A stretch of DNA of 64,000 nucleotides from Gammaproteobacteria bacterium (GTDB lineage: Bacteria > Pseudomonadota > Gammaproteobacteria > SZUA-229). The notes under the pieces are model-generated. The model made no database searches. It was not told where the DNA came from and worked only from the letters and a program-made list of their open reading frames with translations. The stretch covers positions 1 through 64,000 of the forward strand of contig JAOUKV010000016.1 of NCBI GenBank assembly GCA_029882355.1. Direction: 5' to 3'. This document shows positions 1 through 64,000 of the stretch, piece after piece; positions within the stretch are counted from its first letter, which is position 1, and every line of letters starts with the position of its first letter. A program made the position numbers and the translations under genes.

Positions 1-11
1 AAGGAAAAAAT

Positions 12-500
12 ATGATGCTAAGAAATATTGTGATTTTAGGTCTTTTGTTCTCACTGAATGCCTGTGCAAAAAAATTTACGCAAGAAGCTACTTTGTTATC
101 GGAAAATGAATTGGCAGCATATTCAGTCAAGTATCAGGTTGAATACGACAGTGTCTGTAATTACAAAGGAATGATAGTGGATTTAGATGTTGTGCTGAAA
201 AAAGGTCAGATATTTGGAGCGCAATCTCTGAAAGGTGAGTCAGTGGGCTATGATAATGGCATGACTCTTTCATATAAAGAATTTCCTGAACATGCTGCAG
301 CTTTAGAAGTATCAAAATCCAGTGAAAGCCACAGTATATATGCAATCATAAATCCGGATGGTAGCTTTACTTTGCCAAATTACCATTTGTTAACACGCAG
401 CAATCTTCAAAAGGATTTTGATACCAGGGCCAGTTGCGCCGGCTGCTTTGTGCTCAACTGCAAACTTCAAGGTGATGCACCTTTGTTTAAACAGCTATAG
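12..500 (+). CDS. small secreted lipoprotein, family A
   Basis: A 162-residue protein with a type II signal peptide: a hydrophobic stretch ends in a lipobox LNAC, so the mature protein should start at a lipidated Cys near residue 18. An AAGGAAA ribosome site lies just upstream; ATG at 12 or 15 are both possible. The body is related to the minus-strand lipoprotein at 2752-3213: both carry a Tyr-rich strand followed by a Cys, the motif YAIINPDG followed by F-T, and end with PLFKQ. I recognise no named family. It is followed 61 bases later by the caspase-like lipoprotein gene, so co-transcription is possible. Function unknown. Confidence 0.75.
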   Translation: MMLRNIVILGLLFSLNACAKKFTQEATLLSENELAAYSVKYQVEYDSVCNYKGMIVDLDVVLKKGQIFGAQSLKGESVGYDNGMTLSYKEFPEHAAALEVSKSSESHSIYAIINPDGSFTLPNYHLLTRSNLQKDFDTRASCAGCFVLNCKLQGDAPLFKQL

Positions 501-561
501 TCAAAATATGGTTGGCGATATTAAATCTAATAATCCTTATAAAACTAATTCAGGAAGAACT

Positions 562-1500
562 ATGAACAAATTTTCAACATTCTTTATTTTTCTAGTATCA
601 GTAACGCTCGTAGCGTGCTCGCCACCGCCAAAATTTAAAGCTTATACAGCCCCAGAACAAAAAACTAAGATCGTAGAAAAAATCGTCTACAAAGGTAATG
701 GTGTCGATTCTGAAAAGAAGGTGCGTGAAGATTATGCAAAATTACCTCAGGCATTTACCTATAAGAAAAACAGAAAATCTAATAATGGCGCTTACGCTCT
801 GGTCATCGGCATTAATAATTACAGTGAGAACACCAACGTAGATTATGCAGACAATTCTGCACTGGCTTTTGAGCAGCTGGCAAATGAAACTTTTGGCATA
901 CCGAAGGAGAACATCATTACACTGCTCAATGACAAGGCGAGTAGTGGCCAGTTGAAAGCAAAAATAGAACTGGTGAAAGAACTGGCTGAAAAGGGCTCAA
1001 ACCTTTATGTTTACTTTGCAGGTCACGGTGTTCCCGGTAAGGACGGTTCGACTTATTTGCTGCCGGCTGATATGAGTGCTGATTCAATTCACCTGGAACC
1101 TAACCTCAAGCTGGAGGCTATTTATAAAAAACTTTCTCAGTCATTGGCCTCCAATGTATATGTGTTTATGGATTCATGCTTTAGCGGAAAAGACGATGCC
1201 GGCAAGCTGCTGTATAAAGGTGTAGCGCCAGTGCTTAGAACAAACAAAACCAAGGTTGAGAGCAAAAAGTTGACTATCTTTACGGCGGGTGCAAGCACTG
1301 ACTTTGCGAATGACTTTGAAGATAAAAAGCACAGATTGTTTTCCTATTATCTGCTAAATGAGCTTTCTCAGGGCGGTAAAGATTTGAGCGCTATGTATGA
1401 AAAAATACGTCGTAAAGTAAAACGTAACTCATTGATGAAAGGCATTGGTTACAAACAGGTGCCTCAGTTATACAGCAGTTCGAAACGTGCGCTCTATTAA
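562..1500 (+). CDS. caspase-like (peptidase C14 family) lipoprotein
   Basis: The start at 562 is chosen over an in-frame start at 418 because it gives a clean lipoprotein signal (lipobox LVAC) with AGGAAG just upstream. Residues from about 76 onward match a caspase fold: the strand ALVIGINNY, then the catalytic His155 in YFAGHG and Cys206 in MDSCFSG. Both dyad residues are present, so protease activity is plausible. The lipid anchor would place it in the periplasm or on the outer membrane. The next gene (LPP20/DUF4384) overlaps its end by 14 bases, suggesting coupled expression. The substrate is unknown. An orthocaspase or metacaspase label would be looser; peptidase C14 is what the motifs support. 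Confidence 0.85.
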   Translation: MNKFSTFFIFLVSVTLVACSPPPKFKAYTAPEQKTKIVEKIVYKGNGVDSEKKVREDYAKLPQAFTYKKNRKSNNGAYALVIGINNYSENTNVDYADNSALAFEQLANETFGIPKENIITLLNDKASSGQLKAKIELVKELAEKGSNLYVYFAGHGVPGKDGSTYLLPADMSADSIHLEPNLKLEAIYKKLSQSLASNVYVFMDSCFSGKDDAGKLLYKGVAPVLRTNKTKVESKKLTIFTAGASTDFANDFEDKKHRLFSYYLLNELSQGGKDLSAMYEKIRRKVKRNSLMKGIGYKQVPQLYSSSKRALY

Positions 1501-2476
1501 TACCGGTATTTTTATTCGGTTCGCCATTGTTCTCCTGCTTTATCCGCAGGCGGTAATGGCGGCTCCGCCTGCCTGGTTCTCACAGCCTTCTTCAAATAAT
1601 TACGAGATTGTAGGTTATGGCGAAGCCGCTTCGCTGACTGAGGCCAAGGACATGGCCTATAGTGATATAGCGCAGACGCTAAAACTGAAAGTATCTTCAT
1701 CAACAGATATAACCAAGAAAGTGCATAACGGGCAGTACGACAGCCAGTTCATGCAGCGCATGAAAACCTCGTCTTCAGCCGAACTTATCGGTGCAAAAAT
1801 AGAGCAGACACAGCAGGTCGATGACATCTGGTATGTGGCTGCGATCTATGACACTAGTTCGTTGGGTTTGAAGATTAAGCGCGCACTAAAAAATCGCACG
1901 CTCAAAAATGAGCGTGAAAATTATCTGTCAACAACGGCACTAGTAAAAGAAATAAATGAAGAAGTTGGCTTTAAACTGAGGTACAAGCTACTGCGTGAAA
2001 ATGAGCTCTGGTTTATCAAGTACAAAGATATCAAGTTAGTTATCAGTGAAAATGAATTTATTAAGTTCTTCAAGTTTCATAAGGGTAAAAATATTGCATT
2101 AAAGCTAAACAAGGACATTTTTTACCCTCACGACAACATGAAGTTTTTTATTGATTCAAAGAACACCGGTTATACCTCCATGCTCTATGTCGAGAGTAAC
2201 GGCAAGGTAGGCATCTTATATGCCAATGAGAAAAGTCGTAAACAGGCGACTTACCCGCCAAAGAATAGTGATGAAGAACTTACCGTGGCAAACCCCTATA
2301 AAAAAGTAATCAATGAAATGTATCTCACTATCTGGAGTGCAAACCCGCTTGATTTAACCGCGTTTGAAAGTGTGCAAAATGATTATCTTGATGATAGTAA
2401 TTATAAGTTTGGTGAACTAGTTGCGCTGTTGGATGAGTCCAGTTTTAGTTCTGTGGTTGTGAAAATTAAGTTTTAA
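1487..2476 (+). CDS. secreted LPP20 / DUF4384 domain protein
   Basis: A signal peptide ends near AVMA|APP. Residues about 30-120 resemble the LPP20 domain (GYGEA, SLTEAKDMAYSDIAQ, later WYVAAIYD). The C-terminal third resembles DUF4384: a polar segment followed by MLYVESNGKVGILY, with the phrase YLTIWSANP further on. The start is uncertain: GTG at 1487 gives a compact signal peptide, while an in-frame ATG at 1445 adds 14 residues without a good ribosome site. It overlaps the caspase-like gene. Known pattern: DUF4384 is often found with or fused to caspase-like domains in Proteobacteria, so the two proteins likely act together at the cell envelope. The exact role is unknown. Confidence 0.7.
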   Translation: MRSINTGIFIRFAIVLLLYPQAVMAAPPAWFSQPSSNNYEIVGYGEAASLTEAKDMAYSDIAQTLKLKVSSSTDITKKVHNGQYDSQFMQRMKTSSSAELIGAKIEQTQQVDDIWYVAAIYDTSSLGLKIKRALKNRTLKNERENYLSTTALVKEINEEVGFKLRYKLLRENELWFIKYKDIKLVISENEFIKFFKFHKGKNIALKLNKDIFYPHDNMKFFIDSKNTGYTSMLYVESNGKVGILYANEKSRKQATYPPKNSDEELTVANPYKKVINEMYLTIWSANPLDLTAFESVQNDYLDDSNYKFGELVALLDESSFSSVVVKIKF

Positions 2477-2519
2477 TGAATTGCGGTCATATAACCAATG
2501 CAATTTTACAGGGTAAATC

Positions 2520-2706
2520 ATGAAAAATAATAAGACTGTTTATATTGATGATGGTCGTACTATCGTTTCTTACAGGTTGTGCTATTAATCGCGAGAAAGA
2601 ACGTATCAATTCTAACATGCTACAGGCAAGCGGTGTTTATATGGAGGTAAGAGAAGATTTTGTGTGCAATACAACGATAGATCAATGGGGGGGCAGACTC
2701 GATTGA
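2520..2706 (+). pseudogene. broken third copy of the small lipoprotein family
   Basis: Read from the frame beginning near 2524, the sequence encodes a signal peptide with lipobox LTGC, then GVYMEVREDFVCNT, which lines up with the early part of the lipoproteins at 12-500 and 2752-3213. The only nearby ATG (2520) is one base out of frame, in a run of five A (2523-2527). Downstream there is a run of seven G (2687-2693), after which the frame stops at 2704-2706. The family's C-terminal motif is missing. I read it as a decayed paralogue; a sequencing slip in the A run would restore only the start. Confidence 0.5.
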
Positions 2707-2751
2707 TTCAACTCAATGCGGTAAGGTGCAATAAAAAACCCACCCTACGCG

Positions 2752-3213
2752 CTATAGACCTTTATTATCCACTTGTTTAAAAAGTGGCTCTCCATTTTTC
2801 AAATCACATACATTATGATATCTTGACCATAATTTCGGTACGCCACTACTATCTGCATGGTCTCCTGCGAACTGATAATCGGATGTAAAATTCCCATCTG
2901 GGTTAATAATTGCGTATAGATTCATAACACCTCCAGGTGTTGTGTAAACATGCAGACCCAATGTTGATTCTGGTAATGTAGCAAATGTACTAGATATAAA
3001 ACCTCCAGCATCTAGTAGCATTTCTACGCCTCCAAGAATACTAGCAGCAAATTTATCTCCTTTTTTAAATACAAATTCAGTGCATTCAAGGTCATAATTT
3101 ACCTCATACAGGACAGGATGATTTAAAGATTCCATATGGCTTACAGGTTGCGTTATCTTTGTACATCCAATAAAACTAATTGCAATTAGTATTGATAAAC
3201 TTACTCTTAACAT
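2752..3213 (-). CDS. small secreted lipoprotein, family A
   Basis: A 153-residue lipoprotein (lipobox FIGC, Cys17). It is paralogous to the plus-strand protein at 12-500: both have the Y-x-V/V-x-Y pattern before an early Cys, the shared LYAIINPDG motif, and a PLFKQ ending. It faces the remnant at 2520-2706. A GGAAA ribosome site sits before the ATG. Function unknown. Its position beside the caspase-like operon, with relatives on both sides of that operon, suggests local duplication and inversion rather than transfer of a single gene. Confidence 0.7.
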   Translation of the reverse strand: MLRVSLSILIAISFIGCTKITQPVSHMESLNHPVLYEVNYDLECTEFVFKKGDKFAASILGGVEMLLDAGGFISSTFATLPESTLGLHVYTTPGGVMNLYAIINPDGNFTSDYQFAGDHADSSGVPKLWSRYHNVCDLKNGEPLFKQVDNKGL

Positions 3214-3392
3214 GTTATTTCCAGGGTGTATTTTTATTAATATAACTTAAGCTACTTGGTAGCTAATCATACCGGAAACATCTAGCCAGCTCCACCTGCC
3301 ATAATTATTAATTCAAAATTTTATAACGCGGTACGGTGTAATAAATTGACAAGGGTCGCCCTAACGCAACTCATTGATAAATCGAAAGCGCG

Positions 3393-3412
3393 GGGTCAGG
3401 CCTTACATTTGA
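3393..3412 (+). repeat. RAYT-associated 20-bp repeat, copy 1
   Basis: The 20 bases GGGTCAGGCCTTACATTTGA recur exactly at 6334-6353, 65 bases before the RAYT transposase remnant. The rest of the 3214-3819 gap holds only this repeat, the palindrome-family copy at 3446-3502 and the large inverted repeat at 3585-3664; I see no gene in it. Confidence 0.7.
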
Positions 3413-3445
3413 CACTTTCGATAAACACGCGAAAGCGATAAACAC

Positions 3446-3502
3446 GTGTCAGAGAGCAATTGTTTCTAATATACTAATATTTAATAATAATTGGCTCAGA
3501 GT
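3446..3502 (-). repeat. palindromic repeat family, copy A (inverted, degenerate)
   Basis: Contains AATTGTTTCTAATAT (from 3458), the reverse complement of the core AATATTAGAAACAATT found in the copies at 5691 and 8931. The outer arms (CAGAGAGCAATT and AATTGGCTCAGA) pair only partly. Confidence 0.5.
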
Positions 3503-3584
3503 AAAAATCCCTCAAACCAGAATCCGTCTAACCTACGTTATGTTTTAAAACAATACACGCTCCAGCAAAAAACACGTCCCAGCA

Positions 3585-3664
3585 CCGTAGATACCATCTC
3601 TCAAAACCAACCTCAACTTTCATAAAAAAGAGTTGAAGTCGGTTTTGAGAGATGGTACCAACGG
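3585..3664. repeat. long near-perfect inverted repeat (hairpin)
   Basis: Arms 3593-3618 and 3631-3656 are complementary at 24 of 26 positions around a 12-base loop; pairing extends outward to 3585 and 3664 with two more mismatches. No U-tract follows, so it is not a typical terminator. The outer left flank shares CAGCACCGTAG with position 4169, part of another repeat. An ORF that crosses it on the minus strand (3528-3746) is not credible. Confidence 0.75.
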
Positions 3665-3819
3665 CGCTATCCTTTAAACTCAGCACGTAAGCTGCAATAA
3701 GCATCGCCCAGCGAGCTATCAAGTGAATTGAAAAGCAGGATGTCAAAATAATAAAGTATACTTTAGTCAGTGATTATGTTTAATTTCATTTAGTTTTTAA
3801 CGCTTTGATAGGAGTCATG

Positions 3820-4146
3820 ATGAAATCAATTCTCTTTACCCTGGTTTTTTATTTCCTGTTTTTACCTACGCTACATGCAGATCAGTTCGAATGGGATGAA
3901 TATCCTGATCTCGTTAAAAAGTATCAGAAAGATAAAAAAATGCATGACGCTATTGAGTTACCTGAAAACAAAAGGCAAGACTCGCTGCAAATCATTGTTG
4001 GTCCATACACGCAATATCATATTAATTTCACATTGAAATCATGCTATTACGTTCTTCAAGGTCAGCTTGGTTTTAAAAGTCCAATCGAATGTAAAGACTT
4101 AAAAAATGCTTTTCCTGAGCTTTCCGAGGTTCTGGATCGTCTTTAA
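3820..4146 (+). CDS. small secreted protein of unknown function
   Basis: A 108-residue protein with a signal peptide cleaved near LHA|DQFEW. The start at 3820 is preferred because AGGAG (3810-3814) sits five bases upstream; ATG at 3817 is too close to that site. The mature part is charged and contains two Cys (KSCYY and IECKD) that could form a disulfide. No family recognised. It stands alone between repeat-rich gaps. Confidence 0.6.
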   Translation: MKSILFTLVFYFLFLPTLHADQFEWDEYPDLVKKYQKDKKMHDAIELPENKRQDSLQIIVGPYTQYHINFTLKSCYYVLQGQLGFKSPIECKDLKNAFPELSEVLDRL

Positions 4147-4165
4147 AGAAAAACGAAAAACAGGT

Positions 4166-4255
4166 GTCAGCACCGTAGCTATGATTAGCTCAACAAATTC
4201 TGGCACGTAAAGCGTTGGGGTTCGCAAGCTCACGCCAACCTACGGTACTGTGCCA
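4166..4255. repeat. REP-like nested inverted repeat
   Basis: Outer arms TGGCAC (4201-4206) and GTGCCA (4250-4255) enclose GTTGG / CCAAC arms around TTCGCAAGCTCAC. The phrase TTCGCAAGCTCAC also occurs in the element at 8367-8451, so both belong to one family of intergenic repeats. Confidence 0.55.
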
Positions 4256-4413
4256 TCCTGATATAATCCTTGATATCTATCTGGTAAGTGATAATTTATG
4301 ACTAATATAACAATCCTTAATTATGTGAAGTCTAAAGGTCTCTCTGTGGATGATTCTGCAAACAGATTTCGATCCGATAAATTTCGCATAAAATCATAAC
4401 ACCCATTTCAGGT

Positions 4414-5574
4414 ATGAGTATGTATTATATTCCTAGGTCCGAGCGGTTCCCTCTTTCTTGGTCAACAAGAGGATTATTTCTCTTAATATTTTTTGTAGTG
4501 GCGTACAGCACACCTCTTTTTGCGGCTAGCAACGAGCAGTGGGCTGGTGAGTGGAAAGAAAATTATGCTGGTGCCTACACTGTACTTACGATCTCCCAGG
4601 TAGATGACGGTGGTTTTACTTTTAATTATGATCAGGGCGTAGGGATAAATGGGGCTTCACTTTCTGGGAGAGCAAAATTTGGTAAAGCAATTAAAAACAA
4701 GAGATTTGCATCAGCTACTATTAATGGATCTCAGAGAAATTTTACCCTGACATTACATAAAAAAAGACTTCAAAGCTCTTTGCAATTTGATCCTGGGCCG
4801 GTTTTAACTGTTGTTGATTTTGATGGGCCCCTGAATTTAATTCGAACAGAGAAACCTGTTTATTATAATACCAGTTTCAATTGTAACAAGGCTGAAACAC
4901 CGGTTGAGATATCCCTTTGCACAAATAAATTACTAGCCTCTCTAGATCAACAACTAGGGGCAACCTATAGGGCGCTTCGTAAAAAAGTGAATAAGAGTAC
5001 CCTCAAATCAACTCAAAAGAAATGGATCACAGAAAGGGATAAAGGGTGTGTGGTTAAAAAGAAAGTGAACATAGTGTGTCTACAGAATTCCTATGCTACC
5101 AGAATATTAGAATTGGCTATGTTTCCCTCTCGTATAAATTCAAAGGGGATTCCTTTTACATGGATGGAGGAAAAATTCGCAACCACAGGAGGGGAAAACT
5201 CTCAGGGCTTCAATAATGAGGTTGGTTATTTTATTGATGGAAATGTGACCCGTGGGGAGTTAGGCCAATTTACATTGCTAAGAAAATATACAAAAGACAA
5301 AAAACTAACCTACGAGGGTTGTTTTGAGCCAGACCGATCACTAGGGTATGACCCTCAGCGTATGGATTGTAATTACCAGATCATGATCAGTTTTTACCCA
5401 CCAAACAGGCTTGTGGTGGCTAAATTATACGTTAGGGATAAGGATGTTAGGATATCAGCGCCAATGGGCTTAAATACTAAAGAACAACTTCCAGAGTTTA
5501 TGAAAGTTTGGATTAAAAGCCTGGCAGATCCCGCAAATGTTAGCTTTAATAAACCTTTGCCTTGGGCTTATTAA
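4414..5574 (+). CDS. secreted protein with LprI-like (DUF1311) domain
   Basis: 386 residues with a long N-terminal signal (hydrophobic LFLLIFFVVAYS, cleavage near LFA|ASN). The middle, about residues 150-230, matches the LprI/DUF1311 pattern: SFNCNKAETPVEISLC, then LASLDQQL, a Tyr-Arg-rich helix, and ITERDKGC with later paired Cys. Known: this domain is found in lysozyme-inhibitor-like lipoproteins and other envelope proteins. The N-terminal part (WAGEWKENYAG) looks like a beta-rich domain measuring an envelope ligand; the C-terminal 130 residues are unrecognised. ATG at 4420 is an alternative start. It is monocistronic as far as I can see. Confidence 0.65.
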   Translation: MSMYYIPRSERFPLSWSTRGLFLLIFFVVAYSTPLFAASNEQWAGEWKENYAGAYTVLTISQVDDGGFTFNYDQGVGINGASLSGRAKFGKAIKNKRFASATINGSQRNFTLTLHKKRLQSSLQFDPGPVLTVVDFDGPLNLIRTEKPVYYNTSFNCNKAETPVEISLCTNKLLASLDQQLGATYRALRKKVNKSTLKSTQKKWITERDKGCVVKKKVNIVCLQNSYATRILELAMFPSRINSKGIPFTWMEEKFATTGGENSQGFNNEVGYFIDGNVTRGELGQFTLLRKYTKDKKLTYEGCFEPDRSLGYDPQRMDCNYQIMISFYPPNRLVVAKLYVRDKDVRISAPMGLNTKEQLPEFMKVWIKSLADPANVSFNKPLPWAY

Positions 5575-5690
5575 TAACTTGGTGCATTTAGATCTTTGAG
5601 AGATCAAGAAGTAATAGGGTCAGAGGTGAATTCAAGTTCCAAGTGCAATACTCAATGAACCAAGGAAGACTTCATGAGGACAAAAAATAG

Positions 5691-5741
5691 GTGTCAGAGC
5701 ACAATTAACTCTAATATTAGAAACAATTATGCTCTGATATC
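5691..5741 (+). repeat. palindromic repeat family, copy B
   Basis: Arms 5694-5706 (TCAGAGCACAATT) and 5725-5737 (AATTATGCTCTGA) pair at 12 of 13 positions around an 18-base loop. The segment CTAATATTAGAAACAATT (5711-5728) is identical to 8952-8969. It lies just before the membrane-protein gene at 5772. Confidence 0.7.
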
Positions 5742-5771
5742 TATTACCTTTAATAGGAGTTATGTTATCAC

Positions 5772-6353
5772 ATGGAAATTTTAATTCGCTTTATGCAGAA
5801 AAATTCAACAGGAAAGGTTGTCATTGTTCTGTTTGCGTTGACTATGACTGTGTATTTAACAATGCTGTTTTACTCTATTCCGGCTGTCGCTGCGTTTGCT
5901 CCTGAATTACCGATATTTGATTTATCACCGTTAGGTTACTCATTTAATTATGCTAACGAATTACTGAATACATTAGGTTCAGAAGGGCGCAATCTATATT
6001 TATCTATTCAGTTGCCATTAGACTTTGTATATCCTGGTTTGTTTTCTATTACATATTCAGTATTGCTAGTTTGGCTTTTTGGTAAATCGTTCAACGAGAA
6101 CTCTAAAATGTTCTATTTTGCATTGGTGCCATTTTTAGCTGGTGTTTTTGATTATGTTGAGAATGTATTCATTATAAAAATGATAAATTCATTTCCAGAT
6201 TTACAGGCGAATACGGTTAAAGTAGCAAGCACATTTAGCGTTCTCAAAAGTAGTTTTACTACGTTTTTCTTTATCTTGTTAATTGTGGGCTTTGCTTTAT
6301 TATTTAAGAAAAGATTTTCGAAGGAAAAGCACAGGGTCAGGCCTTACATTTGA
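5772..6353 (+). CDS. four-helix inner-membrane protein, unknown
   Basis: 193 residues with four hydrophobic segments at about 15-40, 85-105, 112-135 and 160-180, and short loops. AGGAGT lies about 11 bases before the ATG. I recognise no family; FALVPFLAGVFDYVENVFI is the most distinctive stretch. The end is odd: the last residues (RVRPYI) and the TGA stop are encoded by the 20-bp repeat at 6334-6353, which also occurs in non-coding DNA at 3393. The original C-terminus has probably been replaced by repeat insertion. It may still be functional, since the fourth helix is complete before the repeat begins. Confidence 0.6.
   Translation: MEILIRFMQKNSTGKVVIVLFALTMTVYLTMLFYSIPAVAAFAPELPIFDLSPLGYSFNYANELLNTLGSEGRNLYLSIQLPLDFVYPGLFSITYSVLLVWLFGKSFNENSKMFYFALVPFLAGVFDYVENVFIIKMINSFPDLQANTVKVASTFSVLKSSFTTFFFILLIVGFALLFKKRFSKEKHRVRPYI
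6334..6353 (+). repeat. RAYT-associated 20-bp repeat, copy 2
   Basis: Exact copy of 3393-3412. It supplies the stop codon of the upstream membrane-protein gene and lies 65 bases before the RAYT remnant. Confidence 0.7.
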
Positions 6354-6417
6354 TACATTCTGATTTCGTAGCTACTTTTTCAATTAGGGAATACAAATAA
6401 TTATCGAGGGAAGAAAA

Positions 6418-7084
6418 ATGGCAAGACCATTAAGAATTGAGTTTCCAGGAGCTTTATATCATGTAACTTCAAGAGGAAACGCACAGGAAAATATTTATAG
6501 TGACGACAAAGACAGATCAGCATACCTCTTATTGCTGAACAAAGTCTGTCAACGATATTACTGGTATTGCCATGTCTACTGTTTAATGGATAATTATTAT
6601 CACTTATTAATAGAAACTGGTGATGCTAATTTATCAAAGTGAATGAAATATCTAAATGGATCATATACTCAATACTTTAATCAGACACATAGAAGAGTAG
6701 GTCATTTATACCAAGGACGTTTCAAATCAATTCTGGTGCAAAAAGAAAGCTATCTTTTAGAGTTGGCTCGTTACATAGTATTATACCCAGTAAGAGCGCG
6801 TATGGTTCGTAGTGCTAAAGACTGGAAGTGGAGTAGTTATCGGTCAACAGCTGGATTGACAACACTGACACTTATCTGGCAACTGATTGGTTGCTATCCT
6901 TGTTTTCAAAAAATAAAAGCAATCATTAGCTAAACCTTTAAAATACTATGAAAATATTAGTAGCGATCCAAAAGAAGCAATGGCAAAAGCCTATTTAAGT
7001 GGTCACTACACCCTGGCAGAAGTAGGGGCCTGGTTTGGTTGTAGTTATGCAACTGTTAGTAGGGCGGTTAAGGTGATTGAATAA
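6418..7084 (+). pseudogene. REP-associated tyrosine transposase (RAYT, IS200-like Y1 family), inactivated
   Basis: The N-terminus MARPLRIEFPGALYHVTSRG and the later CHVYCLMDNYYHLLIET (the His-x-His-like region of Y1 transposases) are typical of RAYT proteins. A TGA at 6640-6642 interrupts LSK*MKYLNG where family members have Gly, consistent with a single GGA-to-TGA change. The same frame continues through GHLYQGRFKSILV and WKWSSYRSTAGL, then drifts out of frame. The C-terminal helix-turn-helix (AEVGAWFGCSYATVSRAV) is in the +1 frame from about 6929 to the TAA at 7082-7084. There are therefore at least two lesions. RAYTs mobilise REP palindromes, and several REP-like repeats lie nearby. Confidence 0.85.
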
Positions 7085-7177
7085 TCAACATATTGAAAAT
7101 GTGAAATGTATGGTCTGAACCTCCCCCGCTTTTCCGCTTTTCGCTCTTCGATTAATCTATAAGGTTGGAAAATAAAA

Positions 7178-8248
7178 ATGAAACGAACTGAACAAACCCT
7201 GCTGGAACAAATGCAGATAAGTGATGCTGAAATTCAACATCGCATGAAGCTGCTAAATCTAAGTAAAGAAGATCTAAGCTTATTAACCAGTCATAAGTTA
7301 ATGATTGAAGATAATGTTGATGTCATTGTCGACGAGTTCTATGAGAAACAAATTGAAATAGACGAAATCTCTCTGTTAATAGGTGATGCCGATACGCTAA
7401 GGCGTTTACGCACCGCACAGCGTAAATATGTGCTTGATCTGTTTTCTGGTCATTATGACAGCGAGTATGTCAACAATCGCTTGCGTATTGGCATGGTTCA
7501 TAAACGCATTGGTGTGGAACCAAAACTCTACCTTTCCGCAGTAAGAACGCTAAAAGATGTCATCATAAAAACATTAAGAAGAACTATTTCTAAAGCAGAT
7601 GTATTAGCGCTGACCCTGGTAGCACTGGATAAACTGCTCTATTTTGATATTACACTTATATTTGACACCTACATTGACTGCCTGGTCGGGGAAATTGAAA
7701 CCGCCAAAAAACGTACAGAAGTATATGCAAAAGGCCTGGAAGAAAAAGTAGCTGAAAGAACGCAGCAATTAGAAGAGCTGACAAAACTGGATCCACTAAC
7801 GAATATTTATAATCAAAGAGCCATGCAAGATTTTCTTAGAAGGGAGCTTGCCGTGGCAAAAAGACGTCAGGTAAAGCTGGCGCTGGTGTATTTTGATATT
7901 GATAAATTCAAGGCTATTAATGACACGTATGGTCACATTAAAGGTGATGAGGTGCTTAAGAACGTGGGTCAGGCAATGCTGAATAATGTTAGGGATACGG
8001 ATATTCCCTGTCGCTATGGTGGTGACGAATTCTGCATCATACTACCTGAATGTGATGTCAAACAAGCTAGGGTCATTTGCGAAAAAATCATAAAAGAATT
8101 TAGCGAGCGATATAAAGATTTTAGTTTTAGCATGGGAGTGGCTGAAACAGGGCTGGATGAATACCTTGATGGAGATCATCTCATCAAGAAAGCGGATGAT
8201 AAGATGTATCTGGCTAAAGAGGAAAACGGCTTTCAGATACGATCCTGA
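7178..8248 (+). CDS. globin-coupled diguanylate cyclase
   Basis: 356 residues. Residues about 1-165 form a globin-sensor (protoglobin) domain, with the likely proximal haem ligand His108 in GMVHKRIGVEP. A coiled-coil linker (about 170-205) leads to a GGDEF domain with an intact GGDEF motif at 281-285, and an RxxD inhibitory site (Arg272, Asp275). Known: such proteins make c-di-GMP in response to O2 or related gas ligands bound to haem. Both the catalytic motif and the feedback site are intact, so I infer an active, product-inhibited cyclase. It stands alone. It may link oxygen or NO status to surface attachment. Confidence 0.9.
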   Translation: MKRTEQTLLEQMQISDAEIQHRMKLLNLSKEDLSLLTSHKLMIEDNVDVIVDEFYEKQIEIDEISLLIGDADTLRRLRTAQRKYVLDLFSGHYDSEYVNNRLRIGMVHKRIGVEPKLYLSAVRTLKDVIIKTLRRTISKADVLALTLVALDKLLYFDITLIFDTYIDCLVGEIETAKKRTEVYAKGLEEKVAERTQQLEELTKLDPLTNIYNQRAMQDFLRRELAVAKRRQVKLALVYFDIDKFKAINDTYGHIKGDEVLKNVGQAMLNNVRDTDIPCRYGGDEFCIILPECDVKQARVICEKIIKEFSERYKDFSFSMGVAETGLDEYLDGDHLIKKADDKMYLAKEENGFQIRS

Positions 8249-8366
8249 GTCGTAAGATGAAAACATGACATAGATGCGTTAGAAATCTGTGCTGCTATTT
8301 AGATGTCCCATTACAGATTCAGGATTATTATGAAAAAACTTTAGGTTAACCAGCGAGGAGGTCAAC

Positions 8367-8451
8367 GGGGTCAGTCTGGGGTACCCCATATTCCTCGATC
8401 CAGCTCGACAGATGCGATTCGCAAGCTCACCGGCATCCTACTTCTGACCCC
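8367..8451. repeat. GGGGTCAG-ended nested inverted repeat
   Basis: Ends GGGGTCAG (8367-8374) and CTGACCCC (8444-8451) are perfectly complementary. Inside is a second palindrome GATGC...GCATC around TTCGCAAGCTCAC. The 8249-8604 gap holds no gene that I can see apart from this element. Confidence 0.65.
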
Positions 8452-8604
8452 AAATATTCGATAAATGTTGCTTTTACTCGTTTTGATACAAGCATATACG
8501 GCATCCATAAGAAGAAAACCATAGCTATCCCTTTGCCTAATAATACTTGACTATTTTACTTGGTTTCTTATGATTGATTGAGTACTCAACTTGGAGGGCT
8601 CATC

Positions 8605-8820
8605 ATGCACATTCGATCTACTTTAGATCCCATTTCTTTACACGAGGTTCCAGATCCGGAGCATCATCCCTGTTTGTACGAGGGTGATGGTGTTAATGGT
8701 GTCGAGGTTTATTTTGAAAATGAAGAAAACAGGCAAATTTATATGGATATGAATAAGGAGTTAGGCCACAAGAAGGTGCTTGCCAGTGATGATTCAGATG
8801 ATTATGTCGCTGAAGGTTAA
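8605..8820 (+). CDS. small acidic protein, unknown
   Basis: 71 residues starting at ATG 8605, chosen because GGAGGG lies seven bases upstream; an in-frame TTG at 8578 has no such site. The product is very acidic at the C-terminus (DDSDDYVAE) and has no signal or membrane segment. No family recognised. It could be a small regulatory or adaptor protein; this is only a guess from size and charge. Confidence 0.5.
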   Translation: MHIRSTLDPISLHEVPDPEHHPCLYEGDGVNGVEVYFENEENRQIYMDMNKELGHKKVLASDDSDDYVAEG

Positions 8821-8930
8821 TTGATGGTCGAGGTCAGACTGAGCTCGTTGCGCTGCTATTAGTGAACGCTGTTTGCTGGCCTACTTCCAAATTACCTCAA
8901 TAATATAGTGTATTAAGCTTGAGAAAAACC

Positions 8931-8985
8931 GGGGTCGGTTCACGGTATATACTAATATTAGAAACAATTGTGATCCGATCCCGTT
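8931..8985 (+). repeat. palindromic repeat family, copy C
   Basis: Arms GGGGTCGGTTCAC (8931-8943) and GTGATCCGATCCC (from 8969) pair at 11 of 13 positions. It shares an 18-base core (8952-8969) with copy B. The 8821-9124 gap has no other recognisable content. Confidence 0.65.
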
Positions 8986-9124
8986 TTCTTGTAGCTATAA
9001 TATTTTCACCGTTTACGCAGGTTCCGCGGTGGATGGCTTAACTGAAAGCCTGTAGCCCCATCATCAATATTTATATTTGTTCTTTGGTTTGTGCATAATT
9101 AATTTGTGTAATCATTAATCGGGG

Positions 9125-9916
9125 ATGAATGTGGCTATTTTGTTTGATCTTGACGGTGTATTTTATCAGGCTGGCAAAGCTATCCCGGGTGCAGCTGATG
9201 TCGCCCGTTGGGCCAGGGATAATGCTATCCCGCATTTATTTTTGACCAATACTTCTTCAAGACCGCGCTCGGCACTGGTTGCAAAGTTGGCCGGTTTTGG
9301 TATTGAAACGGATGAGCTCCACATTCTTACACCTCCGGTAGCCGCAGTGCGCTGGCTGCAGCAGAACCATGCGGATGAAAAGATTGCGCTGTTTGTTCCA
9401 GAAGAAACCAGGGCGGAGTTTTCCGGCTTAGAAACCGCACAGCAGGGCGAAGACCTTGCGGCGGTTATTGTCGGTGACCTTGGCCGTGACTGGGACTTTG
9501 CTACATTGAATCATGCCTTTCAATTATTGATGTCTGAGCCTAAACCAAAGCTCATTGCTTTGGGAATGACGCGTTACTGGCAGGCGGATGATGGCCTGCG
9601 TCTGGATGTTGCTCCATTTGTGATGGCCTTGTCTCATGCCGCAGATAGAGAGCCATTGGTGATGGGTAAGCCAGCGGGGTCTTTTTACCGGGCCGCGGTG
9701 GAGATTCTGGCCGTGGAGCCGGACCGGGTTGTGATGGTTGGTGATGATATTCGCGGTGATATTGATGGTGCGCAGCGAGCGGGGCTTAAGGCAGTGCTGG
9801 TACGCACCGGGAAATTTCGTGAAAGCGATCTTGAGATTGGCATTCAACCGAATGCCGTGCTGGATTTGGTTGCGGATTTTCCGGCATGGTATGAGATCAA
9901 TTTCGGCATGTGCTGA
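9125..9916 (+). CDS. HAD-superfamily IIA phosphatase (LHPP-like)
   Basis: 263 residues with all four HAD motifs: FDLDG (nucleophile Asp8, Asp10), LTNTSS (motif II), the Lys of MGKP (motif III), and GDDIRGDIDGA (motif IV). The cap between motifs II and III fits subclass IIA, the same group as mammalian phospholysine/phosphohistidine phosphatase LHPP and NagD. The substrate is not readable from sequence. GTG at 9131 is a strong alternative start, because GGGGA at 9121-9125 is better spaced for it. The gene is followed by the U32 gene 108 bases downstream, which appears to have its own promoter. Confidence 0.85.
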   Translation: MNVAILFDLDGVFYQAGKAIPGAADVARWARDNAIPHLFLTNTSSRPRSALVAKLAGFGIETDELHILTPPVAAVRWLQQNHADEKIALFVPEETRAEFSGLETAQQGEDLAAVIVGDLGRDWDFATLNHAFQLLMSEPKPKLIALGMTRYWQADDGLRLDVAPFVMALSHAADREPLVMGKPAGSFYRAAVEILAVEPDRVVMVGDDIRGDIDGAQRAGLKAVLVRTGKFRESDLEIGIQPNAVLDLVADFPAWYEINFGMC

Positions 9917-10011
9917 TGATCGATTATAAAAATTCACTTTGGTCTCGTTCCCACGCAGGAGCATGCGAACCAGAAAATTAGATTTTAATCCCTCCACACC
10001 CCCATCACCGC

Positions 10012-10017
10012 TATAAT
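10012..10017 (+). promoter_or_regulatory. -10 box of the U32 (rlhA-like) gene
   Basis: TATAAT followed by a GC-rich CCGCGCC directly before the ATG at 10025. The predicted +1 is 10024, giving an almost leaderless mRNA. No good -35 is visible. Confidence 0.5.
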
Positions 10018-10024
10018 CCGCGCC

Positions 10025-12295
10025 ATGAAAAACAAGATTGAATTATTAGCCCCAGGTGGCGATATTGATGCTATTAAGGCGGCTATTGTTGCCGGGGCGG
10101 ATGCGGTTTATTGCGGCCTGGATCGATTTAATGCCAGGAATCGGGCTGAGAATATCACCATTGATGATCTGCCGGGAATTATAAGGCTGGCACATCAACA
10201 CGATTGCGAGGTCTTCCTGACCTTGAATGTCATTATTGTTGAGAATGAGCTGCCGGCACTTATTACCCTGTTGAACAGGCTCGTTAACACCCGAATTGAC
10301 GGCATCATTGTTCAGGATTTGGGGGTTTGCTATCTGCTCGCTAAATATTACCCGTCGCTTGATATTCACGCCTCGACGCAGTTGACCACGCATAATGCGG
10401 GACAGATAAAGTTTTTACACAAGCTGGCGGCGACCCGCGTCAATCTTTCGCGTGAGCTGAATCTTGACGAGATCGCTGAGCTATCAACGGTGGCGCATGC
10501 GCATGATATGTTGACTGAGGTGTTCGTGCATGGCTCCAACTGCATTGCCTTCTCCGGGCTTTGTTATATGAGTTCGGTGCATGAAGGTAAATCGGGCAAT
10601 CGTGGCCAGTGCAGTCAGCCGTGCCGGGATCAATATCAGACCACGGCTGAGGGCAATGACTTTCCGCTGAACCTGAAAGATAACTCGGCCTTTTCTGATT
10701 TGGCTGGTTTGTATGAGGCGGGTGTTGATTCCTTAAAGATTGAGGGGCGCATCAAAAAGTATCACTATGTGCACACCGTCGTTGATAGCTGGCGTAAGCA
10801 GTTGCAGCATTTTTATCAGCAAAATCGTGTGGCTGAGGGTGAAGGTTCGCTGCGTAAGGTCTTTAACCGCGATTTTTCCAACGCCTTTTTAAAGGGCGAG
10901 ATTAGCCGCAATATGTACATCGATAACCCTCGCGACAACACGGCAATTTATCGAGCGCAAATGAGTGGTCAAACGATAGAGGTGGCACTGCCGACGGCCA
11001 AGCGCGAAGTGTTTGAGCAGAAAGCCGAGATCGTTAACGATGTTGAGCAGCAGATCAATCAGCTGAGTATTGAACAGGCGCCATTAACTCTGTCTGTATC
11101 CGGACAGGCTGGCACGCCATTAACGCTTTCTGTGAAAACGCCTGATCTGTTTTTTGAAATACACTCGCAGAGAATGCTGGTGAAAGCGGTGAGTGAAGCA
11201 GAGGGCAGGAAAGGGGCGGCGCAGCCGATTGACCGTGCGTTGTTACTGGAACGCTTTAAGGCGATAAACGAAGGCGAGTATTTTATCGAGACTATTGATA
11301 CGGACCGGCTTGATAGCGACCTCATGCTGCCGTTCAGGGATTTCGCGCCCTTAAAGAAGCAAATTTTATATCGCTTGAATGGCTCAAAAGAGTACGTGTC
11401 GCCAGTGGTGTTGCCGCGTAATAAAAAGCAGCGTGAACAGGTAAAATCGCCTGAACTGTCAGTGCTGATTTCTTCGCCCGAGGACGTACACCTTTGCGCA
11501 GAAACCTCGGCGACGGTTTTTTACCAGCTGCCCAACAGCTATAAAAAAGGCGACACAAAATACGAAGAGCTTTTCAACAATAACAAAAACTTAATTCCGT
11601 GGTTCCCTTCGGTGTTGATCGGTGATGATTATCTGGCGGCGGTGACACTGCTCGATAAAGTAAAGCCAAAACAGATCGTGACCGACAACACCGGTATCGC
11701 CTATGAGGCATACCACCGAGGCATCGACTGGATCGCCGGGCCACAGCTTAACCTGATAAATTCGTACAGCCTGTTATGCCTGCAAGAGGTGTTTAACTGT
11801 CGCGGCGCCTTCATCTCCAATGAGATCAGTCGCGGCCAGATGTGCAAGATAGCCAGGCCCGATAACTTCAAGATTTACTACAGCATTTACCACCCCATCA
11901 TATTGATGACCAGTCGCGCCTGTTTTTTCTACCAGGTGACGGGCTGCAAAAAGAATATTGTTGATGGTGTCTGTATTCAGCGCTGCGAGAAATCGTCAAG
12001 CATTACCAGTATGAATGATGTCACGATGCTGATTAAAAAGAGAAGGGGTGACTATCACACTATCTATAACGAAACCAACTACCTGAATACGGCGGTGCTT
12101 AGTGAGGTGAAAAATCTGGTGACCGATTATTTCATCGACCTGCGAGATGTGAAAACTGAAACTCAGGTGGAAGTGGACAAGGCGGAGCTGACTCAACTAT
12201 TTCAGCGTACTATCAGCGGTGAGGCTGAAGCCGCTAATGATCTGGAACAGGTGATTTCATCTACTACAAGCACGCAATATAAAAAGGGCATCTAA
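10025..12295 (+). CDS. rlhA: U32 family protein, RlhA-like (23S rRNA hydroxylation)
   Basis: 756 residues. The N-terminal half opens with IELLAPGGDIDAIKAAIVAGADAVYCG and carries the U32 cysteine set C173, C180, C196 and C200 (HGSNC, GLC, GQCSQPC), which in RlhA/TrhP-type proteins is thought to hold an iron-sulfur cluster. The middle matches the DUF3656-like insert, and the C-terminal 300 residues form a second barrel-like domain with its own Cys-rich patch (SRACFFYQVTGCKKN, CIQRC). E. coli RlhA (YdcP), which hydroxylates C2501 of 23S rRNA with prephenate as hydroxyl source, is about 650 residues; this one is longer. A different U32 subfamily cannot be excluded. Confidence 0.75.
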   Translation: MKNKIELLAPGGDIDAIKAAIVAGADAVYCGLDRFNARNRAENITIDDLPGIIRLAHQHDCEVFLTLNVIIVENELPALITLLNRLVNTRIDGIIVQDLGVCYLLAKYYPSLDIHASTQLTTHNAGQIKFLHKLAATRVNLSRELNLDEIAELSTVAHAHDMLTEVFVHGSNCIAFSGLCYMSSVHEGKSGNRGQCSQPCRDQYQTTAEGNDFPLNLKDNSAFSDLAGLYEAGVDSLKIEGRIKKYHYVHTVVDSWRKQLQHFYQQNRVAEGEGSLRKVFNRDFSNAFLKGEISRNMYIDNPRDNTAIYRAQMSGQTIEVALPTAKREVFEQKAEIVNDVEQQINQLSIEQAPLTLSVSGQAGTPLTLSVKTPDLFFEIHSQRMLVKAVSEAEGRKGAAQPIDRALLLERFKAINEGEYFIETIDTDRLDSDLMLPFRDFAPLKKQILYRLNGSKEYVSPVVLPRNKKQREQVKSPELSVLISSPEDVHLCAETSATVFYQLPNSYKKGDTKYEELFNNNKNLIPWFPSVLIGDDYLAAVTLLDKVKPKQIVTDNTGIAYEAYHRGIDWIAGPQLNLINSYSLLCLQEVFNCRGAFISNEISRGQMCKIARPDNFKIYYSIYHPIILMTSRACFFYQVTGCKKNIVDGVCIQRCEKSSSITSMNDVTMLIKKRRGDYHTIYNETNYLNTAVLSEVKNLVTDYFIDLRDVKTETQVEVDKAELTQLFQRTISGEAEAANDLEQVISSTTSTQYKKGI

Positions 12296-12318
12296 GCGTT
12301 AGAGACATTCGTAATTAA

Positions 12319-13302
12319 TCACAACCAGTCTGTCAGCATTATGCCCATGCCGAATCGTTCTCGTTTGATGTTGTAATCAATTAATGTTTCACCATAACCA
12401 TTAAAATATTGAAGATAAAATCTTAAGCCTCGCCTGCTTCCAACAGGGTAAGACCAATCGAGTTGATATGAGGCAAGTCTATTGCTGTTGTTAATGTCCC
12501 TGAGGCTTAAAGTGATGTTGTTTAATGCACCAGCATGAATAAATTTAAGCTCGCCGTGGCCAACATAGTCTTCAATATCGGGATTGTCATCACCGACGAA
12601 GTCAGTAGGCGTTGTTTTTTGTTCTTCTTTCCAGCGATACCATTTCTTCAGTGAAATATAATAAGAATCCCGTTCAATGAGGAAATCTACGTAGCTACGG
12701 TTCCAGCTGCGAGAGTCTGGCGGTGATTTACCATTTGACTGATGATTGATTAAACCAAAATTGATAAGCCGAATATTCCAGCCAAGAAATTTGGCATTAC
12801 TTAATCTAGTCAGCATGAGTTCTGGTTCGAAGTTGGTGTCCCTAAATGGGGATGAATGATCAGAATTTACCATCTGCCAGACAGATAGCTGCGTGTAACC
12901 AAGAAACCAAAGCCACCTGGTATCGTCATGATGTTCATTGATCGGAACCTTGAAGCTTATTTGAAACTTGGCTTCATGATTCTTTAAAAGTGGGTTCTGT
13001 GAATTTAGATTATCTGACCATGAGTAAATAAAATAATTAGGCTTGTATGGGATAAGAACAAATGGTTGATGACGTAGGAGTTTTTCAGTGCAGACACGTT
13101 TTTCAAAAAAATTCTGTAAAGGCGTGCATTCATCTTCTTTTACTTTATCTTTATCTTCATTGGCATAGGCTGAATTGATTGCTGTTATAGGTGATGATAA
13201 TAGTAATAATAAAATAAGGCTATTACGGTGTCGTAGTCTGAGGTATAAATAAAGTGTGATACCAGATATATTTAACTTCATCGAGTGTAGTGGGTTTTTC
13301 AC
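12319..13302 (-). CDS. pldA: outer-membrane phospholipase A (OMPLA)
   Basis: 327 residues with a signal peptide (hydrophobic LILLLLLSSPIT) and a beta-barrel pattern to the end, finishing in GIMLTDWL. The catalytic region is intact: INHQSNG holds His187 and Ser189, and SWNR holds Asn201, with the 12-residue Ser-Asn spacing of E. coli OMPLA (Ser144/Asn156). Known role: calcium-dependent phospholipid hydrolysis in the outer membrane that restores lipid asymmetry under stress. An in-frame Met8 is an alternative start. It converges with the U32 gene, leaving 23 bases between stops. Confidence 0.92.
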   Translation of the reverse strand: MKNPLHSMKLNISGITLYLYLRLRHRNSLILLLLLSSPITAINSAYANEDKDKVKEDECTPLQNFFEKRVCTEKLLRHQPFVLIPYKPNYFIYSWSDNLNSQNPLLKNHEAKFQISFKVPINEHHDDTRWLWFLGYTQLSVWQMVNSDHSSPFRDTNFEPELMLTRLSNAKFLGWNIRLINFGLINHQSNGKSPPDSRSWNRSYVDFLIERDSYYISLKKWYRWKEEQKTTPTDFVGDDNPDIEDYVGHGELKFIHAGALNNITLSLRDINNSNRLASYQLDWSYPVGSRRGLRFYLQYFNGYGETLIDYNIKRERFGMGIMLTDWL

Positions 13303-13428
13303 AACAAGAGTTTTCCTTAAATGTTTGCTAAAATATCAGTGCTCTTTTTAGCATGTAGAGTTGTGATAGTAAAAAATAATTCTGTCTACTATTCGTGTTC
13401 CGTTAGCCAGTAATCCAGTGTTCTGATG

Positions 13429-13599
13429 CTATTCCTTTTCCTTGTTCTCTTTCTGCCATACGTCATAACAATCAATCCCACAAAAATATGCAACGTAATC
13501 ATCGACTTCTGATGTTTTTGCATGGGATCGTGGTATCTCTTTCAGGCATACCTCACAGGGTACCGTGTCCAATTCAGTTGATTTGTCTATATCGTTCAT
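13429..13599 (-). CDS. small DUF3330 zinc-ribbon-like protein
   Basis: 56 residues from the ATG at 13599, which has GAGGG upstream; the longer frame to 13653 adds an unlikely leader. Two Cys pairs, CEVC and CGIDC, suggest a bound zinc. The pattern PCEVCLKEIP...DYVAYFCGIDCYDVW matches DUF3330, a family often seen near mercury-resistance transposons but of unknown function. It has no such neighbours here. It may be a small zinc protein acting as an accessory factor. Confidence 0.7.
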   Translation of the reverse strand: MNDIDKSTELDTVPCEVCLKEIPRSHAKTSEVDDYVAYFCGIDCYDVWQKENKEKE

Positions 13600-13867
13600 A
13601 ACAACACCGCCCTCAAAAAAAAGATGTGTACTCGATGACTTTATTATAAGCAAACTCTATGTGGATTTCCCCCTAATTAAAGGCAGGTATTACTGATATT
13701 TTCTGCATTAGAGAGAGCATTAACATAATTAATAAGCAGCTACACTTTATAAAAAATTTCTATCAGTATTAACCTGAATGCCATATTGTGCATGGAATAT
13801 TAATTCGTATAATCGTTAGGCCTATCACTGTCACGGTTGCTAAATATTTAGGTATTAAGTAATTCTT

Positions 13868-14376
13868 ATGCAGGTAAGTGGAGGGCGTACGGTGTTCCGG
13901 TTGTGCGGTTGCTTGGCGATTTATTTACCTTTGTTTCGATTGATCAGGTTATTCCTGTTCGTGTCCTCTATTCTTCTGTGTGCCCAAAATGGTGCTTTTG
14001 CTTTTGCTGTTGATGTAAACGACATTGCAGTGGACGAGAAAGACGGTGTTTATCACATTGAAAAGGACATTTTACCTATCATTGAAAGAAATTGTTATGG
14101 TTGTCATACGGAGCCAAACGGCTATGGCTACAGAGCGGTCAGATTAAAAATGGATTCTTATGACTCAATAATTCAGGGAACCATTTACCGATCTATCCTT
14201 ATTGCAGGTGATAGTCGTCGAAGTATTCTTAATAAAATGCTAGAAGGTCGTACAGTTAAAAAAATGACTATTCAAATGATGACAAAAAAGGCATTAGCAA
14301 CAATGAAATTGAAACTTTAAAGATTTGGGTTATTAACGCTGAAAAGTGGTTGTTCATTAAAGAGAGGCAAAAGTGA
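13868..14376 (+). pseudogene. exported cytochrome c-like protein, frameshifted
   Basis: The first frame encodes a signal region and then a single haem motif CYGCH in ILPIIERNCYGCH, followed by MDSYDSIIQG and a SRRSILNKMLEGR segment typical of the planctomycete-type cytochrome c domain. It stops at 14320. The expected ending NEIETLKIWVINAEKW is present in another frame, reached by a one-base shift near 14277-14285 (ATGATGAC), and ends with TGA at 14374-14376. That stop overlaps the GTG start of the next gene by four bases, which supports the longer frame as the ancestral one. Either the gene is recently broken or there is a single-base sequencing error. Confidence 0.65.
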
Positions 14377-14816
14377 AAAATATACTTGTGGCAATAGATG
14401 ACTGTCAGAAAACAACGATTGCATCACCATTAATAGTGCGAGTCATTGAATTGGCAAATGCTTTTTCGAGCAAAGTGAGACTGCTCCATGTTGTACCTCA
14501 ATCGCAGCAACCGCCATTCAATATTGATAAAAAGACTTTACGACATGAGGTGGCTCATGAACTTCATGATGAACACGAATTTCTTCAGCAGCTTGCAAAG
14601 CATCTGCGAAATCGGGACATTGATGCTACATCTCTACTGGTTAAGGGGGCAATAATCAAAACGATACTGCATGAATCTGACCGATTGGGTGTTGATCTGA
14701 TTATTTTAGGGCGTCACAAGCATAGTAAACTGTACAGTGCCTTAATAAATGGTACTGAAGAGGGGCTGCTTAAAATATGCCCTTATCCAATAATGTTTGT
14801 GCCTACATCAGAGTGA
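14373..14816 (+). CDS. universal stress protein (UspA family)
   Basis: 147 residues with a GTG start at 14373, overlapping the stop of the restored cytochrome-like gene (GTGA). The fold markers are present: KNILVAIDDC at the N-terminus, the strand VRLLHVVP, and LIILGRHKHSKLY...NGTEEGLLKICPYPIMFVP at the end. The nucleotide loop lacks the second Gly of the GxxG motif, so it may belong to the non-ATP-binding branch. Known role: survival under starvation and stress. The coupling to a cytochrome c-like gene suggests a respiratory or redox stress role, which is inference. Confidence 0.88.
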   Translation: MKNILVAIDDCQKTTIASPLIVRVIELANAFSSKVRLLHVVPQSQQPPFNIDKKTLRHEVAHELHDEHEFLQQLAKHLRNRDIDATSLLVKGAIIKTILHESDRLGVDLIILGRHKHSKLYSALINGTEEGLLKICPYPIMFVPTSE

Positions 14817-14884
14817 TTCTTTCTGATATATTATATTCTTATTTTTTCTCTACGCTGATATGCTCTTACCTCATACACACAAAC

Positions 14885-15424
14885 CTACATCAACAATATT
14901 TTTACCCCGATCAATATAAGTACCACACCACCAAAAAATTCGGCTTTGCTTTCCAGCCAGGTACCACTACGACTTCCAATAAATACACCCATCCAGCTAA
15001 AAACAAAAGTGGTTAGGCCAATGATGAAACAGGAAATGAATATATTGATATCTAACAAGGTGAGTGCAAAGCCTGCCGCCATGGCATCGATGCTGGTGGC
15101 TATGGCAAGCATTAACATGACTTTGTGACTTATGAGGGCAATTTCTTTTTCTATGCCTTCGCCAAACGATTCATAAATCATCTTGCCGCCAATGAGCATT
15201 AGTAGCCCAAAAGCTACCCATGGGGCATAAGCTTCTACCCAGCCTAATACACCCTTTCCACCCAGATAACCAATCAGTGGCATAAGCGCCTGAAACAATC
15301 CGAAATAGAGTCCTGACATCAGTGCCAGATGTACCAGTTTTGTTTTCTGTTTAGAGCCTAATCCGATGGAGACGGCAAAGGCGTCCATGCTTAATGCTAC
15401 TGCCAGAAGAATCACTTCAATCAT
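14885..15424 (-). CDS. mntP: manganese efflux pump MntP
   Basis: 179 residues with six predicted helices and the two family signatures: [12 protein letters not shown] near the N-terminus and [12 protein letters not shown] in the fourth helix, each with an acidic residue for metal transport. The length fits MntP (about 180-190). Known role: export of Mn2+ from the cytoplasm. I looked in the 163 bases upstream for a yybP-ykoY manganese riboswitch, common before this gene in other bacteria, and did not recognise one. It faces away from the TlpA-like gene at 15588. Confidence 0.93.
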
Positions 15425-15587
15425 GTCAAAACCTTTATTTATAAAAACAGTTGGCGAATTAAACCAGAGTGCAATTGTACCTAATGTACTATTTTAGTGT
15501 TTACTTATGGCAGCGCGTACTGCTAGTGTTATTGAAAATTAAAAGTTATATACTCTCGATTAAAACAACTGCCTGATTCGGTTTAAT

Positions 15588-16103
15588 ATGCGAAACATTA
15601 TCTTAATATTTTTTCTGACATCGACACTATCGATAACCACATTTGCAGCTACTCCCGGTGAGGTTGGCGTCGGTGGTTTATTGCGTGAGGTTACGTTGAA
15701 TGGGTTTAACGGTAAGACCAATACATTTAATGATTTCAAAGGTAAGCCGTTGCTGATTAATGTCTGGGCCAGCTGGTGTGGCCCCTGCAGGGCGGAGATG
15801 GGTTCGTTGGAGAGATTAGCACAGCGCTATAACGGCAAAGAGTTTAATGTGATTGGGATTTCGACTGACGACTACCGTAACAGGGCTGAAGCTTTCATTA
15901 AAGAGACAAAAATTAGCTTTGATAATTTTCTCGACAGCAAGTTGCTATTGGAAAACATGCTGGGTGCGAATACCATTCCGCTGACTATTATGGTTGATGC
16001 TGATGGTCGTGTACTGCTAAAAGCACGTGGGGCATATGAGTGGGATAGCCCGGAAATAATTGAGGCAATAGGAAAAGTATTTCAGATTACTTTGGAACAT
16101 TAG
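15588..16103 (+). CDS. periplasmic TlpA-type thioredoxin
   Basis: 171 residues with a cleavable signal peptide (cut near TTFA|ATP) and a thioredoxin fold with the active site WCGPC (Cys64, Cys67) in NVWASWCGPCRAEM. The later cis-Pro is in GANTIPLTIMVDADG. This arrangement is typical of TlpA/ResA-like proteins, which reduce disulfides in periplasmic partners such as apocytochromes c. It stands alone. A second TlpA-type gene occurs at 24036; the two share the active-site block and the NVWASWCGPC/HFWASWCGPC strand but differ elsewhere, so they are probably not recent copies. Confidence 0.88.
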   Translation: MRNIILIFFLTSTLSITTFAATPGEVGVGGLLREVTLNGFNGKTNTFNDFKGKPLLINVWASWCGPCRAEMGSLERLAQRYNGKEFNVIGISTDDYRNRAEAFIKETKISFDNFLDSKLLLENMLGANTIPLTIMVDADGRVLLKARGAYEWDSPEIIEAIGKVFQITLEH

Positions 16104-16273
16104 GCCGATAGCTGGTTTGATGGCGCATGGATCAAAGTAACGAGCTGCCTTCGTCTTCAGCAGCTAACCAGGAGTAAGAGTATGATGGACGTAGATGGTG
16201 TGATTGCGACAGTTTGAGGTGTTGAGCAATTGATAGGAATGAAGCAAAGTCAGTAAGGGGAGGGACCTAGAAG

Positions 16274-17416
16274 ATGTTAAAAATCTTTGCTAAATACTCG
16301 ATGGAAAAGAAGTCTGAAATTAAAATGATACGCCTCATTTTAATGTTTTCTGTTTTGTTAGTTCCAACGGTTACTTCAGCGGATCAGCCCAGCCTGATAT
16401 CAGAACCATTGGGCGCACCGTTTCATGTCCGTGATTATACTTTTCCGGGTTTTCTGTTGCTGGGATTTTCATCTGAGCCTTCCGCTCCACTTGGCGTAGG
16501 TCATTCGGCTTATGGGATACATTATACGGTTGTAAATGATTACCAGCTGAGCCCTGCTATCGCTAATTACCTTGTAAAAACCCATGCAGATGGGCGCCGT
16601 CAGTTAGATAGTGCAGATATTAATTTCATTCTCAGTCAGCCTGCAGGGCAGAGTTATTACATTGATGGTGAAGTCTCCATGCTGGAATTTACGTCTAACT
16701 GGGGGCTGACAAATAGACTGGATTTCGGTGTTAGCATTAATCTCATCGCGTATGGTGGCGGTTTTCTCGATAGTGCTATCTATGATTTTCATGAAGCGTT
16801 TGGTATTGGCCAGCATTCACGAGACCGAGTGCCCAATGAAGATTTTATGGTTGTGCTTGGCTTGCAACCGAATAATCCCTTAGTGATGCTCAATCCACCC
16901 ACTAGCGGCGGATTTGGTGATCCCAGTTTTTTTCTACGTTATGCGTTTCCAAATGATTATAAGAGTTGGAAATTTAATTTGTCGGCGGGAATAAAAGCAC
17001 CGCTTGCAGATGAAAATGTGTTTTTATCAACTGGCAGTTGGGATGCAGGATTTCAACTTATTGCGGACAAACGTTTTCAACGTGATGCATATATCATCAA
17101 TGTGGGTACTATTTTTCCCGGTGATATAAGAGTACGTAACTTTGATCTTCCGTCGCTGTCTTTTATGAATCTGAACTGGTTGCATAGCTTCGAGGGAGAA
17201 AATCATAAAAAATTCTTCTTACAGTTCATATTGGCAGAACATCCTTTCCACAGAGTAATTGATACCGAGCTAAGTGATTTGGAATTTCAAATCACCACTG
17301 GTTTGAAATGGAATACTTCTGTGGGAGTTATCGGCATTGGTTTGACGGAGAACTTGCTGAACTTCAATAATACACCTGATATAGGATTTCACTTTACCTG
17401 GGGGATTTTAAAATAA
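16274..17416 (+). CDS. DUF3187-like outer-membrane protein
   Basis: 380 residues with an N-terminal signal (hydrophobic LILMFSVLLVPTVTSA, cut before DQPS). GGGGAGGG lies 10 bases before the ATG at 16274; ATG at 16325 would give a shorter signal. The rest shows alternating beta strands ending in IGFHFTWGILK, as in an outer-membrane barrel. The phrases GRRQLDSADINFIL, GFGDPSFFLRY and LQFILAEHPF fit my memory of the DUF3187 family, whose function is unknown. The 16104-16273 gap contains only a vestigial 11-codon frame. Confidence 0.65.
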   Translation: MLKIFAKYSMEKKSEIKMIRLILMFSVLLVPTVTSADQPSLISEPLGAPFHVRDYTFPGFLLLGFSSEPSAPLGVGHSAYGIHYTVVNDYQLSPAIANYLVKTHADGRRQLDSADINFILSQPAGQSYYIDGEVSMLEFTSNWGLTNRLDFGVSINLIAYGGGFLDSAIYDFHEAFGIGQHSRDRVPNEDFMVVLGLQPNNPLVMLNPPTSGGFGDPSFFLRYAFPNDYKSWKFNLSAGIKAPLADENVFLSTGSWDAGFQLIADKRFQRDAYIINVGTIFPGDIRVRNFDLPSLSFMNLNWLHSFEGENHKKFFLQFILAEHPFHRVIDTELSDLEFQITTGLKWNTSVGVIGIGLTENLLNFNNTPDIGFHFTWGILK

Positions 17417-17531
17417 ATAATGTTATGGCGTTTTTCAATAGAACCGAATAACCTGAGGTAAGCAACGTTTTAGTTAATAAAAATTGGGAGTAATATTGCC
17501 CTATTCATTCCACCAGCACGGAGATGCTTCA

Positions 17532-17690
17532 ATGAAATTAAAGAATTTTCTTATCCTGTTAGGCCTGCTGATAGCCAGCACCACCCACGCTGAAATCATC
17601 ACCAAAGAAATCGATTACAAGCAGGCAGAAACCACTATGAAGGAGTATCATATGGGTGGATTACCGTGTAATCAAAACCTGTTAATCTAA
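17532..17690 (+). pseudogene. truncated dienelactone-hydrolase-like protein
   Basis: From the ATG at 17532 (GGAGA upstream) there is a signal peptide ending THA|EII and then ITKEIDYKQAETTMKEY, which resembles the mature N-terminus of secreted dienelactone hydrolase-family proteins. After about 40 residues the match ends and a stop follows. The whole alpha/beta hydrolase core is missing. It is a remnant, probably of a deletion that joined it to the kinase gene at 17710. Confidence 0.5.
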
Positions 17691-17709
17691 AAAACATGGA
17701 AAATTTGTG

Positions 17710-19488
17710 ATGGAACATTTTAAAGATACCAGCAAGATCACTAATCAGGGTCTCGAAGCACGCATACAACTAGAAGAGATGCGTATGCTACATGGGGGCA
17801 TGGTGTTCTCTGCGCTGGCGACTATTGGCGTCAGTTCAATTATGTTCTTTGTGTTGCGTGGTCACGCTAACTCGACTGCTTCTCTGACAGTCTGGTTTGG
17901 TATCATGATGCTTATGGTGTTGTTGCGCGGCTGGGATACTTATTGCTTCAACCATGCACCGCTAGATGAGCAGATTAACAAGTCGTGGGGCAGACGTTTT
18001 CTTGTCGGTTCTACTTTTGTTGGATTCTGGTGGGGTATGTTGGCCTGGCTGGGTTATTCGACAGAAACTGAATATCAAACTTTGATCGGTGTCTGCATAG
18101 TCGCAATTGTCGGTGGTTCACTGGCAACATTAGCTTACCGTTTTAGAACTATTGTTTTTTTTATTATGCCAGCATTGGTATTGTTAGAGTTACGGCTTAT
18201 TTTTGATGATGGTGACTTTAACAAAGCGCTTTCCTATCTTCTGGCTGTTTTTATTTTATTTACCTTATCCACTTCTCTTCGTGCTTATAAAAATTCGAAT
18301 CAGAACGTCAGGTTACGCATAGAAGCTGATTTCAATGAAGAAGCGCTGCGTGATGCTAAAAACGAAGCCGAACAGGCAAATGCAGCCAAATCTATTTTTC
18401 TTTCAAATATGTCGCATGAACTCCGGACCCCTCTTCATGCAATTCTGGGTTATGCACAATTACTGGAATATGGGGAAGCACTTAGTGCGAAACAGGCCAG
18501 TAGTGTTGGCGAAATTAATAATGCAGGTAAACTTTTACTGGTGTTAGTGAATCAGATTCTGGATCTGGCGAGAATTGAGGAAGGAAACATAAGTGTCTCA
18601 ATGACGTCTATTTCACTAGATAAAATTATAAAAGAATGTAAATCGCTGGTTCAGCCATTAGCTGATGAAAAAAATATACATATAGATATTAAATGCAGCA
18701 CGGGTCAGGTGGATGCTGACTACACTCGGTTGAAGCAGGTGATTCTTAATCTGTTAACTAATGGTATCAAGTATAACCATAATAATGGCTCGGTAATTAT
18801 TGAGTGTTATGGTCTTGATAAGGCTAGAGTCAGGATTGATATCACCGATACCGGGTGTGGTGTATCCAAAGAGCAGCAAGCGCTTTTATTTAAACCATTT
18901 AGTCGTGTTGATCACGAGAATGAAATAGAAGGCACAGGTATTGGTCTTTCAATAGTTAAGCAACTTATAGAGAAGATGAATGGAACCGTTAATATTAAAA
19001 GTGATATCGGTAAAGGCAGTACCTTCTCAATTGAACTAAATAGTAATCTACCTAAGAATGTGGATGAGCATGTTGAAAAGAAAACATCTAACAATGTAAT
19101 TGTTCCCTTAGTACAGAAACAGAATGATGCGGAAATACTTGTTGTTGAAGACAGTCGACCCAATCTAAGGATGATTGAACATCAACTTGAAGTGTTGGGC
19201 TATAAGGCTGATTTGGCCACCGATGGAAAAGAAGCGCTCCAGTTATTCCGTAGTAACCAGTACGGGCTTATTATTACTGACTGTAATATGCCTAATATGG
19301 ATGGCTACAAATTAGCATCAATTATCAGAAATGAAGAAAATAGTAAGGTCGCCATTGTTGCACTAACTGCAGACGCTTATCCTGAAAGTGAAAAAAAATG
19401 TCTGGCTGCGGGTATGGATGCAAGATTAGTAAAACCTATGAATATTGAAATGCTTAAGGCAACTATTAATCAGTGGTTGAGTGATTAA
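17710..19488 (+). CDS. membrane hybrid sensor histidine kinase with receiver domain
   Basis: 592 residues. Residues about 30-200 hold six hydrophobic segments, so the sensor part is in the membrane with almost no periplasmic domain. A HisKA domain follows with phospho-acceptor His236 in SHELRTPLHAILGY. The HATPase_c domain has the N box (NLLTNGIKYN) and G boxes (DTGCG, GTGIGLS). The C-terminal receiver domain has phospho-acceptor Asp524 in IITDCNMPNMDGY and the usual Lys in RLVKP. No HPt domain is attached, so a separate HPt protein or output regulator is expected elsewhere. GTG at 17707 is an alternative start. Its end overlaps the convergent FecR gene by four bases. Confidence 0.92.
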   Translation: MEHFKDTSKITNQGLEARIQLEEMRMLHGGMVFSALATIGVSSIMFFVLRGHANSTASLTVWFGIMMLMVLLRGWDTYCFNHAPLDEQINKSWGRRFLVGSTFVGFWWGMLAWLGYSTETEYQTLIGVCIVAIVGGSLATLAYRFRTIVFFIMPALVLLELRLIFDDGDFNKALSYLLAVFILFTLSTSLRAYKNSNQNVRLRIEADFNEEALRDAKNEAEQANAAKSIFLSNMSHELRTPLHAILGYAQLLEYGEALSAKQASSVGEINNAGKLLLVLVNQILDLARIEEGNISVSMTSISLDKIIKECKSLVQPLADEKNIHIDIKCSTGQVDADYTRLKQVILNLLTNGIKYNHNNGSVIIECYGLDKARVRIDITDTGCGVSKEQQALLFKPFSRVDHENEIEGTGIGLSIVKQLIEKMNGTVNIKSDIGKGSTFSIELNSNLPKNVDEHVEKKTSNNVIVPLVQKQNDAEILVVEDSRPNLRMIEHQLEVLGYKADLATDGKEALQLFRSNQYGLIITDCNMPNMDGYKLASIIRNEENSKVAIVALTADAYPESEKKCLAAGMDARLVKPMNIEMLKATINQWLSD

Positions 19489-20177
19489 TATTCTCCGGGT
19501 GGGAAAGGGGTGACACGACCAACGAGTGCTTCAATAAGTTCGAGTTCATCATCATCGTGATTAAACATTTCGGCGAGCTGTATCCTCTCACCAGCTGGCG
19601 CATCTTTCAGAACGTAGCGTGGACTGTCGTGGTGCTTGGCCTCGATTTTTTCCTGACTCAGTGAATCTGTTTTAGAAGCTATTTCAACAGTGCCGTAACA
19701 GGTGCAGACATAGGTTTTATCGGCATCGGATTCTACGTAGATACCAGTACCTCGGATACCGATGGTCGCTACTACAGTATCCATTCTCAGTTTTTGTTTT
19801 GCTGAGCGTTTACCAAAGACAGATAATAGTTTTCCAGTGACCAGTCTCAAAGCTTGAATAAATAGTTCATTTCCCTGCATTTCCAGTCGACTGTTGTCAC
19901 GTAATATAAAAGCATCTTTACCAACGGCGAAAATAATTTTACTGTCCGCACCTGTTTCAATCACGGAGTGGGTGGTGATTAATGTATTCAGTGTTGCTAA
20001 TTTTCCATCAATAATGACTTTGCCTTCGAGATCATAAATTGATTTTCCTGGCAGCAGATTTGGTAGCTTTGCCATCGACCAGGCAGGCAATGCGATGCAG
20101 GTAGAACCAGCTATATAGAGTCCGCTGCTTAGTGCTTTTACCAATAGCTTGCGTCGTTGTTTATTGATAACGTCCAT
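19485..20177 (-). CDS. FecR-domain periplasmic protein
   Basis: 230 residues. The N-terminus has RRKLLVK before a hydrophobic stretch, resembling a Tat or Sec signal. Residues about 40-160 form a FecR domain: GKVIIDG, a strand LITTHSVIETGADSKIIF, then RMDTVVATIGIRGTGIYVESD. AAGGAGAG gives a good ribosome site. Known: FecR domains occur in sigma-factor signalling and also in many stand-alone secreted proteins that bind carbohydrate or cell wall. No sigma-factor or TonB gene is beside it, so an iron-signalling role is unsupported. A related protein is encoded at 43981. Confidence 0.85.
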   Translation of the reverse strand: MDVINKQRRKLLVKALSSGLYIAGSTCIALPAWSMAKLPNLLPGKSIYDLEGKVIIDGKLATLNTLITTHSVIETGADSKIIFAVGKDAFILRDNSRLEMQGNELFIQALRLVTGKLLSVFGKRSAKQKLRMDTVVATIGIRGTGIYVESDADKTYVCTCYGTVEIASKTDSLSQEKIEAKHHDSPRYVLKDAPAGERIQLAEMFNHDDDELELIEALVGRVTPFPPGEY

Positions 20178-20260
20178 GATCTCTCCTTTATAATGAACTG
20201 TGAGTCTAGCAGATTGTATAGATTCAGCTAGTCAAGGAATGCTCAGTAATATTTAGCTTA

Positions 20261-20626
20261 TTAATTTACCCATTCACGAGCATCTTCTATGTTTTTGAAC
20301 ATGCGACAGTCAAACCGATTGTGTTTCATTTCTTCACAATATTTTTCGACTAAAGAAATAAAGTTTGGCTGAATTATAAATATAGCTATTTTAAGTTTAC
20401 CTTTGGTATTGGCTATTATTTCATCAGTGTTGGCAAAAACAGATGTGTGAGAATCTTCTACTGAATGAACTGTTACTTCTGTAAAGTCATTAATGATGTA
20501 TTTAATATTTTTAAATTCAGGGTGTTCATGTAGTTTGAAATTAGAATTTAAAATTTCAACTGTACTTATCTCGCCTGTGAATTTTCGATATAGTCCGTCC
20601 GTCTCCCAGATGAGTGTGTGTGGCAT
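20261..20626 (-). CDS. conserved hypothetical protein, STAS/SpoIIAA-like size
   Basis: 121 residues, no signal or membrane segment. It starts MPHTLIWETDGLYRKFTGEIS, with alternating strands and helices and a central INDFTEVT segment, which resembles the SpoIIAA-like/STAS fold by pattern only. No phosphorylatable Ser motif is obvious. The ribosome site is weak. It sits upstream of and apart from the FecR gene on the same strand (83 bases), so they could share a transcript. Function unknown. Confidence 0.6.
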   Translation of the reverse strand: MPHTLIWETDGLYRKFTGEISTVEILNSNFKLHEHPEFKNIKYIINDFTEVTVHSVEDSHTSVFANTDEIIANTKGKLKIAIFIIQPNFISLVEKYCEEMKHNRFDCRMFKNIEDAREWVN

Positions 20627-20752
20627 GAGATATTACTCTAAGTAAAAAAGGCAGCATTTGATCTCAATTGCCTAGATGATACAGTAGAAAGGGTCGTGGA
20701 ATTTCTTACAATATGTAAGCCTTTAGCTTTAATGTTTTACTATCAGGCCAAT

Positions 20753-20786
20753 AAAAAAGCCCGGCTGCTAGCAGCCGGGCTTTTTT
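20753..20786 (-). terminator. rho-independent terminator of the DUF1015 gene
   Basis: A perfect GC-rich hairpin (arms AGCCCGGCTGC / GCAGCCGGGCT) flanked by A and T runs on both sides, so it can act in both directions. It lies 23 bases after the stop of the minus-strand gene at 20809. Confidence 0.9.
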
Positions 20787-20808
20787 TATTTTTTTAGGTA
20801 TGACGGTA

Positions 20809-22032
20809 CTAATCGAGTACGTGTGAAACCAGGCCATCCGCCAGCTTGGGTTCAAACCAGGTTGATTTCGGTGGCATCACTTCGTTGGCATCGGCTACAT
20901 CCATCAAAGCTTCCATACGTGTAGGGAACAGTGAAAAGGCTATCGCCATTTCACCACTGTTGACGCGCTTTTCAAGTTCACCCAGGCCGCGAATGCCGCC
21001 GACAAAGTCGATGCGGTTGTCGGTGCGTGGGTCTGAAATGCCCAGTGCAGGTTCGATTAAATTATCGGCCAGTAAACTAACATCCAGTGATTTAACAGGA
21101 TCGTTAGGAATTAAATCAGCATTGATGTTTAAACGATACCACTGACCATCAACATACATACCGAACTCGGTAGGCTTGTTGGGTGAAACCGCGGCATTTT
21201 CTGCATTAACTTCAAACTTTCCTTCGAGTTTTTTCAGTAGTTCTTCTTTGCTTAAACCGTTCAGGTCTTTAACAACGCGGTTGTAGTCCAGAATTTTCAT
21301 CTGGTTGTGCGGGTAGATCACTGACAGGAAGTAGTCGCTGTTCTGGTTGCCGTCGCCGCCCTTGGTTTTGGCAATGCGTGAAGCAGAAGCAGAACGATGA
21401 TGACCGTCGGCGATGTAAATCGCGTTCATGGCATCGAAGCCGGCGCTGATTTTGGCGATGGTGTCGTCGTCGTTGATTACCCAGAATGTGTGCTGTACGC
21501 CATCGTCGGCGGTGACATCTACCAACGGATCGGTTTTAGCGACATCAGCCAGTATGGTGTCCATGTCTTCCTGTGAACGGTAAGTCAGTAACACCGGGCC
21601 TGTCTGAGCATTCAGTGCTTCGATCTGGCGAACGCGATCATCTTCTTTTGCAGGACGGGTGTACTCGTGTTTGCGAATGCGGTTGGTGTCGTAATCAGCG
21701 ACCGAGGCCGCTGCAACCAGACCAATCTGTGAGTGGCCATTCATAATCAGGCGGTAGGCGTAGTAGCAGTCTTTGTCTTCACGAATCAGGATGCCTTCGT
21801 CCAGCATTTTTTGCAGGTTCTCGGCAGATTTGGCATAAACCGCAGGATCGTAGGGATCGGTGTCTTCAGGAAGGTCGATCTCAGCCTTGGAGATATGCAG
21901 AAAACTCCAGGGTTTGCCATTGGCGCGTTCGCGCGCTTCAGCGGAATTCAGTACATCATAAGGAGGCGCGACAACTTCTTCTGCGCGTTCTGGAACAGGG
22001 CGTAAACCGGCAAATGGACGAATTAATGGCAT
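20809..22032 (-). CDS. DUF1015 family protein
   Basis: 407 residues, cytoplasmic. The start MPLIRPFAGLRPVPE...VVAPPYDVL and the central YIADGHHRSASAS block are hallmarks of DUF1015, a widespread family without an established function. The conserved GHHR motif looks like a catalytic or metal/phosphate site. Length is normal for the family. The gene has its own strong terminator and is divergent from trhP, with 119 bases between the starts, so the promoters lie back to back. Confidence 0.9.
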   Translation of the reverse strand: MPLIRPFAGLRPVPERAEEVVAPPYDVLNSAEARERANGKPWSFLHISKAEIDLPEDTDPYDPAVYAKSAENLQKMLDEGILIREDKDCYYAYRLIMNGHSQIGLVAAASVADYDTNRIRKHEYTRPAKEDDRVRQIEALNAQTGPVLLTYRSQEDMDTILADVAKTDPLVDVTADDGVQHTFWVINDDDTIAKISAGFDAMNAIYIADGHHRSASASRIAKTKGGDGNQNSDYFLSVIYPHNQMKILDYNRVVKDLNGLSKEELLKKLEGKFEVNAENAAVSPNKPTEFGMYVDGQWYRLNINADLIPNDPVKSLDVSLLADNLIEPALGISDPRTDNRIDFVGGIRGLGELEKRVNSGEMAIAFSLFPTRMEALMDVADANEVMPPKSTWFEPKLADGLVSHVLD

Positions 22033-22135
22033 GACTCTATCTTTGTAAGTTATCAGGAAGGCGAATTATACAGTGAAGCAGTGAATGATGGCAGGCATAT
22101 CCACATGGCCTGCATGCGCTTTCGGAGGGTTCTGG

Positions 22136-22144
22136 TGATAGAAT
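22136..22144 (+). promoter_or_regulatory. extended -10 box of trhP
   Basis: TGATAGAAT, an extended -10, followed by GCGCGCC and then ATG at 22152. The predicted +1 is 22151, one base before the start codon, the same geometry as at the rlhA-like gene. Confidence 0.5.
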
Positions 22145-22151
22145 GCGCGCC

Positions 22152-23513
22152 ATGAACACAGCCACGAAAAAAACAGAACTACTTAGCCCGGCGGGCACCA
22201 TTCGGAATATGCGTTATGCCTTCGCCTACGGTGCGGATGCGGTTTATGCCGGCCAGCCTCGTTACAGCCTGCGCGTGCGCAATAATGACTTTAAAGATGA
22301 GAATCTCGCCATCGGCATTCAGGAAGCACACGATCTCGGTAAGAAGTTTTTCCTGACTTCCAACCTGATGCCGCACAACAGCAAGGTGAAAACCTATCTG
22401 GAGCATCTGGCACCGGTGATCGAAATGAAACCGGATGCGCTGATTATGGCTGACCCCGGTTTGATTATGATGGTGCGCGAAAAATGGCCGGAGATGCCGG
22501 TGCATCTTTCGGTGCAGGCCAATACGGTGAATTATGCGGCGGTGAAATTCTGGCAGCGTGAAGGCATCGAGCGCATTATTTTATCGCGTGAGTTGTCGCT
22601 GAATGAAGTCGCCGAGATTCGCCAGGAATGCCCCGACGTTGAGCTGGAAGTATTTGTTCACGGTGCCTTGTGCATCGCTTATTCTGGACGCTGTTTGCTC
22701 TCGGGTTATTTCAATCACCGTGATCCAAATCAGGGTACCTGTACTAATTCCTGTCGCTGGGATTACAAAGCCACGCCCGCCGAAGAAAATGCCGAAGGCG
22801 TTTATAAGCCTGCTGCATCATCCTGTGGCACGGGCTGTGCGCCTGAAATGAGTTCATCTGAAATTGGCGATGGCGTTCGCACCCAGGGCGCAGATGAAGT
22901 TTATTTGCTGGAAGAAAAAGGTCGTCCCGGTGAGCAGATGCCGATTATGGAAGACGAGCACGGCACCTATATTATGAACTCCAAAGATTTGCGTGCAATC
23001 GAGCATGTGAAAAAGCTGGTTGATATTGGTGTTGATTGTCTGAAAATCGAGGGCCGTACCAAATCACATTATTATGTGGCGCGTACCACGCAGGCTTATC
23101 GTTTAGCGATTGATGCGGCTGAGCGCGGTGAAGAATTTAATCCGGCCTTGCTGGGTGATCTGGAAAATCTGGCCAACCGTGGTTATACCGACGGTTTCTT
23201 CGAGCGTCATCATACCCACGATTACCAGAATTATATGGATAGCCATTCGAAGAGTCGTCAGCAGAATTTTGTCGGTGAGGTTTTGTCCTATGATGCGGCT
23301 ACCGGTATCGCCGAGATCGACGTGAAAAATAAATTCAGCGTTGGCGACAAACTGGAGTTAGTCACGCCGCAGGGCAATCGCGACATCGTGGTTGAAAAAA
23401 TGCAAGACCAGTATGGCAAACAAATGGAATCAGCTTTGGGCAGCGGTTATTTTGTGAAGATGCAGTTACCCGAAGGCACCACCGAGAAGTGTTTGCTGGC
23501 ACGCTATATTTAA
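22152..23513 (+). CDS. trhP: tRNA hydroxylation protein TrhP (U32 family)
   Basis: 453 residues, matching the length of E. coli TrhP (YegQ). The N-terminus KTELLSPAGTIRNMRYAFAY and the Cys block C174, C181, C197 and C201 (HGALC, GRC, GTCTNSC) are nearly as in the E. coli protein. Known role: prephenate-dependent hydroxylation of U34 in certain tRNAs to 5-hydroxyuridine, the first step to cmo5U or mo5U. A short insertion after the Cys block (about 215-265, with CGTGC) carries extra Cys. ATG at 22143 is an alternative start. The downstream gene begins one base after its stop. Confidence 0.93.
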   Translation: MNTATKKTELLSPAGTIRNMRYAFAYGADAVYAGQPRYSLRVRNNDFKDENLAIGIQEAHDLGKKFFLTSNLMPHNSKVKTYLEHLAPVIEMKPDALIMADPGLIMMVREKWPEMPVHLSVQANTVNYAAVKFWQREGIERIILSRELSLNEVAEIRQECPDVELEVFVHGALCIAYSGRCLLSGYFNHRDPNQGTCTNSCRWDYKATPAEENAEGVYKPAASSCGTGCAPEMSSSEIGDGVRTQGADEVYLLEEKGRPGEQMPIMEDEHGTYIMNSKDLRAIEHVKKLVDIGVDCLKIEGRTKSHYYVARTTQAYRLAIDAAERGEEFNPALLGDLENLANRGYTDGFFERHHTHDYQNYMDSHSKSRQQNFVGEVLSYDAATGIAEIDVKNKFSVGDKLELVTPQGNRDIVVEKMQDQYGKQMESALGSGYFVKMQLPEGTTEKCLLARYI

Positions 23514-23514
23514 T

Positions 23515-24039
23515 ATGCTTTGGTTAATTTTTTCTGCGGCACTGACGACACAAGCCTTAGCGCCATTATCGGTAGTAAATGAACAGCTGATCATCGAGTT
23601 CAAACCGCGTAGTCCGGATCAAATGGCTTCGTTTTATGAAGCGCGTGGTTTTCCCAAAGTGATGCGCGATATTCTCAGAAAACAGTGTTACATCACCGTC
23701 GGTATCACCAATACCAGTCAGCAAAAAATCTGGCTGGATCTGGCTGACTGGAAATTTAGTGCTAACGGTAAAAAGCTCGAACGCCAGCATCGTGACCATT
23801 GGAAACAACGCTGGCAGGACATGGGTATGCCACTGCGTCATCAATCCACTTTTCGCTGGACTTTAATTCCCGAGGCACTGGATTATTTACCCGGCGAACA
23901 TGAGGGCGGCAATCTGGTATTGCCATTCAGTAAAGAACAAATAACCCTGGATGCCGTTTTTGCCACTGGTGAAAACAAACAGGGCAAGCCGATCCATATT
24001 CATTATGATCAAATTTATTGCGCCGAGGATTCACCATGA
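23515..24039 (+). CDS. exported protein of unknown function
   Basis: 174 residues with a short N-terminal hydrophobic segment (MLWLIFSAALTTQALA) that looks like a signal peptide. The mature part has strands IIEFKPRS and CYITVGITNTS plus a Trp-rich charged middle, like a small beta-sandwich. It starts one base after trhP stops and its own stop overlaps the TlpA-type gene by four bases (ATGA). The three genes therefore form an operon. No family recognised; the context suggests a periplasmic partner of the thioredoxin. Confidence 0.65.
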   Translation: MLWLIFSAALTTQALAPLSVVNEQLIIEFKPRSPDQMASFYEARGFPKVMRDILRKQCYITVGITNTSQQKIWLDLADWKFSANGKKLERQHRDHWKQRWQDMGMPLRHQSTFRWTLIPEALDYLPGEHEGGNLVLPFSKEQITLDAVFATGENKQGKPIHIHYDQIYCAEDSP

Positions 24040-24581
24040 GTCGTTCGATTTTAATCAGTGTGCAAAGTTTTTTTTTGATGCTGGGCTTGCTGATGGTTTT
24101 AATGCCAGACAATGCGGCGGCCAAAGAAATCAAACTACCTTTTGGTATTCGTGAATACAATATTGGCCTGGCGCCCAATTTCAAACTGGCAGATATAGAC
24201 GGTGAAATGTTTGATCTTAAAAGTACCCGTGGCCGTTGGGTGTTCCTGCATTTCTGGGCTAGCTGGTGTGGTCCCTGTCGTGAGGAGATGCCGACCATTC
24301 AGGCTTTATCAGAAACCATCGATGAAGATAAATTACATTTTGTTCTGGTGAATGCAGCAGAAGATGAAGATACGATCTTTAAGTTTTTGGGAGTGGTTGC
24401 ACCCAATCTGACCAGTATGATGGATGCGGATGGACAGATCACCGAAATATGGAAACCGCGTGGTCTGCCAACAACTTTTCTAATTGATCCAGAAGGTAGG
24501 GTTCGCTATCAGGCCATTGGTGGTCGGGAGTGGGGGCTTCCGGTTTATCGTCAATTTGTGCAGTCATTAATCAGTCCATAA
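24036..24581 (+). CDS. periplasmic TlpA-type thioredoxin
   Basis: 181 residues from the ATG at 24036, which overlaps the upstream stop; an in-frame TTG at 24018 is less likely. A signal peptide ends near NAAA|KEI. The active site is WCGPC (Cys78, Cys81) in HFWASWCGPCREEMP, with the cis-Pro in GLPTTFLIDPEG. A TlpA/ResA-like disulfide reductase of the periplasm is the best call. It is the last gene of the trhP run. Confidence 0.88.
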   Translation: MSRSILISVQSFFLMLGLLMVLMPDNAAAKEIKLPFGIREYNIGLAPNFKLADIDGEMFDLKSTRGRWVFLHFWASWCGPCREEMPTIQALSETIDEDKLHFVLVNAAEDEDTIFKFLGVVAPNLTSMMDADGQITEIWKPRGLPTTFLIDPEGRVRYQAIGGREWGLPVYRQFVQSLISP

Positions 24582-24666
24582 AATCTAAATTGTAATTTTT
24601 GATCTGGAAGACTTTTATCACGTATCTATTCAGGTACACTCAAAGCATTGAGAGGGAGGAATGCTT

Positions 24667-27108
24667 ATGCCGTTATCTGAAACCGTTCTCATTATTATGG
24701 CCTTACTGGCAACCGGTATTGTTGCTTCGGGTGTGTTTCGAAAACTACCCATTCCCTACACCGTTATTCTCATCGTCATCGGTATTGCGCTAGCGCGTTT
24801 GTCCGAAGTCTGGCACCCGCTGGAACCGTTACAACATTTTCATCTAACACCTGATCTGGTGTTGTTTATTTTTCTACCTGCGCTGATTTTTGAATCAGGT
24901 CTTAATTTAAATTCGCGACAATTAATTAAAGATATGGCACCGGTGCTGACGCTGGCAGTACCGGCTTTGTTGATTTCAACCGGACTGGTCGGTGTGGGTT
25001 TGTGGTTGTTCCTGCCGTCGATTGATTTAATGGTGGCTTTGTTGTTCGGCGCCCTGATTTCAGCCACCGACCCGGTGGCAGTGATTTCCCTGTTTAAAGA
25101 GCTGGGTACCCCCGAGCGTTTGACCGTGATGGTCGAAGGCGAGTCTTTATTGAATGATGCTACCGCGATTGTGGTGGTGACTATTTTGCTGGGACTGTAT
25201 GCCGCATCACCCGACAGTGGTTGGGAAGTTGCAGGTACCGCGGTGAGTCAGTTTCTGTTTGTGTTTTTTGGCGGTGCTTTAGTGGGCGCTGTATTTGGTC
25301 TGGTCATCAGCTGGATGATGACACGTTTTGCTCATGAATCCAGCTCGGTTCTTATTCTGTCGCTGGTACTGGCCTATGTTTCGTTTGTGGTGGCTGAACA
25401 CGAGTTACATGTGTCCGGAGTGATGGCAGTAGTGGCCTGCGCGATTGTATTTGGAATTTTTGGTATGCCCAGGCTGTCACGAGAATCAGTCGAGCTGATG
25501 CATGAAACCTGGGAATTTATTGCACATATCTGCAACACACTGCTTTTTTTGTTTGTCGGTATGCTGGTCGATTTTGGCAGTTTAGTTGGTGATATTTGGT
25601 ACATCCTGTTAGCCGTTATTCTGGTGCAGGCAAGCCGGGCAGCGCTGGTTTATAGCTCAGTACCGTTGGTAGAAAAAGTTTTCAAGTTGCCCCATGTCAC
25701 ACTCGGCGAACGGCACATTATGTTCTGGGGTGGTCTCAAGGGCGGTCTGGCGATTGCTATTGTATTGTCACTGCCAGTCGACTTGCCGGGGCGTGAGCTG
25801 TTGATTCATCTAACGTTGGGCGTGGTCTTGTTTACCATGCTGGTGAATGCCCCTACCATTCGGCCACTGATTAGAAAGCTGGGTATCGATAAGTTGAGTG
25901 CTGATGAACTGGCTGAGCTTAAGCGCAGCATTATTGGTGCCAGAGGTGAAGTGGACAGTATTCTTGACCGCTTTAGAAAATCCGGTTTGTTGAGCAAGGC
26001 CGGGCATCATATGGTGAAGGATGAGACTAACGGCATCCTAAACCAATGGTTGCCGGAGGTAATCGGTGATGATGAGTACCGGCACAACCGTTTGAACGCA
26101 CTCAATGCCGAGGCGCAGGAGATGGACGATTTATTCAAAGCAGGGGTATTGAATCAATATTCCTATCTTGATTTGCGCAACGAGATTATGCGCAAGCGTG
26201 ATCATATTGTGACCGAGCATCGTGTCAGTGAGAGAAGAGCATCGGTTCGGCAGAATAATATTTTTGTTCGCTTTGAGGATGCGCTGGTAAAATGGTTACG
26301 TGAAAAAGACTGGGCCGTGTGCTTTCTTTCGCATTACCAGAATCGTCGTTTATCAAGTCATTTAATGCGAGATATCTCCCGCATACTGATGGCCGAAGCA
26401 GCTTTAAAAAACGTACATGCTGACCCCAGCATTAGTGCTGAACATCGGCAAAAGATTGAATCAAATTACTCGCAGCTACTTGATTATTTTCGTGAGCATA
26501 TTTCAGATACGCGTAATTCATTCCCCGAGTTTTTTGAGCGCTTTGAAACTAGCTTGTGCGCTAAATCGGCATTGGTCGCAGCATTACACGATATTGAAGA
26601 GGCGTACCATCGCGGCAGTCTCACTACCAAGGTTTATGTTTATCTCGAAGAACGCATTCATTATGCCATTGATGAAATCAGACCGATTACTGAACCGGTG
26701 CAGGAGTTACCAGCGAGAGATCTGATTACATTGATTCCTTTGTTTTCAGGCTTGCCTGAAGTTGCACTGGATAAAATTGCACAGCGGGCAACGACGGTAA
26801 ATTATCTCGAAGGTGACACTATCATAGGTACAGGCGATCATGGCGATGCCCTGTACGTGATTGCGCGTGGCAGACTTGAAGCCTTGTTGAAGCACGGGGA
26901 TGAGGAAACCAGGCTGGGCGAACTGGGCGCAGGTGATTTTTTTGGTGAAATGGCATTGTTGGGTGATAGTGTCCGCAAGGCGGATGTTCGCGCCATCAGC
27001 TCGTGTTCGTTGTTACGCATCAACAGTAAGGATGTGATGGAAGTCGCACATCAGCACCCTGAAATTTCTGGGCGGCTGGAAAAGGCTAAAGCGGAACGCT
27101 CTATCTGA
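24667..27108 (+). CDS. NhaP-type Na+(K+)/H+ antiporter with cyclic-nucleotide-binding domain
   Basis: 813 residues. The start at 24667 is preferred over 24661 because GGGAGGA is then about eight bases upstream. Residues 1-400 form the CPA1 antiporter core with about 12 helices and the conserved SATDPVAVISLF and EGESLLNDATAIV motifs, including the ion-binding Asn-Asp. A helical cytoplasmic region (about 410-690) follows. The end is a cNMP-binding domain with GDFFGEMALLGDSVRKADVRA. Known: related antiporters exchange Na+ or K+ for H+. The attached domain suggests gating by cAMP or cGMP, though binding is not proven by sequence. Confidence 0.9.
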   Translation: MPLSETVLIIMALLATGIVASGVFRKLPIPYTVILIVIGIALARLSEVWHPLEPLQHFHLTPDLVLFIFLPALIFESGLNLNSRQLIKDMAPVLTLAVPALLISTGLVGVGLWLFLPSIDLMVALLFGALISATDPVAVISLFKELGTPERLTVMVEGESLLNDATAIVVVTILLGLYAASPDSGWEVAGTAVSQFLFVFFGGALVGAVFGLVISWMMTRFAHESSSVLILSLVLAYVSFVVAEHELHVSGVMAVVACAIVFGIFGMPRLSRESVELMHETWEFIAHICNTLLFLFVGMLVDFGSLVGDIWYILLAVILVQASRAALVYSSVPLVEKVFKLPHVTLGERHIMFWGGLKGGLAIAIVLSLPVDLPGRELLIHLTLGVVLFTMLVNAPTIRPLIRKLGIDKLSADELAELKRSIIGARGEVDSILDRFRKSGLLSKAGHHMVKDETNGILNQWLPEVIGDDEYRHNRLNALNAEAQEMDDLFKAGVLNQYSYLDLRNEIMRKRDHIVTEHRVSERRASVRQNNIFVRFEDALVKWLREKDWAVCFLSHYQNRRLSSHLMRDISRILMAEAALKNVHADPSISAEHRQKIESNYSQLLDYFREHISDTRNSFPEFFERFETSLCAKSALVAALHDIEEAYHRGSLTTKVYVYLEERIHYAIDEIRPITEPVQELPARDLITLIPLFSGLPEVALDKIAQRATTVNYLEGDTIIGTGDHGDALYVIARGRLEALLKHGDEETRLGELGAGDFFGEMALLGDSVRKADVRAISSCSLLRINSKDVMEVAHQHPEISGRLEKAKAERSI

Positions 27109-27161
27109 GAAAGATAACTCAAAATGATTTAAATATGTGAAGAAGTTGTTTTATGTTAAAG

Positions 27162-27190
27162 ATTAATGTATATATTAACAATTAATGTAT
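27162..27190 (+). promoter_or_regulatory. AT-rich operator-like element, copy 1
   Basis: 29 bases differing at only three positions from 32912-32940. Both lie upstream of an MmpA-like HTH gene. The core here is TTAATGTATATATTAA, one change from a perfect palindrome. A likely operator for autoregulation. Confidence 0.5.
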
Positions 27191-27215
27191 AGGTTAATAT
27201 TCAGGGGGGGTTTTT

Positions 27216-27395
27216 ATGATGTGCCAGCATTTTTTATCCAGACTGGAATATTGGGTTCGTGCTAACCAGGTTGCGTGGGCAGAGATCGTTATGCAGAAAT
27301 CGTGGATACGGAGTTTACGACTGGCGAAAAACCTAAAGGGTGTCGATATGGCGAAGCGCATGGGTGTGAGTCCGGCACGAATCTCGCTTATATAA
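27216..27395 (+). pseudogene. truncated MmpA-like helix-turn-helix protein
   Basis: 59 codons from the ATG at 27216 to TAA at 27393. The product matches residues 2-59 of the intact protein at 32960 with 42 of 58 identities, including the exact block MGVSPARIS in the recognition region, and stops right after it. The downstream half, with the conserved ALDCEFVYAVIP ending, is missing. It also keeps the operator-like element of the intact copy. It is the left marker of a region holding the cd1-type protein and its neighbours. From there to 27550 I see nothing else. Confidence 0.75.
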
Positions 27396-27550
27396 AGACC
27401 ATTAAGGCTTAAACTTAAGAGGTATCTTTATGGATCAAGGGCTTAGGGACTCTGCTCCCTTAATTCTCTTGAAAGCTTTTATAGGAAAGATCCGTTTCTG
27501 ACAAGGTTTGTATATTTGTAGGCAGGTAATTAGTTAATACATGGTTGATA

Positions 27551-29164
27551 TCAATTCAATAGTAATTCTTTGTCTGTGTTCAAAACAATTTCTCGTCTTA
27601 CTTCCATCATATATTCCCTGTAGACACTAAGAATGTCATTCATATCATCGGTAACAGGTCTTATATCCAATAAATCTTTTTTATAAATATTAGAGATGCT
27701 AGATACCATTTTTTGGAAAATATTTTTCATTGGTTCTGGTACATCTGTGGAGTCAACATCAAAATTATCAGGTAAGTTATGCAATGAAGCTAGAAGAATC
27801 ATATTGTCCTCAAGTATTTCTGGATCAGGTATATTTCTTAACATAACAAGATCTGTAAATACTGATAACAAAGTGGATTGCAATAACTTCAGTGGTCTGG
27901 AGTTCAGGGTACTTTGCACAGTATTCATTGCCAATATTCCGTTAGGATTGATGCATTGGCTTAAGCTATAAAAAAATTCACGCGTCATAAGATAATCAGG
28001 TGGTGCAATGGAGTGATATAAATCAACATAAACAATGTCGTATGATTTGGGGCAATTATTCGCAAAAGTGCGAGCATCCTCGATATAGGTTGTTATGCCT
28101 TCTGGGTTAAAATTAAAATATTTCTCAGCTATAAAAAAAGATTTTTTGTTCACATCAACAGCATCAACCTGAAAACCTCTTTCTTTTAACATTACCGGAA
28201 CCAGGCCACCAGCAACGCCAAGTACAAGTGCTGATTCAGCTTTTGGATGTACTGATATCGCGCTGTTCAATAATGTATAGTTGACCCCAAGCAGTGACTC
28301 TCCTGTTGTGATATCAATGACACTTTGTGGAATTCCTTCCTGCATATACACCCGCTCTTTAGACCCTCGATCAGTCTTATAATCTACAACTTTAATCGTA
28401 TTAAAAAACGAGGGAAATTCTTCAACAACATGCCAGTTAGCACCTTCTTGATTATTGCGTTGAAAAAACAGGCTGCCAGTACAAAGCGTGATACCAATAA
28501 GTGAAGCAATAATGACATTATATTTGTAGCGCTTATTATCGGGTGGTGAAATCAGTGTTGTTAATAATGCCAGTAAGCCCAGTAACACGGCCAGAATCAG
28601 GATTCCTTTCGAGTTTGGGATATTGGGAATGAGAATAAAGGCAGTGCCGATAACACCTGCAACTGAGCCTATGGTGCTTATACCAAATACCCTGCCAGCA
28701 CCACCATCGCCCTGTGAATGCGCCTGTGACTGACCAAGCGCAATCAATAATGGATTCATGGAAGATAACAATATTAACGGCACACCAAGCAAAACCATGC
28801 AGCCAATAAAGCTACCGACAATAAGACCTATAGAGGCAGCAAGATAATGAAAAAGATCTGGATAGATAATACGTGAAAGAAAAATAGCAATCGGCGTTAT
28901 TGCAGGGAATAGTAGAAAATAATACACCACTGATTCTGTTTTGATACGGCGTGCCATAATGCCACCGAAATAATAACCTAATGAAAGTCCAATGAGTGTA
29001 ATCGACAGAATACCTGCCCAGATATATAAGCTCACACCAAAATAGGGTGACATGATTCGTGAAGCCAGTACTTCAAGGCCAAGAATAATTCCACCTGAGC
29101 AGAAAATTAACAATAGATACGAAAGATATGAATGGTTCATCTTTGAATACTTTTTTCCTGCCAA
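27551..29164 (-). CDS. membrane-fused spermidine-synthase-like protein
   Basis: 537 residues. Residues 1-225 contain about seven hydrophobic helices (from YLSYLLLIFCSGGIILGLEVLASRI onward). Residues about 240-460 form a methyltransferase-like domain of the spermidine synthase fold: ALVLGVAGGLVPVMLKERG binds the nucleoside ligand, followed by DAVDVNKKS, YIEDARTF and YDIVYVDLYHS. Known: such fusions are widespread, and their polyamine-synthase activity is usually unproven. It lies downstream of the cd1-type gene on the same strand but after a strong terminator, so it probably has its own promoter. The substrate is unknown; a role with the cytochrome is only suggested by position. Confidence 0.82.
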   Translation of the reverse strand: MAGKKYSKMNHSYLSYLLLIFCSGGIILGLEVLASRIMSPYFGVSLYIWAGILSITLIGLSLGYYFGGIMARRIKTESVVYYFLLFPAITPIAIFLSRIIYPDLFHYLAASIGLIVGSFIGCMVLLGVPLILLSSMNPLLIALGQSQAHSQGDGGAGRVFGISTIGSVAGVIGTAFILIPNIPNSKGILILAVLLGLLALLTTLISPPDNKRYKYNVIIASLIGITLCTGSLFFQRNNQEGANWHVVEEFPSFFNTIKVVDYKTDRGSKERVYMQEGIPQSVIDITTGESLLGVNYTLLNSAISVHPKAESALVLGVAGGLVPVMLKERGFQVDAVDVNKKSFFIAEKYFNFNPEGITTYIEDARTFANNCPKSYDIVYVDLYHSIAPPDYLMTREFFYSLSQCINPNGILAMNTVQSTLNSRPLKLLQSTLLSVFTDLVMLRNIPDPEILEDNMILLASLHNLPDNFDVDSTDVPEPMKNIFQKMVSSISNIYKKDLLDIRPVTDDMNDILSVYREYMMEVRREIVLNTDKELLLN

Positions 29165-29232
29165 AGTTTCCTCCTGTTATCGTTTTGAATATATCAATAA
29201 TACTCAAATCGGCTATAACACTATTTTGATAC

Positions 29233-29272
29233 AAAAAAAAACGGGCACACCCACAAGAGGTGTGCCCGGTTC
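29233..29272 (-). terminator. rho-independent terminator of the cd1-type gene
   Basis: Perfect 10-bp stem CGGGCACACC / GGTGTGCCCG (29242-29251, 29259-29268) with a seven-base loop, followed on the minus strand by a run of nine T. It separates the cd1-type gene from the spermidine-synthase-like gene. Confidence 0.92.
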
Positions 29273-29293
29273 AGATCGCCTTATTTCTAAGGT

Positions 29294-31516
29294 TTAGTAA
29301 ACATCATGTGCTGTGTTATACACATTGAATTTACCGGTTGTTGATGGCAATGCGATTGAATTAATTACATTCAACGTAGTGCTATCAAGGATGATCTGTC
29401 CACCATCAGCAGACCAGTCAGAGATCCAGACCTCACTACCATCCTTATTGAACTCCATGTGTACTGCCTTACCAGCAGTAGCTACATCGAAGCAACGGTC
29501 AACTGCACCTGTTGATTTAGCAATCGCACAGATCTGTTTATCGTTAGTTGAGCTCAATGTCATATCAACCAGAACCCAGGGTGAGTTCGGATGTGTCTTG
29601 ACGAATAGTGAACCCGCAGCTGGTAGGTCAATTTGACGAACTACCTTCCAGGCATTTTCTGGTTTGTTCACCGGATCAGCACCATATACCGAGATGAACG
29701 AACTACCGATATGTGGTGTGGCATTTACCCAGCCATAAACAGGGTCTAACCAGTTAGCACCACGACCAGGATGAGGCACACTACCAACATCAATGATTTG
29801 TTCCAGTGTCTGGTTAAGTACATCCACAATCACTATCTTATTACTGGCATTAGCCGCAGTCATGAAATAGCGTTTGGTATGATCCCAGCCACCATCATGC
29901 AGGAACTTGGCGGTCGCAATATTGGCCACCAGAGGTGCGCCTTCTTGCGAATAGTCAACGATACCTACATAGCCAGACTCTTTCTGGTTAACCACCCATA
30001 CTGGTGCAAATTCCGAAGCAACAATCGCCGCAACACGTACTTCAGGTAGTGTTTCGCCTGTAATACTGGTCATAGGAAGTTTCACAAGGTTTTGTGGTTC
30101 AAGTGTTAAACCATCATAAGTCACGTACTGTGCTGGCCAGTAACAACCCTCAATGAGGTATTTGTCTTCGAAGCCTTCGAACTTACTGCCATCAACACTT
30201 CTGGCATCATGGCAACCTTTCACTTTCGCAACGACGTTAGGTACGCTTGCCCAGAGGTCAATTAGATTGACCCAGCCATCACGACCAATCGCATAGAAAT
30301 AGCGACCTGATGCTGATGAACGCAGAATATGTACAGCGAAGCCAACATCAACACGAGAGACCTCTTCATGAGTGTCGCCGTCAAAGATAGCAATCTTGCC
30401 AGCATCTCTAAGCACGACACCAAAGAAGTTTTCCCAGTCGTGAGAATGTTGTGGAGTTGTTGGACGACTGGCCACTGGCACCATCAATTCCCAACTTGCT
30501 ACTATTTCTGGCATTTCCAGAGCAGGTGCTTCTGGTGGTGCTAACTGTAGATAAGCCGCCAGTTTGGTAATTTCATCCTCAGTCAGGATACCAGCAGTAC
30601 CAAAGTTTGGCATACCACCGGGTGTACCATGACGCATCATTGCAGCAAGACCATCAGTACCAATTTCCACTGATCTGGCTTCATCAATCACAGGGCCAGT
30701 TGCACCAGTACGATAGAGACCGTGACAACCTGCGCAGCGGTCAAAGTACACATTTTTGGTTTCATTAAATTCTGTTTCAGAAAGCAAAACAGGCGTTGCT
30801 GGAACCATTGAGTCTATCTGCTGACCAATATATGTAGCAATATCAAGTGCATCACCATCAGTCAAATCAAGGTCAGCCATTATGAAAGGATATTGAGCCA
30901 GTTCAGCCTCCGTGTAGGCATGAGTTGCCATTGCTTCAGGCTCCACAATAAATGCCTCAAGATATTCACAGGTAGATGAACTACTACCACCAGGACCAGG
31001 ACCAGGAGCACCATTAGTACCGGTGGCACAATTTTCAGCAGCTCCCATTAAATCAGGTCCAACTCTGGCGCTTCCACCCAGGGAATGACAACCTGTACAG
31101 CTCTCTCTAAACAATGCTTCACCAGCAGCCGCGACACCATCACGAGTTAATCGTTCAGGATCTCCGGCAGACGGCAACCAAGCCAGATGGCCTGCAATGT
31201 CGGCAATCTCTTCAGTAGTCAAAGACGACAGGAAGTCCATTGACGGTTCATTAGCAATCGCACCTTCGATAGTCCAGGCATCCATACCCCGGATACTTCT
31301 ACGTACAAATCGACCGCCCGCATCATCACCATGACACGCAAAGCAAGTCTCTTGGTATAGAGCTTCACCAGCAGGATTTGGCTGAGGAGTGCTACCATCA
31401 CCCCAACCACCGCCCCAGCCACCACGGGCAAAGGCGCTATCAGTCATAAATGGTAAAATCAGGAAGGCGGTAAATAGATATACCGGTATTTTATCTCTTA
31501 ATGTTTTTTTTCTCAT
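29294..31516 (-). CDS. nirS: cytochrome cd1-type protein (NirS-like) with three haem c domains
   Basis: 740 residues from the ATG at 31516 (AGAGG upstream). A signal peptide ends near SAFA and a glycine-rich stretch follows. Three c-type haem motifs occur: CFACH (58-62), CTGCH (140-144) and CAGCH (261-265). Residues about 340-740 form a cytochrome d1 propeller. The proximal d1 ligand is His396 in FAVHILRSSASGRY, and both distal active-site His are kept: His582 in PHPGRGAN and His602 in PHIG. The end KFNVYNTAHDVY is as in NirS. Canonical NirS has one haem c domain and about 560 residues. I infer a periplasmic nitrite-to-NO reductase with two added electron-transfer domains. No haem d1 synthesis genes are in the window. 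Confidence 0.85.
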   Translation of the reverse strand: MRKKTLRDKIPVYLFTAFLILPFMTDSAFARGGWGGGWGDGSTPQPNPAGEALYQETCFACHGDDAGGRFVRRSIRGMDAWTIEGAIANEPSMDFLSSLTTEEIADIAGHLAWLPSAGDPERLTRDGVAAAGEALFRESCTGCHSLGGSARVGPDLMGAAENCATGTNGAPGPGPGGSSSSTCEYLEAFIVEPEAMATHAYTEAELAQYPFIMADLDLTDGDALDIATYIGQQIDSMVPATPVLLSETEFNETKNVYFDRCAGCHGLYRTGATGPVIDEARSVEIGTDGLAAMMRHGTPGGMPNFGTAGILTEDEITKLAAYLQLAPPEAPALEMPEIVASWELMVPVASRPTTPQHSHDWENFFGVVLRDAGKIAIFDGDTHEEVSRVDVGFAVHILRSSASGRYFYAIGRDGWVNLIDLWASVPNVVAKVKGCHDARSVDGSKFEGFEDKYLIEGCYWPAQYVTYDGLTLEPQNLVKLPMTSITGETLPEVRVAAIVASEFAPVWVVNQKESGYVGIVDYSQEGAPLVANIATAKFLHDGGWDHTKRYFMTAANASNKIVIVDVLNQTLEQIIDVGSVPHPGRGANWLDPVYGWVNATPHIGSSFISVYGADPVNKPENAWKVVRQIDLPAAGSLFVKTHPNSPWVLVDMTLSSTNDKQICAIAKSTGAVDRCFDVATAGKAVHMEFNKDGSEVWISDWSADGGQIILDSTTLNVINSIALPSTTGKFNVYNTAHDVY

Positions 31517-31559
31517 ATTAACCTCTAGCAATTTGATTTAGTCGTTTTTTTAGAATTCA

Positions 31560-31596
31560 GGATGATGGTCTAACGCTATTAATTGCATCCTTAGAC
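31560..31596 (-). other. possible pseudoknot-forming leader of the cd1-type gene
   Basis: On the minus strand GTCTAA then GGATG are followed by TTAGAC then CATCC, giving two interlocked stems of six and five pairs, 44-80 bases before the ATG. The rest of the 31517-31886 gap shows no clear FNR box or other site. Confidence 0.25.
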
Positions 31597-31886
31597 TAAG
31601 CCACACCACAGAAATCAACGTCTTTATGATGACATTATGTTCAAACTATAAACATGCAGCATTTGAGTCATATTATTAGCCCATACTGAGGGCAGGTTGA
31701 GGGAGTACTAAAGAACAGGAACTTGCTTCGAGCAGGGAAAAAGTGCAACTATCGACGTATAACACCGTGCAAATAATAAATTAAAGAACAGATAATATTT
31801 TGTAATACAGGCTATTGAGGGGAACAACCGAGTTATTACGACAGAGTTTTTTCTTCAAAAATACGGATAGAAATACTAACTATTAT

Positions 31887-32513
31887 TTACATAATCCCTT
31901 GATGTATTGCATAAGTAACAGCCTCTGCTCGGCTTCGAACTTCAAGTTTTGCAAAAATGTTTTTTACGTGATTACGCACGGTTGCCGGACTAATATCCAG
32001 TTGATTAGCTATATCTTTAGTTACGACTCCACTCGGCAATATTCGTAATATTTCATATTCGCGTTTGCTTAGCTTATTTATCTTTTCATTACCCATTTCT
32101 TCCTTGCATGAGTTATTTGACAACCGCTTGATTAGTTGATGGCAATTCACCGCTCGCATACTATGAAAAACGCGGATATCATCGTTATCTTTTTGATCTG
32201 ATTCAGGGATATAATATGAACCAACATTGACTACAACTGGGTTGATTTTTCTAGATTGTAAAACCAGATCAAAATCATTATTAGGTGCCTGTGCATCAAA
32301 AAAATTGGCAATTGGGCAGTCAGCACCACAAACTTTATTACCATGTAAATCTTCACCACAAAGCAATTCGGCACAGGGTCGGCCCATAGCTTGCTGAGGG
32401 GAAAGCCCCAGAAGATCTTCACAGCCTTTATTCCAGAAACGAATGCATCTATTTTTATCAGTACCAAAAACGGCATCTGATGTGTGTTCAAAAAAGCTAT
32501 GTAATGCAATCAT
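31887..32513 (-). CDS. PAS-LuxR family transcriptional regulator with cysteine cluster
   Basis: 208 residues. Residues 1-110 form a PAS domain (FFEHTSDAVFGTDKNRCIRFWNKGCEDLLG) with a cluster Cys47, Cys52, Cys62 and Cys66 in a GRPCAELLCGEDLHGNKVC-x3-C segment, fit to bind a metal, haem or iron-sulfur group, or to switch by disulfides. Residues about 145-205 form a LuxR/NarL-type helix-turn-helix (LSKREYEILRILPSGVVTKDIANQL, VRNHVKNIFAKL). It has no receiver domain, so the PAS part must be the sensor. It sits upstream of the cd1-type gene on the same strand, 370 bases away, and is the obvious candidate regulator of it. Repeated CGTTAA-type motifs lie in its own promoter region. Confidence 0.85.
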   Translation of the reverse strand: MIALHSFFEHTSDAVFGTDKNRCIRFWNKGCEDLLGLSPQQAMGRPCAELLCGEDLHGNKVCGADCPIANFFDAQAPNNDFDLVLQSRKINPVVVNVGSYYIPESDQKDNDDIRVFHSMRAVNCHQLIKRLSNNSCKEEMGNEKINKLSKREYEILRILPSGVVTKDIANQLDISPATVRNHVKNIFAKLEVRSRAEAVTYAIHQGIM

Positions 32514-32539
32514 ACGATTGTCTCTTCTTTAATATTTGG

Positions 32540-32645
32540 TTACGTTTAGTTACGTTAACTAGATTTATTTAATTTTTCACATATTAGTAAGGTATCAATT
32601 AACCATATAAAAGACTAGATTGCTGTTCGTTAATTTTCGTTAATT
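32540..32645 (-). promoter_or_regulatory. paired 10-bp-phased direct repeats upstream of the PAS-LuxR gene
   Basis: TTACGTT occurs at 32540 and 32550, and TTCGTTAATT occurs twice in exact tandem at 32626-32635 and 32636-32645. All four share a CGTTWA core. Spacing of one helical turn suggests protein binding on one face. The rest of the 32514-32959 gap is AT-rich with no gene. Confidence 0.4.
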
Positions 32646-32911
32646 TTAAAATATCATTTTATATCAATCATTTATAGATACATATCACCTGCTATATTAG
32701 AAATGCATCCTATTAAATAGAGTATTAATCTGTTACCGCCTTTTTTATCTATTTTGGTGGTAGGTTACTCTATCTTTGCAGTTTCAGTGGGTTACTATTC
32801 TATTGTGTAAAATAATCATGCCAACATCTCGTATGGGATGCGCGTTTGCGCGCTCCCTATAATAGGAAAGAAGAGTATTTAAAAATGAAAACGTGTTGCT
32901 TTGTTTAAAAT

Positions 32912-32940
32912 ATTAATATATATATTAACTATTAATGAAT
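32912..32940 (+). promoter_or_regulatory. AT-rich operator-like element, copy 2
   Basis: Contains the perfect 16-bp palindrome TTAATATATATATTAA (32913-32928) followed by CTATTAATGAAT. It matches 27162-27190 at 26 of 29 positions and lies 20 bases before the GTG start of the HTH gene. Confidence 0.5.
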
Positions 32941-32959
32941 ATTTTAAATAGGTGGAGAA

Positions 32960-33304
32960 GTGTCAGATCAACGTTTCTTTTCAAGACTAGAATACTGGGT
33001 AAAAGCCAATCTTGTTGCATGGGCTGAAATCATTCAGCAGAAATCCTGGTTGCGGGCATCACGACTGGCGCACGGTCTGAAAGGTGTTGATATGGCTCGG
33101 CGTATGGGTGTGAGCCCGGCAAGAATTTCCATGATGGAGTCTGACGAGGCGCGCGGGGCGCTAACATTAAATATGATGAGAAAAGCGGCGCAGGCGCTGG
33201 ATTGCGAGTTTGTTTATGCGGTGATCCCTAAAAATGCTTTGAAAAATGATAAAAATGATCAGGCCAAGAAGCCAAGGATACGTGTTGATCAGGGTTATGA
33301 GTGA
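32960..33304 (+). CDS. MmpA-like helix-turn-helix protein
   Basis: 114 residues with a GTG start and GGTGGAG upstream. The HTH lies at about residues 42-65 (GVDMARRMGVSPARISMMESDE), followed by GALTLNMMRKAAQALDCEFVYAVIP. This ending is characteristic of the 'mobile mystery protein A' family and related XRE-like proteins. Known: MmpA genes usually pair with a Fic-domain MmpB gene on mobile islands; no such partner is in the window. A truncated relative with the same upstream element is at 27216. It probably represses its own promoter through the palindrome at 32913. Confidence 0.7.
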   Translation: MSDQRFFSRLEYWVKANLVAWAEIIQQKSWLRASRLAHGLKGVDMARRMGVSPARISMMESDEARGALTLNMMRKAAQALDCEFVYAVIPKNALKNDKNDQAKKPRIRVDQGYE

Positions 33305-33343
33305 GCTTGTTGACAGCGCTGATTTTAGTACCACCAAACCATG

Positions 33344-33349
33344 TATAAT
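33344..33349 (+). promoter_or_regulatory. -10 box candidate for gshA
   Basis: TATAAT followed by TGCCCG, 64 bases before the gshA start. A TTGACA at 33310 is too far (28 bases) to be its -35. Confidence 0.35.
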
Positions 33350-33412
33350 TGCCCGTTAATGTACTGACTGATTTGCATTTGTATGTAAATCGGGGTTTGA
33401 GTAAGGGTGTAG

Positions 33413-34990
33413 ATGGTGTATCAATCTCTAAAAATACGTTTAAAGCAGCTTATAGATTCTGGTCAGGCGGCCTGTTTGTCAGAATCCCTGATTGGTCTCG
33501 AAAAAGAAAGCCTGCGTGTGGCTGAAGACGGTTCTATCTCACAAACTGCACACCCCTCTGCGCTGGGTTCTGCGCTGACTAATCCTGCCATCACCACAGA
33601 CTTTTCTGAAGCGCTGATCGAGCTGATTACTCCGCCCTGTAGTTCTGTGAAAGAGGTTCTTAGTTATCTGGATGATATTCAGAAGTTTGTTTATTCGAAA
33701 CTGGATGATGAAACTTTGTGGGCGACCAGCATGCCCTGTGTGGTGTGTGGTGGTAGTAGTATTCCTCTAGCGCAATATGGAAAATCTAACGTTGGCACAA
33801 TGAAGACGGTTTATCGTCGTGGCCTGGGTTATCGTTATGGACGCACTATGCAGGTGATTGCGGGTGTGCATTTCAATTATTCGGTTTCGGATTCTTTCTG
33901 GGATCTGTATCAGAAATTGCAGGCCAACACTGACCCCAGACAGGATTTTATTTCTGATCAATACATGGGGCTGGTACGTAATATGCTCCGTTATGGCTGG
34001 ATGATTCCCTATTTATTTGGCGCTTCACCGGCAGTGTGCAAATCTTTTCTGGATGGTAAGCCAACCATGCTTACTGATTTCAATGAACATACTTTTTATG
34101 AACCTTATGCGACTTCTTTGCGCATGGGTGATATTGGTTATACCAATACTCAGGAAGATATGGCAGGCATCAAGGCGGACTACAGTTCCATTGATGCTTA
34201 TGTGAAAAGTTTGCAGTGTGCCATCGAAAAACCTTTTGCTGCTTATGATGATATTGGCGTCAAAGTTGATGGTGAATATAGGCAGTTAAATGCCAATATA
34301 TTACAGATTGAAAATGAATATTACAGTACTGTTCGACCCAAACAGATCACACAGAAGGATGAAAAACCAACAACAGCATTGCATAAACGGGGTATTGCTT
34401 ATGTTGAAATTCGCTCGATAGATGTTAATGCTTTTGACCCATTAGGCGTCAATGAAGAGCAGCTTTATTTTCTGGAGATTTTTGTGCTATTTTGTTTGCT
34501 GCAGGAAAGTAAGACTTTAAATCAAATGGAAATGAATGAAGTCGATATGAATTTGATACAGGTAGCGCACACCGGTCGGCAACCTGGTTTAGAGTTAAAT
34601 CGACATGATCAATCTATTCCGTTAAAAGATTGGGCTTTAGAGCTATGCGAAGCCATGCGGGAGGTCGCAAAGTTATTGGATGAGGTAAATCACTGTGATT
34701 CATACTCAAAAAGTCTGAGATCTCAAATTGAATGTATTAATGAACCATCGAAAACACCTTCTGCCAGAATGCTGGAAGAAATGCGAGATCATGAAGAAGG
34801 CTTCTTTCATTTTGCGCAGCGAAAATCGCTACAATATCTGGATTATTTTAAGTCGCGAGAATTGTCACCAGAGCGCCAGCAGTTTTTTGAGTCAATGACT
34901 CAGGAATCATTAGCAAAGCAGTTGCAAATAGAAGCTTCTGATACATTGAGTTTTGATGAGTATTTACAACAATATTTTTCGAACAGTTAG
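33413..34990 (+). CDS. gshA: glutamate-cysteine ligase
   Basis: 525 residues, close to the 518 of E. coli GshA, and of the same proteobacterial type. Hallmarks: LIGLEKESLRV (glutamate/ATP site), HPSALGSALTNPAITTDFSEALIELITPP, SMPC, LAQYGKSN, YGRTMQVIAGVHFNYS, and later ILQIENEYYSTVRPK and AYVEIRSIDVN. It catalyses the ATP-dependent first step of glutathione synthesis. gshB is not in the window. The small membrane protein gene begins 30 bases downstream and is probably in the same transcript. Confidence 0.95.
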   Translation: MVYQSLKIRLKQLIDSGQAACLSESLIGLEKESLRVAEDGSISQTAHPSALGSALTNPAITTDFSEALIELITPPCSSVKEVLSYLDDIQKFVYSKLDDETLWATSMPCVVCGGSSIPLAQYGKSNVGTMKTVYRRGLGYRYGRTMQVIAGVHFNYSVSDSFWDLYQKLQANTDPRQDFISDQYMGLVRNMLRYGWMIPYLFGASPAVCKSFLDGKPTMLTDFNEHTFYEPYATSLRMGDIGYTNTQEDMAGIKADYSSIDAYVKSLQCAIEKPFAAYDDIGVKVDGEYRQLNANILQIENEYYSTVRPKQITQKDEKPTTALHKRGIAYVEIRSIDVNAFDPLGVNEEQLYFLEIFVLFCLLQESKTLNQMEMNEVDMNLIQVAHTGRQPGLELNRHDQSIPLKDWALELCEAMREVAKLLDEVNHCDSYSKSLRSQIECINEPSKTPSARMLEEMRDHEEGFFHFAQRKSLQYLDYFKSRELSPERQQFFESMTQESLAKQLQIEASDTLSFDEYLQQYFSNS

Positions 34991-35020
34991 TACTTAATCA
35001 GTTAAAGAACAGGAAATTTT

Positions 35021-35260
35021 ATGAAGTGGTTGGATAGTTTACCTTTGGCACCATTGGCTGCAATTACCGTACTCATGGCCGTATTGCCATTTAATGCAAC
35101 ACCGCATTTATTTGAAAAACTGAGCATGCTTGTCGATGGTTCGCTACAACGCCCTCTCGATATTTTTGATTTGTTTATGCACGGTACGCCCGCTGTGCTG
35201 CTAGTGGTTCGAGTAATCAGGCAATTTGTACTGGCTAAAAAAGAAGTAGATAAAGAATAG
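35021..35260 (+). CDS. small two-helix inner-membrane protein
   Basis: 79 residues: a short N-terminal amphipathic part, a helix LAPLAAITVLMAVLPF, a loop with PHLFEKLSMLVDGSLQRPLDIFD, and a second helix HGTPAVLLVVRVIRQFVL. Similar small proteins occur in many Gammaproteobacteria, sometimes loosely labelled RND-transporter-like; I know of no proven role. It follows gshA closely and converges with the bolA-like gene. Confidence 0.65.
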   Translation: MKWLDSLPLAPLAAITVLMAVLPFNATPHLFEKLSMLVDGSLQRPLDIFDLFMHGTPAVLLVVRVIRQFVLAKKEVDKE

Positions 35261-35266
35261 GTGAAT

Positions 35267-35572
35267 TTATTTGCTGCCGCCAGCACAGGGAGGAGAGGCA
35301 GGCACATTACCTTTTTCAAACCATTCTTCCATGGTCATGGTGTGCAAAGCTAGCGCATGAATGCCGCCACTGAGTTCTTCTTCCAGTACTTTGTTGACCA
35401 GACGATGCCGTGCAATCAGCATTTTATCTTTGAAGTCATCGGAAACAATGACCACTTTAAAATGTGATTCATCAGCAGGTCCGCTGTGCATGTGACTTTC
35501 ATTGATAACTTCCAGGTGCTCGGGTGAAAATTCCTGATTAAGTTTTTGTGTAATGGTTTCTTGTTTATTCAT
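35267..35572 (-). CDS. BolA family protein
   Basis: 101 residues from Met at 35572 (the longer frame to 35590 adds six residues). The BolA fold is clear: EVINESHMHSG...HFKVVIVSDDF at the front and LIARHRLVNKVLEEEL...IHALALHTMTMEEW at the end. The invariant His of RHR, used for iron-sulfur ligation with monothiol glutaredoxins in known BolA proteins, is present. The tail carries PPCAGG with an extra Cys. It is BolA rather than IbaG by length and ending, though I am not certain which. Confidence 0.88.
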   Translation of the reverse strand: MNKQETITQKLNQEFSPEHLEVINESHMHSGPADESHFKVVIVSDDFKDKMLIARHRLVNKVLEEELSGGIHALALHTMTMEEWFEKGNVPASPPCAGGSK

Positions 35573-35661
35573 ACTGAGGGATGATATCACAGGGCCTGGT
35601 TTTAATAATAACCTTGATCGTTAAGGTTATTAATTTTACGATGTCTGTAATTGGCGGGAAA

Positions 35662-36891
35662 TTAATCGTCGAGAATTCTGGTTGGGTCTATATCATAAGC
35701 ACCGGGCTGAAGTCCGCTGATAATACTTAGTTCCAAACCACTTGAATCGGTGATATCAACAGTCAAATCAACAATTTTAGTGACTTCATAAGGTTTTTTG
35801 TTTTCATCCAGCAGCATCATTATCTTGGGTTTAAATCGCTGCACCCGGTTTTGTGACATGATCATACCAACTTCACCTGATGACATTTCAACCAGTGAGC
35901 CGGTGGGATAAACGCCAAGGCATTGTAAAAACTGCTCGACCAGTTCGTCCTGAAAATATTTATTGCGCCAGTTATAAATGGTCTGTAGTGCTTTGTGTGG
36001 AGCAATGGCAGTGCGATAGGAACCATTTCCCGTCATGGCAGTGTAACAATCGATAATGGCAGCAATGCGTCCGTAAACGGGAACTTCTTTGCCTGTTAAT
36101 CCGTTAGGGTAGCCACTACCATCGAAACGTTCATGATGGGTCAGAACCACATTGATGATGGTTTCGTTAATGCCGGGTGTATTTCTAAGTAGGTTTACGC
36201 CGTAATAAACATGATTTTTCATTTCATCAAATTCTTCGACGGATAATGTACCTGTTTTATTGAGAATCTCGTCGGCTACTTTGACTTTGCCCACGTCCAT
36301 TAACAATAAACCCATGGCAAGATTTCTCAGGTCTTCTTTATACAGGCCTAGATGCCGTCCAAAGGCGATGCCAAGTGAACAGTTATCCAGTGAGTGAGAA
36401 TAAGTATAAGCATCTTTTTTCTGCATTTCTGAAACCCATAACAAGGCATCAGAATTGCGGATCACACTTTCCAGAATAGGTTGAACGGCATTGCGTACAG
36501 CGCCTATATCAAGATTTTCACCCGCTTTAAGATTATCCATTAGGGCGGCGACCTTGTCGGAGGCGTTTTCTAGTGCTGTTTCAGCGGCGGGAAGTTCGTG
36601 GAAAGCTGATTGTTTTTCTTCATAAGCAACCCTTTTTTTACCGCCTTCTAGAAAATCTTCAACATATTCACTACTGGGTAATTTGGGTTTTTCATCTAAA
36701 TAGGCACTTGCTTCTTCACCCTTTTCGGTGTCGATAAAAACGTATTGGCAGTGTTTTTGTAGAGCCTTAATATCTTCATCGCATGAGACGATGAAGCCCT
36801 GCAATAGGAAAGGAGTATCAAGCCATGGGCGATCCAGATTGGAAACGTGCATACCAACAGTTAGATCAAATGTACTGACTTTGCGTTCCAT
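35662..36891 (-). CDS. HD-GYP domain protein with altered HD motif
   Basis: 409 residues. Residues 1-130 resemble DUF3391 (KVSTFDLTVGMHVSNLDRPWLDTPFLLQG is its typical opening). Residues about 140-330 form an HD-GYP domain with HHERFDGSGYP (252-262) intact, so the GYP signature is kept. The HD pair itself reads Met198-Asp199 in LLLMDVGKV, where active enzymes have HD, and the later DVYDALT motif reads DCYTAMT. Known: HD-GYP enzymes hydrolyse c-di-GMP at a di- or tri-iron centre for which that His is a ligand. Activity is therefore doubtful. It may be a c-di-GMP-responsive adaptor. Confidence 0.88.
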   Translation of the reverse strand: MERKVSTFDLTVGMHVSNLDRPWLDTPFLLQGFIVSCDEDIKALQKHCQYVFIDTEKGEEASAYLDEKPKLPSSEYVEDFLEGGKKRVAYEEKQSAFHELPAAETALENASDKVAALMDNLKAGENLDIGAVRNAVQPILESVIRNSDALLWVSEMQKKDAYTYSHSLDNCSLGIAFGRHLGLYKEDLRNLAMGLLLMDVGKVKVADEILNKTGTLSVEEFDEMKNHVYYGVNLLRNTPGINETIINVVLTHHERFDGSGYPNGLTGKEVPVYGRIAAIIDCYTAMTGNGSYRTAIAPHKALQTIYNWRNKYFQDELVEQFLQCLGVYPTGSLVEMSSGEVGMIMSQNRVQRFKPKIMMLLDENKKPYEVTKIVDLTVDITDSSGLELSIISGLQPGAYDIDPTRILDD

Positions 36892-37049
36892 AAAACGGGC
36901 TCATATTTGCGATTGTTTTTGACTGAATGAATAATGATTTTATGCAGGCGGCACCTTGCCGGTACATTTTACTTAAATATAACTGTACAGAGTATAGCTA
37001 TTTATTTTGATTTAGCTTCCTAAAATAGAGCATCAAATTGTAAGACGGG

Positions 37050-37757
37050 TTAAACAGGCAGGGTTTGCCAGATATCATCGATATATACCTGCATCGGTTT
37101 AAAGTTCGTTTTGTACTTCATTTTTTGACAATCTTTGATCCAGTAACCCATGTATAAATATTCCAGTTGCATGTGATGGGTATGTTGGATTTGCTGCAAA
37201 ATACAGAAGTTGCCCAGGCCTCGTCTGGATTCAGCCGGGTCGAAATAAGTATAGACCGCCGATAATCCTGAAGGAGTGACATCGGTGACCGCCACTGCGA
37301 GCAAGCGTTCATCTTTACGAACTTCTAGAAAATAGGTGTTGCTCCATCCACTGTATAAAAAATGCTCAAAATCATCAGGCGTTGGGTTGGCCATGCCCCC
37401 ATCGACATGACGAGCATTTAGGTAGTCTCGGTACAGTTCAAAATACTCATCACTATAGCCGGCCCTGACCATATTTAGCTCCAGATCATGATTGATTTTC
37501 AAACAGCGCTGCTGGTTCTTACGTGGTGAAAATTGTGCTGCTGGAATTCGGCAAGGACGACACTCCTCACAGCCGTTGCAATGTGGTCTATAGATATAAT
37601 CACCGCTACGTCGATAACCCCGTTTCAGCAGCTGGCTATAGATCGACATATCCATGGCAACATTCGGGTCGGGCACAATATTGCTGGCCATGCGATCCGG
37701 TAGGTAACTGCATTCCTGTTCGGCGGTAAGGTAAAGCTGGATATGTTCTGAATTCAT
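37050..37757 (-). CDS. bpt: leucyl/arginyl-tRNA-protein transferase (Bpt/Ate type)
   Basis: 235 residues, normal for the bacterial family. The N-terminal Cys cluster C60, C63, C66 and C69 (CNGCEECRPCR) and the C-terminal blocks YTYFDP, RGLGNFCILQQI and YMGYWIKDCQKMKYKTNFKP are characteristic. Known role: transfer of leucine from Leu-tRNA to proteins with N-terminal Asp or Glu, marking them for ClpSAP by the N-end rule. The usual partner aat and the often-adjacent infA are not next to it. It is divergent from metH. Confidence 0.93.
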   Translation of the reverse strand: MNSEHIQLYLTAEQECSYLPDRMASNIVPDPNVAMDMSIYSQLLKRGYRRSGDYIYRPHCNGCEECRPCRIPAAQFSPRKNQQRCLKINHDLELNMVRAGYSDEYFELYRDYLNARHVDGGMANPTPDDFEHFLYSGWSNTYFLEVRKDERLLAVAVTDVTPSGLSAVYTYFDPAESRRGLGNFCILQQIQHTHHMQLEYLYMGYWIKDCQKMKYKTNFKPMQVYIDDIWQTLPV

Positions 37758-37819
37758 CGGTTAAGCATAGCATTTGTGGTCTAAATTCAATGCCTTGTGA
37801 CCATAAAAATGGGTGGAAG

Positions 37820-37828
37820 TGGTATAAT
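37820..37828 (+). promoter_or_regulatory. extended -10 box of metH
   Basis: TGGTATAAT, a TGn-extended -10, about 32 bases before the metH ATG. No cobalamin or SAM riboswitch fits in this short leader. Confidence 0.5.
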
Positions 37829-37859
37829 TGGCGGCTTTTATTTAGCTAGAATTTGTCCT

Positions 37860-40800
37860 ATGAACAGAGATCAACGCATCACCTCACTCAAAGAAAGGTT
37901 GAAAACTCAAATTTTGTTACTGGATGGTGCTACCGGCACCATGATTCAGAGGCACAAGCTGGGCGAGGCAGAATATCGTGGCGAGCGTTTTGCTGACTGG
38001 CCGTCTGATCTCAAGGGTAATAACGATCTGCTGGTGCTGACTCAGCCAGAAATCATCAGTGGTATTCATCACGCCTATCTGGAAGCGGGCGCTGATATCA
38101 TCGAAACTAATACCTTTGGTGCTAATGCAACCACGCTTAAAGTTTATGGTATGGAAGCGCTGAATTACGAGATGAATGTTGCCGGTGCCAGACTGGCACG
38201 TGAAGCAGCTGATGCGATTGAGACCGATGATAAGCCTCGTTATGTCGCCGGTGTGCTTGGTCCGACGGACAAGACAGCAACCATTTCTCCTGAGGTGAAT
38301 GACCCGGCGGCGCGTAATATTACGTTTGAGCAGCTGGTGGTCGATTATTCCGAGGCCACGCGTGGTTTGATCGAAGGTGGCGCCGACATCATTCTGATCG
38401 AAACAATTTTTGATACCTTAAATGCCAAGGCGGCGATTTATGCGGTGAAGCAGGTGTTCGATGAAGATGCTATCGAATTGCCGATTATGATTTCTGGCAC
38501 CATCACCGACCAGTCGGGACGTACCCTGAGCGGTCAGTTGACCGAAGCTTTTTATAATTCACTGCGTCACGCTGAACCGATTTCGATTGGCCTGAACTGT
38601 GCGCTTGGTGCAGAAGAACTGCGTCAATATATCGACGAGCTATCGCGCGTCGCTGGCTGCTACGTTAGTGCTCATCCTAACGCAGGTCTGCCCAATCCAC
38701 TGGCGGAAACTGGTTATGACGATACACCAGAGAACATGGCAGGTCAGATCAAAGGCTGGGCTGAAAGCGGCTTCCTCAATATTATCGGTGGCTGTTGTGG
38801 CACCTCGCCCGATTTCATTCGGGCTATCGGTGAGGCGGTGAAGGATATCGCACCGCGTAAGATTCCAGATATTCCAGTTGAGTGTCGCCTCTCAGGCCTG
38901 GAGGCCTGCAATATTGGCGCAGATTCACTGTTCGTCAACGTTGGTGAGCGCAACAACGTCACTGGTTCAGCGATGTTTAAGCGCCTTATTCTAGAAGAGA
39001 AATTCGAAGAGGCATTAGTTGTCGCCTTGCAGCAGGTTGAAAACGGTGCGCAGATTATCGACATCAACATGGATGAGGGCATGCTCGATTCCAAAGCGGC
39101 GATGGTCAAATTCCTCAACCTGATTGCTTCGGAACCCGATATTTCACGCGTTCCGGTGATGATCGATTCTTCGAAATGGGACATTATTGAAGCTGGTCTG
39201 CAATGCGTTCAGGGTAAGGCCATCGTGAATTCAATTTCGATGAAAGAGGGCGAAGAAAAATTCATCGAGCAGGCGAAAAAAGTTCGACGTTATGGTGCCG
39301 CTGTCATTGTCATGGCCTTTGATGAAGTCGGTCAGGCGGATACTTATGAGCGCAAAGTCGAGATCTGTACACGGTCTTATAAGTTACTGACCGAAGTCGT
39401 CGGTTTCCCGCCGGAAGATATTATTTTCGATCCAAATATTTTTGCAGTCGCTACTGGCATCGAAGAACATAATAATTACGCAGTCGATTTTATCGAGGCG
39501 ACCCGCACCATCAAGCAGACTCTGCCGCACGCCATGGTCTCAGGTGGTGTTTCCAATGTGTCGTTCTCTTTCCGCGGCAACAACATGGTGCGTGAAGCGA
39601 TTCATTCTGTGTTCCTGTATCACGCGATCAAGGCTGGTATGGACATGGGTATCGTCAACGCCGGGCAACTGGCGATTTATGATGACCTGCCCGAAGAACT
39701 GCGTAATGCAGTCGAAGATGTCATCCAGAACAAAGACCCTGAAGCGACTGAGCGATTGCTGGAAATTGCGCCCAATTATGTCGGTGATGGCGTAGCGGTA
39801 GCGAGTACGAAAGATATGGCCTGGCGTGAACTGCCAGTCAACGAGCGACTCTCGCACGCGCTGGTAAAAGGTATTACTGAATTTATTATCGAAGATACTG
39901 AAGAGTCTCGCCTGCAGGCAGAAGCGCCTATTCACGTGATTGAAGGTCCTTTGATGGACGGCATGAACGTGGTTGGTGATTTATTTGGCGAAGGCAAAAT
40001 GTTTTTGCCGCAGGTGGTCAAATCAGCGCGGGTGATGAAACAGGCGGTGGCTTATTTATTACCTTATATCGAAGCCGCGAAAGGCGGCGATATCAGCAGC
40101 AACGGCAAGATTTTAATGGCGACGGTGAAAGGTGATGTGCACGACATCGGCAAAAATATCGTCGGCGTAGTATTGCAGTGCAACAATTATGAAGTGTTTG
40201 ATATCGGCGTCATGGTGCCAGCTGATACCATTCTGGCGAAAGCAAAAGAGCATAATGTTGACGTGATTGGTTTATCCGGTTTGATTACACCTTCGCTCGA
40301 TGAGATGGTGCACATGGCTTCGGAGATGGAGCGTCTGGGTATGGATATGCCAATGATGATTGGTGGCGCGACAACTTCAAAAATTCATACCGCGGTCAAG
40401 ATCGATCCAAAATATTCTAATGCCATCGTTTATGTGCCGGACGCCTCTCGTGCCGTCGGTGTTGTCGGTGAGTTACTGAGCAAAGAGCGTGGTGTTGATT
40501 ATGTTCGCGATATTAAAGATGAATACGAGGCCATGCGTGTTAAACGCAGCCAGCGCCAGACCAATAAAAAGTTTTCAACTCTGCAGCAGGCCAGAGAAAA
40601 TAAATTCAAATTTGACTGGAGTACTTATACGCCACCAAAGCCCAGCTTTCTGGGCATAAAAACATTTGAAGATTATTCACTGCAGGAGCTGGTTGAATAT
40701 ATCGACTGGACACCGTTCTTCCGTACCTGGGAACTGGCGGGTAAATATCCGGCCATTCTCGAAGATGAAAAGGTCGGTGAAGAAGCGAAGAAATTATTCA

Positions 40801-41552
40801 AAGATGCCAAAGCCATGCTCAAAAAGATTATAGATGAAAACTGGTTACAGGCGCGCGCAGTGATTGGTTTCTTCCCGGCGAATAGCAATGGCGATGATAT
40901 TGAGTTGTATGCTGATGACGAACGCGGCGAGGTGCAGACCGTATTGCATCATTTGCGTCAGCAGTTATCTAAAACGCCAGAGAACCCAAATGGTTGCCTG
41001 TCTGATTATATTGCGCCCAGGGATAGCGGTCAAAATGACTACATTGGTGCGTTTGCGGTAACTACGGGCATTGGTATCGATGAACACGTCGCCCGCTTCG
41101 AGCAACAGCACGATGATTACAACAGTATCCTGTTGAAAGCGATGGCGGATCGTCTTGCAGAAGCCTTTGCCGAGCGCATGCACGAGCGTGTTCGTCAGGA
41201 GTTTTGGGGTTATGCCAGTGATGAATCCCTCAGTAATACTGATTTGATCGCTGAAGGCTATCAAGGTATTCGTCCTGCACCGGGTTATCCTGCCTGTCCT
41301 GATCACACCGAGAAACAGACTTTATGGGAGCTTTTGCAACCAGAAGAGAATGCGGGCATCAGCATCACTGAAAGTTTTGCCATGTTGCCCACAGCCGCGG
41401 TTTCAGGCTGGTATTTCTCACATCCCGATTCACGTTATTTCGGTATTGGCAAAATCCACAAGGATCAGGTTGAGGATTACACCAAACGCAAAAATGTAGA
41501 CATAAAAGTCACCGAGCGATGGCTGTCGCCAGTGCTTGAATATGATACCTAA
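37860..41552 (+). CDS. metH: cobalamin-dependent methionine synthase
   Basis: 1230 residues from the ATG at 37860 (E. coli 1227); the frame open to 37797 adds an unneeded leader. All four modules are present: homocysteine-binding (1-330, with zinc ligands in GLNCALG and IGGCCG), pterin-binding (about 360-620, with [14 protein letters not shown]), cobalamin-binding (about 655-895, His761 in DVHDIGKN as lower cobalt ligand), and the activation domain (about 900-1230, with [15 protein letters not shown]). It makes methionine from homocysteine and methyl-tetrahydrofolate. The intact activation domain implies reductive reactivation by a flavodoxin-type partner. Monocistronic. Confidence 0.97.
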
Positions 41553-41599
41553 ATACAGCTCGTTAGGCGCTTTTGACTGAGATGAAATTCTGCAAAAAG

Positions 41600-41653
41600 T
41601 CATCCACAGATTCTGTGGATAACTCTGTGGATACAAGTCGGGTAAGTGGATAA
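41600..41653. promoter_or_regulatory. cluster of four DnaA-box-like 9-mers
   Basis: TGTGGATAA at 41614-41622 is a perfect DnaA box. TCATCCACA (41600), TGTGGATAC (41626) and AGTGGATAA (41645) each differ by one base. The first two form a palindrome, ATCCACAG-ATT-CTGTGGAT. AT-rich DNA follows to the uup gene. The gap from metH to uup (41553-41935) has no gene. Confidence 0.6.
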
Positions 41654-41795
41654 TTCCTTTGTTAGACTAGTGTTAGTTTTAGATTGGTCGATTTTTGATC
41701 ATAAATAAATAATCGTAATTAAATCAGTAGCTTACGTTTTAGTATTATTTAACCTATTGACAAATGTTTACATTAATAACGGCTAATATTTTTTT

Positions 41796-41855
41796 GTGAC
41801 TGTTTTTTTTTGCTTGTGTAAAAGTGTCAAAATTCAGACATTAGAAAACAGTCAC
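41796..41855. repeat. 11-bp inverted repeat upstream of uup
   Basis: GTGACTGTTTT (41796-41806) and AAAACAGTCAC (41845-41855) are perfectly complementary around a 38-base loop that begins with a run of T. It lies 80 bases before the uup start. It could be a weak terminator of metH or a regulatory hairpin. Confidence 0.5.
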
Positions 41856-41935
41856 TTAGTCGTTTTATACGAATAATTCCCATCATTGATACCATTTTTA
41901 AGTGTGTTGGTGAAACATCAGGATTGAATACAACT

Positions 41936-43831
41936 ATGGCAATAATAAGACTTCGTAATATCAACGTCAGTTTTGGCGGTCCGGCTATCCTTGAGCAGAT
42001 TAGCCTGTCTATTGACGCGGGTGAACGGGTTAGTTTGCTGGGGCGTAATGGCACCGGTAAATCAACCCTGTTGAAGGTGATCAGTGGTCTGGTCAAACCG
42101 GATAGTGGCGAAATTGACGTCAATAAGTCGGTCAAGATTGCATCTCTGGAGCAGGAAGTGCCATATGACCTGGAAGGCAGTATTTTCGATGTGGTGGCCT
42201 CGGGTCTGGGTTCGAAGGCAGAATTACTGAAGGCTTATCATCATGCCACGCACCGTGTCGCTGAGGACTATTCCGAGCAGGCATTTGCTGAATTGGAACG
42301 CGTTCAGCATGAAATTGAAGTCGCTGATGCCTGGGGCTTGAATCAGCAGGTTGAAGCGGTATTATCGAAAATGAAGCTGGATGGTGATGCTGATTTTACC
42401 CAGCTCTCTGGTGGTATGCGTCGTCGTGTCCTTCTGGCCAAAGCACTGGTGATACAACCTGATTTGTTATTACTCGATGAACCGACCAATCATCTTGATC
42501 TGGAAGCCATCCAGTGGCTGGAAGATCAGTTGCTAAGCTACAAAGGGGCGTTGTTATTCATCACTCATGATCGTGCTTTCATGCGTAAATTGTCGACCCG
42601 AATTGTTGAGCTTGATCGCGGCAAATTAGTCAGTTACCCCTGTGATTACAGCACCTATCTGACTCGTCGCGAAGAACTTTTACACGCGGAAGAGCAGGCC
42701 AATAATCTGTTTGATAAAAAATTGGCACAGGAAGAAGTCTGGATTCGTCAGGGTATTAAGGCCAGACGTACGCGTAATGAAGGTCGCGTTCGGGCCCTGG
42801 AATCAATGCGAAACGAACGTGCTGATAGAAGAAATAAAGTTGGTAAGGTTGATATGAATATCGTGCGCGGCGAACAGTCCGGTAAAGTGGTTGTGGAAGT
42901 GGAAGATGTTAGTTTTGAGTATGAAGGCCGTAGTATTATCAAAAACTTCAGCACGACTATTTTACGTGGTGACAAGGTCGGCATCATTGGGCCGAATGGT
43001 GCGGGTAAAACCACCTTGTTAAAAATATTGCTGGGCCAGTTGCAACCACAATCAGGCAAAGTTTCGTTGGGTACCAAACAGGCTATTGCTTATTTTGATC
43101 AGATGCGTGACCAACTCGATGAAGAATCCAGCGTGCTCGACAATCTTTCTGAAGGTCGTGAATTTATTGAAATCAATGGCGCGCGCAAGCATGTCATTGG
43201 TTATCTGCAGGATTTCCTGTTCGCGCCGGAACGTGCGCGCTCTCCGGTTAAAGCTTTATCGGGTGGTGAACGTAATCGATTATTACTGGCTCGCCTGTTT
43301 TCCAAGCCAGCGAATATTCTGGTGATGGATGAGCCGACCAATGATCTTGATGTCGAAACCCTGGAGTTGTTAGAAGAGCTGGTTTTCAATTATACCGGTA
43401 CTATATTACTGGTCAGCCATGATCGTGAATTTGTGAATAATGTTGTCAGTAATACCCTGGTGTTTGGCGAAGACGGCAAGGTGAGCGAATTCGTTGGCGG
43501 TTATGATGACTGGTTGCGTCAGCGTTCAAATGATGCCGAGTCAGACAAGGCTAAAGCAGTAGGTAGCCAGACTAATAAAATAGTAAATAAAGACACTAAA
43601 GATAAAGGTCAGAAGAAAAAACTCAGTTACAACGATCAGCGTGATCTTGATGAGCTGCCTGTTAAAATTGAAGAGCTAGAATCAGAGCAGAAACGCCTGC
43701 ATGCAATAATGGCTGATGCCAAATTTTTTCAACAGGATAAAGACAAGATATTAGAAGTGCAGGATTCACTTAAAGAAACGGAGCAGGAGTTAGCCACTTG
43801 TTATCAGCGTTGGGAAGAATTAGAAGAGTAA
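41936..43831 (+). CDS. uup: ABC-F ATPase Uup
   Basis: 631 residues (E. coli Uup 635). The start at 41936 is chosen because the protein then begins MAIIRLRNINVSFGG. Two ABC domains: Walker A GRNGTGKST and GPNGAGKTT, signatures LSGGMRRRVLLAKAL and LSGGERNRLLLARLF, Walker B LLLDEPTNHLD and LVMDEPTNDLD. No membrane segments. The C-terminal 80 residues form the Lys/Glu-rich coiled coil typical of Uup. Known: ABC-F proteins act on ribosomes, and Uup is linked to DNA transactions and loss of it raises precise transposon excision in E. coli. Other ABC-F members lack this C-terminal domain. Confidence 0.9.
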   Translation: MAIIRLRNINVSFGGPAILEQISLSIDAGERVSLLGRNGTGKSTLLKVISGLVKPDSGEIDVNKSVKIASLEQEVPYDLEGSIFDVVASGLGSKAELLKAYHHATHRVAEDYSEQAFAELERVQHEIEVADAWGLNQQVEAVLSKMKLDGDADFTQLSGGMRRRVLLAKALVIQPDLLLLDEPTNHLDLEAIQWLEDQLLSYKGALLFITHDRAFMRKLSTRIVELDRGKLVSYPCDYSTYLTRREELLHAEEQANNLFDKKLAQEEVWIRQGIKARRTRNEGRVRALESMRNERADRRNKVGKVDMNIVRGEQSGKVVVEVEDVSFEYEGRSIIKNFSTTILRGDKVGIIGPNGAGKTTLLKILLGQLQPQSGKVSLGTKQAIAYFDQMRDQLDEESSVLDNLSEGREFIEINGARKHVIGYLQDFLFAPERARSPVKALSGGERNRLLLARLFSKPANILVMDEPTNDLDVETLELLEELVFNYTGTILLVSHDREFVNNVVSNTLVFGEDGKVSEFVGGYDDWLRQRSNDAESDKAKAVGSQTNKIVNKDTKDKGQKKKLSYNDQRDLDELPVKIEELESEQKRLHAIMADAKFFQQDKDKILEVQDSLKETEQELATCYQRWEELEE

Positions 43832-43980
43832 CATATAAGGTGATATTATAGATTTACTTATGTTGGGCAGGCGCCATAATTGAAGTTTATGTCTCTGATC
43901 CAGCCTCGCATTTTTGTGAGTTGGTTCAAACCACAGACCTGGTATTTCAGTTATACTCGCCAGATAGAAAATAATTACTT

Positions 43981-44838
43981 ATGGTGGTGCAGCATATGTT
44001 TCAACGAATCGGTTTAATAACACCTGCTTTGGTACTGGGACTTTTATTGCATTCAGCTTTGTCTTATGCGGATGAAGGTCGCGGTCAGATCCTTAAAACC
44101 AGTGGTATAGTCAAAATTATCAATGCACAGGGCGAGGCACGTGAAGTCACTGGTTCTGAAGTTGTTGTTCGTGAAATGGACATCGTTAGTACTGGCGAAG
44201 GTAGTCAGGCAGTGGTTCGTTTTAATGACGGCGCTTTGTCGGTGCTTAATGAGAAAAGTCGCTTACAGGTAGAAAAGAAGAACTGGTTGTCTCATCTTGG
44301 TGGAAAGATTTATTTTACTTTCCGTAAAGTCTTTGGCGGAGAGAGAAAGGTCAAAGCTAAATTCTCAACTATTGGTATTCGGGGTACTACGTTTATCGTC
44401 ACTGATAATGAGGATGCTCAAAGTGTTTCATTGCAGGAAGGCAAACTTGAACTTGAGTCATCAGGTGATGATTATGAAATACATCGTAAAAAATCGGTTG
44501 ATGAGTTTGCTGCATTCAAACAAGAAGCACTGGACGCACGAAAAGCGATGAAAAGTGAATATGAAGACTATAAGAAACAAACCATGGAAGAGTTTGTGGA
44601 GTACAAAAAGAACTTCACAATGCAGGCAAATCATGTAATTAGCTTTGACGGTAACCGGGTTGATGAAACTGAAATGGGCGAAAAGGAACAGGCTAGTTTC
44701 AGTGATTTTGAATCTGTTGCTGGCGAGATGCTGGAAACATTCCGACGCCAGTCAGAAGAACATCGTCAGCAGCAGGAAGAGAAGGTTGTGCCAGAGGAGA
44801 AGAAGTCTGAAAAGGGCTGGCGGAATTTTTTTAATTAG
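43981..44838 (+). CDS. FecR-domain secreted protein with coiled-coil tail
   Basis: 285 residues; ATG at 43996 is equally plausible and gives the signal peptide ending LSYA|DEG. The FecR domain (about 30-150) has TSGIVKIINAQGEA, LSVLNEKSRLQVEKK and the marker FSTIGIRGTTFIVTD, close to TIGIRGTGIYVES in the protein at 19485. Residues about 165-285 are highly charged and helical (repeated Glu/Lys), ending EEKKSEKGWRNFFN, so the C-terminus may form a coiled coil. No sigma-factor gene is nearby. Like the other copy, it is probably an envelope structural or binding protein rather than an iron regulator. Confidence 0.8.
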   Translation: MVVQHMFQRIGLITPALVLGLLLHSALSYADEGRGQILKTSGIVKIINAQGEAREVTGSEVVVREMDIVSTGEGSQAVVRFNDGALSVLNEKSRLQVEKKNWLSHLGGKIYFTFRKVFGGERKVKAKFSTIGIRGTTFIVTDNEDAQSVSLQEGKLELESSGDDYEIHRKKSVDEFAAFKQEALDARKAMKSEYEDYKKQTMEEFVEYKKNFTMQANHVISFDGNRVDETEMGEKEQASFSDFESVAGEMLETFRRQSEEHRQQQEEKVVPEEKKSEKGWRNFFN

Positions 44839-44841
44839 TCA

Positions 44842-45762
44842 TTAGTCTGTCATTAAGCGGTGATTTTCAGGGTTTCCCTGAAGACCACCGCTATGAATAG
44901 CAATAATTCGACTACCTCTGGGGAAAAAACCCTTCTTTATTAAGTCGAATAATCCGTAGAACATTTTCCCTGTATAAACACTATCTAGTGGGACATCGAA
45001 ATTTTTTTTAAATTTTTCGATGAAGCTCCAAAGTTCGGGCGTGGTTTTTGCGTAACCGCCAAAGTGGTATTCGGTATTAAGTTGCCAGTTTGCAGACGGT
45101 TCGAAATTTACTTGTTGCAGAAAATGTTGAATTTCTTTTTCAAGAAAGCCACCACCTTTAAGAACTGAAAAGCCGATGGCTGTTTGTTTTCTGTGCAGTC
45201 CATAAATAATTCCGGCTAGAGTCGCACCAGTACCGCAGGCACCACAGATAAAATCAAATTCCTGATTAATATCTTCAACGATTTCAGCGCAGCCTTTGAG
45301 CGCTAGCGTATTGCTGCCACCTTCGGGCAGTAAATAAAATCGGCCATATTTTTTATTCAGACTATTGAGGTATTCTTCGGATGTTTTATTTCGATACGTG
45401 AACCTGTCTATATAGTTCAGTTGCATGCCGCAGTCAGTGGCGAATTGCAGTGTGGAGTTCAGTGGCTTGTGTGCTTCACCACGGATGATTCCGATAGTAC
45501 GAATATCCAATCGCTTACCGGCAGCGGCAGTGGCGTAAATGTGATTAGAATAAGCACCGCCAAAAGTGAGCAGGGTGTCATGGTTTTGCTGTGCAGCAGC
45601 TTCAAGATTGTATTTCATCTTGCGCCATTTGTTGCCGCCTAGTTCGAAATCTACCAGGTCTTCACGCTGGATATGTAAAGCAATACCTGCAGCCTCCAGC
45701 AGGGGTGATTGTATTGCCTGGAGTGGAGCTTTCTTGAGTTTTAATTCTTGAAGTTGTTTCAG
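44842..45762 (-). CDS. PLP enzyme, D-cysteine desulfhydrase / ACC deaminase family
   Basis: 306 residues if it starts at the CTG at 45762-45760. The first ATG in frame (45618) would remove the PLP-binding Lys, which lies upstream at Lys45 in LGGNKWRKMKY, so a later start cannot be right. No ATG, GTG or TTG exists between that Lys and the in-frame stop upstream. The CTG overlaps the stop of the preceding gene as CTGA, mirroring ATGA coupling. Other motifs: GGAYSNHIYATAAAG, LLPEGGSN, CGTGATLAG. Known: the family deaminates ACC or releases H2S from D-cysteine. The substrate here is not determined by sequence. Confidence 0.78.
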   Translation of the reverse strand: MKQLQELKLKKAPLQAIQSPLLEAAGIALHIQREDLVDFELGGNKWRKMKYNLEAAAQQNHDTLLTFGGAYSNHIYATAAAGKRLDIRTIGIIRGEAHKPLNSTLQFATDCGMQLNYIDRFTYRNKTSEEYLNSLNKKYGRFYLLPEGGSNTLALKGCAEIVEDINQEFDFICGACGTGATLAGIIYGLHRKQTAIGFSVLKGGGFLEKEIQHFLQQVNFEPSANWQLNTEYHFGGYAKTTPELWSFIEKFKKNFDVPLDSVYTGKMFYGLFDLIKKGFFPRGSRIIAIHSGGLQGNPENHRLMTD

Positions 45763-46280
45763 TGTGTGGCTACTACGTGAACAACACTGGAATATTCAAA
45801 ATAGACAACGCGGTCGTTGTAAGTCCAGGTGGTAATGGGTGGTTTGCCGATGGCATCAGAAACTTCACGTGGTTGACCTAGTTCGTTTTTAACCTTTTCC
45901 ATAGTCATACCGCGGCGTGGAAAATCAAGAATATTAACAGGCATTGTGTCACCTGATGGCATTTCCATGACATCACCGGTGATTTTAGTTTCAGTATTAT
46001 GGTCGTAAACGTGGATAACAGGTTCGACTTCTTCAGTTTGTTGTTCTTGTATAGTGTTATCTGGGGTTGAAACTTCTTCCATTTGCGGAGCATTTTCTTG
46101 GGCAGGTGTTTCTTCAAATACTGGGACTTCTTCAAGATCGGTTGATATATCAATAATTTCAGGCTCAAAAGTTTCTGAGCGGTCATCCATGGCCGGACGA
46201 TCTGCCAGTACTTGAGTTGAAGAGAGCAGCAGGCAGCAAATTGCCAAGATAATGTGATTGTGGTTAATGCTTTTGTTCAT
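45759..46280 (-). CDS. exported BamE/SmpA-like small protein
   Basis: 173 residues with a Sec signal (cut near VLA|DRP), an acidic Pro/Glu-rich linker (about 30-110), and a C-terminal domain PRRGMTMEKVKNELGQPREV...PITTWTYNDRVVYFEYSSVVHVV. That block resembles BamE/SmpA-type folds found in outer-membrane assembly and other envelope proteins. There is no lipobox, so it is soluble in the periplasm. Its stop overlaps the PLP-enzyme gene, suggesting translational coupling though the roles look unrelated. Confidence 0.7.
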   Translation of the reverse strand: MNKSINHNHIILAICCLLLSSTQVLADRPAMDDRSETFEPEIIDISTDLEEVPVFEETPAQENAPQMEEVSTPDNTIQEQQTEEVEPVIHVYDHNTETKITGDVMEMPSGDTMPVNILDFPRRGMTMEKVKNELGQPREVSDAIGKPPITTWTYNDRVVYFEYSSVVHVVATH

Positions 46281-46388
46281 GTTATCCCCATGATTTCCTT
46301 ACGATAGATTATTACAGGGAGTGTAGCACTTGCCGAAAAAAATACATCACTCTGGTGAAATCAGAGCGATGTATTGGCTGTTAAACAA

Positions 46389-47606
46389 TTATGATTGATA
46401 ACGCTGGAAAACCAGACAGGCATTAGTGCCACCAAAACCAAAATTGTTCGACATCACGGTATTCAGTGTTACATCATCCTTTCTTTTAGTCACAATTGGC
46501 ATACCCTTGGCTTGCTCATCGATGTTTTCGATATTTGCAGATGCCTGAATGAAATTGTTTTCCATCATCAAAAGACTATAAATAGATTCCTGAGCACCGG
46601 AAGCCCCCAAGGAATGACCGGCAAGTGATTTACTCGAACTAATGGGTGGGATATTTTCGCCGAAGGCTTCACGAATAGCCCACAGCTCCTTGGTATCACC
46701 AACTGGTGTGCTGGTGCCATGAGTGTTGATGTAGTCTAGCGGCTGATCGATACCTTCTAATGCCATTTGCATGCAGCGAACCGCACCTTCACCTGAAGGT
46801 GCAACCATATCAACACCATCAGAGGTCGCACCATAACCTACTACTTCAGCAAGAATATTGGCGCCACGATTAAGTGCATGTTCAAGTTCTTCAACGACCA
46901 AAGTTGCACCACCACCCGCGATGACAAACCCGTCACGATCTGCATCGTAAGTACGGGAGGCTTTTTCAGGTGTTTCATTATATTTTGATGATAAAGCGCC
47001 CATGGCATCAAATAACATGCTTAGCGCCCAGTGTTCTTCTTCACCACCACCGGCAAAAATAATGTCCTGTTTACCCATTTGAATGAGTTCGTAGGCGTTA
47101 CCAATGCAGTGAGTACTGGTTGCGCATGCTGAGCTGATCGAATAATTCACACCTTTAATATGAAATGGTGTGGCCAGGCAGGCTGATACTGTACTTGCCA
47201 TGGTACGAGGTACCATATAAGGCCCAACACGGCGTATTCCTTTGCTGCGTAGAATATCAGCAGCTTCAACCTGATTTGCTGAGGAAGCACCACCAGAGCC
47301 CATGATAATACCGGTACGAATGTTTGAAACTTGTGATTCATTCAGACCAGCATGCTCAATTGCTTGCTGCATGGAAATATAGGCGAAGGCCGCGGCATCA
47401 CCCATGAAACGTTTTACTTTACGATCGATAAAATCGTCAACATTGATATCAACACTACCAGCAACATTGCTGCGCATACCGACTTCTTTATAGGTTTCCT
47501 GAAATTTAATGCCGGAGCGACCTTGCTGTAAAGATTCGAGAACAGTTTGACGGTCATTTCCTAAGCAGGAAACGATACCATAACCGGTAATAACAACGCG
47601 TTTCAT
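46389..47606 (-). CDS. fabB: beta-ketoacyl-ACP synthase I
   Basis: 405 residues (E. coli 406). The catalytic triad is intact: Cys161 in [10 protein letters not shown], His296 in NTHGTSTP, and His331 in [15 protein letters not shown] lies before the ATG. It elongates acyl-ACP with malonyl-ACP and, with FabA, is required for unsaturated fatty acids. fabA starts the operon nine bases upstream, the usual fabA-fabB order. Confidence 0.95.
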
Positions 47607-47615
47607 GGTTAACTC

Positions 47616-48152
47616 CTAAAAGTTTTCAGTTGATGTGAACAGACCAACTCGTAGATTTTTTGCAGTATAAATAACACGGCCATCAGCAGACAGTGATCCA
47701 TCGGCAATGCCTAGAATCAGGTCGCGTGCGATAACACGTTTAATATCAATTTGATAAGTGACATCTTTAGCTGTAGGTAGAATTTGACCGGTAAATTTTA
47801 CTTCTCCAACACCGAGAGCACGACCTCGACCGGGATGACCGCTCCAGCCCAGATAAAATCCCACCAGCTGCCACATAGCATCTAAACCCAAGCAACCGGG
47901 CATTACCGGGTCACCTTTAAAATGGCAATCAAAAAACCAGAGGTCAGGATTAATATCCAGCTCGGCCTTAATTTCACCTTTACCATAACTGCCGCCGGTA
48001 TCGGAGATATGGTTAATGCGATTACACATCAACATATTAGGAGCTGGTAATTGTGCATTGCCTGGTCCAAACAGCTCGCCTTCACCACATTTTAGTAGTT
48101 CTTCGTAGGTGTATGAATTTTGTTGAATAAAACTTTTTTCGTCTGCGAGCAT
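47616..48152 (-). CDS. fabA: 3-hydroxydecanoyl-ACP dehydratase/isomerase
   Basis: 178 residues from the ATG at 48152; a TTG at 48167 would add five residues. Active-site His77 (in [14 protein letters not shown]) and Asp91 (in GLDAMWQ) match His70 and Asp84 of E. coli FabA, and the sequence is close to E. coli throughout. It dehydrates and isomerises the C10 intermediate, the branch point to unsaturated fatty acids. First gene of the fabA-fabB operon. Confidence 0.96.
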
Positions 48153-48251
48153 AAGGGATATCCGCAATAGCGGCCATTTGTAATTAAATATCCGGTTATT
48201 TTATAGGAAAAAGAGGCATGATGGTATTGGGAGTGACTTTTAGAGTGGGTT

Positions 48252-48590
48252 ATGCAGGAATTATTATTAATAGTGATGTTAGCTGCTGTTGTTTTTTATT
48301 GGTGGGACACGGCATATACCAAAGAGTTTGCACTGTATAGGTGCCGATATTTGTGCAGGAATGCAGGGTTGCAGTTACTGGATGATACCGTCATGCGACA
48401 AAGAATCTGGTTGGCTCGTAGTGCAACGGGTACGCTGCAATTGTGCCGAATATATAGCTTTGATTACAGCGATGATGATGACACGAGGTGGCAGGGGTAT
48501 ATTGTTACCTTAGGCCATCATGTCGCGGAAACGAGTCTGGATCCGCGGCATGTAGTAGGCCGAACGATAGATATGCCTATCGATAAATAG
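48252..48590 (+). CDS. DUF3301 membrane-anchored protein
   Basis: 112 residues: one N-terminal helix (LLLIVMLAAVVFYWWDTA), then a basic/aromatic cytoplasmic part with ALYRCRYLCRNAGLQLLDDTVMRQRIWLAR and RIYSFDYSDDDDTRWQGYIVTLG. This is the pattern of DUF3301, a gammaproteobacterial family without a known function. It is divergent from fabA and converges with the DUF4426 gene, with two bases between the stops. Confidence 0.8.
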   Translation: MQELLLIVMLAAVVFYWWDTAYTKEFALYRCRYLCRNAGLQLLDDTVMRQRIWLARSATGTLQLCRIYSFDYSDDDDTRWQGYIVTLGHHVAETSLDPRHVVGRTIDMPIDK

Positions 48591-48592
48591 GC

Positions 48593-49054
48593 TTAATGTG
48601 TAGAGAATTTTTTATCGAACTTGAGGCGTGCAGGTTCAGTTTGGCCTTCAGGTGTGACTTTGATATCGAATTTCAAAAACTCACCTTCAGTGAATTGCGA
48701 TTCAGATAAATAATAAATGGCTGTGCCTTCCTTTATTTCACGGAACTCCATGTTCTTCATTTGTCCAGTGAGATTGTTCAAGTGCCCGGTGACCTTAGCT
48801 GCCGTTGGTGTTCCGGTGGTGTTTAGCACTTTTTTAAGTACCGCGATATTAACAATGACACGGTTATTGCGGCGGGTTAGGTTGTACTGTTTAGCTACTT
48901 CTGGTGATAGTGTGTCACTTCTGAAGGCATTGAAGTGAATAACGTAATCGCCAAACTCCTTGGAGTGTTCTGCATCAGCGTAGGCATTCAGGCCAAAGCT
49001 GAGTAAGGTAAAGATGGTCAGGGTCTTGATGATGTGGTGCAGATTTTTGTACAT
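48593..49054 (-). CDS. DUF4426 secreted protein
   Basis: 153 residues from Met at 49054, with TGGAGA upstream; the frame open to 49099 adds a hydrophilic leader that would spoil the signal peptide. The signal ends near NAYA|DAE. The mature domain (EFGDYVIHFNAFRSDTLSPEVAKQY...RRNNRVIVNIAVL) matches DUF4426, usually a periplasmic immunoglobulin-like protein of unknown function. Confidence 0.82.
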   Translation of the reverse strand: MYKNLHHIIKTLTIFTLLSFGLNAYADAEHSKEFGDYVIHFNAFRSDTLSPEVAKQYNLTRRNNRVIVNIAVLKKVLNTTGTPTAAKVTGHLNNLTGQMKNMEFREIKEGTAIYYLSESQFTEGEFLKFDIKVTPEGQTEPARLKFDKKFSTH

Positions 49055-49174
49055 ATTATGAATCTCCAGAGAATGATTATTATTACCGTTCTCCTCCATT
49101 GTAGTCGAAACCGGATGTTAATCAATGCCTGGCTTGATCAGATTAAGTTCCCTTTAAAATATAGTACTAATTAC

Positions 49175-50272
49175 TTAAATTTCAATTTCGGATAACAATT
49201 GTCGACCTATGCAGTCGAATCGCCAGCCATTGAGTAATTTTCCCTGACCAGCACCCTGCATGAGTTTTTCCAGGTCTTTTTTTGAACTCAGCACGCTTTG
49301 ATGAATATTGAGAGCGTCAGCTTTTATTTGCACTAAACCCTGTAGATGCTTGAGCTGAGACTTTTCTTCATTAGACGGCCGCTCGCGATTGATTATCGGC
49401 CATTCAGATTCAGGTGTTTGTAGGCCGGTCTCGATGGCCTCTGCTAAAGCTTGCAGTTCATCCTGATTAAATTTTAAAATTTGCCTGTCGACAGTACTTA
49501 GTTGATTGATATCGACTTGTGTCGCCGAAAGTTTAAGCAATAAATCATCTGACATAATTTTACGTCGAGTAAGATCCTGATCAATAGCCAATTGTTCGCG
49601 CCATTGTGCGATGGAGCGACATACCGCCAGTTGCCCATCGCTCAACTGGAAATACCCCTTAACACGTAACCAGCAATTTTCCATATCAGGCAGGAAGCGC
49701 TGATCGTTACCGCAGAGTTGCTCACAATCTTCCTGTAACCATTCATGACGATCTAACTGCATCAATTCCTGATTGAACTTTTCATACAGTGGTAACAGGT
49801 ATAGTACATCTTCTCCCGCGTATTCAATTTGCTTGGCGCTCAGGGGACGTTTCAACCAGTTAGTGCGGGTTTGTGATTTATCCAGCTCAACGTCATATTG
49901 TTCGAACACCAGTTTGGCGTAACCAATTTGATCCTGATGACCGAGCATCGCCGCCGCAATTTGAGTATCAAAAATCGGCGCGGGAAGATCACCAAAATAG
50001 AGATAGAGTACTTCCATATCTTGCGAGCAAGAATGAAATACTTTTGTAATATCAGGATTAAAAAATAAACGTCGTAACTGTTCACGTGCATCGAAAGCAA
50101 GAGGATCAACGCAAATGATATCGTCAGGGCTACCAATTTGAATTAATCCGAGGTGCGGATAGTAAGTTGTTTCACGAAAGAATTCGGTATCAATAGCGAG
50201 CATAGGCTCGTTGATCAATTTATCGCAGAATTGAGTGAGGCTTTGATTGTCCTCGATGAGTATGGGGTTCAT
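49175..50272 (-). CDS. rnd: ribonuclease D
   Basis: 365 residues, normal length. The DEDD-y exonuclease site is complete: Asp28 and Glu30 (DTE), Asp85 (HSCSQDMEVL), Tyr151 and Asp155 (YAGED). An HRDC domain follows (about 210-290, CRSIAQWREQLAIDQDLTRRKIMSDDLLLKL). Known role: 3'-to-5' trimming of tRNA and other stable RNA. The ribosome site is weak. It is divergent from nothing; the small membrane gene lies upstream on the same strand. Confidence 0.94.
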   Translation of the reverse strand: MNPILIEDNQSLTQFCDKLINEPMLAIDTEFFRETTYYPHLGLIQIGSPDDIICVDPLAFDAREQLRRLFFNPDITKVFHSCSQDMEVLYLYFGDLPAPIFDTQIAAAMLGHQDQIGYAKLVFEQYDVELDKSQTRTNWLKRPLSAKQIEYAGEDVLYLLPLYEKFNQELMQLDRHEWLQEDCEQLCGNDQRFLPDMENCWLRVKGYFQLSDGQLAVCRSIAQWREQLAIDQDLTRRKIMSDDLLLKLSATQVDINQLSTVDRQILKFNQDELQALAEAIETGLQTPESEWPIINRERPSNEEKSQLKHLQGLVQIKADALNIHQSVLSSKKDLEKLMQGAGQGKLLNGWRFDCIGRQLLSEIEI

Positions 50273-50319
50273 GGAGGCGATTATATATTTTATCTATGTC
50301 TCAGTGGCGAAAAGCTTTT

Positions 50320-50601
50320 TTATGCTTTTGATTTAGATTTATTCCACCCTGAATTATTATCCACCCACTTCAAACTAATCCAGTACCAGAGAGTCATCGG
50401 TGCCATCATGGCTATCCAGCTCCAGTCATCGATCAGGAATATGGTTTTAATCAATTCGTTGTTTTCAAAAAACAGTGGCAAGGGTATGCAATAGAGTGAA
50501 AATAGGGCACAGGCACCGGTTAGTATCAACGCACCTTTTCTTGTTTCGATGCTCGAAAAGGCAAGAAAAACCCAAATGGGCATTTTATCTGTTTTAACCA
50601 T
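50320..50601 (-). CDS. small two-helix membrane protein
   Basis: 93 residues: KMPIWVFLAFSSIETRKGALILTGACALFSLYCIPLPLFF has one helix, and DDWSWIAMMAPMTLWYWISLKWVD a second. Similar proteins occur beside rnd in other Gammaproteobacteria by my recollection, with no known function. It lies 47 bases before the rnd start on the same strand, so the two could be co-transcribed. Confidence 0.65.
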   Translation of the reverse strand: MVKTDKMPIWVFLAFSSIETRKGALILTGACALFSLYCIPLPLFFENNELIKTIFLIDDWSWIAMMAPMTLWYWISLKWVDNNSGWNKSKSKA

Positions 50602-50634
50602 TATTCTATTATCTCATTTTATATTTGGAGGAAC

Positions 50635-50817
50635 TTATTTCTTGCAGCTGGATAGGCCAAAGGGGACGTAGGCGGGGCACCAGCCAATGGCTGCAGTAAA
50701 AAGTGGAACGATGCCGATAATGCCCCATAAAGACTGGAAATAAACGCCTGCTGCAATAATGCATGAACCTGCAACTGCTCTCGCAATTCTATCTACCTGA
50801 CCCATGTTCTTTTTCAT
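50635..50817 (-). CDS. DUF2892 small membrane protein
   Basis: 60 residues from the ATG at 50817, with GAGGTG upstream. The N-terminal MKKNMGQVDRIARAVAGSCIIAAGVY and the later WGIIGIVPLFTAAIGWCPAYVPFGLSSC are the DUF2892 (YgaP-like inner-membrane) pattern, including the GWCPAYxPFG motif and a terminal Cys. These proteins often accompany rhodanese or sulfur-handling genes; none is adjacent here. Confidence 0.82.
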   Translation of the reverse strand: MKKNMGQVDRIARAVAGSCIIAAGVYFQSLWGIIGIVPLFTAAIGWCPAYVPFGLSSCKK

Positions 50818-50886
50818 TTGAAGCACCTCTTTTTATTTATGGATTTTTATCTCTATGCACCAGCACTGGAAATAATTTTATACAAT

Positions 50887-51285
50887 TTAGTACTTAATGT
50901 CAGACTTTACAGCCAATAGTTCAATTTGATAGCCATCGGGGTCTTCCACAAAAGCAATAATGGTATTGCCTGCATTCATAGGGCCAGCATCACGAAGTAT
51001 TTTGCCACCTTGCTGACGAATCTGCTCAGTGGCCTGGTAAACATCATCGACTTCAATGGCGAGATGGCCAAAGGCGTTGCCAATGTCGTAGCTGGATGTA
51101 TCCCAGTTGTGGGTTAGTTCCAGCACGGTATTTTCTTTTTCATCACCGTAGCCAAGGAATGCCAGGGTGAATTTACCGTCGGGGTAATCTTTCTGGCGTA
51201 GCAGTGTCATGCCCATAATTTCAGTGTAGAACTTGATCGAGCGGTCGAGGCTGCCGACGCGCAACATGGTGTGGAGTAATCGCAT
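50887..51285 (-). CDS. gloA: glyoxalase I (lactoylglutathione lyase)
   Basis: 132 residues from Met at 51285; the frame open to 51351 adds an unlikely leader. All four metal ligands sit at the E. coli positions: His5, Glu56, His74 and Glu122. The sequence (MRLLHTMLRVGSLDRSIKFYTE) is the nickel-type bacterial form by the absence of long insertions. It converts the hemithioacetal of methylglyoxal and glutathione to lactoylglutathione. gshA in this window supplies the cofactor. Confidence 0.95.
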   Translation of the reverse strand: MRLLHTMLRVGSLDRSIKFYTEIMGMTLLRQKDYPDGKFTLAFLGYGDEKENTVLELTHNWDTSSYDIGNAFGHLAIEVDDVYQATEQIRQQGGKILRDAGPMNAGNTIIAFVEDPDGYQIELLAVKSDIKY

Positions 51286-51388
51286 TGTATTCTTCGTGTA
51301 ATTATTAAACGGGGTTATGATACATTGTCTGTGCAGGGCTAATCCATGCATTTTACCCCCACAAAAACAAAACTAGTGAAACGAGACC

Positions 51389-52135
51389 ATGGATTTTTCA
51401 TTTAACGCAAAAGATTTTAGAGATCAGCTGGAGCAAGCGGTTGCAGACGGTATACAGGCATCCCCATTGGCGCAGGGGGTGGAAAGCTCCCCGGAGAATC
51501 TATTGGCTGCCATGAAGCAGGCAATAGATGTGATGCAGCGTGCAGGGGCAGATATTTCATCTGAATCACCCGAAAATGACATTGAAGAAAAAGACATAAG
51601 CCAGATCGGTGATTATGTATTAACACTAATTGAAGGTTTGATTGGTCATGTTCAGGCTGCTTCGGATATGCAGGCCGCCACCCAGGCTAAGGCCCTGGTG
51701 CGTTTAACTTTGCCAGTGGCGATGTGGGTAGCGCACTGTGGTGGCAGGCTGGATAAGCTGGATCTGGTTGTCAACGCGATAGCTGATTATGCTAATGAAT
51801 ACAGAGACCCGGAGCAGCTAGTTGAGTTAACCCGGGTGATTGCGACGATTATTCAGGTAGCATCGGCAGTGGTGAAGCATGATCTGGAGCAAACCAATGC
51901 TATGCGACCGTGGCGTGTTCTGCACTTGAATTACGGTATTGTTGCGACTCGAAGCCACGATCCAAAATTGATTGAAGCCGCTTATGATACTTTAGTGAAA
52001 GACTTCCCGCAGGATGCACGAGAGTTTTTTAAGCAGGGCATGCAGCAGATGGATATTATCGGTTACCCACAGGCTGTACGTGATGTGGTGGAAAAATACA
52101 ATCAAATGTGGGGATCTGAGAGTCCTCTACATTGA
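51389..52135 (+). CDS. cytoplasmic helical protein, unknown
   Basis: 248 residues, no signal or membrane segment, mostly alpha-helical by composition. The N-terminal 60 residues are acidic and Ala/Ser-rich; the rest has AKALVRLTLPVAMWVAHCGGRLDKLDLVVNAIADYANEYRDPEQL and LHLNYGIVATRSHDPKLIEAAYDTLV, like TPR-like helical pairs. No family recognised. It converges with the TerB-like gene. It looks like a real conserved gene by its even codon use and clear boundaries. Confidence 0.65.
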   Translation: MDFSFNAKDFRDQLEQAVADGIQASPLAQGVESSPENLLAAMKQAIDVMQRAGADISSESPENDIEEKDISQIGDYVLTLIEGLIGHVQAASDMQAATQAKALVRLTLPVAMWVAHCGGRLDKLDLVVNAIADYANEYRDPEQLVELTRVIATIIQVASAVVKHDLEQTNAMRPWRVLHLNYGIVATRSHDPKLIEAAYDTLVKDFPQDAREFFKQGMQQMDIIGYPQAVRDVVEKYNQMWGSESPLH

Positions 52136-52145
52136 TAATTGTATT

Positions 52146-52604
52146 TCAGGTTTTATTTTCCGCACGATGTTTGCTTTGCATGAAATGTCGATGAGGCACG
52201 TGCAGTAGTTCAGCCAATTTTCTGACCAGATGTTCTTCAAATTTATCGAGTACATTGTCGGCGTAAGCAATATGCCAGAGTTGCTCAACCAGAAATATTT
52301 TCTGCTCCTGTGAGTAATGCTGATTAATCATGGATGTGAACTGGTAATAATCTGCGGTTGTGTTTTTCTTTTCATGAGCAATGGTTAATAGTTCTTCAGT
52401 TTCAGCATCAGTGATATTAAATTGTTGCTGCAAGGCCTGACGAATTTTTTGTTCTTCATTATCGTGTATATCACCATCAACGTGCACCATTTCAAACATC
52501 AAAACAGCGCAGCCCAGTTTGAGTTTATGGTCGATATCATTTTGTGATGAGCTAGAGCTGATGTTTAATCGAGATTCAAAGAATTGTTTAACACGTAACA
52601 TCAT
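52146..52604 (-). CDS. TerB-like (DjlA N-terminal type) protein
   Basis: 152 residues. The pattern KLGCAVLMFEMVHVDGDIHDNEEQKI and LVEQLWHIAYADNVLDKFEEHLVRKLAELLHV is the TerB/DjlA helical-bundle domain with its two acidic metal-like sites. No tellurite-resistance operon is present, so a tellurium role is not implied. Its ATG overlaps the glutaredoxin stop as ATGA, marking translational coupling. Confidence 0.85.
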   Translation of the reverse strand: MMLRVKQFFESRLNISSSSSQNDIDHKLKLGCAVLMFEMVHVDGDIHDNEEQKIRQALQQQFNITDAETEELLTIAHEKKNTTADYYQFTSMINQHYSQEQKIFLVEQLWHIAYADNVLDKFEEHLVRKLAELLHVPHRHFMQSKHRAENKT

Positions 52605-53026
52605 AATTTATTAGGTTCGCTTTTAATTTCTGAAAGTGCCTTTTCAATACGGCGTTGATCAAAGCCACTGAAAGTATAGTCACCAATGAATAAGACAGGG
52701 ATTCCAAGAGGCATCAATGGATTAGTGTTTATGTCTGCGTACATTTGTTCACCCTCCCCATTGTCTTCAATATTGTATTCACAGTAACTAATTTCATTAT
52801 TGAGGAAATACTTTCGTGCTTTGTAGCAATAGGGGCACCAGATCGCGCCGAGCATAACCACATCTGGTTTAGTTGACAGAGTTTCCGTATTGCAATAAAT
52901 CGTTTCAATAGAAGGTTTGTAGCTGATGGCGAATATAACAGTGGCAAATAAACCGAATATAAACAGGCTATTGAAACGACGCTTTGCCGGTTTTTTATCA
53001 GGTATCTCGGAGTTATTTTCAACCAT
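52601..53026 (-). CDS. membrane-anchored glutaredoxin-like protein
   Basis: 141 residues. One membrane helix (LFIFGLFATVIFAIS, about 21-35) precedes a thioredoxin fold with CPYC (Cys64, Cys67) in LGAIWCPYCYKARKYF, and a cis-Pro in LGIPVLFIGDYTFSGFDQRRI. The domain probably faces the periplasm, since the N-terminus is basic. That is unusual for a glutaredoxin. It lies between the 2OG oxygenase-like gene and TerB-like gene, in one minus-strand run of four. Confidence 0.82.
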   Translation of the reverse strand: MVENNSEIPDKKPAKRRFNSLFIFGLFATVIFAISYKPSIETIYCNTETLSTKPDVVMLGAIWCPYCYKARKYFLNNEISYCEYNIEDNGEGEQMYADINTNPLMPLGIPVLFIGDYTFSGFDQRRIEKALSEIKSEPNKL

Positions 53027-53058
53027 ATTTAATGATAACAGGAAAGCGCTGAGTTGCC

Positions 53059-53616
53059 TTAATATTCCAGAGAGTCTCTTCGACCAAAATTGATACCGAT
53101 GGAGAATCGATGTTGATCACTTAAGTTTTCGGTGACTTCATGAACCATGCTGGGTTTGAAAAAAAGAAAACTTCCTTCCGTTGGGGTGATTCTTATGGTC
53201 TCGCCTTCATTTGGAATATTGCTGGTCTTGATAATAAAGTCACCAGAGTTTTCGGGTACGGAAATATAATAGGCGGCCGATAGCAGTTCATCGTCATCAT
53301 CATGACGATGTGAGGTGGTTACTGCACCTGGCGGCATGTGATTGAACCAGTAGCCCATTTCGATATCTTTGGTGCCCAGAATGAGATTGGCAAATTTTGT
53401 TGCTTCCTGCTTGAACTGAGCTAATTCAGGAATATGTTGTTCGTTTAAATAAGTGTTTTCGTGGCGATCATTAAATAAATGGGTGCGCTCTACATCATCG
53501 CGCTCGTAGTGCTCGAAGAAACCTTTCGAAAATATGGGGTTGAGTTTTTTAAGTAGTTCAGAATGGACGATATAAATATCATCCTGATCATTAAATTTTA
53601 TTGGTTGCTCATTCAC
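53059..53616 (-). CDS. putative 2-oxoglutarate/Fe(II) oxygenase
   Basis: 185 residues with a GTG start (GGAGG lies 12 bases upstream). The double-stranded beta-helix metal site is visible: HRHDDDDE (a His-x-Asp pair), then AAYYISVPENSGDF, the distal His in PSMVHEVTEN, and Arg in HRFSIGINFG for 2-oxoglutarate. The length is small for the superfamily. The substrate is unknown. It is followed on the same strand by the glutaredoxin-like gene, 32 bases on. Confidence 0.75.
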   Translation of the reverse strand: MNEQPIKFNDQDDIYIVHSELLKKLNPIFSKGFFEHYERDDVERTHLFNDRHENTYLNEQHIPELAQFKQEATKFANLILGTKDIEMGYWFNHMPPGAVTTSHRHDDDDELLSAAYYISVPENSGDFIIKTSNIPNEGETIRITPTEGSFLFFKPSMVHEVTENLSDQHRFSIGINFGRRDSLEY

Positions 53617-53633
53617 AATTAATCATCGCCTCC

Positions 53634-54380
53634 TTAATGGTGGTGCATATGTTCAGATTGATCCATATGATCTGATGGCGCAGTACCATGGTCATTATGT
53701 TGCATGGGGATAAACAGGCTGCCGATGGCCATGGCAATAATCAGTAACCCAGCGATACTTCGGACTTTAGGATTGCGGGCAAAACGCGTCAACCATGAGG
53801 CCATGAATCCAGCCGCCAGTAGTGTTGGTAATGTGCCTAAACCAAAAGCTAGCATTAAGGTTGCGCCTTGCAGGGCAGAGCCTGCGGATAAAGCCCAGAC
53901 CAAAACAAAATACACCATGCCACAAGGGAGCCAGCCCCAGACCAGGCCATAGAGTAATGCTTTAAAGGGATTGGAAACGGGAAGCAGTCGTCGGCCAAAT
54001 GGTTCTAGTTTTTTCCATAAAGGACGGCCTGCTTTTTCAACATAGGCAAGCTGTGGTAGCCAGCCAGCCAGATAAAAACCAACGGTGATCATCATGACTA
54101 CGCCGATGTATTGAAGTATCTGGTGGCCTTGTTTGAAACCGATACTGGTTAATATCTCAGTGCCCAGTGTGCCTGCTAACAAACCCGCGAGGCTGTAACT
54201 GATGATGCGGCCAAAATTATAAGTGCCAACAAAAAAGAGCAGGTGTAATTTGTTGTTACGAATCTTTTCTGGCAGACCGAGGCTAAGTGCGCCAATGATG
54301 CCGCCGCACATGCCGACGCAGTGCAGGGTGGTAAATAGCCCTAAAAGAAAGGCAGAGGTGAGTGTGGCCGAAGTATCCAT
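53634..54380 (-). CDS. TauE/SafE-like (DsbD_2) membrane protein with His-rich tail
   Basis: 248 residues, about six helices. The N-terminal TTLHCVGMCGG and central WGWLPCGMVYFVLVWAL mark the DsbD_2-type 'sulfite exporter TauE/SafE' group found near cytochrome oxidase and metal genes. The cytoplasmic or periplasmic C-terminus, QHNDHGTAPSDHMDQSEHM followed by HHH, is rich in His and Met, fit to bind copper or nickel. Known: relatives take part in copper delivery or redox transfer. This is the first gene of the run TauE/2OG/Grx/TerB. Confidence 0.85.
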   Translation of the reverse strand: MDTSATLTSAFLLGLFTTLHCVGMCGGIIGALSLGLPEKIRNNKLHLLFFVGTYNFGRIISYSLAGLLAGTLGTEILTSIGFKQGHQILQYIGVVMMITVGFYLAGWLPQLAYVEKAGRPLWKKLEPFGRRLLPVSNPFKALLYGLVWGWLPCGMVYFVLVWALSAGSALQGATLMLAFGLGTLPTLLAAGFMASWLTRFARNPKVRSIAGLLIIAMAIGSLFIPMQHNDHGTAPSDHMDQSEHMHHH

Positions 54381-54469
54381 ATAAATGTAAAGTTTTTAAA
54401 GTGAGAAGGATTCTACGTGATTTCAAAATTCAGATAATTGATACTGATCGTAAAAATCTCGTTTGATTA

Positions 54470-55303
54470 TTACAATGTGTCCAATAATTGTTCAATCAAA
54501 TTTCGATGCTCACCGTGCATATGGAAGGCGGCATAAGCTTTCAAAGGAATTCCGGGTGCTTCTTCGACTTTGAAGAGTTTGCCCTGTTCCAGTTTGTTGT
54601 TGACTAAAGAAGTCGGTAAATAGGCGGCACCTCCGCAATCATCAATCAGGCCGAGTGCAATGCTGGCTACGTTGGCGCGTACCGCCGCAATTGGGCGTTG
54701 CGGGAAATAGTCTTCGTGCAGGCTGGTGAACTGAGTGCCCCAGTCAACGCGGATATAACCCTCCGAGAGGGCGTCATCAACACTGATATTTTGTTCTTCG
54801 CTGACCATAATGAGTGAAACATCGCCCACTTCCTGAACTATCATATCTCGTAGTTGGGGTGGTTCATAAAGAAAACCGAGGTCAATCGAGCCTTGCTCCA
54901 GTTTTTGCACGATGTTTTCGTAGGCGCTGGCTTCGGCGCGCAGACCAATTAACGGGGCATTGCAATGGATATTGTTGAGCCAGTCCTGTAGTAAAATTTC
55001 CCACAGGCTGGTGACACCGGCCACGGTTAGGCGTTTATCAACCTGATCGCTGAGGGCGATTTCCTCGTGGGCGCGTTCCCAGGCACCGAGGATGAAGCGG
55101 GCATGGCGCTCAAAGCGCTCGCCAGCCGGGGTCAGGTTGACTTTTTGGCGGTCTCGACGGAATAGAGGAAGACCAAGAGTCTGTTCCAGCTGGCGGATGC
55201 GGGCACTGATCGCTGAAGGTGAAATGCACAGGTTTTCGGCTGCTTTGCGAAAATTGCGCATGCGTTCCACTTCGAGAAAGGTCTTGAGTTGATCTATATC
55301 CAT
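54470..55303 (-). CDS. LysR family transcriptional regulator
   Basis: 277 residues, slightly short for the family. The HTH is MDIDQLKTFLEVERMRNFRKAAENLCISPSAISARIRQLE (1-40), resembling HdfR-type members. The effector domain spans about 90-277. It is divergent from the SLC13/RCK permease gene with 139 bases between starts, the usual layout for a LysR protein controlling its neighbour. Its ligand is unknown. Confidence 0.9.
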   Translation of the reverse strand: MDIDQLKTFLEVERMRNFRKAAENLCISPSAISARIRQLEQTLGLPLFRRDRQKVNLTPAGERFERHARFILGAWERAHEEIALSDQVDKRLTVAGVTSLWEILLQDWLNNIHCNAPLIGLRAEASAYENIVQKLEQGSIDLGFLYEPPQLRDMIVQEVGDVSLIMVSEEQNISVDDALSEGYIRVDWGTQFTSLHEDYFPQRPIAAVRANVASIALGLIDDCGGAAYLPTSLVNNKLEQGKLFKVEEAPGIPLKAYAAFHMHGEHRNLIEQLLDTL

Positions 55304-55389
55304 GTTGATTAATTTATCCGCACTTGCTGTGCAAAAATTGTGTTTATAACGATCATTTTATTTCGCTTTTAAGTTTAAGTCTAGTTGGC

Positions 55390-55395
55390 TAAAAT
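55390..55395 (+). promoter_or_regulatory. -10 box candidate for the SLC13/RCK permease gene
   Basis: TAAAAT followed by GCGCGCC, 48 bases before the ATG at 55443, with a poor -35. Same discriminator style as the promoters of the two U32 genes. Confidence 0.35.
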
Positions 55396-55442
55396 GCGCG
55401 CCTCGAAAATTTTAGAATTTCCTTAAATAATACTGAATCATT

Positions 55443-57416
55443 ATGACTGAAGAAAAAAAACCTTTACCAATGAAAAAAATTATCGCGGGTGTTGTTTTTG
55501 CACTAGTAGCACTGTGGCTGGCGACGGTGACCCCGTCTATTCAGGTTGCCTGGGTGACCGCGCTGTTAATGCTGACTATATATCTATTTGCTTTTGAAAT
55601 CGTTGGCGTTGATGTCGCTGCCATCAGTATTATGGTGTTGCTGGGTTTAACCACCTTGCTGGCGCCGCTTATGGGGCTGGAGCAGGGTCTGGTCGATACT
55701 CAGCAGATCTTCAATGGTTTCTCCAGTAATGCGGTGATGTCAATTATTGCGGTGATGATTATTGGTGCGGGACTGGATAAAACCGGGCTGATGACCAAAG
55801 TCGCTGGATTTATTCTTAAAGTAGGCGGTACAACGGAAGGTCGAATTATTCCAATTATCTCCAGCACCGTTGCTATCATTTCTTCTTTTATGCAAAACGT
55901 GGGTGCAGCGGCTTTATTCCTGCCTGTCGTCAGTCGAATCTCTGCTCGCTCCGGTTTGCCGATGTCGCGTTTGTTAATGCCGATGGGCTTCTGCGCCATT
56001 CTTGGTGGCACTGTGACCATGGTTGGTTCTTCGCCGTTGATTTTGCTCAACGATCTGATTCTGACTTCCAACCAGGCTTTGCCGGCTGAGCAGCAGATGG
56101 AAACCTGGGGTTTATTTTCAGTGACACCGGTTGGTCTGGCGCTGGTATTAACCGGTATCATTTATTTTGTATTGATGGGCCGATATGTTTTGCCTAAAAC
56201 TGATGCCGAGCAAGGTACAAAGGGTGGCGATACCCTTGATTATTTCAAGAAAATCTACGGTATCGACTATGACCTGTTCGAGCTAACTGTGCCTGAAGGC
56301 AGTAAATTGGTTGGTGTTCACCTGAACGATATAGAGCACGATCAACGTATTCGTGTGGTTGCTCTTCACAGTGGTGGTGATGATTTACGCGTCGGTGCGG
56401 GTGGTTTAGACCGTGATACTGGTATCTCTGCGGGCAGTGTGATTGGTGTTCTCGCATCGCCAAAAAATCTACTGGCCTTTGCTGAAGCCTATGGTCTTGA
56501 ACTGCTCTCTGAGCTGGATACTTTTGCGGATTCTTTGTCATCGGCAAAATCGGGTATTGCTGACATCGTTATTCCTCCCGGATCGAGCTTAATTGGTAAA
56601 AGTGCACGAGATTTATGGATGCGTAAAACTTATGGTATTGCCCTGGTTGCTTTGCATAGAAATGGTGAAACTTTACGCGAAGGTGACGATATCCGAAATC
56701 TGCCGTTTGAAGCAGGTGACACCATGGTCGTTCACACCAGCTGGGATGCACTGGCACGTCTGGAAAGTGATACTAACTTTGTGGTTGTCACCACCGAATA
56801 TCCGCATGAAGATGTTCGTCCTCAAAAAGTCGGCTGGGCGGGTCTTTTCTTTGGTATCGCTTTGGTTATGGTGCTGTTTACCGACTTACGTTTATCGATA
56901 GCCCTGTTAACGGGTGCCATCGGTATGGTGCTGTCGGGTGTACTGAAAATTGAAGAAGCCTATGAAGCGGTTTCGTGGAAAACAGTTTTCTTGCTGGCGA
57001 GTTTGATTCCATTAGGACTGGCCGTGGAAACATCGGGCACCGCACGCTGGATTGCCGAGCAGACATTATTAGTCGTCGGTGATATGGATGTCTGGGTCAT
57101 TCAGTTATCTATCGGTATTCTTGCTACCTTCTTTACTCTGGTTATGTCCAATGTTGGTGCCACGGTGTTATTGGTGCCATTGGCAGTAAACATTGCAGTT
57201 AGCCTACAAGCCAATGGTGTTGATGCAAGTCCCGCCGTTTTTGCTTTAACTGTAGCGATTGCGACTTCTAATTCATTCCTGATACCAACGCATCAGGTTA
57301 ATGCGCTAATTATGGGGCCAGGCGGTTATCGCGTGCCAGACTTTATGAAAGCCGGCGGCATAATGACGATCTTATTCCTGATCGTAATGATGCTGATGAT
57401 GAATTTAATCTTTTAA
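55443..57416 (+). CDS. SLC13/DASS family permease with two RCK_C domains
   Basis: 657 residues with membrane halves (about 10-245 and 460-657) around two RCK_C (TrkA-C) regulatory domains (about 270-440: FELTVPEGSKLVGVHL and IVIPPGSSLIGKSARDLWMRKTYGI). The membrane part has ISSFMQNVGAAALFLPVVSRIS and MSNVGATVLLVPLAVNIA, the paired hairpin motifs of the divalent anion:Na+ symporter family. The RCK_C part suggests control by a bound nucleotide or metal. Known members move sulfate or dicarboxylates. It is followed 23 bases later by nhaD, so they likely share a transcript. Confidence 0.9.
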   Translation: MTEEKKPLPMKKIIAGVVFALVALWLATVTPSIQVAWVTALLMLTIYLFAFEIVGVDVAAISIMVLLGLTTLLAPLMGLEQGLVDTQQIFNGFSSNAVMSIIAVMIIGAGLDKTGLMTKVAGFILKVGGTTEGRIIPIISSTVAIISSFMQNVGAAALFLPVVSRISARSGLPMSRLLMPMGFCAILGGTVTMVGSSPLILLNDLILTSNQALPAEQQMETWGLFSVTPVGLALVLTGIIYFVLMGRYVLPKTDAEQGTKGGDTLDYFKKIYGIDYDLFELTVPEGSKLVGVHLNDIEHDQRIRVVALHSGGDDLRVGAGGLDRDTGISAGSVIGVLASPKNLLAFAEAYGLELLSELDTFADSLSSAKSGIADIVIPPGSSLIGKSARDLWMRKTYGIALVALHRNGETLREGDDIRNLPFEAGDTMVVHTSWDALARLESDTNFVVVTTEYPHEDVRPQKVGWAGLFFGIALVMVLFTDLRLSIALLTGAIGMVLSGVLKIEEAYEAVSWKTVFLLASLIPLGLAVETSGTARWIAEQTLLVVGDMDVWVIQLSIGILATFFTLVMSNVGATVLLVPLAVNIAVSLQANGVDASPAVFALTVAIATSNSFLIPTHQVNALIMGPGGYRVPDFMKAGGIMTILFLIVMMLMMNLIF

Positions 57417-57439
57417 TTTGAATTCTAGAGAACAGAATT

Positions 57440-58876
57440 ATGCCGAATATTTTGAATAAAACCTGGTTGGCTCTGGCGGCTTTAATGTTGCCTGGACTTG
57501 CTTTGGCAAGCACAGCAGTAACGGGTGAACATACACGTCTTGATTTAACCGATAGCGGTATTGGCTTTTTCGCCATTGTTATTTTCATCTTTGCTTATGC
57601 ACTGGTGATTGGTGAAGAGTTTTTGCATCTGCGCAAATCCAAACCGGTTATTATTGCTGCGGGCTTAATCTGGGGCACCATCGGTTGGGTGTACACGCAA
57701 CACGGTATGCCGCACATGGCTGAAGCAGCAGTGCGTCACAACCTGCTTGAATATGCAGAACTGATGTTGTTCCTGCTGGTGGCGATGACCTATATCAATG
57801 CCATGGAAGAACGTCAGGTATTTGATGCACTGCGTTCATGGTTGATTAGTAAAGGTTTTGGTTTCCGTCAATTATTCTGGCTAACCGGTATTCTGGCATT
57901 CTTTATTTCACCTGTTGCCGATAACTTAACCACAGCATTATTAATGTGTGCTGTGGTCATGGCGGTCGGTGGTAGCAATACCAAGTTCGTTACACTGGCC
58001 TGTATCAATATTGTGGTTGCCGCAAATGCCGGCGGTGCATTTTCACCCTTTGGTGATATCACCACGCTGATGGTATGGCAAAAAGGTGTGGTTGGTTTTG
58101 GTACTTTCTTTGCGCTGTTCATCCCATCGGTTGTTAACTTTGTTGTGCCAGCTGCAATTATGCATTTTGCTGTACCCAATGAGCAGCCAGAAGGTAATGA
58201 GGAAACTGCGATTATGTATCGTGGTGCGCGACGCATCATTGCATTGTTCCTGTTAACCATTGTAACCGCCGTTAGTTTCCACAACTTCCTTGGCTTGCCA
58301 CCAGTAATTGGTATGCTGACAGGCCTGGGTTATTTGCAGTTTTTTGGTTACTTCCTGAAAAGAACACATAGCCGTTGTGTCGCAGAGCGCTGTAGTAACA
58401 AGGAGGAAGAAGGGCAGCTCGGTGATGTCGTTGCCTTTGATGTATTTAATAAAATTGCACGTGCCGAGTGGGATACATTGTTCTTCTTCTACGGTGTTGT
58501 ATTGTGTGTAGGTGGTCTGGGCTTCCTGGGTTACTTATCCATGGTATCTGAAATCATGTACACATCATGGGGTGCAACTAACGCAAATGTTGCTGTTGGT
58601 GTATTGTCAGCCATCGTCGATAATATTCCGGTGATGTTTGCTGTATTGACCATGATGCCTGATATGTCTACTGGTCAGTGGTTACTGGTGACTTTGACTG
58701 CGGGTGTAGGTGGTTCATTGTTGTCTATAGGTTCAGCAGCAGGTGTTGCGCTGATGGGTCAGGCTAAGGGTAAATATACTTTCTTTGGTCATCTTAAATG
58801 GACGCCGGTAATTGCACTTGGATATGCAGCGAGTATTTTTGTGCATTTGTGGTGGAATGAAAGTTATTTTACCTAA
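57440..58876 (+). CDS. nhaD: NhaD-type Na+/H+ antiporter
   Basis: 478 residues, about 12 helices, with an N-terminal signal-like segment (LALASTAVTG). The NhaD block HNLLEYAELMLFLLVAMTYINAME, then ISPVADNLTTALLMCAVVMA and NAGGAFSPFGDITTLMVWQKG, is characteristic, including the paired acidic and polar ion site. Known: NhaD antiporters (for example from Vibrio, Alkalimonas and Halomonas) extrude Na+ or Li+ at alkaline pH. A terminator follows. Confidence 0.93.
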   Translation: MPNILNKTWLALAALMLPGLALASTAVTGEHTRLDLTDSGIGFFAIVIFIFAYALVIGEEFLHLRKSKPVIIAAGLIWGTIGWVYTQHGMPHMAEAAVRHNLLEYAELMLFLLVAMTYINAMEERQVFDALRSWLISKGFGFRQLFWLTGILAFFISPVADNLTTALLMCAVVMAVGGSNTKFVTLACINIVVAANAGGAFSPFGDITTLMVWQKGVVGFGTFFALFIPSVVNFVVPAAIMHFAVPNEQPEGNEETAIMYRGARRIIALFLLTIVTAVSFHNFLGLPPVIGMLTGLGYLQFFGYFLKRTHSRCVAERCSNKEEEGQLGDVVAFDVFNKIARAEWDTLFFFYGVVLCVGGLGFLGYLSMVSEIMYTSWGATNANVAVGVLSAIVDNIPVMFAVLTMMPDMSTGQWLLVTLTAGVGGSLLSIGSAAGVALMGQAKGKYTFFGHLKWTPVIALGYAASIFVHLWWNESYFT

Positions 58877-58902
58877 TAAATAACTGATCAGTGTTTCATT
58901 GA

Positions 58903-58936
58903 AAAAGCAGGCCGGGTAACCGTCCTGCTTTTTTAT
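58903..58936 (+). terminator. rho-independent terminator of the SLC13-nhaD operon
   Basis: AAAAAGCAGG and CCTGC plus a T run pair around a short loop, 27 bases after the nhaD stop. A GC-poor lower stem makes it moderately strong. Confidence 0.8.
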
Positions 58937-59070
58937 TTGTTATTTTGATAGAGCGCAGCGACGAAATAAGTGGTCAGGGTTTTACTGTAATGCCCCTTTT
59001 ATCTTCTCATGTGCCCGGCTAACTATGTTAATCTTAATCGTTAAATAATTCATAGTTACAAAGGTGTGTT

Positions 59071-60906
59071 ATGCCACGTTACCGCTCAAAAACTACGACT
59101 GAAGGCCGCAATATGGCCGGTGCCCGCTCACTGTGGCGTGCGACTGGAATGAAAGATGAGGATTTCCAGAAGCCGATTATCGCCGTGGTCAACTCGTTTA
59201 CCCAGTTTGTACCGGGACATGTGCACCTGAAAGACATGGGCCAGCTGGTCGCGCGCGAGATTGAAGCTGCTGGTGGTGTCGCCAAGGAATTCAACACCAT
59301 CGCGGTCGATGACGGTATTGCGATGGGCCACGATGGCATGCTGTACAGCCTGCCGAGCCGCGACCTGATCGCCGATTCGGTCGAGTACATGGTTAATGCG
59401 CATTGCGCCGATGCCATGGTTTGCATCTCCAACTGCGACAAGATCACACCAGGCATGCTGATGGCAGCGATGCGTATCAATATCCCGGTGGTTTTCGTCA
59501 CCGGTGGGCCGATGGAAGCGGGCAAGACCAAACTCTCCGAGCATAATCTCGATCTGGTTGATGCCATGGTCATTGCCGTCGACAATAGTGCCAGTGATGA
59601 AAAGGTTGCCGAGTACGAGCGTTCCGCTTGCCCGACCTGTGGTTCCTGTTCCGGCATGTTTACCGCCAACTCGATGAACTGCCTGAGCGAAGCACTCGGC
59701 CTGAGCCTGCCCGGTAACGGTACCGTGGTTGCTACCCATGCCGATCGCGAGAGGCTATTCAAACGCGCCGGTTCGCTGATCGTTGAACTGACCAAACGCT
59801 ATTATGAACAGGATGATGACAGCGTGCTGCCACGCAGCATCGGTTCGAAAGCAGCGTTCAACAATGCCATGACGGTGGATATCGCCATGGGTGGTTCGAC
59901 CAATACCATTCTTCATCTGCTCGCCATTGCGCAGGAGGCGGGAGTTGATTTCAGCCTGAAAGACATCGACGAGTTGAGTCGCAAGGTGCCGCAGTTATGT
60001 AAGGTGGCACCAAACACGCCGAAATACCATATCGAAGACGTACACCGTGCCGGTGGCATCTTCGGCATACTCGGCGAACTCAACCGTGCCGGCATGCTCG
60101 ATGACCAGTGCCCGACGGTACACAGTGCCACGATGCGGGAAGGACTTGAGCAATGGGATATCACCCTCAATGATAATGCTGAAGTCACCGAATTCTACAA
60201 GGCCGGTCCAGCCGGGATTCCTACACAGACCGCGTTCAGCCAGAGCACGCGCTGGCCCTCACTGGATGATGATCGCGAAAACGGTTGTATTCGTTCGCTC
60301 GAACACGCCTATAGCCTGGAAGGTGGTCTCGCCGTATTGCGCGGCAACATCGCCGAGGATGGTTGCGTAGTCAAAACCGCGGGTGTCGATGAATCTATCC
60401 ACGTGTTCGAAGGCAGCGCACACATCACCGAATCACAGGATCAGGCTGTCGATGATATCCTCAACGATCGGGTTAAAGAAGGCGACGTGGTTATCGTACG
60501 TTATGAAGGTCCGAAAGGCGGGCCGGGCATGCAGGAAATGCTGTATCCAACTTCCTACATCAAGTCGAAAGGCCTCGGCGAAAGCTGCGCGTTGCTGACC
60601 GATGGCCGTTTTTCCGGCGGCACCTCGGGCCTGTCGATTGGTCACGTTTCACCGGAAGCTGCAGCAGGTGGTGCGATTGGTCTGGTACGCAATGGTGACA
60701 AAATCCGTATCGACATCCCGAATCGCTCGATTGATGTCCTGTTATCGGAAGAGGAATTAGCACAACGCAGGACAGAGCAGGACAAGCTGGGTTGGGCGCC
60801 GAAGGATTCACGTCCGCGTAAAGTGAGTGCGGCGTTGAAGGCTTATGCGTTGTTGGCGACTAGTGCGGATAAGGGGGCGGTTAGGGATTTGACTAAGTTG
60901 GGTTAG
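59071..60906 (+). CDS. ilvD: dihydroxy-acid dehydratase
   Basis: 611 residues (E. coli 616), with AAGGTG before the ATG. Iron-sulfur Cys are in [12 protein letters not shown] (118-122) and [12 protein letters not shown] (to Cys193). Other family blocks: [26 protein letters not shown] and [23 protein letters not shown]. It catalyses the third step of valine, isoleucine and leucine synthesis. Codon use here is noticeably more GC-rich at third positions than in its neighbours, most likely reflecting high expression. A long antisense frame within it (59128-59739) is a by-product of that. Confidence 0.96.
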
Positions 60907-60929
60907 GTTGTAAATAATAGTTTCTTGTA

Positions 60930-61062
60930 GGGTGGGCACGTTGTTTGTGCCCACGCGGTTGTTAGTTAGGCGATGTACGCGTTGGCAAAAAAAACTTGCC
61001 CACCCAACTGGGCTGGTGAATAACGCGACCGATGCGGTTCGTGCCTCACCACATCCTACAAA
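60930..61062. repeat. intergenic composite repeat after ilvD
   Basis: GTGGGCAC-loop-GTGCCCAC (60932-60954) is a perfect 8-bp stem. The outer pair GGGTGGGCA / TGCCCACCC (60930, 60997) encloses it. A second unit GATGCGGTTCGTGCCTCACC resembles the repeats at 4166 and 8367. It fills the ilvD-plsC gap. Confidence 0.55.
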
Positions 61063-61068
61063 AACTGT

Positions 61069-61815
61069 TTAATTCTGTTTCTCAACAACACCCCTAACCA
61101 CCTCCTCAGCCTCCCGCGCCAACTCATCCCGACTTCTCTCCGCCGTAGAAATCACATCAAGAAAATGTATCTCCGCACTCAATGTTTTCGCACGCAAAAT
61201 ATTTGAAAGCGATTCACCTATAGACATATCACCAATAAAGTGTGCGGCTGGATGTGCCAGTTGTTTGTGATGTGGATAGCGAATGGCAATTGGCTGGATG
61301 TTGCAACCGGCATCAATCGCACTTTGAATTAATCGACTGTGAAAGCGTTTGATGTTGCCATCGCTAGTGGTGCCTTCGGCAAACAAAATTACGTTTTGAT
61401 CTTGTTTGAGGGCGTCGGCCATGGTTTGAATGGCTTCCTGTGAAGCGGTTTTTCCGCCTCGGGATATGTAGAGCGTGCCTGCACGTGATGCCAGCCAGCC
61501 CATGACGGGCATTTTTTCAACTTCGGCTTTGGATAAAAATCGTACGGCAAGAATTCCACCAATGGCGTGAATATCAAACCATGAAACATGGTTGGCGATG
61601 AATAGAGTGGGGCGGTTATCGGGGTTGCCAAAAACCTGGACAGGTATGCCCAGAGCGTGCGCTATTTTTCGATGCCACCAACAAGTTAAGTTTGCACTCA
61701 TACTCTGGCGTGGCATATGACCCTTCTGAAAAAAAGGCGTAAACAAACAGCCTGCAATGATGACTGTAAATAAAAAAGTACTGCGGTAAATAATTCGACT
61801 GCTGGTTTTTAACAT
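61069..61815 (-). CDS. 1-acyl-glycerol-3-phosphate acyltransferase family (PlsC-like)
   Basis: 248 residues with an N-terminal helix. The acyltransferase motifs are NHVSWFDIHAI (the NHxxxxD catalytic pair), SRGGKTASQE, and FAEGTTSDGNIKRFHS (the substrate-binding EGT). It acylates lysophosphatidate or a related lysolipid at the membrane. Its start lies two bases after the nadC stop, so it is the last gene of the argA-nadC run. Whether it is the main PlsC or a lysophospholipid (OlsA/LPLAT) variant is not readable. Confidence 0.85.
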   Translation of the reverse strand: MLKTSSRIIYRSTFLFTVIIAGCLFTPFFQKGHMPRQSMSANLTCWWHRKIAHALGIPVQVFGNPDNRPTLFIANHVSWFDIHAIGGILAVRFLSKAEVEKMPVMGWLASRAGTLYISRGGKTASQEAIQTMADALKQDQNVILFAEGTTSDGNIKRFHSRLIQSAIDAGCNIQPIAIRYPHHKQLAHPAAHFIGDMSIGESLSNILRAKTLSAEIHFLDVISTAERSRDELAREAEEVVRGVVEKQN

Positions 61816-61817
61816 TG

Positions 61818-62663
61818 TTAGCTAAAGCGCATAGATAAATCGATGGCTTTAATATCTTTGGTTAAGGCTCCAGTCGAAATATAATTAACGCCAGTAAGTG
61901 CAATATCGTGGATGCTATCCAGTGTGACATTGCCGGAAGCCTCCAGTGGGATTTTACCACCACAGATTTTTACCGCTTCGACAAGTTGCTGGTTAGTAAA
62001 GTTATCCAGCAATACGCGATCAGCATTCGCGTCCAGTGCCTGATTTAATTCATCAATGCTTTCAACTTCAACTTCAATCGGCATTTCAGGATTGTGGAAA
62101 CGTGCTTCGTCAATTGCCTGTGCAATGCCGCCACAGGCAAGTATGTGGTTTTCTTTAATAAGAATGGCATCGTATAAACCAATGCGATGATTCTGGCAAC
62201 CGCCACAACTGACGGCATATTTTTGTGCCATGCGAAGTCCGGGTATGGTTTTTCGGGTATCAAGAACAATGGCTTCGGTGCCAATAACCGCGCTGGCGTA
62301 CTCTGCCGAAAGTGTCGCTGTTGCGGATAGTGTCTGCAAAAAATTAAGACCGGTTCTTTCGCCAGTGAGAATAGATCGCGCTGAACCACTAAGGCTACAT
62401 ATGGTCTGTCCAGCTTCCAGAGCATCACCGTCTTCGAAATTCCATTCGATGAGAATTTCATCATTAATTTGACGGAAGACTTCCTCAAACCAGTCCATGC
62501 CGCAGAGTACACAATCCTCGCGACTAATTACTGTGGCGATAGTGATTTCATCTTCAGGAATCAGTTGTGCGGTGAGGTCACCGCTACCAACATCTTCATC
62601 GATGGCGATGTGTACGGATTCTTCAATACTGCTTTGCGGGACGTTTAATACCGGAATAGTCAT
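61818..62663 (-). CDS. nadC: nicotinate-nucleotide pyrophosphorylase
   Basis: 281 residues, normal. Family blocks: EDVGSGDLTAQLIPED at the N-terminus, LSGSARSILTGERTGLNFLQTLSATAT, VLDTRKTIPGLRMAQKYAVSCGGCQNHRIGLYDAILIKENH, and LEASGNVTLDSIHDIALTGVNYISTGALT. It converts quinolinate and PRPP to nicotinate mononucleotide in NAD synthesis. argA ends eight bases upstream and the PlsC-like gene begins two bases downstream. Confidence 0.96.
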   Translation of the reverse strand: MTIPVLNVPQSSIEESVHIAIDEDVGSGDLTAQLIPEDEITIATVISREDCVLCGMDWFEEVFRQINDEILIEWNFEDGDALEAGQTICSLSGSARSILTGERTGLNFLQTLSATATLSAEYASAVIGTEAIVLDTRKTIPGLRMAQKYAVSCGGCQNHRIGLYDAILIKENHILACGGIAQAIDEARFHNPEMPIEVEVESIDELNQALDANADRVLLDNFTNQQLVEAVKICGGKIPLEASGNVTLDSIHDIALTGVNYISTGALTKDIKAIDLSMRFS

Positions 62664-62671
62664 ACGTTCAA

Positions 62672-64000
62672 TCAGGCCAAAGTGTTGTGAAGAATTTTTG
62701 ATTTACGTTGGTAGTTGTACAGTGACTGTTTTTCCATTGGTAATTTTTCTAATGGTACTTCGTTAAAACCGCGTTCTAAAAACCAGTGTGTAGTTTGAGT
62801 GGTGAGGGTGAACAACTCGGTGATGTGTTGTTTACGTGATTGCCATTCAATATGTTCCATTAAATCATTACCACGACCCTGTTGCTGGTAATCGGGGTGT
62901 ACGGCAAGGCAGGCCAGTTCCGCAGATTTTTCTTCAGGAAATAAAAATAGTGCAGCACAGGCAATGATCATGCTGTCGCGTTCGATGACGGTGAAGTTAT
63001 GGATATCCAGTTCCAGTTGTTCACGCGAACGTTTAACCAGAACACCCTGTTCTTCCAGTGGGCTGATGAGTTCCATGATGCCACCGATATCATCTATGGT
63101 GGCGGTGCGTAGACCTTCATAGTTATCGGCACTGACTAAGGTGCCAACACCATCACGGCTATATAGTTCGAGTAGTAAAGCGCCATCAATATTTTGGCTA
63201 ATCATATGGGCACGGGTCACTCCTTTACGACAGGCGTGAGCGGCATTATTTAAATGCGATTGTGTCATTCTGTCGTTTTCATTTTTCTGACCGTGGTTTT
63301 TCTGCCATTGCTCGGCCTGGGTAATATTTAGTTGCTGCAACAGCTTGTCATCTTCATCAGTAACACCATTGTTTTCCATGATGAAGATCAGTTTGTCAGC
63401 CTGCAAAGCAATCGCAGTTTTGGTGGCGACATCTTCAGCGCGCAAATTAAAAGTTTCACCGGTGAGTGAATAACCAACTGGAGAAACCAGCACCACATTA
63501 TTATGTTCAAGTTGATCGTTAATGGCTTTGGCATCTACGTTACGGACATTGCCTGTCTGGCCAAAGTCGATGCCGTTATGGATACCATAGGGTTGGGCGG
63601 TAATAAAATTACCCGAAACCACGCGCACTGCTGCACCCGCCATTGGTGTGTTTGGCAGTCCCATAGAAAGCTGGGCTTCGATGGCCATGCGAACCTGTCC
63701 CACTGCCTGCTCAACACCCGGCATGTTTTCAGCGGGAGTGACCCGTAACTCATCAGAAAATTTTGAATCTAGACCGAGTTTTTGTAATTGTTTTTGTATT
63801 TGTGGTCGTGCGCCATGAACCAATACCAGACGTACGCCGAGACTACCGAGCAGGGCGATATCGTGAATTAAATGGGCAAAGCGAGGATGATCGACGGCCT
63901 CACCACCAAACAGAATGACAAAAGTGCTGCCACGATGGGTGTGAATATAAGGCGCTGAGGCTCTAAACCAGTCAACGTGATCGGAATTTATTTTATTGTT
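62672..64000 (-). CDS. argA: N-acetylglutamate synthase, 5' end cut by the window edge
   Basis: 442 codons are present and the frame runs off the right edge with no start. Only a few N-terminal residues are missing, judging from the E. coli protein (443 residues). The amino-acid-kinase-like domain (FVILFGGEAV, VHGARPQI, GAAVRVVSGNFITAQP) covers about 1-290, and a GNAT acetyltransferase domain (AACLAVHPDYQQQGRGNDLMEHI-like block with acetyl-CoA loop QQQGRGN) ends the protein with NYQRKSKIL. It starts arginine synthesis and is normally inhibited by arginine. Any call of a start at 63823 would be wrong, since conserved sequence continues upstream. Confidence 0.93.
   Translation of the reverse strand, partial: NNKINSDHVDWFRASAPYIHTHRGSTFVILFGGEAVDHPRFAHLIHDIALLGSLGVRLVLVHGARPQIQKQLQKLGLDSKFSDELRVTPAENMPGVEQAVGQVRMAIEAQLSMGLPNTPMAGAAVRVVSGNFITAQPYGIHNGIDFGQTGNVRNVDAKAINDQLEHNNVVLVSPVGYSLTGETFNLRAEDVATKTAIALQADKLIFIMENNGVTDEDDKLLQQLNITQAEQWQKNHGQKNENDRMTQSHLNNAAHACRKGVTRAHMISQNIDGALLLELYSRDGVGTLVSADNYEGLRTATIDDIGGIMELISPLEEQGVLVKRSREQLELDIHNFTVIERDSMIIACAALFLFPEEKSAELACLAVHPDYQQQGRGNDLMEHIEWQSRKQHITELFTLTTQTTHWFLERGFNEVPLEKLPMEKQSLYNYQRKSKILHNTLA

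Follow-up and report, generated by a model that had tools for sequence, protein, structure and literature searches.

The locus raises the question of why two unequal copies of a small HTH gene, each preceded by nearly the same DNA element, bracket three genes on the opposite strand. In the window (the whole stretch of DNA that was analysed, 64,000 nucleotides), the layout described in the initial annotation was recovered. A truncated and an intact HTH copy are present on the plus strand and have 42 of 58 residues in common (72%; fragment 27222-27395 against residues 3-60 of the intact protein, E 2.6e-24). A 29-bp element stands upstream of each (27163-27191 and 32913-32941) with three differing positions, and PAS-LuxR, cd1-type and spermidine-synthase-like genes lie between them on the minus strand. 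The annotation had taken the HTH genes for MmpA-like regulators of a mobile element, with an accessory module inserted beside them or carried between them. The features are as follows.

24661-27108, plus strand: NhaP-type Na+/H+ antiporter with cNMP-binding domain, left flank (PF00999, PF00027; synteny)
27127-27215, plus strand: probable promoter/operator of the truncated HTH copy, containing palindromes 27163-27178 and 27182-27197 (71-bp match, family-wide palindromes)
27216-27395, plus strand: truncated HTH gene, 5' half, 58 codons; DNA homology stops at about 27389
27396-27550, no strand: left spacer, no relatives among the loci compared; weak terminator-like stem at 27445-27460
27551-29164, minus strand: fused membrane/spermidine-synthase-like protein (NF037959, PF01564; 81% to G020 locus L068)
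29294-31531, minus strand: cd1-type protein with three c-type heme motifs and a cytochrome d1 propeller (PF02239, PF13442, PF00034)
31887-32513, minus strand: PAS-LuxR regulator (PF00989, PF00196; 75% to G020 locus L068)
32514-32876, no strand: right spacer; homology to G020 stops at about 32647
32877-32959, plus strand: probable promoter/operator of the intact HTH gene, palindromes at 32913-32928 and 32932-32947
32960-33304, plus strand: intact gshA-linked HTH regulator, 114 aa, probably chimeric
33413-34990, plus strand: gshA, glutamate-cysteine ligase, right flank (TIGR01434, 572 bits)

Judged from the alignments, the likeness of the two copies is homology and not chance. At the DNA level, the match is 77% over 71 bp upstream (27127-27197 against 32877-32947) and 73% over 161 bp of coding sequence (27225-27385 against 32969-33129). 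On the left, homology begins 18 bp past the NhaP stop, and on the right at about 32877; it takes in promoter and operator together with the first 56-58 codons and ends within the recognition helix. A genome-wide search returned exactly two copies in the 2.88-Mb genome.

The assignment to MmpA failed. Against the MmpA profile (TIGR02612, curated cut-off 122.6 bits), the intact protein scored 88.7 bits and the fragment 27.5 bits, both below the cut-off. A search for the MmpB/Fic partner elsewhere, which had been proposed as a check, found no MmpB over the cut-off in the genome. The proteins do belong to the same HTH superfamily as MmpA, and residues 26-104 of the intact copy align with the profile at E 3e-25; unlike MmpA, however, the window protein scores below the cut-off, has 114 aa and stands beside gshA without an MmpB/Fic partner. 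Outside the genus, two MmpA-type relatives (L029 and L031) are followed directly by an overlapping gene of 195-199 aa that appears MmpB-like by eye.

A single HTH gene was present in all six congeners examined; gshA follows directly 3' in five of them, and G004, the sixth, breaks off at a contig end. Across the family, gshA adjoins the HTH gene in 21/26 loci, the contig ends in three, and in two the stretch examined contained no gshA. Because of this neighbour, kept across the genus and in most of the family, the gene is, by its position, an ordinary chromosomal gene, not a mobile-element regulator, and the idea of a module carried between copies of such a regulator is not supported either. 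Literature on the gshA-linked HTH gene or on MmpA yielded nothing useful, and no earlier description of this regulator was located.

The 29-bp upstream element falls in a tandem pair of 16-bp palindromes with the consensus TTAATRTATAYATTAA, whose spacing is 19 bp in most of the family and 17 bp in a single genus. One or both palindromes stand upstream of the gshA-linked HTH gene in 25 of the 26 family loci and both in 20; none was found upstream of three MmpA-type control genes, a further difference from that group. In simplest reading, the element is a probable dedicated autoregulatory operator of the HTH gene, to which the HTH protein would bind upstream of its own gene; a palindromic element in that position, conserved across species, is what an autoregulated HTH gene is recognised by. 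That the two elements are nearly identical would therefore reflect conservation of an operator and not recent copying. The gshA-linked HTH gene with its double palindrome was seen family-wide (window 32877-33304; loci L003-L028). By pattern search, the full 29-bp element occurs in the genome at just two sites, the two HTH copies. A regulon beyond the HTH gene was considered and rejected, the full element being confined to these two sites and lone palindromes elsewhere being about as many as with the reversed control.

The insertion itself was borne out. In the congener G005 (L063), NhaP, one HTH gene and gshA follow each other with the module absent, which is the empty site that the initial annotation had proposed to look for; the same order of these three genes is found in G001 and G006. 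The cd1 gene of the module was in none of the six congeners, where its best matches were other cd1-type genes (44-48%). It has relatives in other genera, at 87-88% in G020 and 77% in G012, and GshA identity is 62% in G020 and 60-62% across both. G020 holds all three module genes in the same order (PAS-LuxR 75%, cd1-type 87%, spermidine-synthase-like 81%); homology to it reaches as far as the stop of the spermidine-synthase-like gene at one end and is lost by about 32647 at the other. Elsewhere, the module occurred only in scattered, more distant genomes among those searched. These comparisons show that the module came from outside the genus, and they support horizontal acquisition well. Base composition, also proposed as a check, was not decisive: AT-richness is confined to the spacers and the end of PAS-LuxR. 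In G020, a remnant of a Y2 transposase (IS91-type; PF04986, E 8e-9) lies directly past the cd1 module (L068, about 9790-10000). The left spacer was tried as a transposon end or repeat and rejected, as it has no second copy in the genome and no special fold.

For the history of the locus, the substitutions in the two copies were compared. The copies differ by dN 0.19 and dS 1.45, with synonymous change near saturation, and synonymous changes make up about half of those on the fragment's own branch, where neutrality would predict 23% (p 0.027). Because of this, the copies would have diverged mostly as working genes, with truncation late, and a duplication made in place at the insertion is therefore unlikely. 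A recent tandem duplication with decay was rejected, the copies being as distant as between-species orthologues and their substitutions non-neutral. An old tandem duplication, one copy of which was later broken by the module, would suit both the full probable operators of the two copies and their divergence under constraint; two gshA-linked copies were, however, seen in none of the six congeners nor in other family members searched, and this history is improbable.

The intact gene carries a mosaic signal. Its upstream region and 5' end lean to G005, but the 3' half falls with G006, as does gshA (98/98). The best breakpoint is at 33003-33034 (permutation p 0.007), or at 33003-33050 in a stricter set (p 0.027), about 100 bp 5' of where the fragment is truncated; the 5' part holds 50 informative sites and several comparisons were made. 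Against G001 alone the signal was absent (p 0.93). Over the same stretch, the 5' end of the fragment is the more G006-like (15:12, against 6:21 in the intact copy), which fits a resident allele. Nearest relatives also differ among neighbouring genes (G005 for HDGYP, G001 for MetH); recombination may thus be frequent in this region and have nothing to do with the insertion.

Most likely, the fragment is what remains of the resident gene's displaced 5' end, and the intact gene is chimeric, its promoter and start having come with the module; the mosaic signal and the non-neutral substitutions of the fragment back this only moderately. In full, the preferred history, to which we give a probability of roughly 0.55, is that a foreign block entered at the resident HTH gene, left a 5' scar and brought a promoter and 5' end that recombined homologously. 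The ancestral order would have been NhaP, a small and probably self-regulating HTH gene, and gshA. A horizontally acquired block of the PAS-LuxR, tri-heme cd1-type and membrane spermidine-synthase-like genes would have entered at the HTH gene and joined it inside the recognition-helix codons, so that the promoter of the resident gene, with its first 58 codons, would remain as a scar beside NhaP. The block would have supplied a promoter and 5' end from a related lineage, and by homologous recombination of these into the HTH gene, gshA would have kept a complete HTH neighbour. The exact form of this recombination route is inferred.

Placement of the fragment in the tree was without support, and the fragment may instead be the foreign part. 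It would then have come with the module from a donor whose HTH gene was already broken, and the block would have joined upstream of an undisturbed resident gene. The fragment is indeed an outlier: its identity to all congeners is 62-72%, where the intact copy has 72-79%, and its end branch is 0.44. Its position 18 bp past the NhaP stop and its whole promoter nevertheless suit a resident, and, in line with gshA and NhaP, it leans more to G006 than the 5' end of the intact copy does. We hold a foreign fragment to be unlikely, though less so than an old tandem duplication.

SXT-type elements split prfC and re-supply its 5' end, and by analogy a site-specific integrative element might have done the same to the HTH gene. 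The layout fits, with a 5' end and promoter as the left scar and a chimeric complete gene on the right. Between the HTH copies, however, there are three genes only and no integrase or transposase, and in the alignment of the copies no identical core remains at the junction, the longest exact shared run near it being 11 bp. Such an element is the least probable of the histories considered.

The slot upstream of the HTH gene varies between species. It holds the cd1 module in the window and is empty in G005. In G006 it is occupied by a two-component system and two spondin-domain proteins, in G001 by a NorB-type nitric oxide reductase and in G002, as read from the sequence, by a peroxiredoxin-like gene beside a U32 peptidase. 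The slot might be a recurrent entry point for respiratory and stress cargo that re-supplies the promoter and 5' end of the regulator; if so, insertion would also rewire the neighbourhood of gshA. This generalisation is doubtful. Palindromic repeats of the cccgc..gcggga type flank the NorB-type insert of G001 (L064 6900-10900) and are also present in the NhaP-HTH gap of G005 (L063 8460-8760).

The cd1-type protein of the module was compared with NirS, the cytochrome cd1 nitrite reductase, for which the roles of His182, His327 and His369 are presumed here to be those of the Pseudomonas aeruginosa enzyme. Like NirS, it has heme c and a d1 propeller, and it is 49% identical to the genome's own NirS, a canonical protein that has His327 and is encoded on another contig (C41). 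Unlike NirS, it has three CxxCH motifs, two of them extra c-type heme motifs. The equivalent of the proximal His182 is kept, as is the distal His369 (His545), and Leu495 takes the position of His327; the pair of distal catalytic histidines by which NirS is recognised is therefore incomplete. In a quick tree, the protein and its relatives from Gammaproteobacteria, Actinomycetota and Acidobacteriota form one clade apart from NirS (SH-aLRT 100). The name nitrite reductase should not be used for it without a test. The relative in G020 (L068 4764-7928) has three cadherin-like repeats, about 320 aa by eye, between the signal peptide and the first heme domain; they are absent from the window protein.

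What had the appearance of a mobile-element signature thus becomes an ordinary horizontal acquisition at a conserved site. It singles out a gshA-linked regulator with a testable, genome-unique candidate operator, and the acquired cd1 gene belongs to a cross-phylum clade that lacks one catalytic histidine of NirS; a nirS-like clade of this kind could matter for the annotation of denitrification. Among the closest known counterparts are genomic islets that enter at a conserved gene and leave part of that target duplicated. Unlike these, the locus has no integrase and its repeats are diverged, not identical; like them, it has an empty site in a relative, foreign cargo and a partial second copy of the target at one edge.
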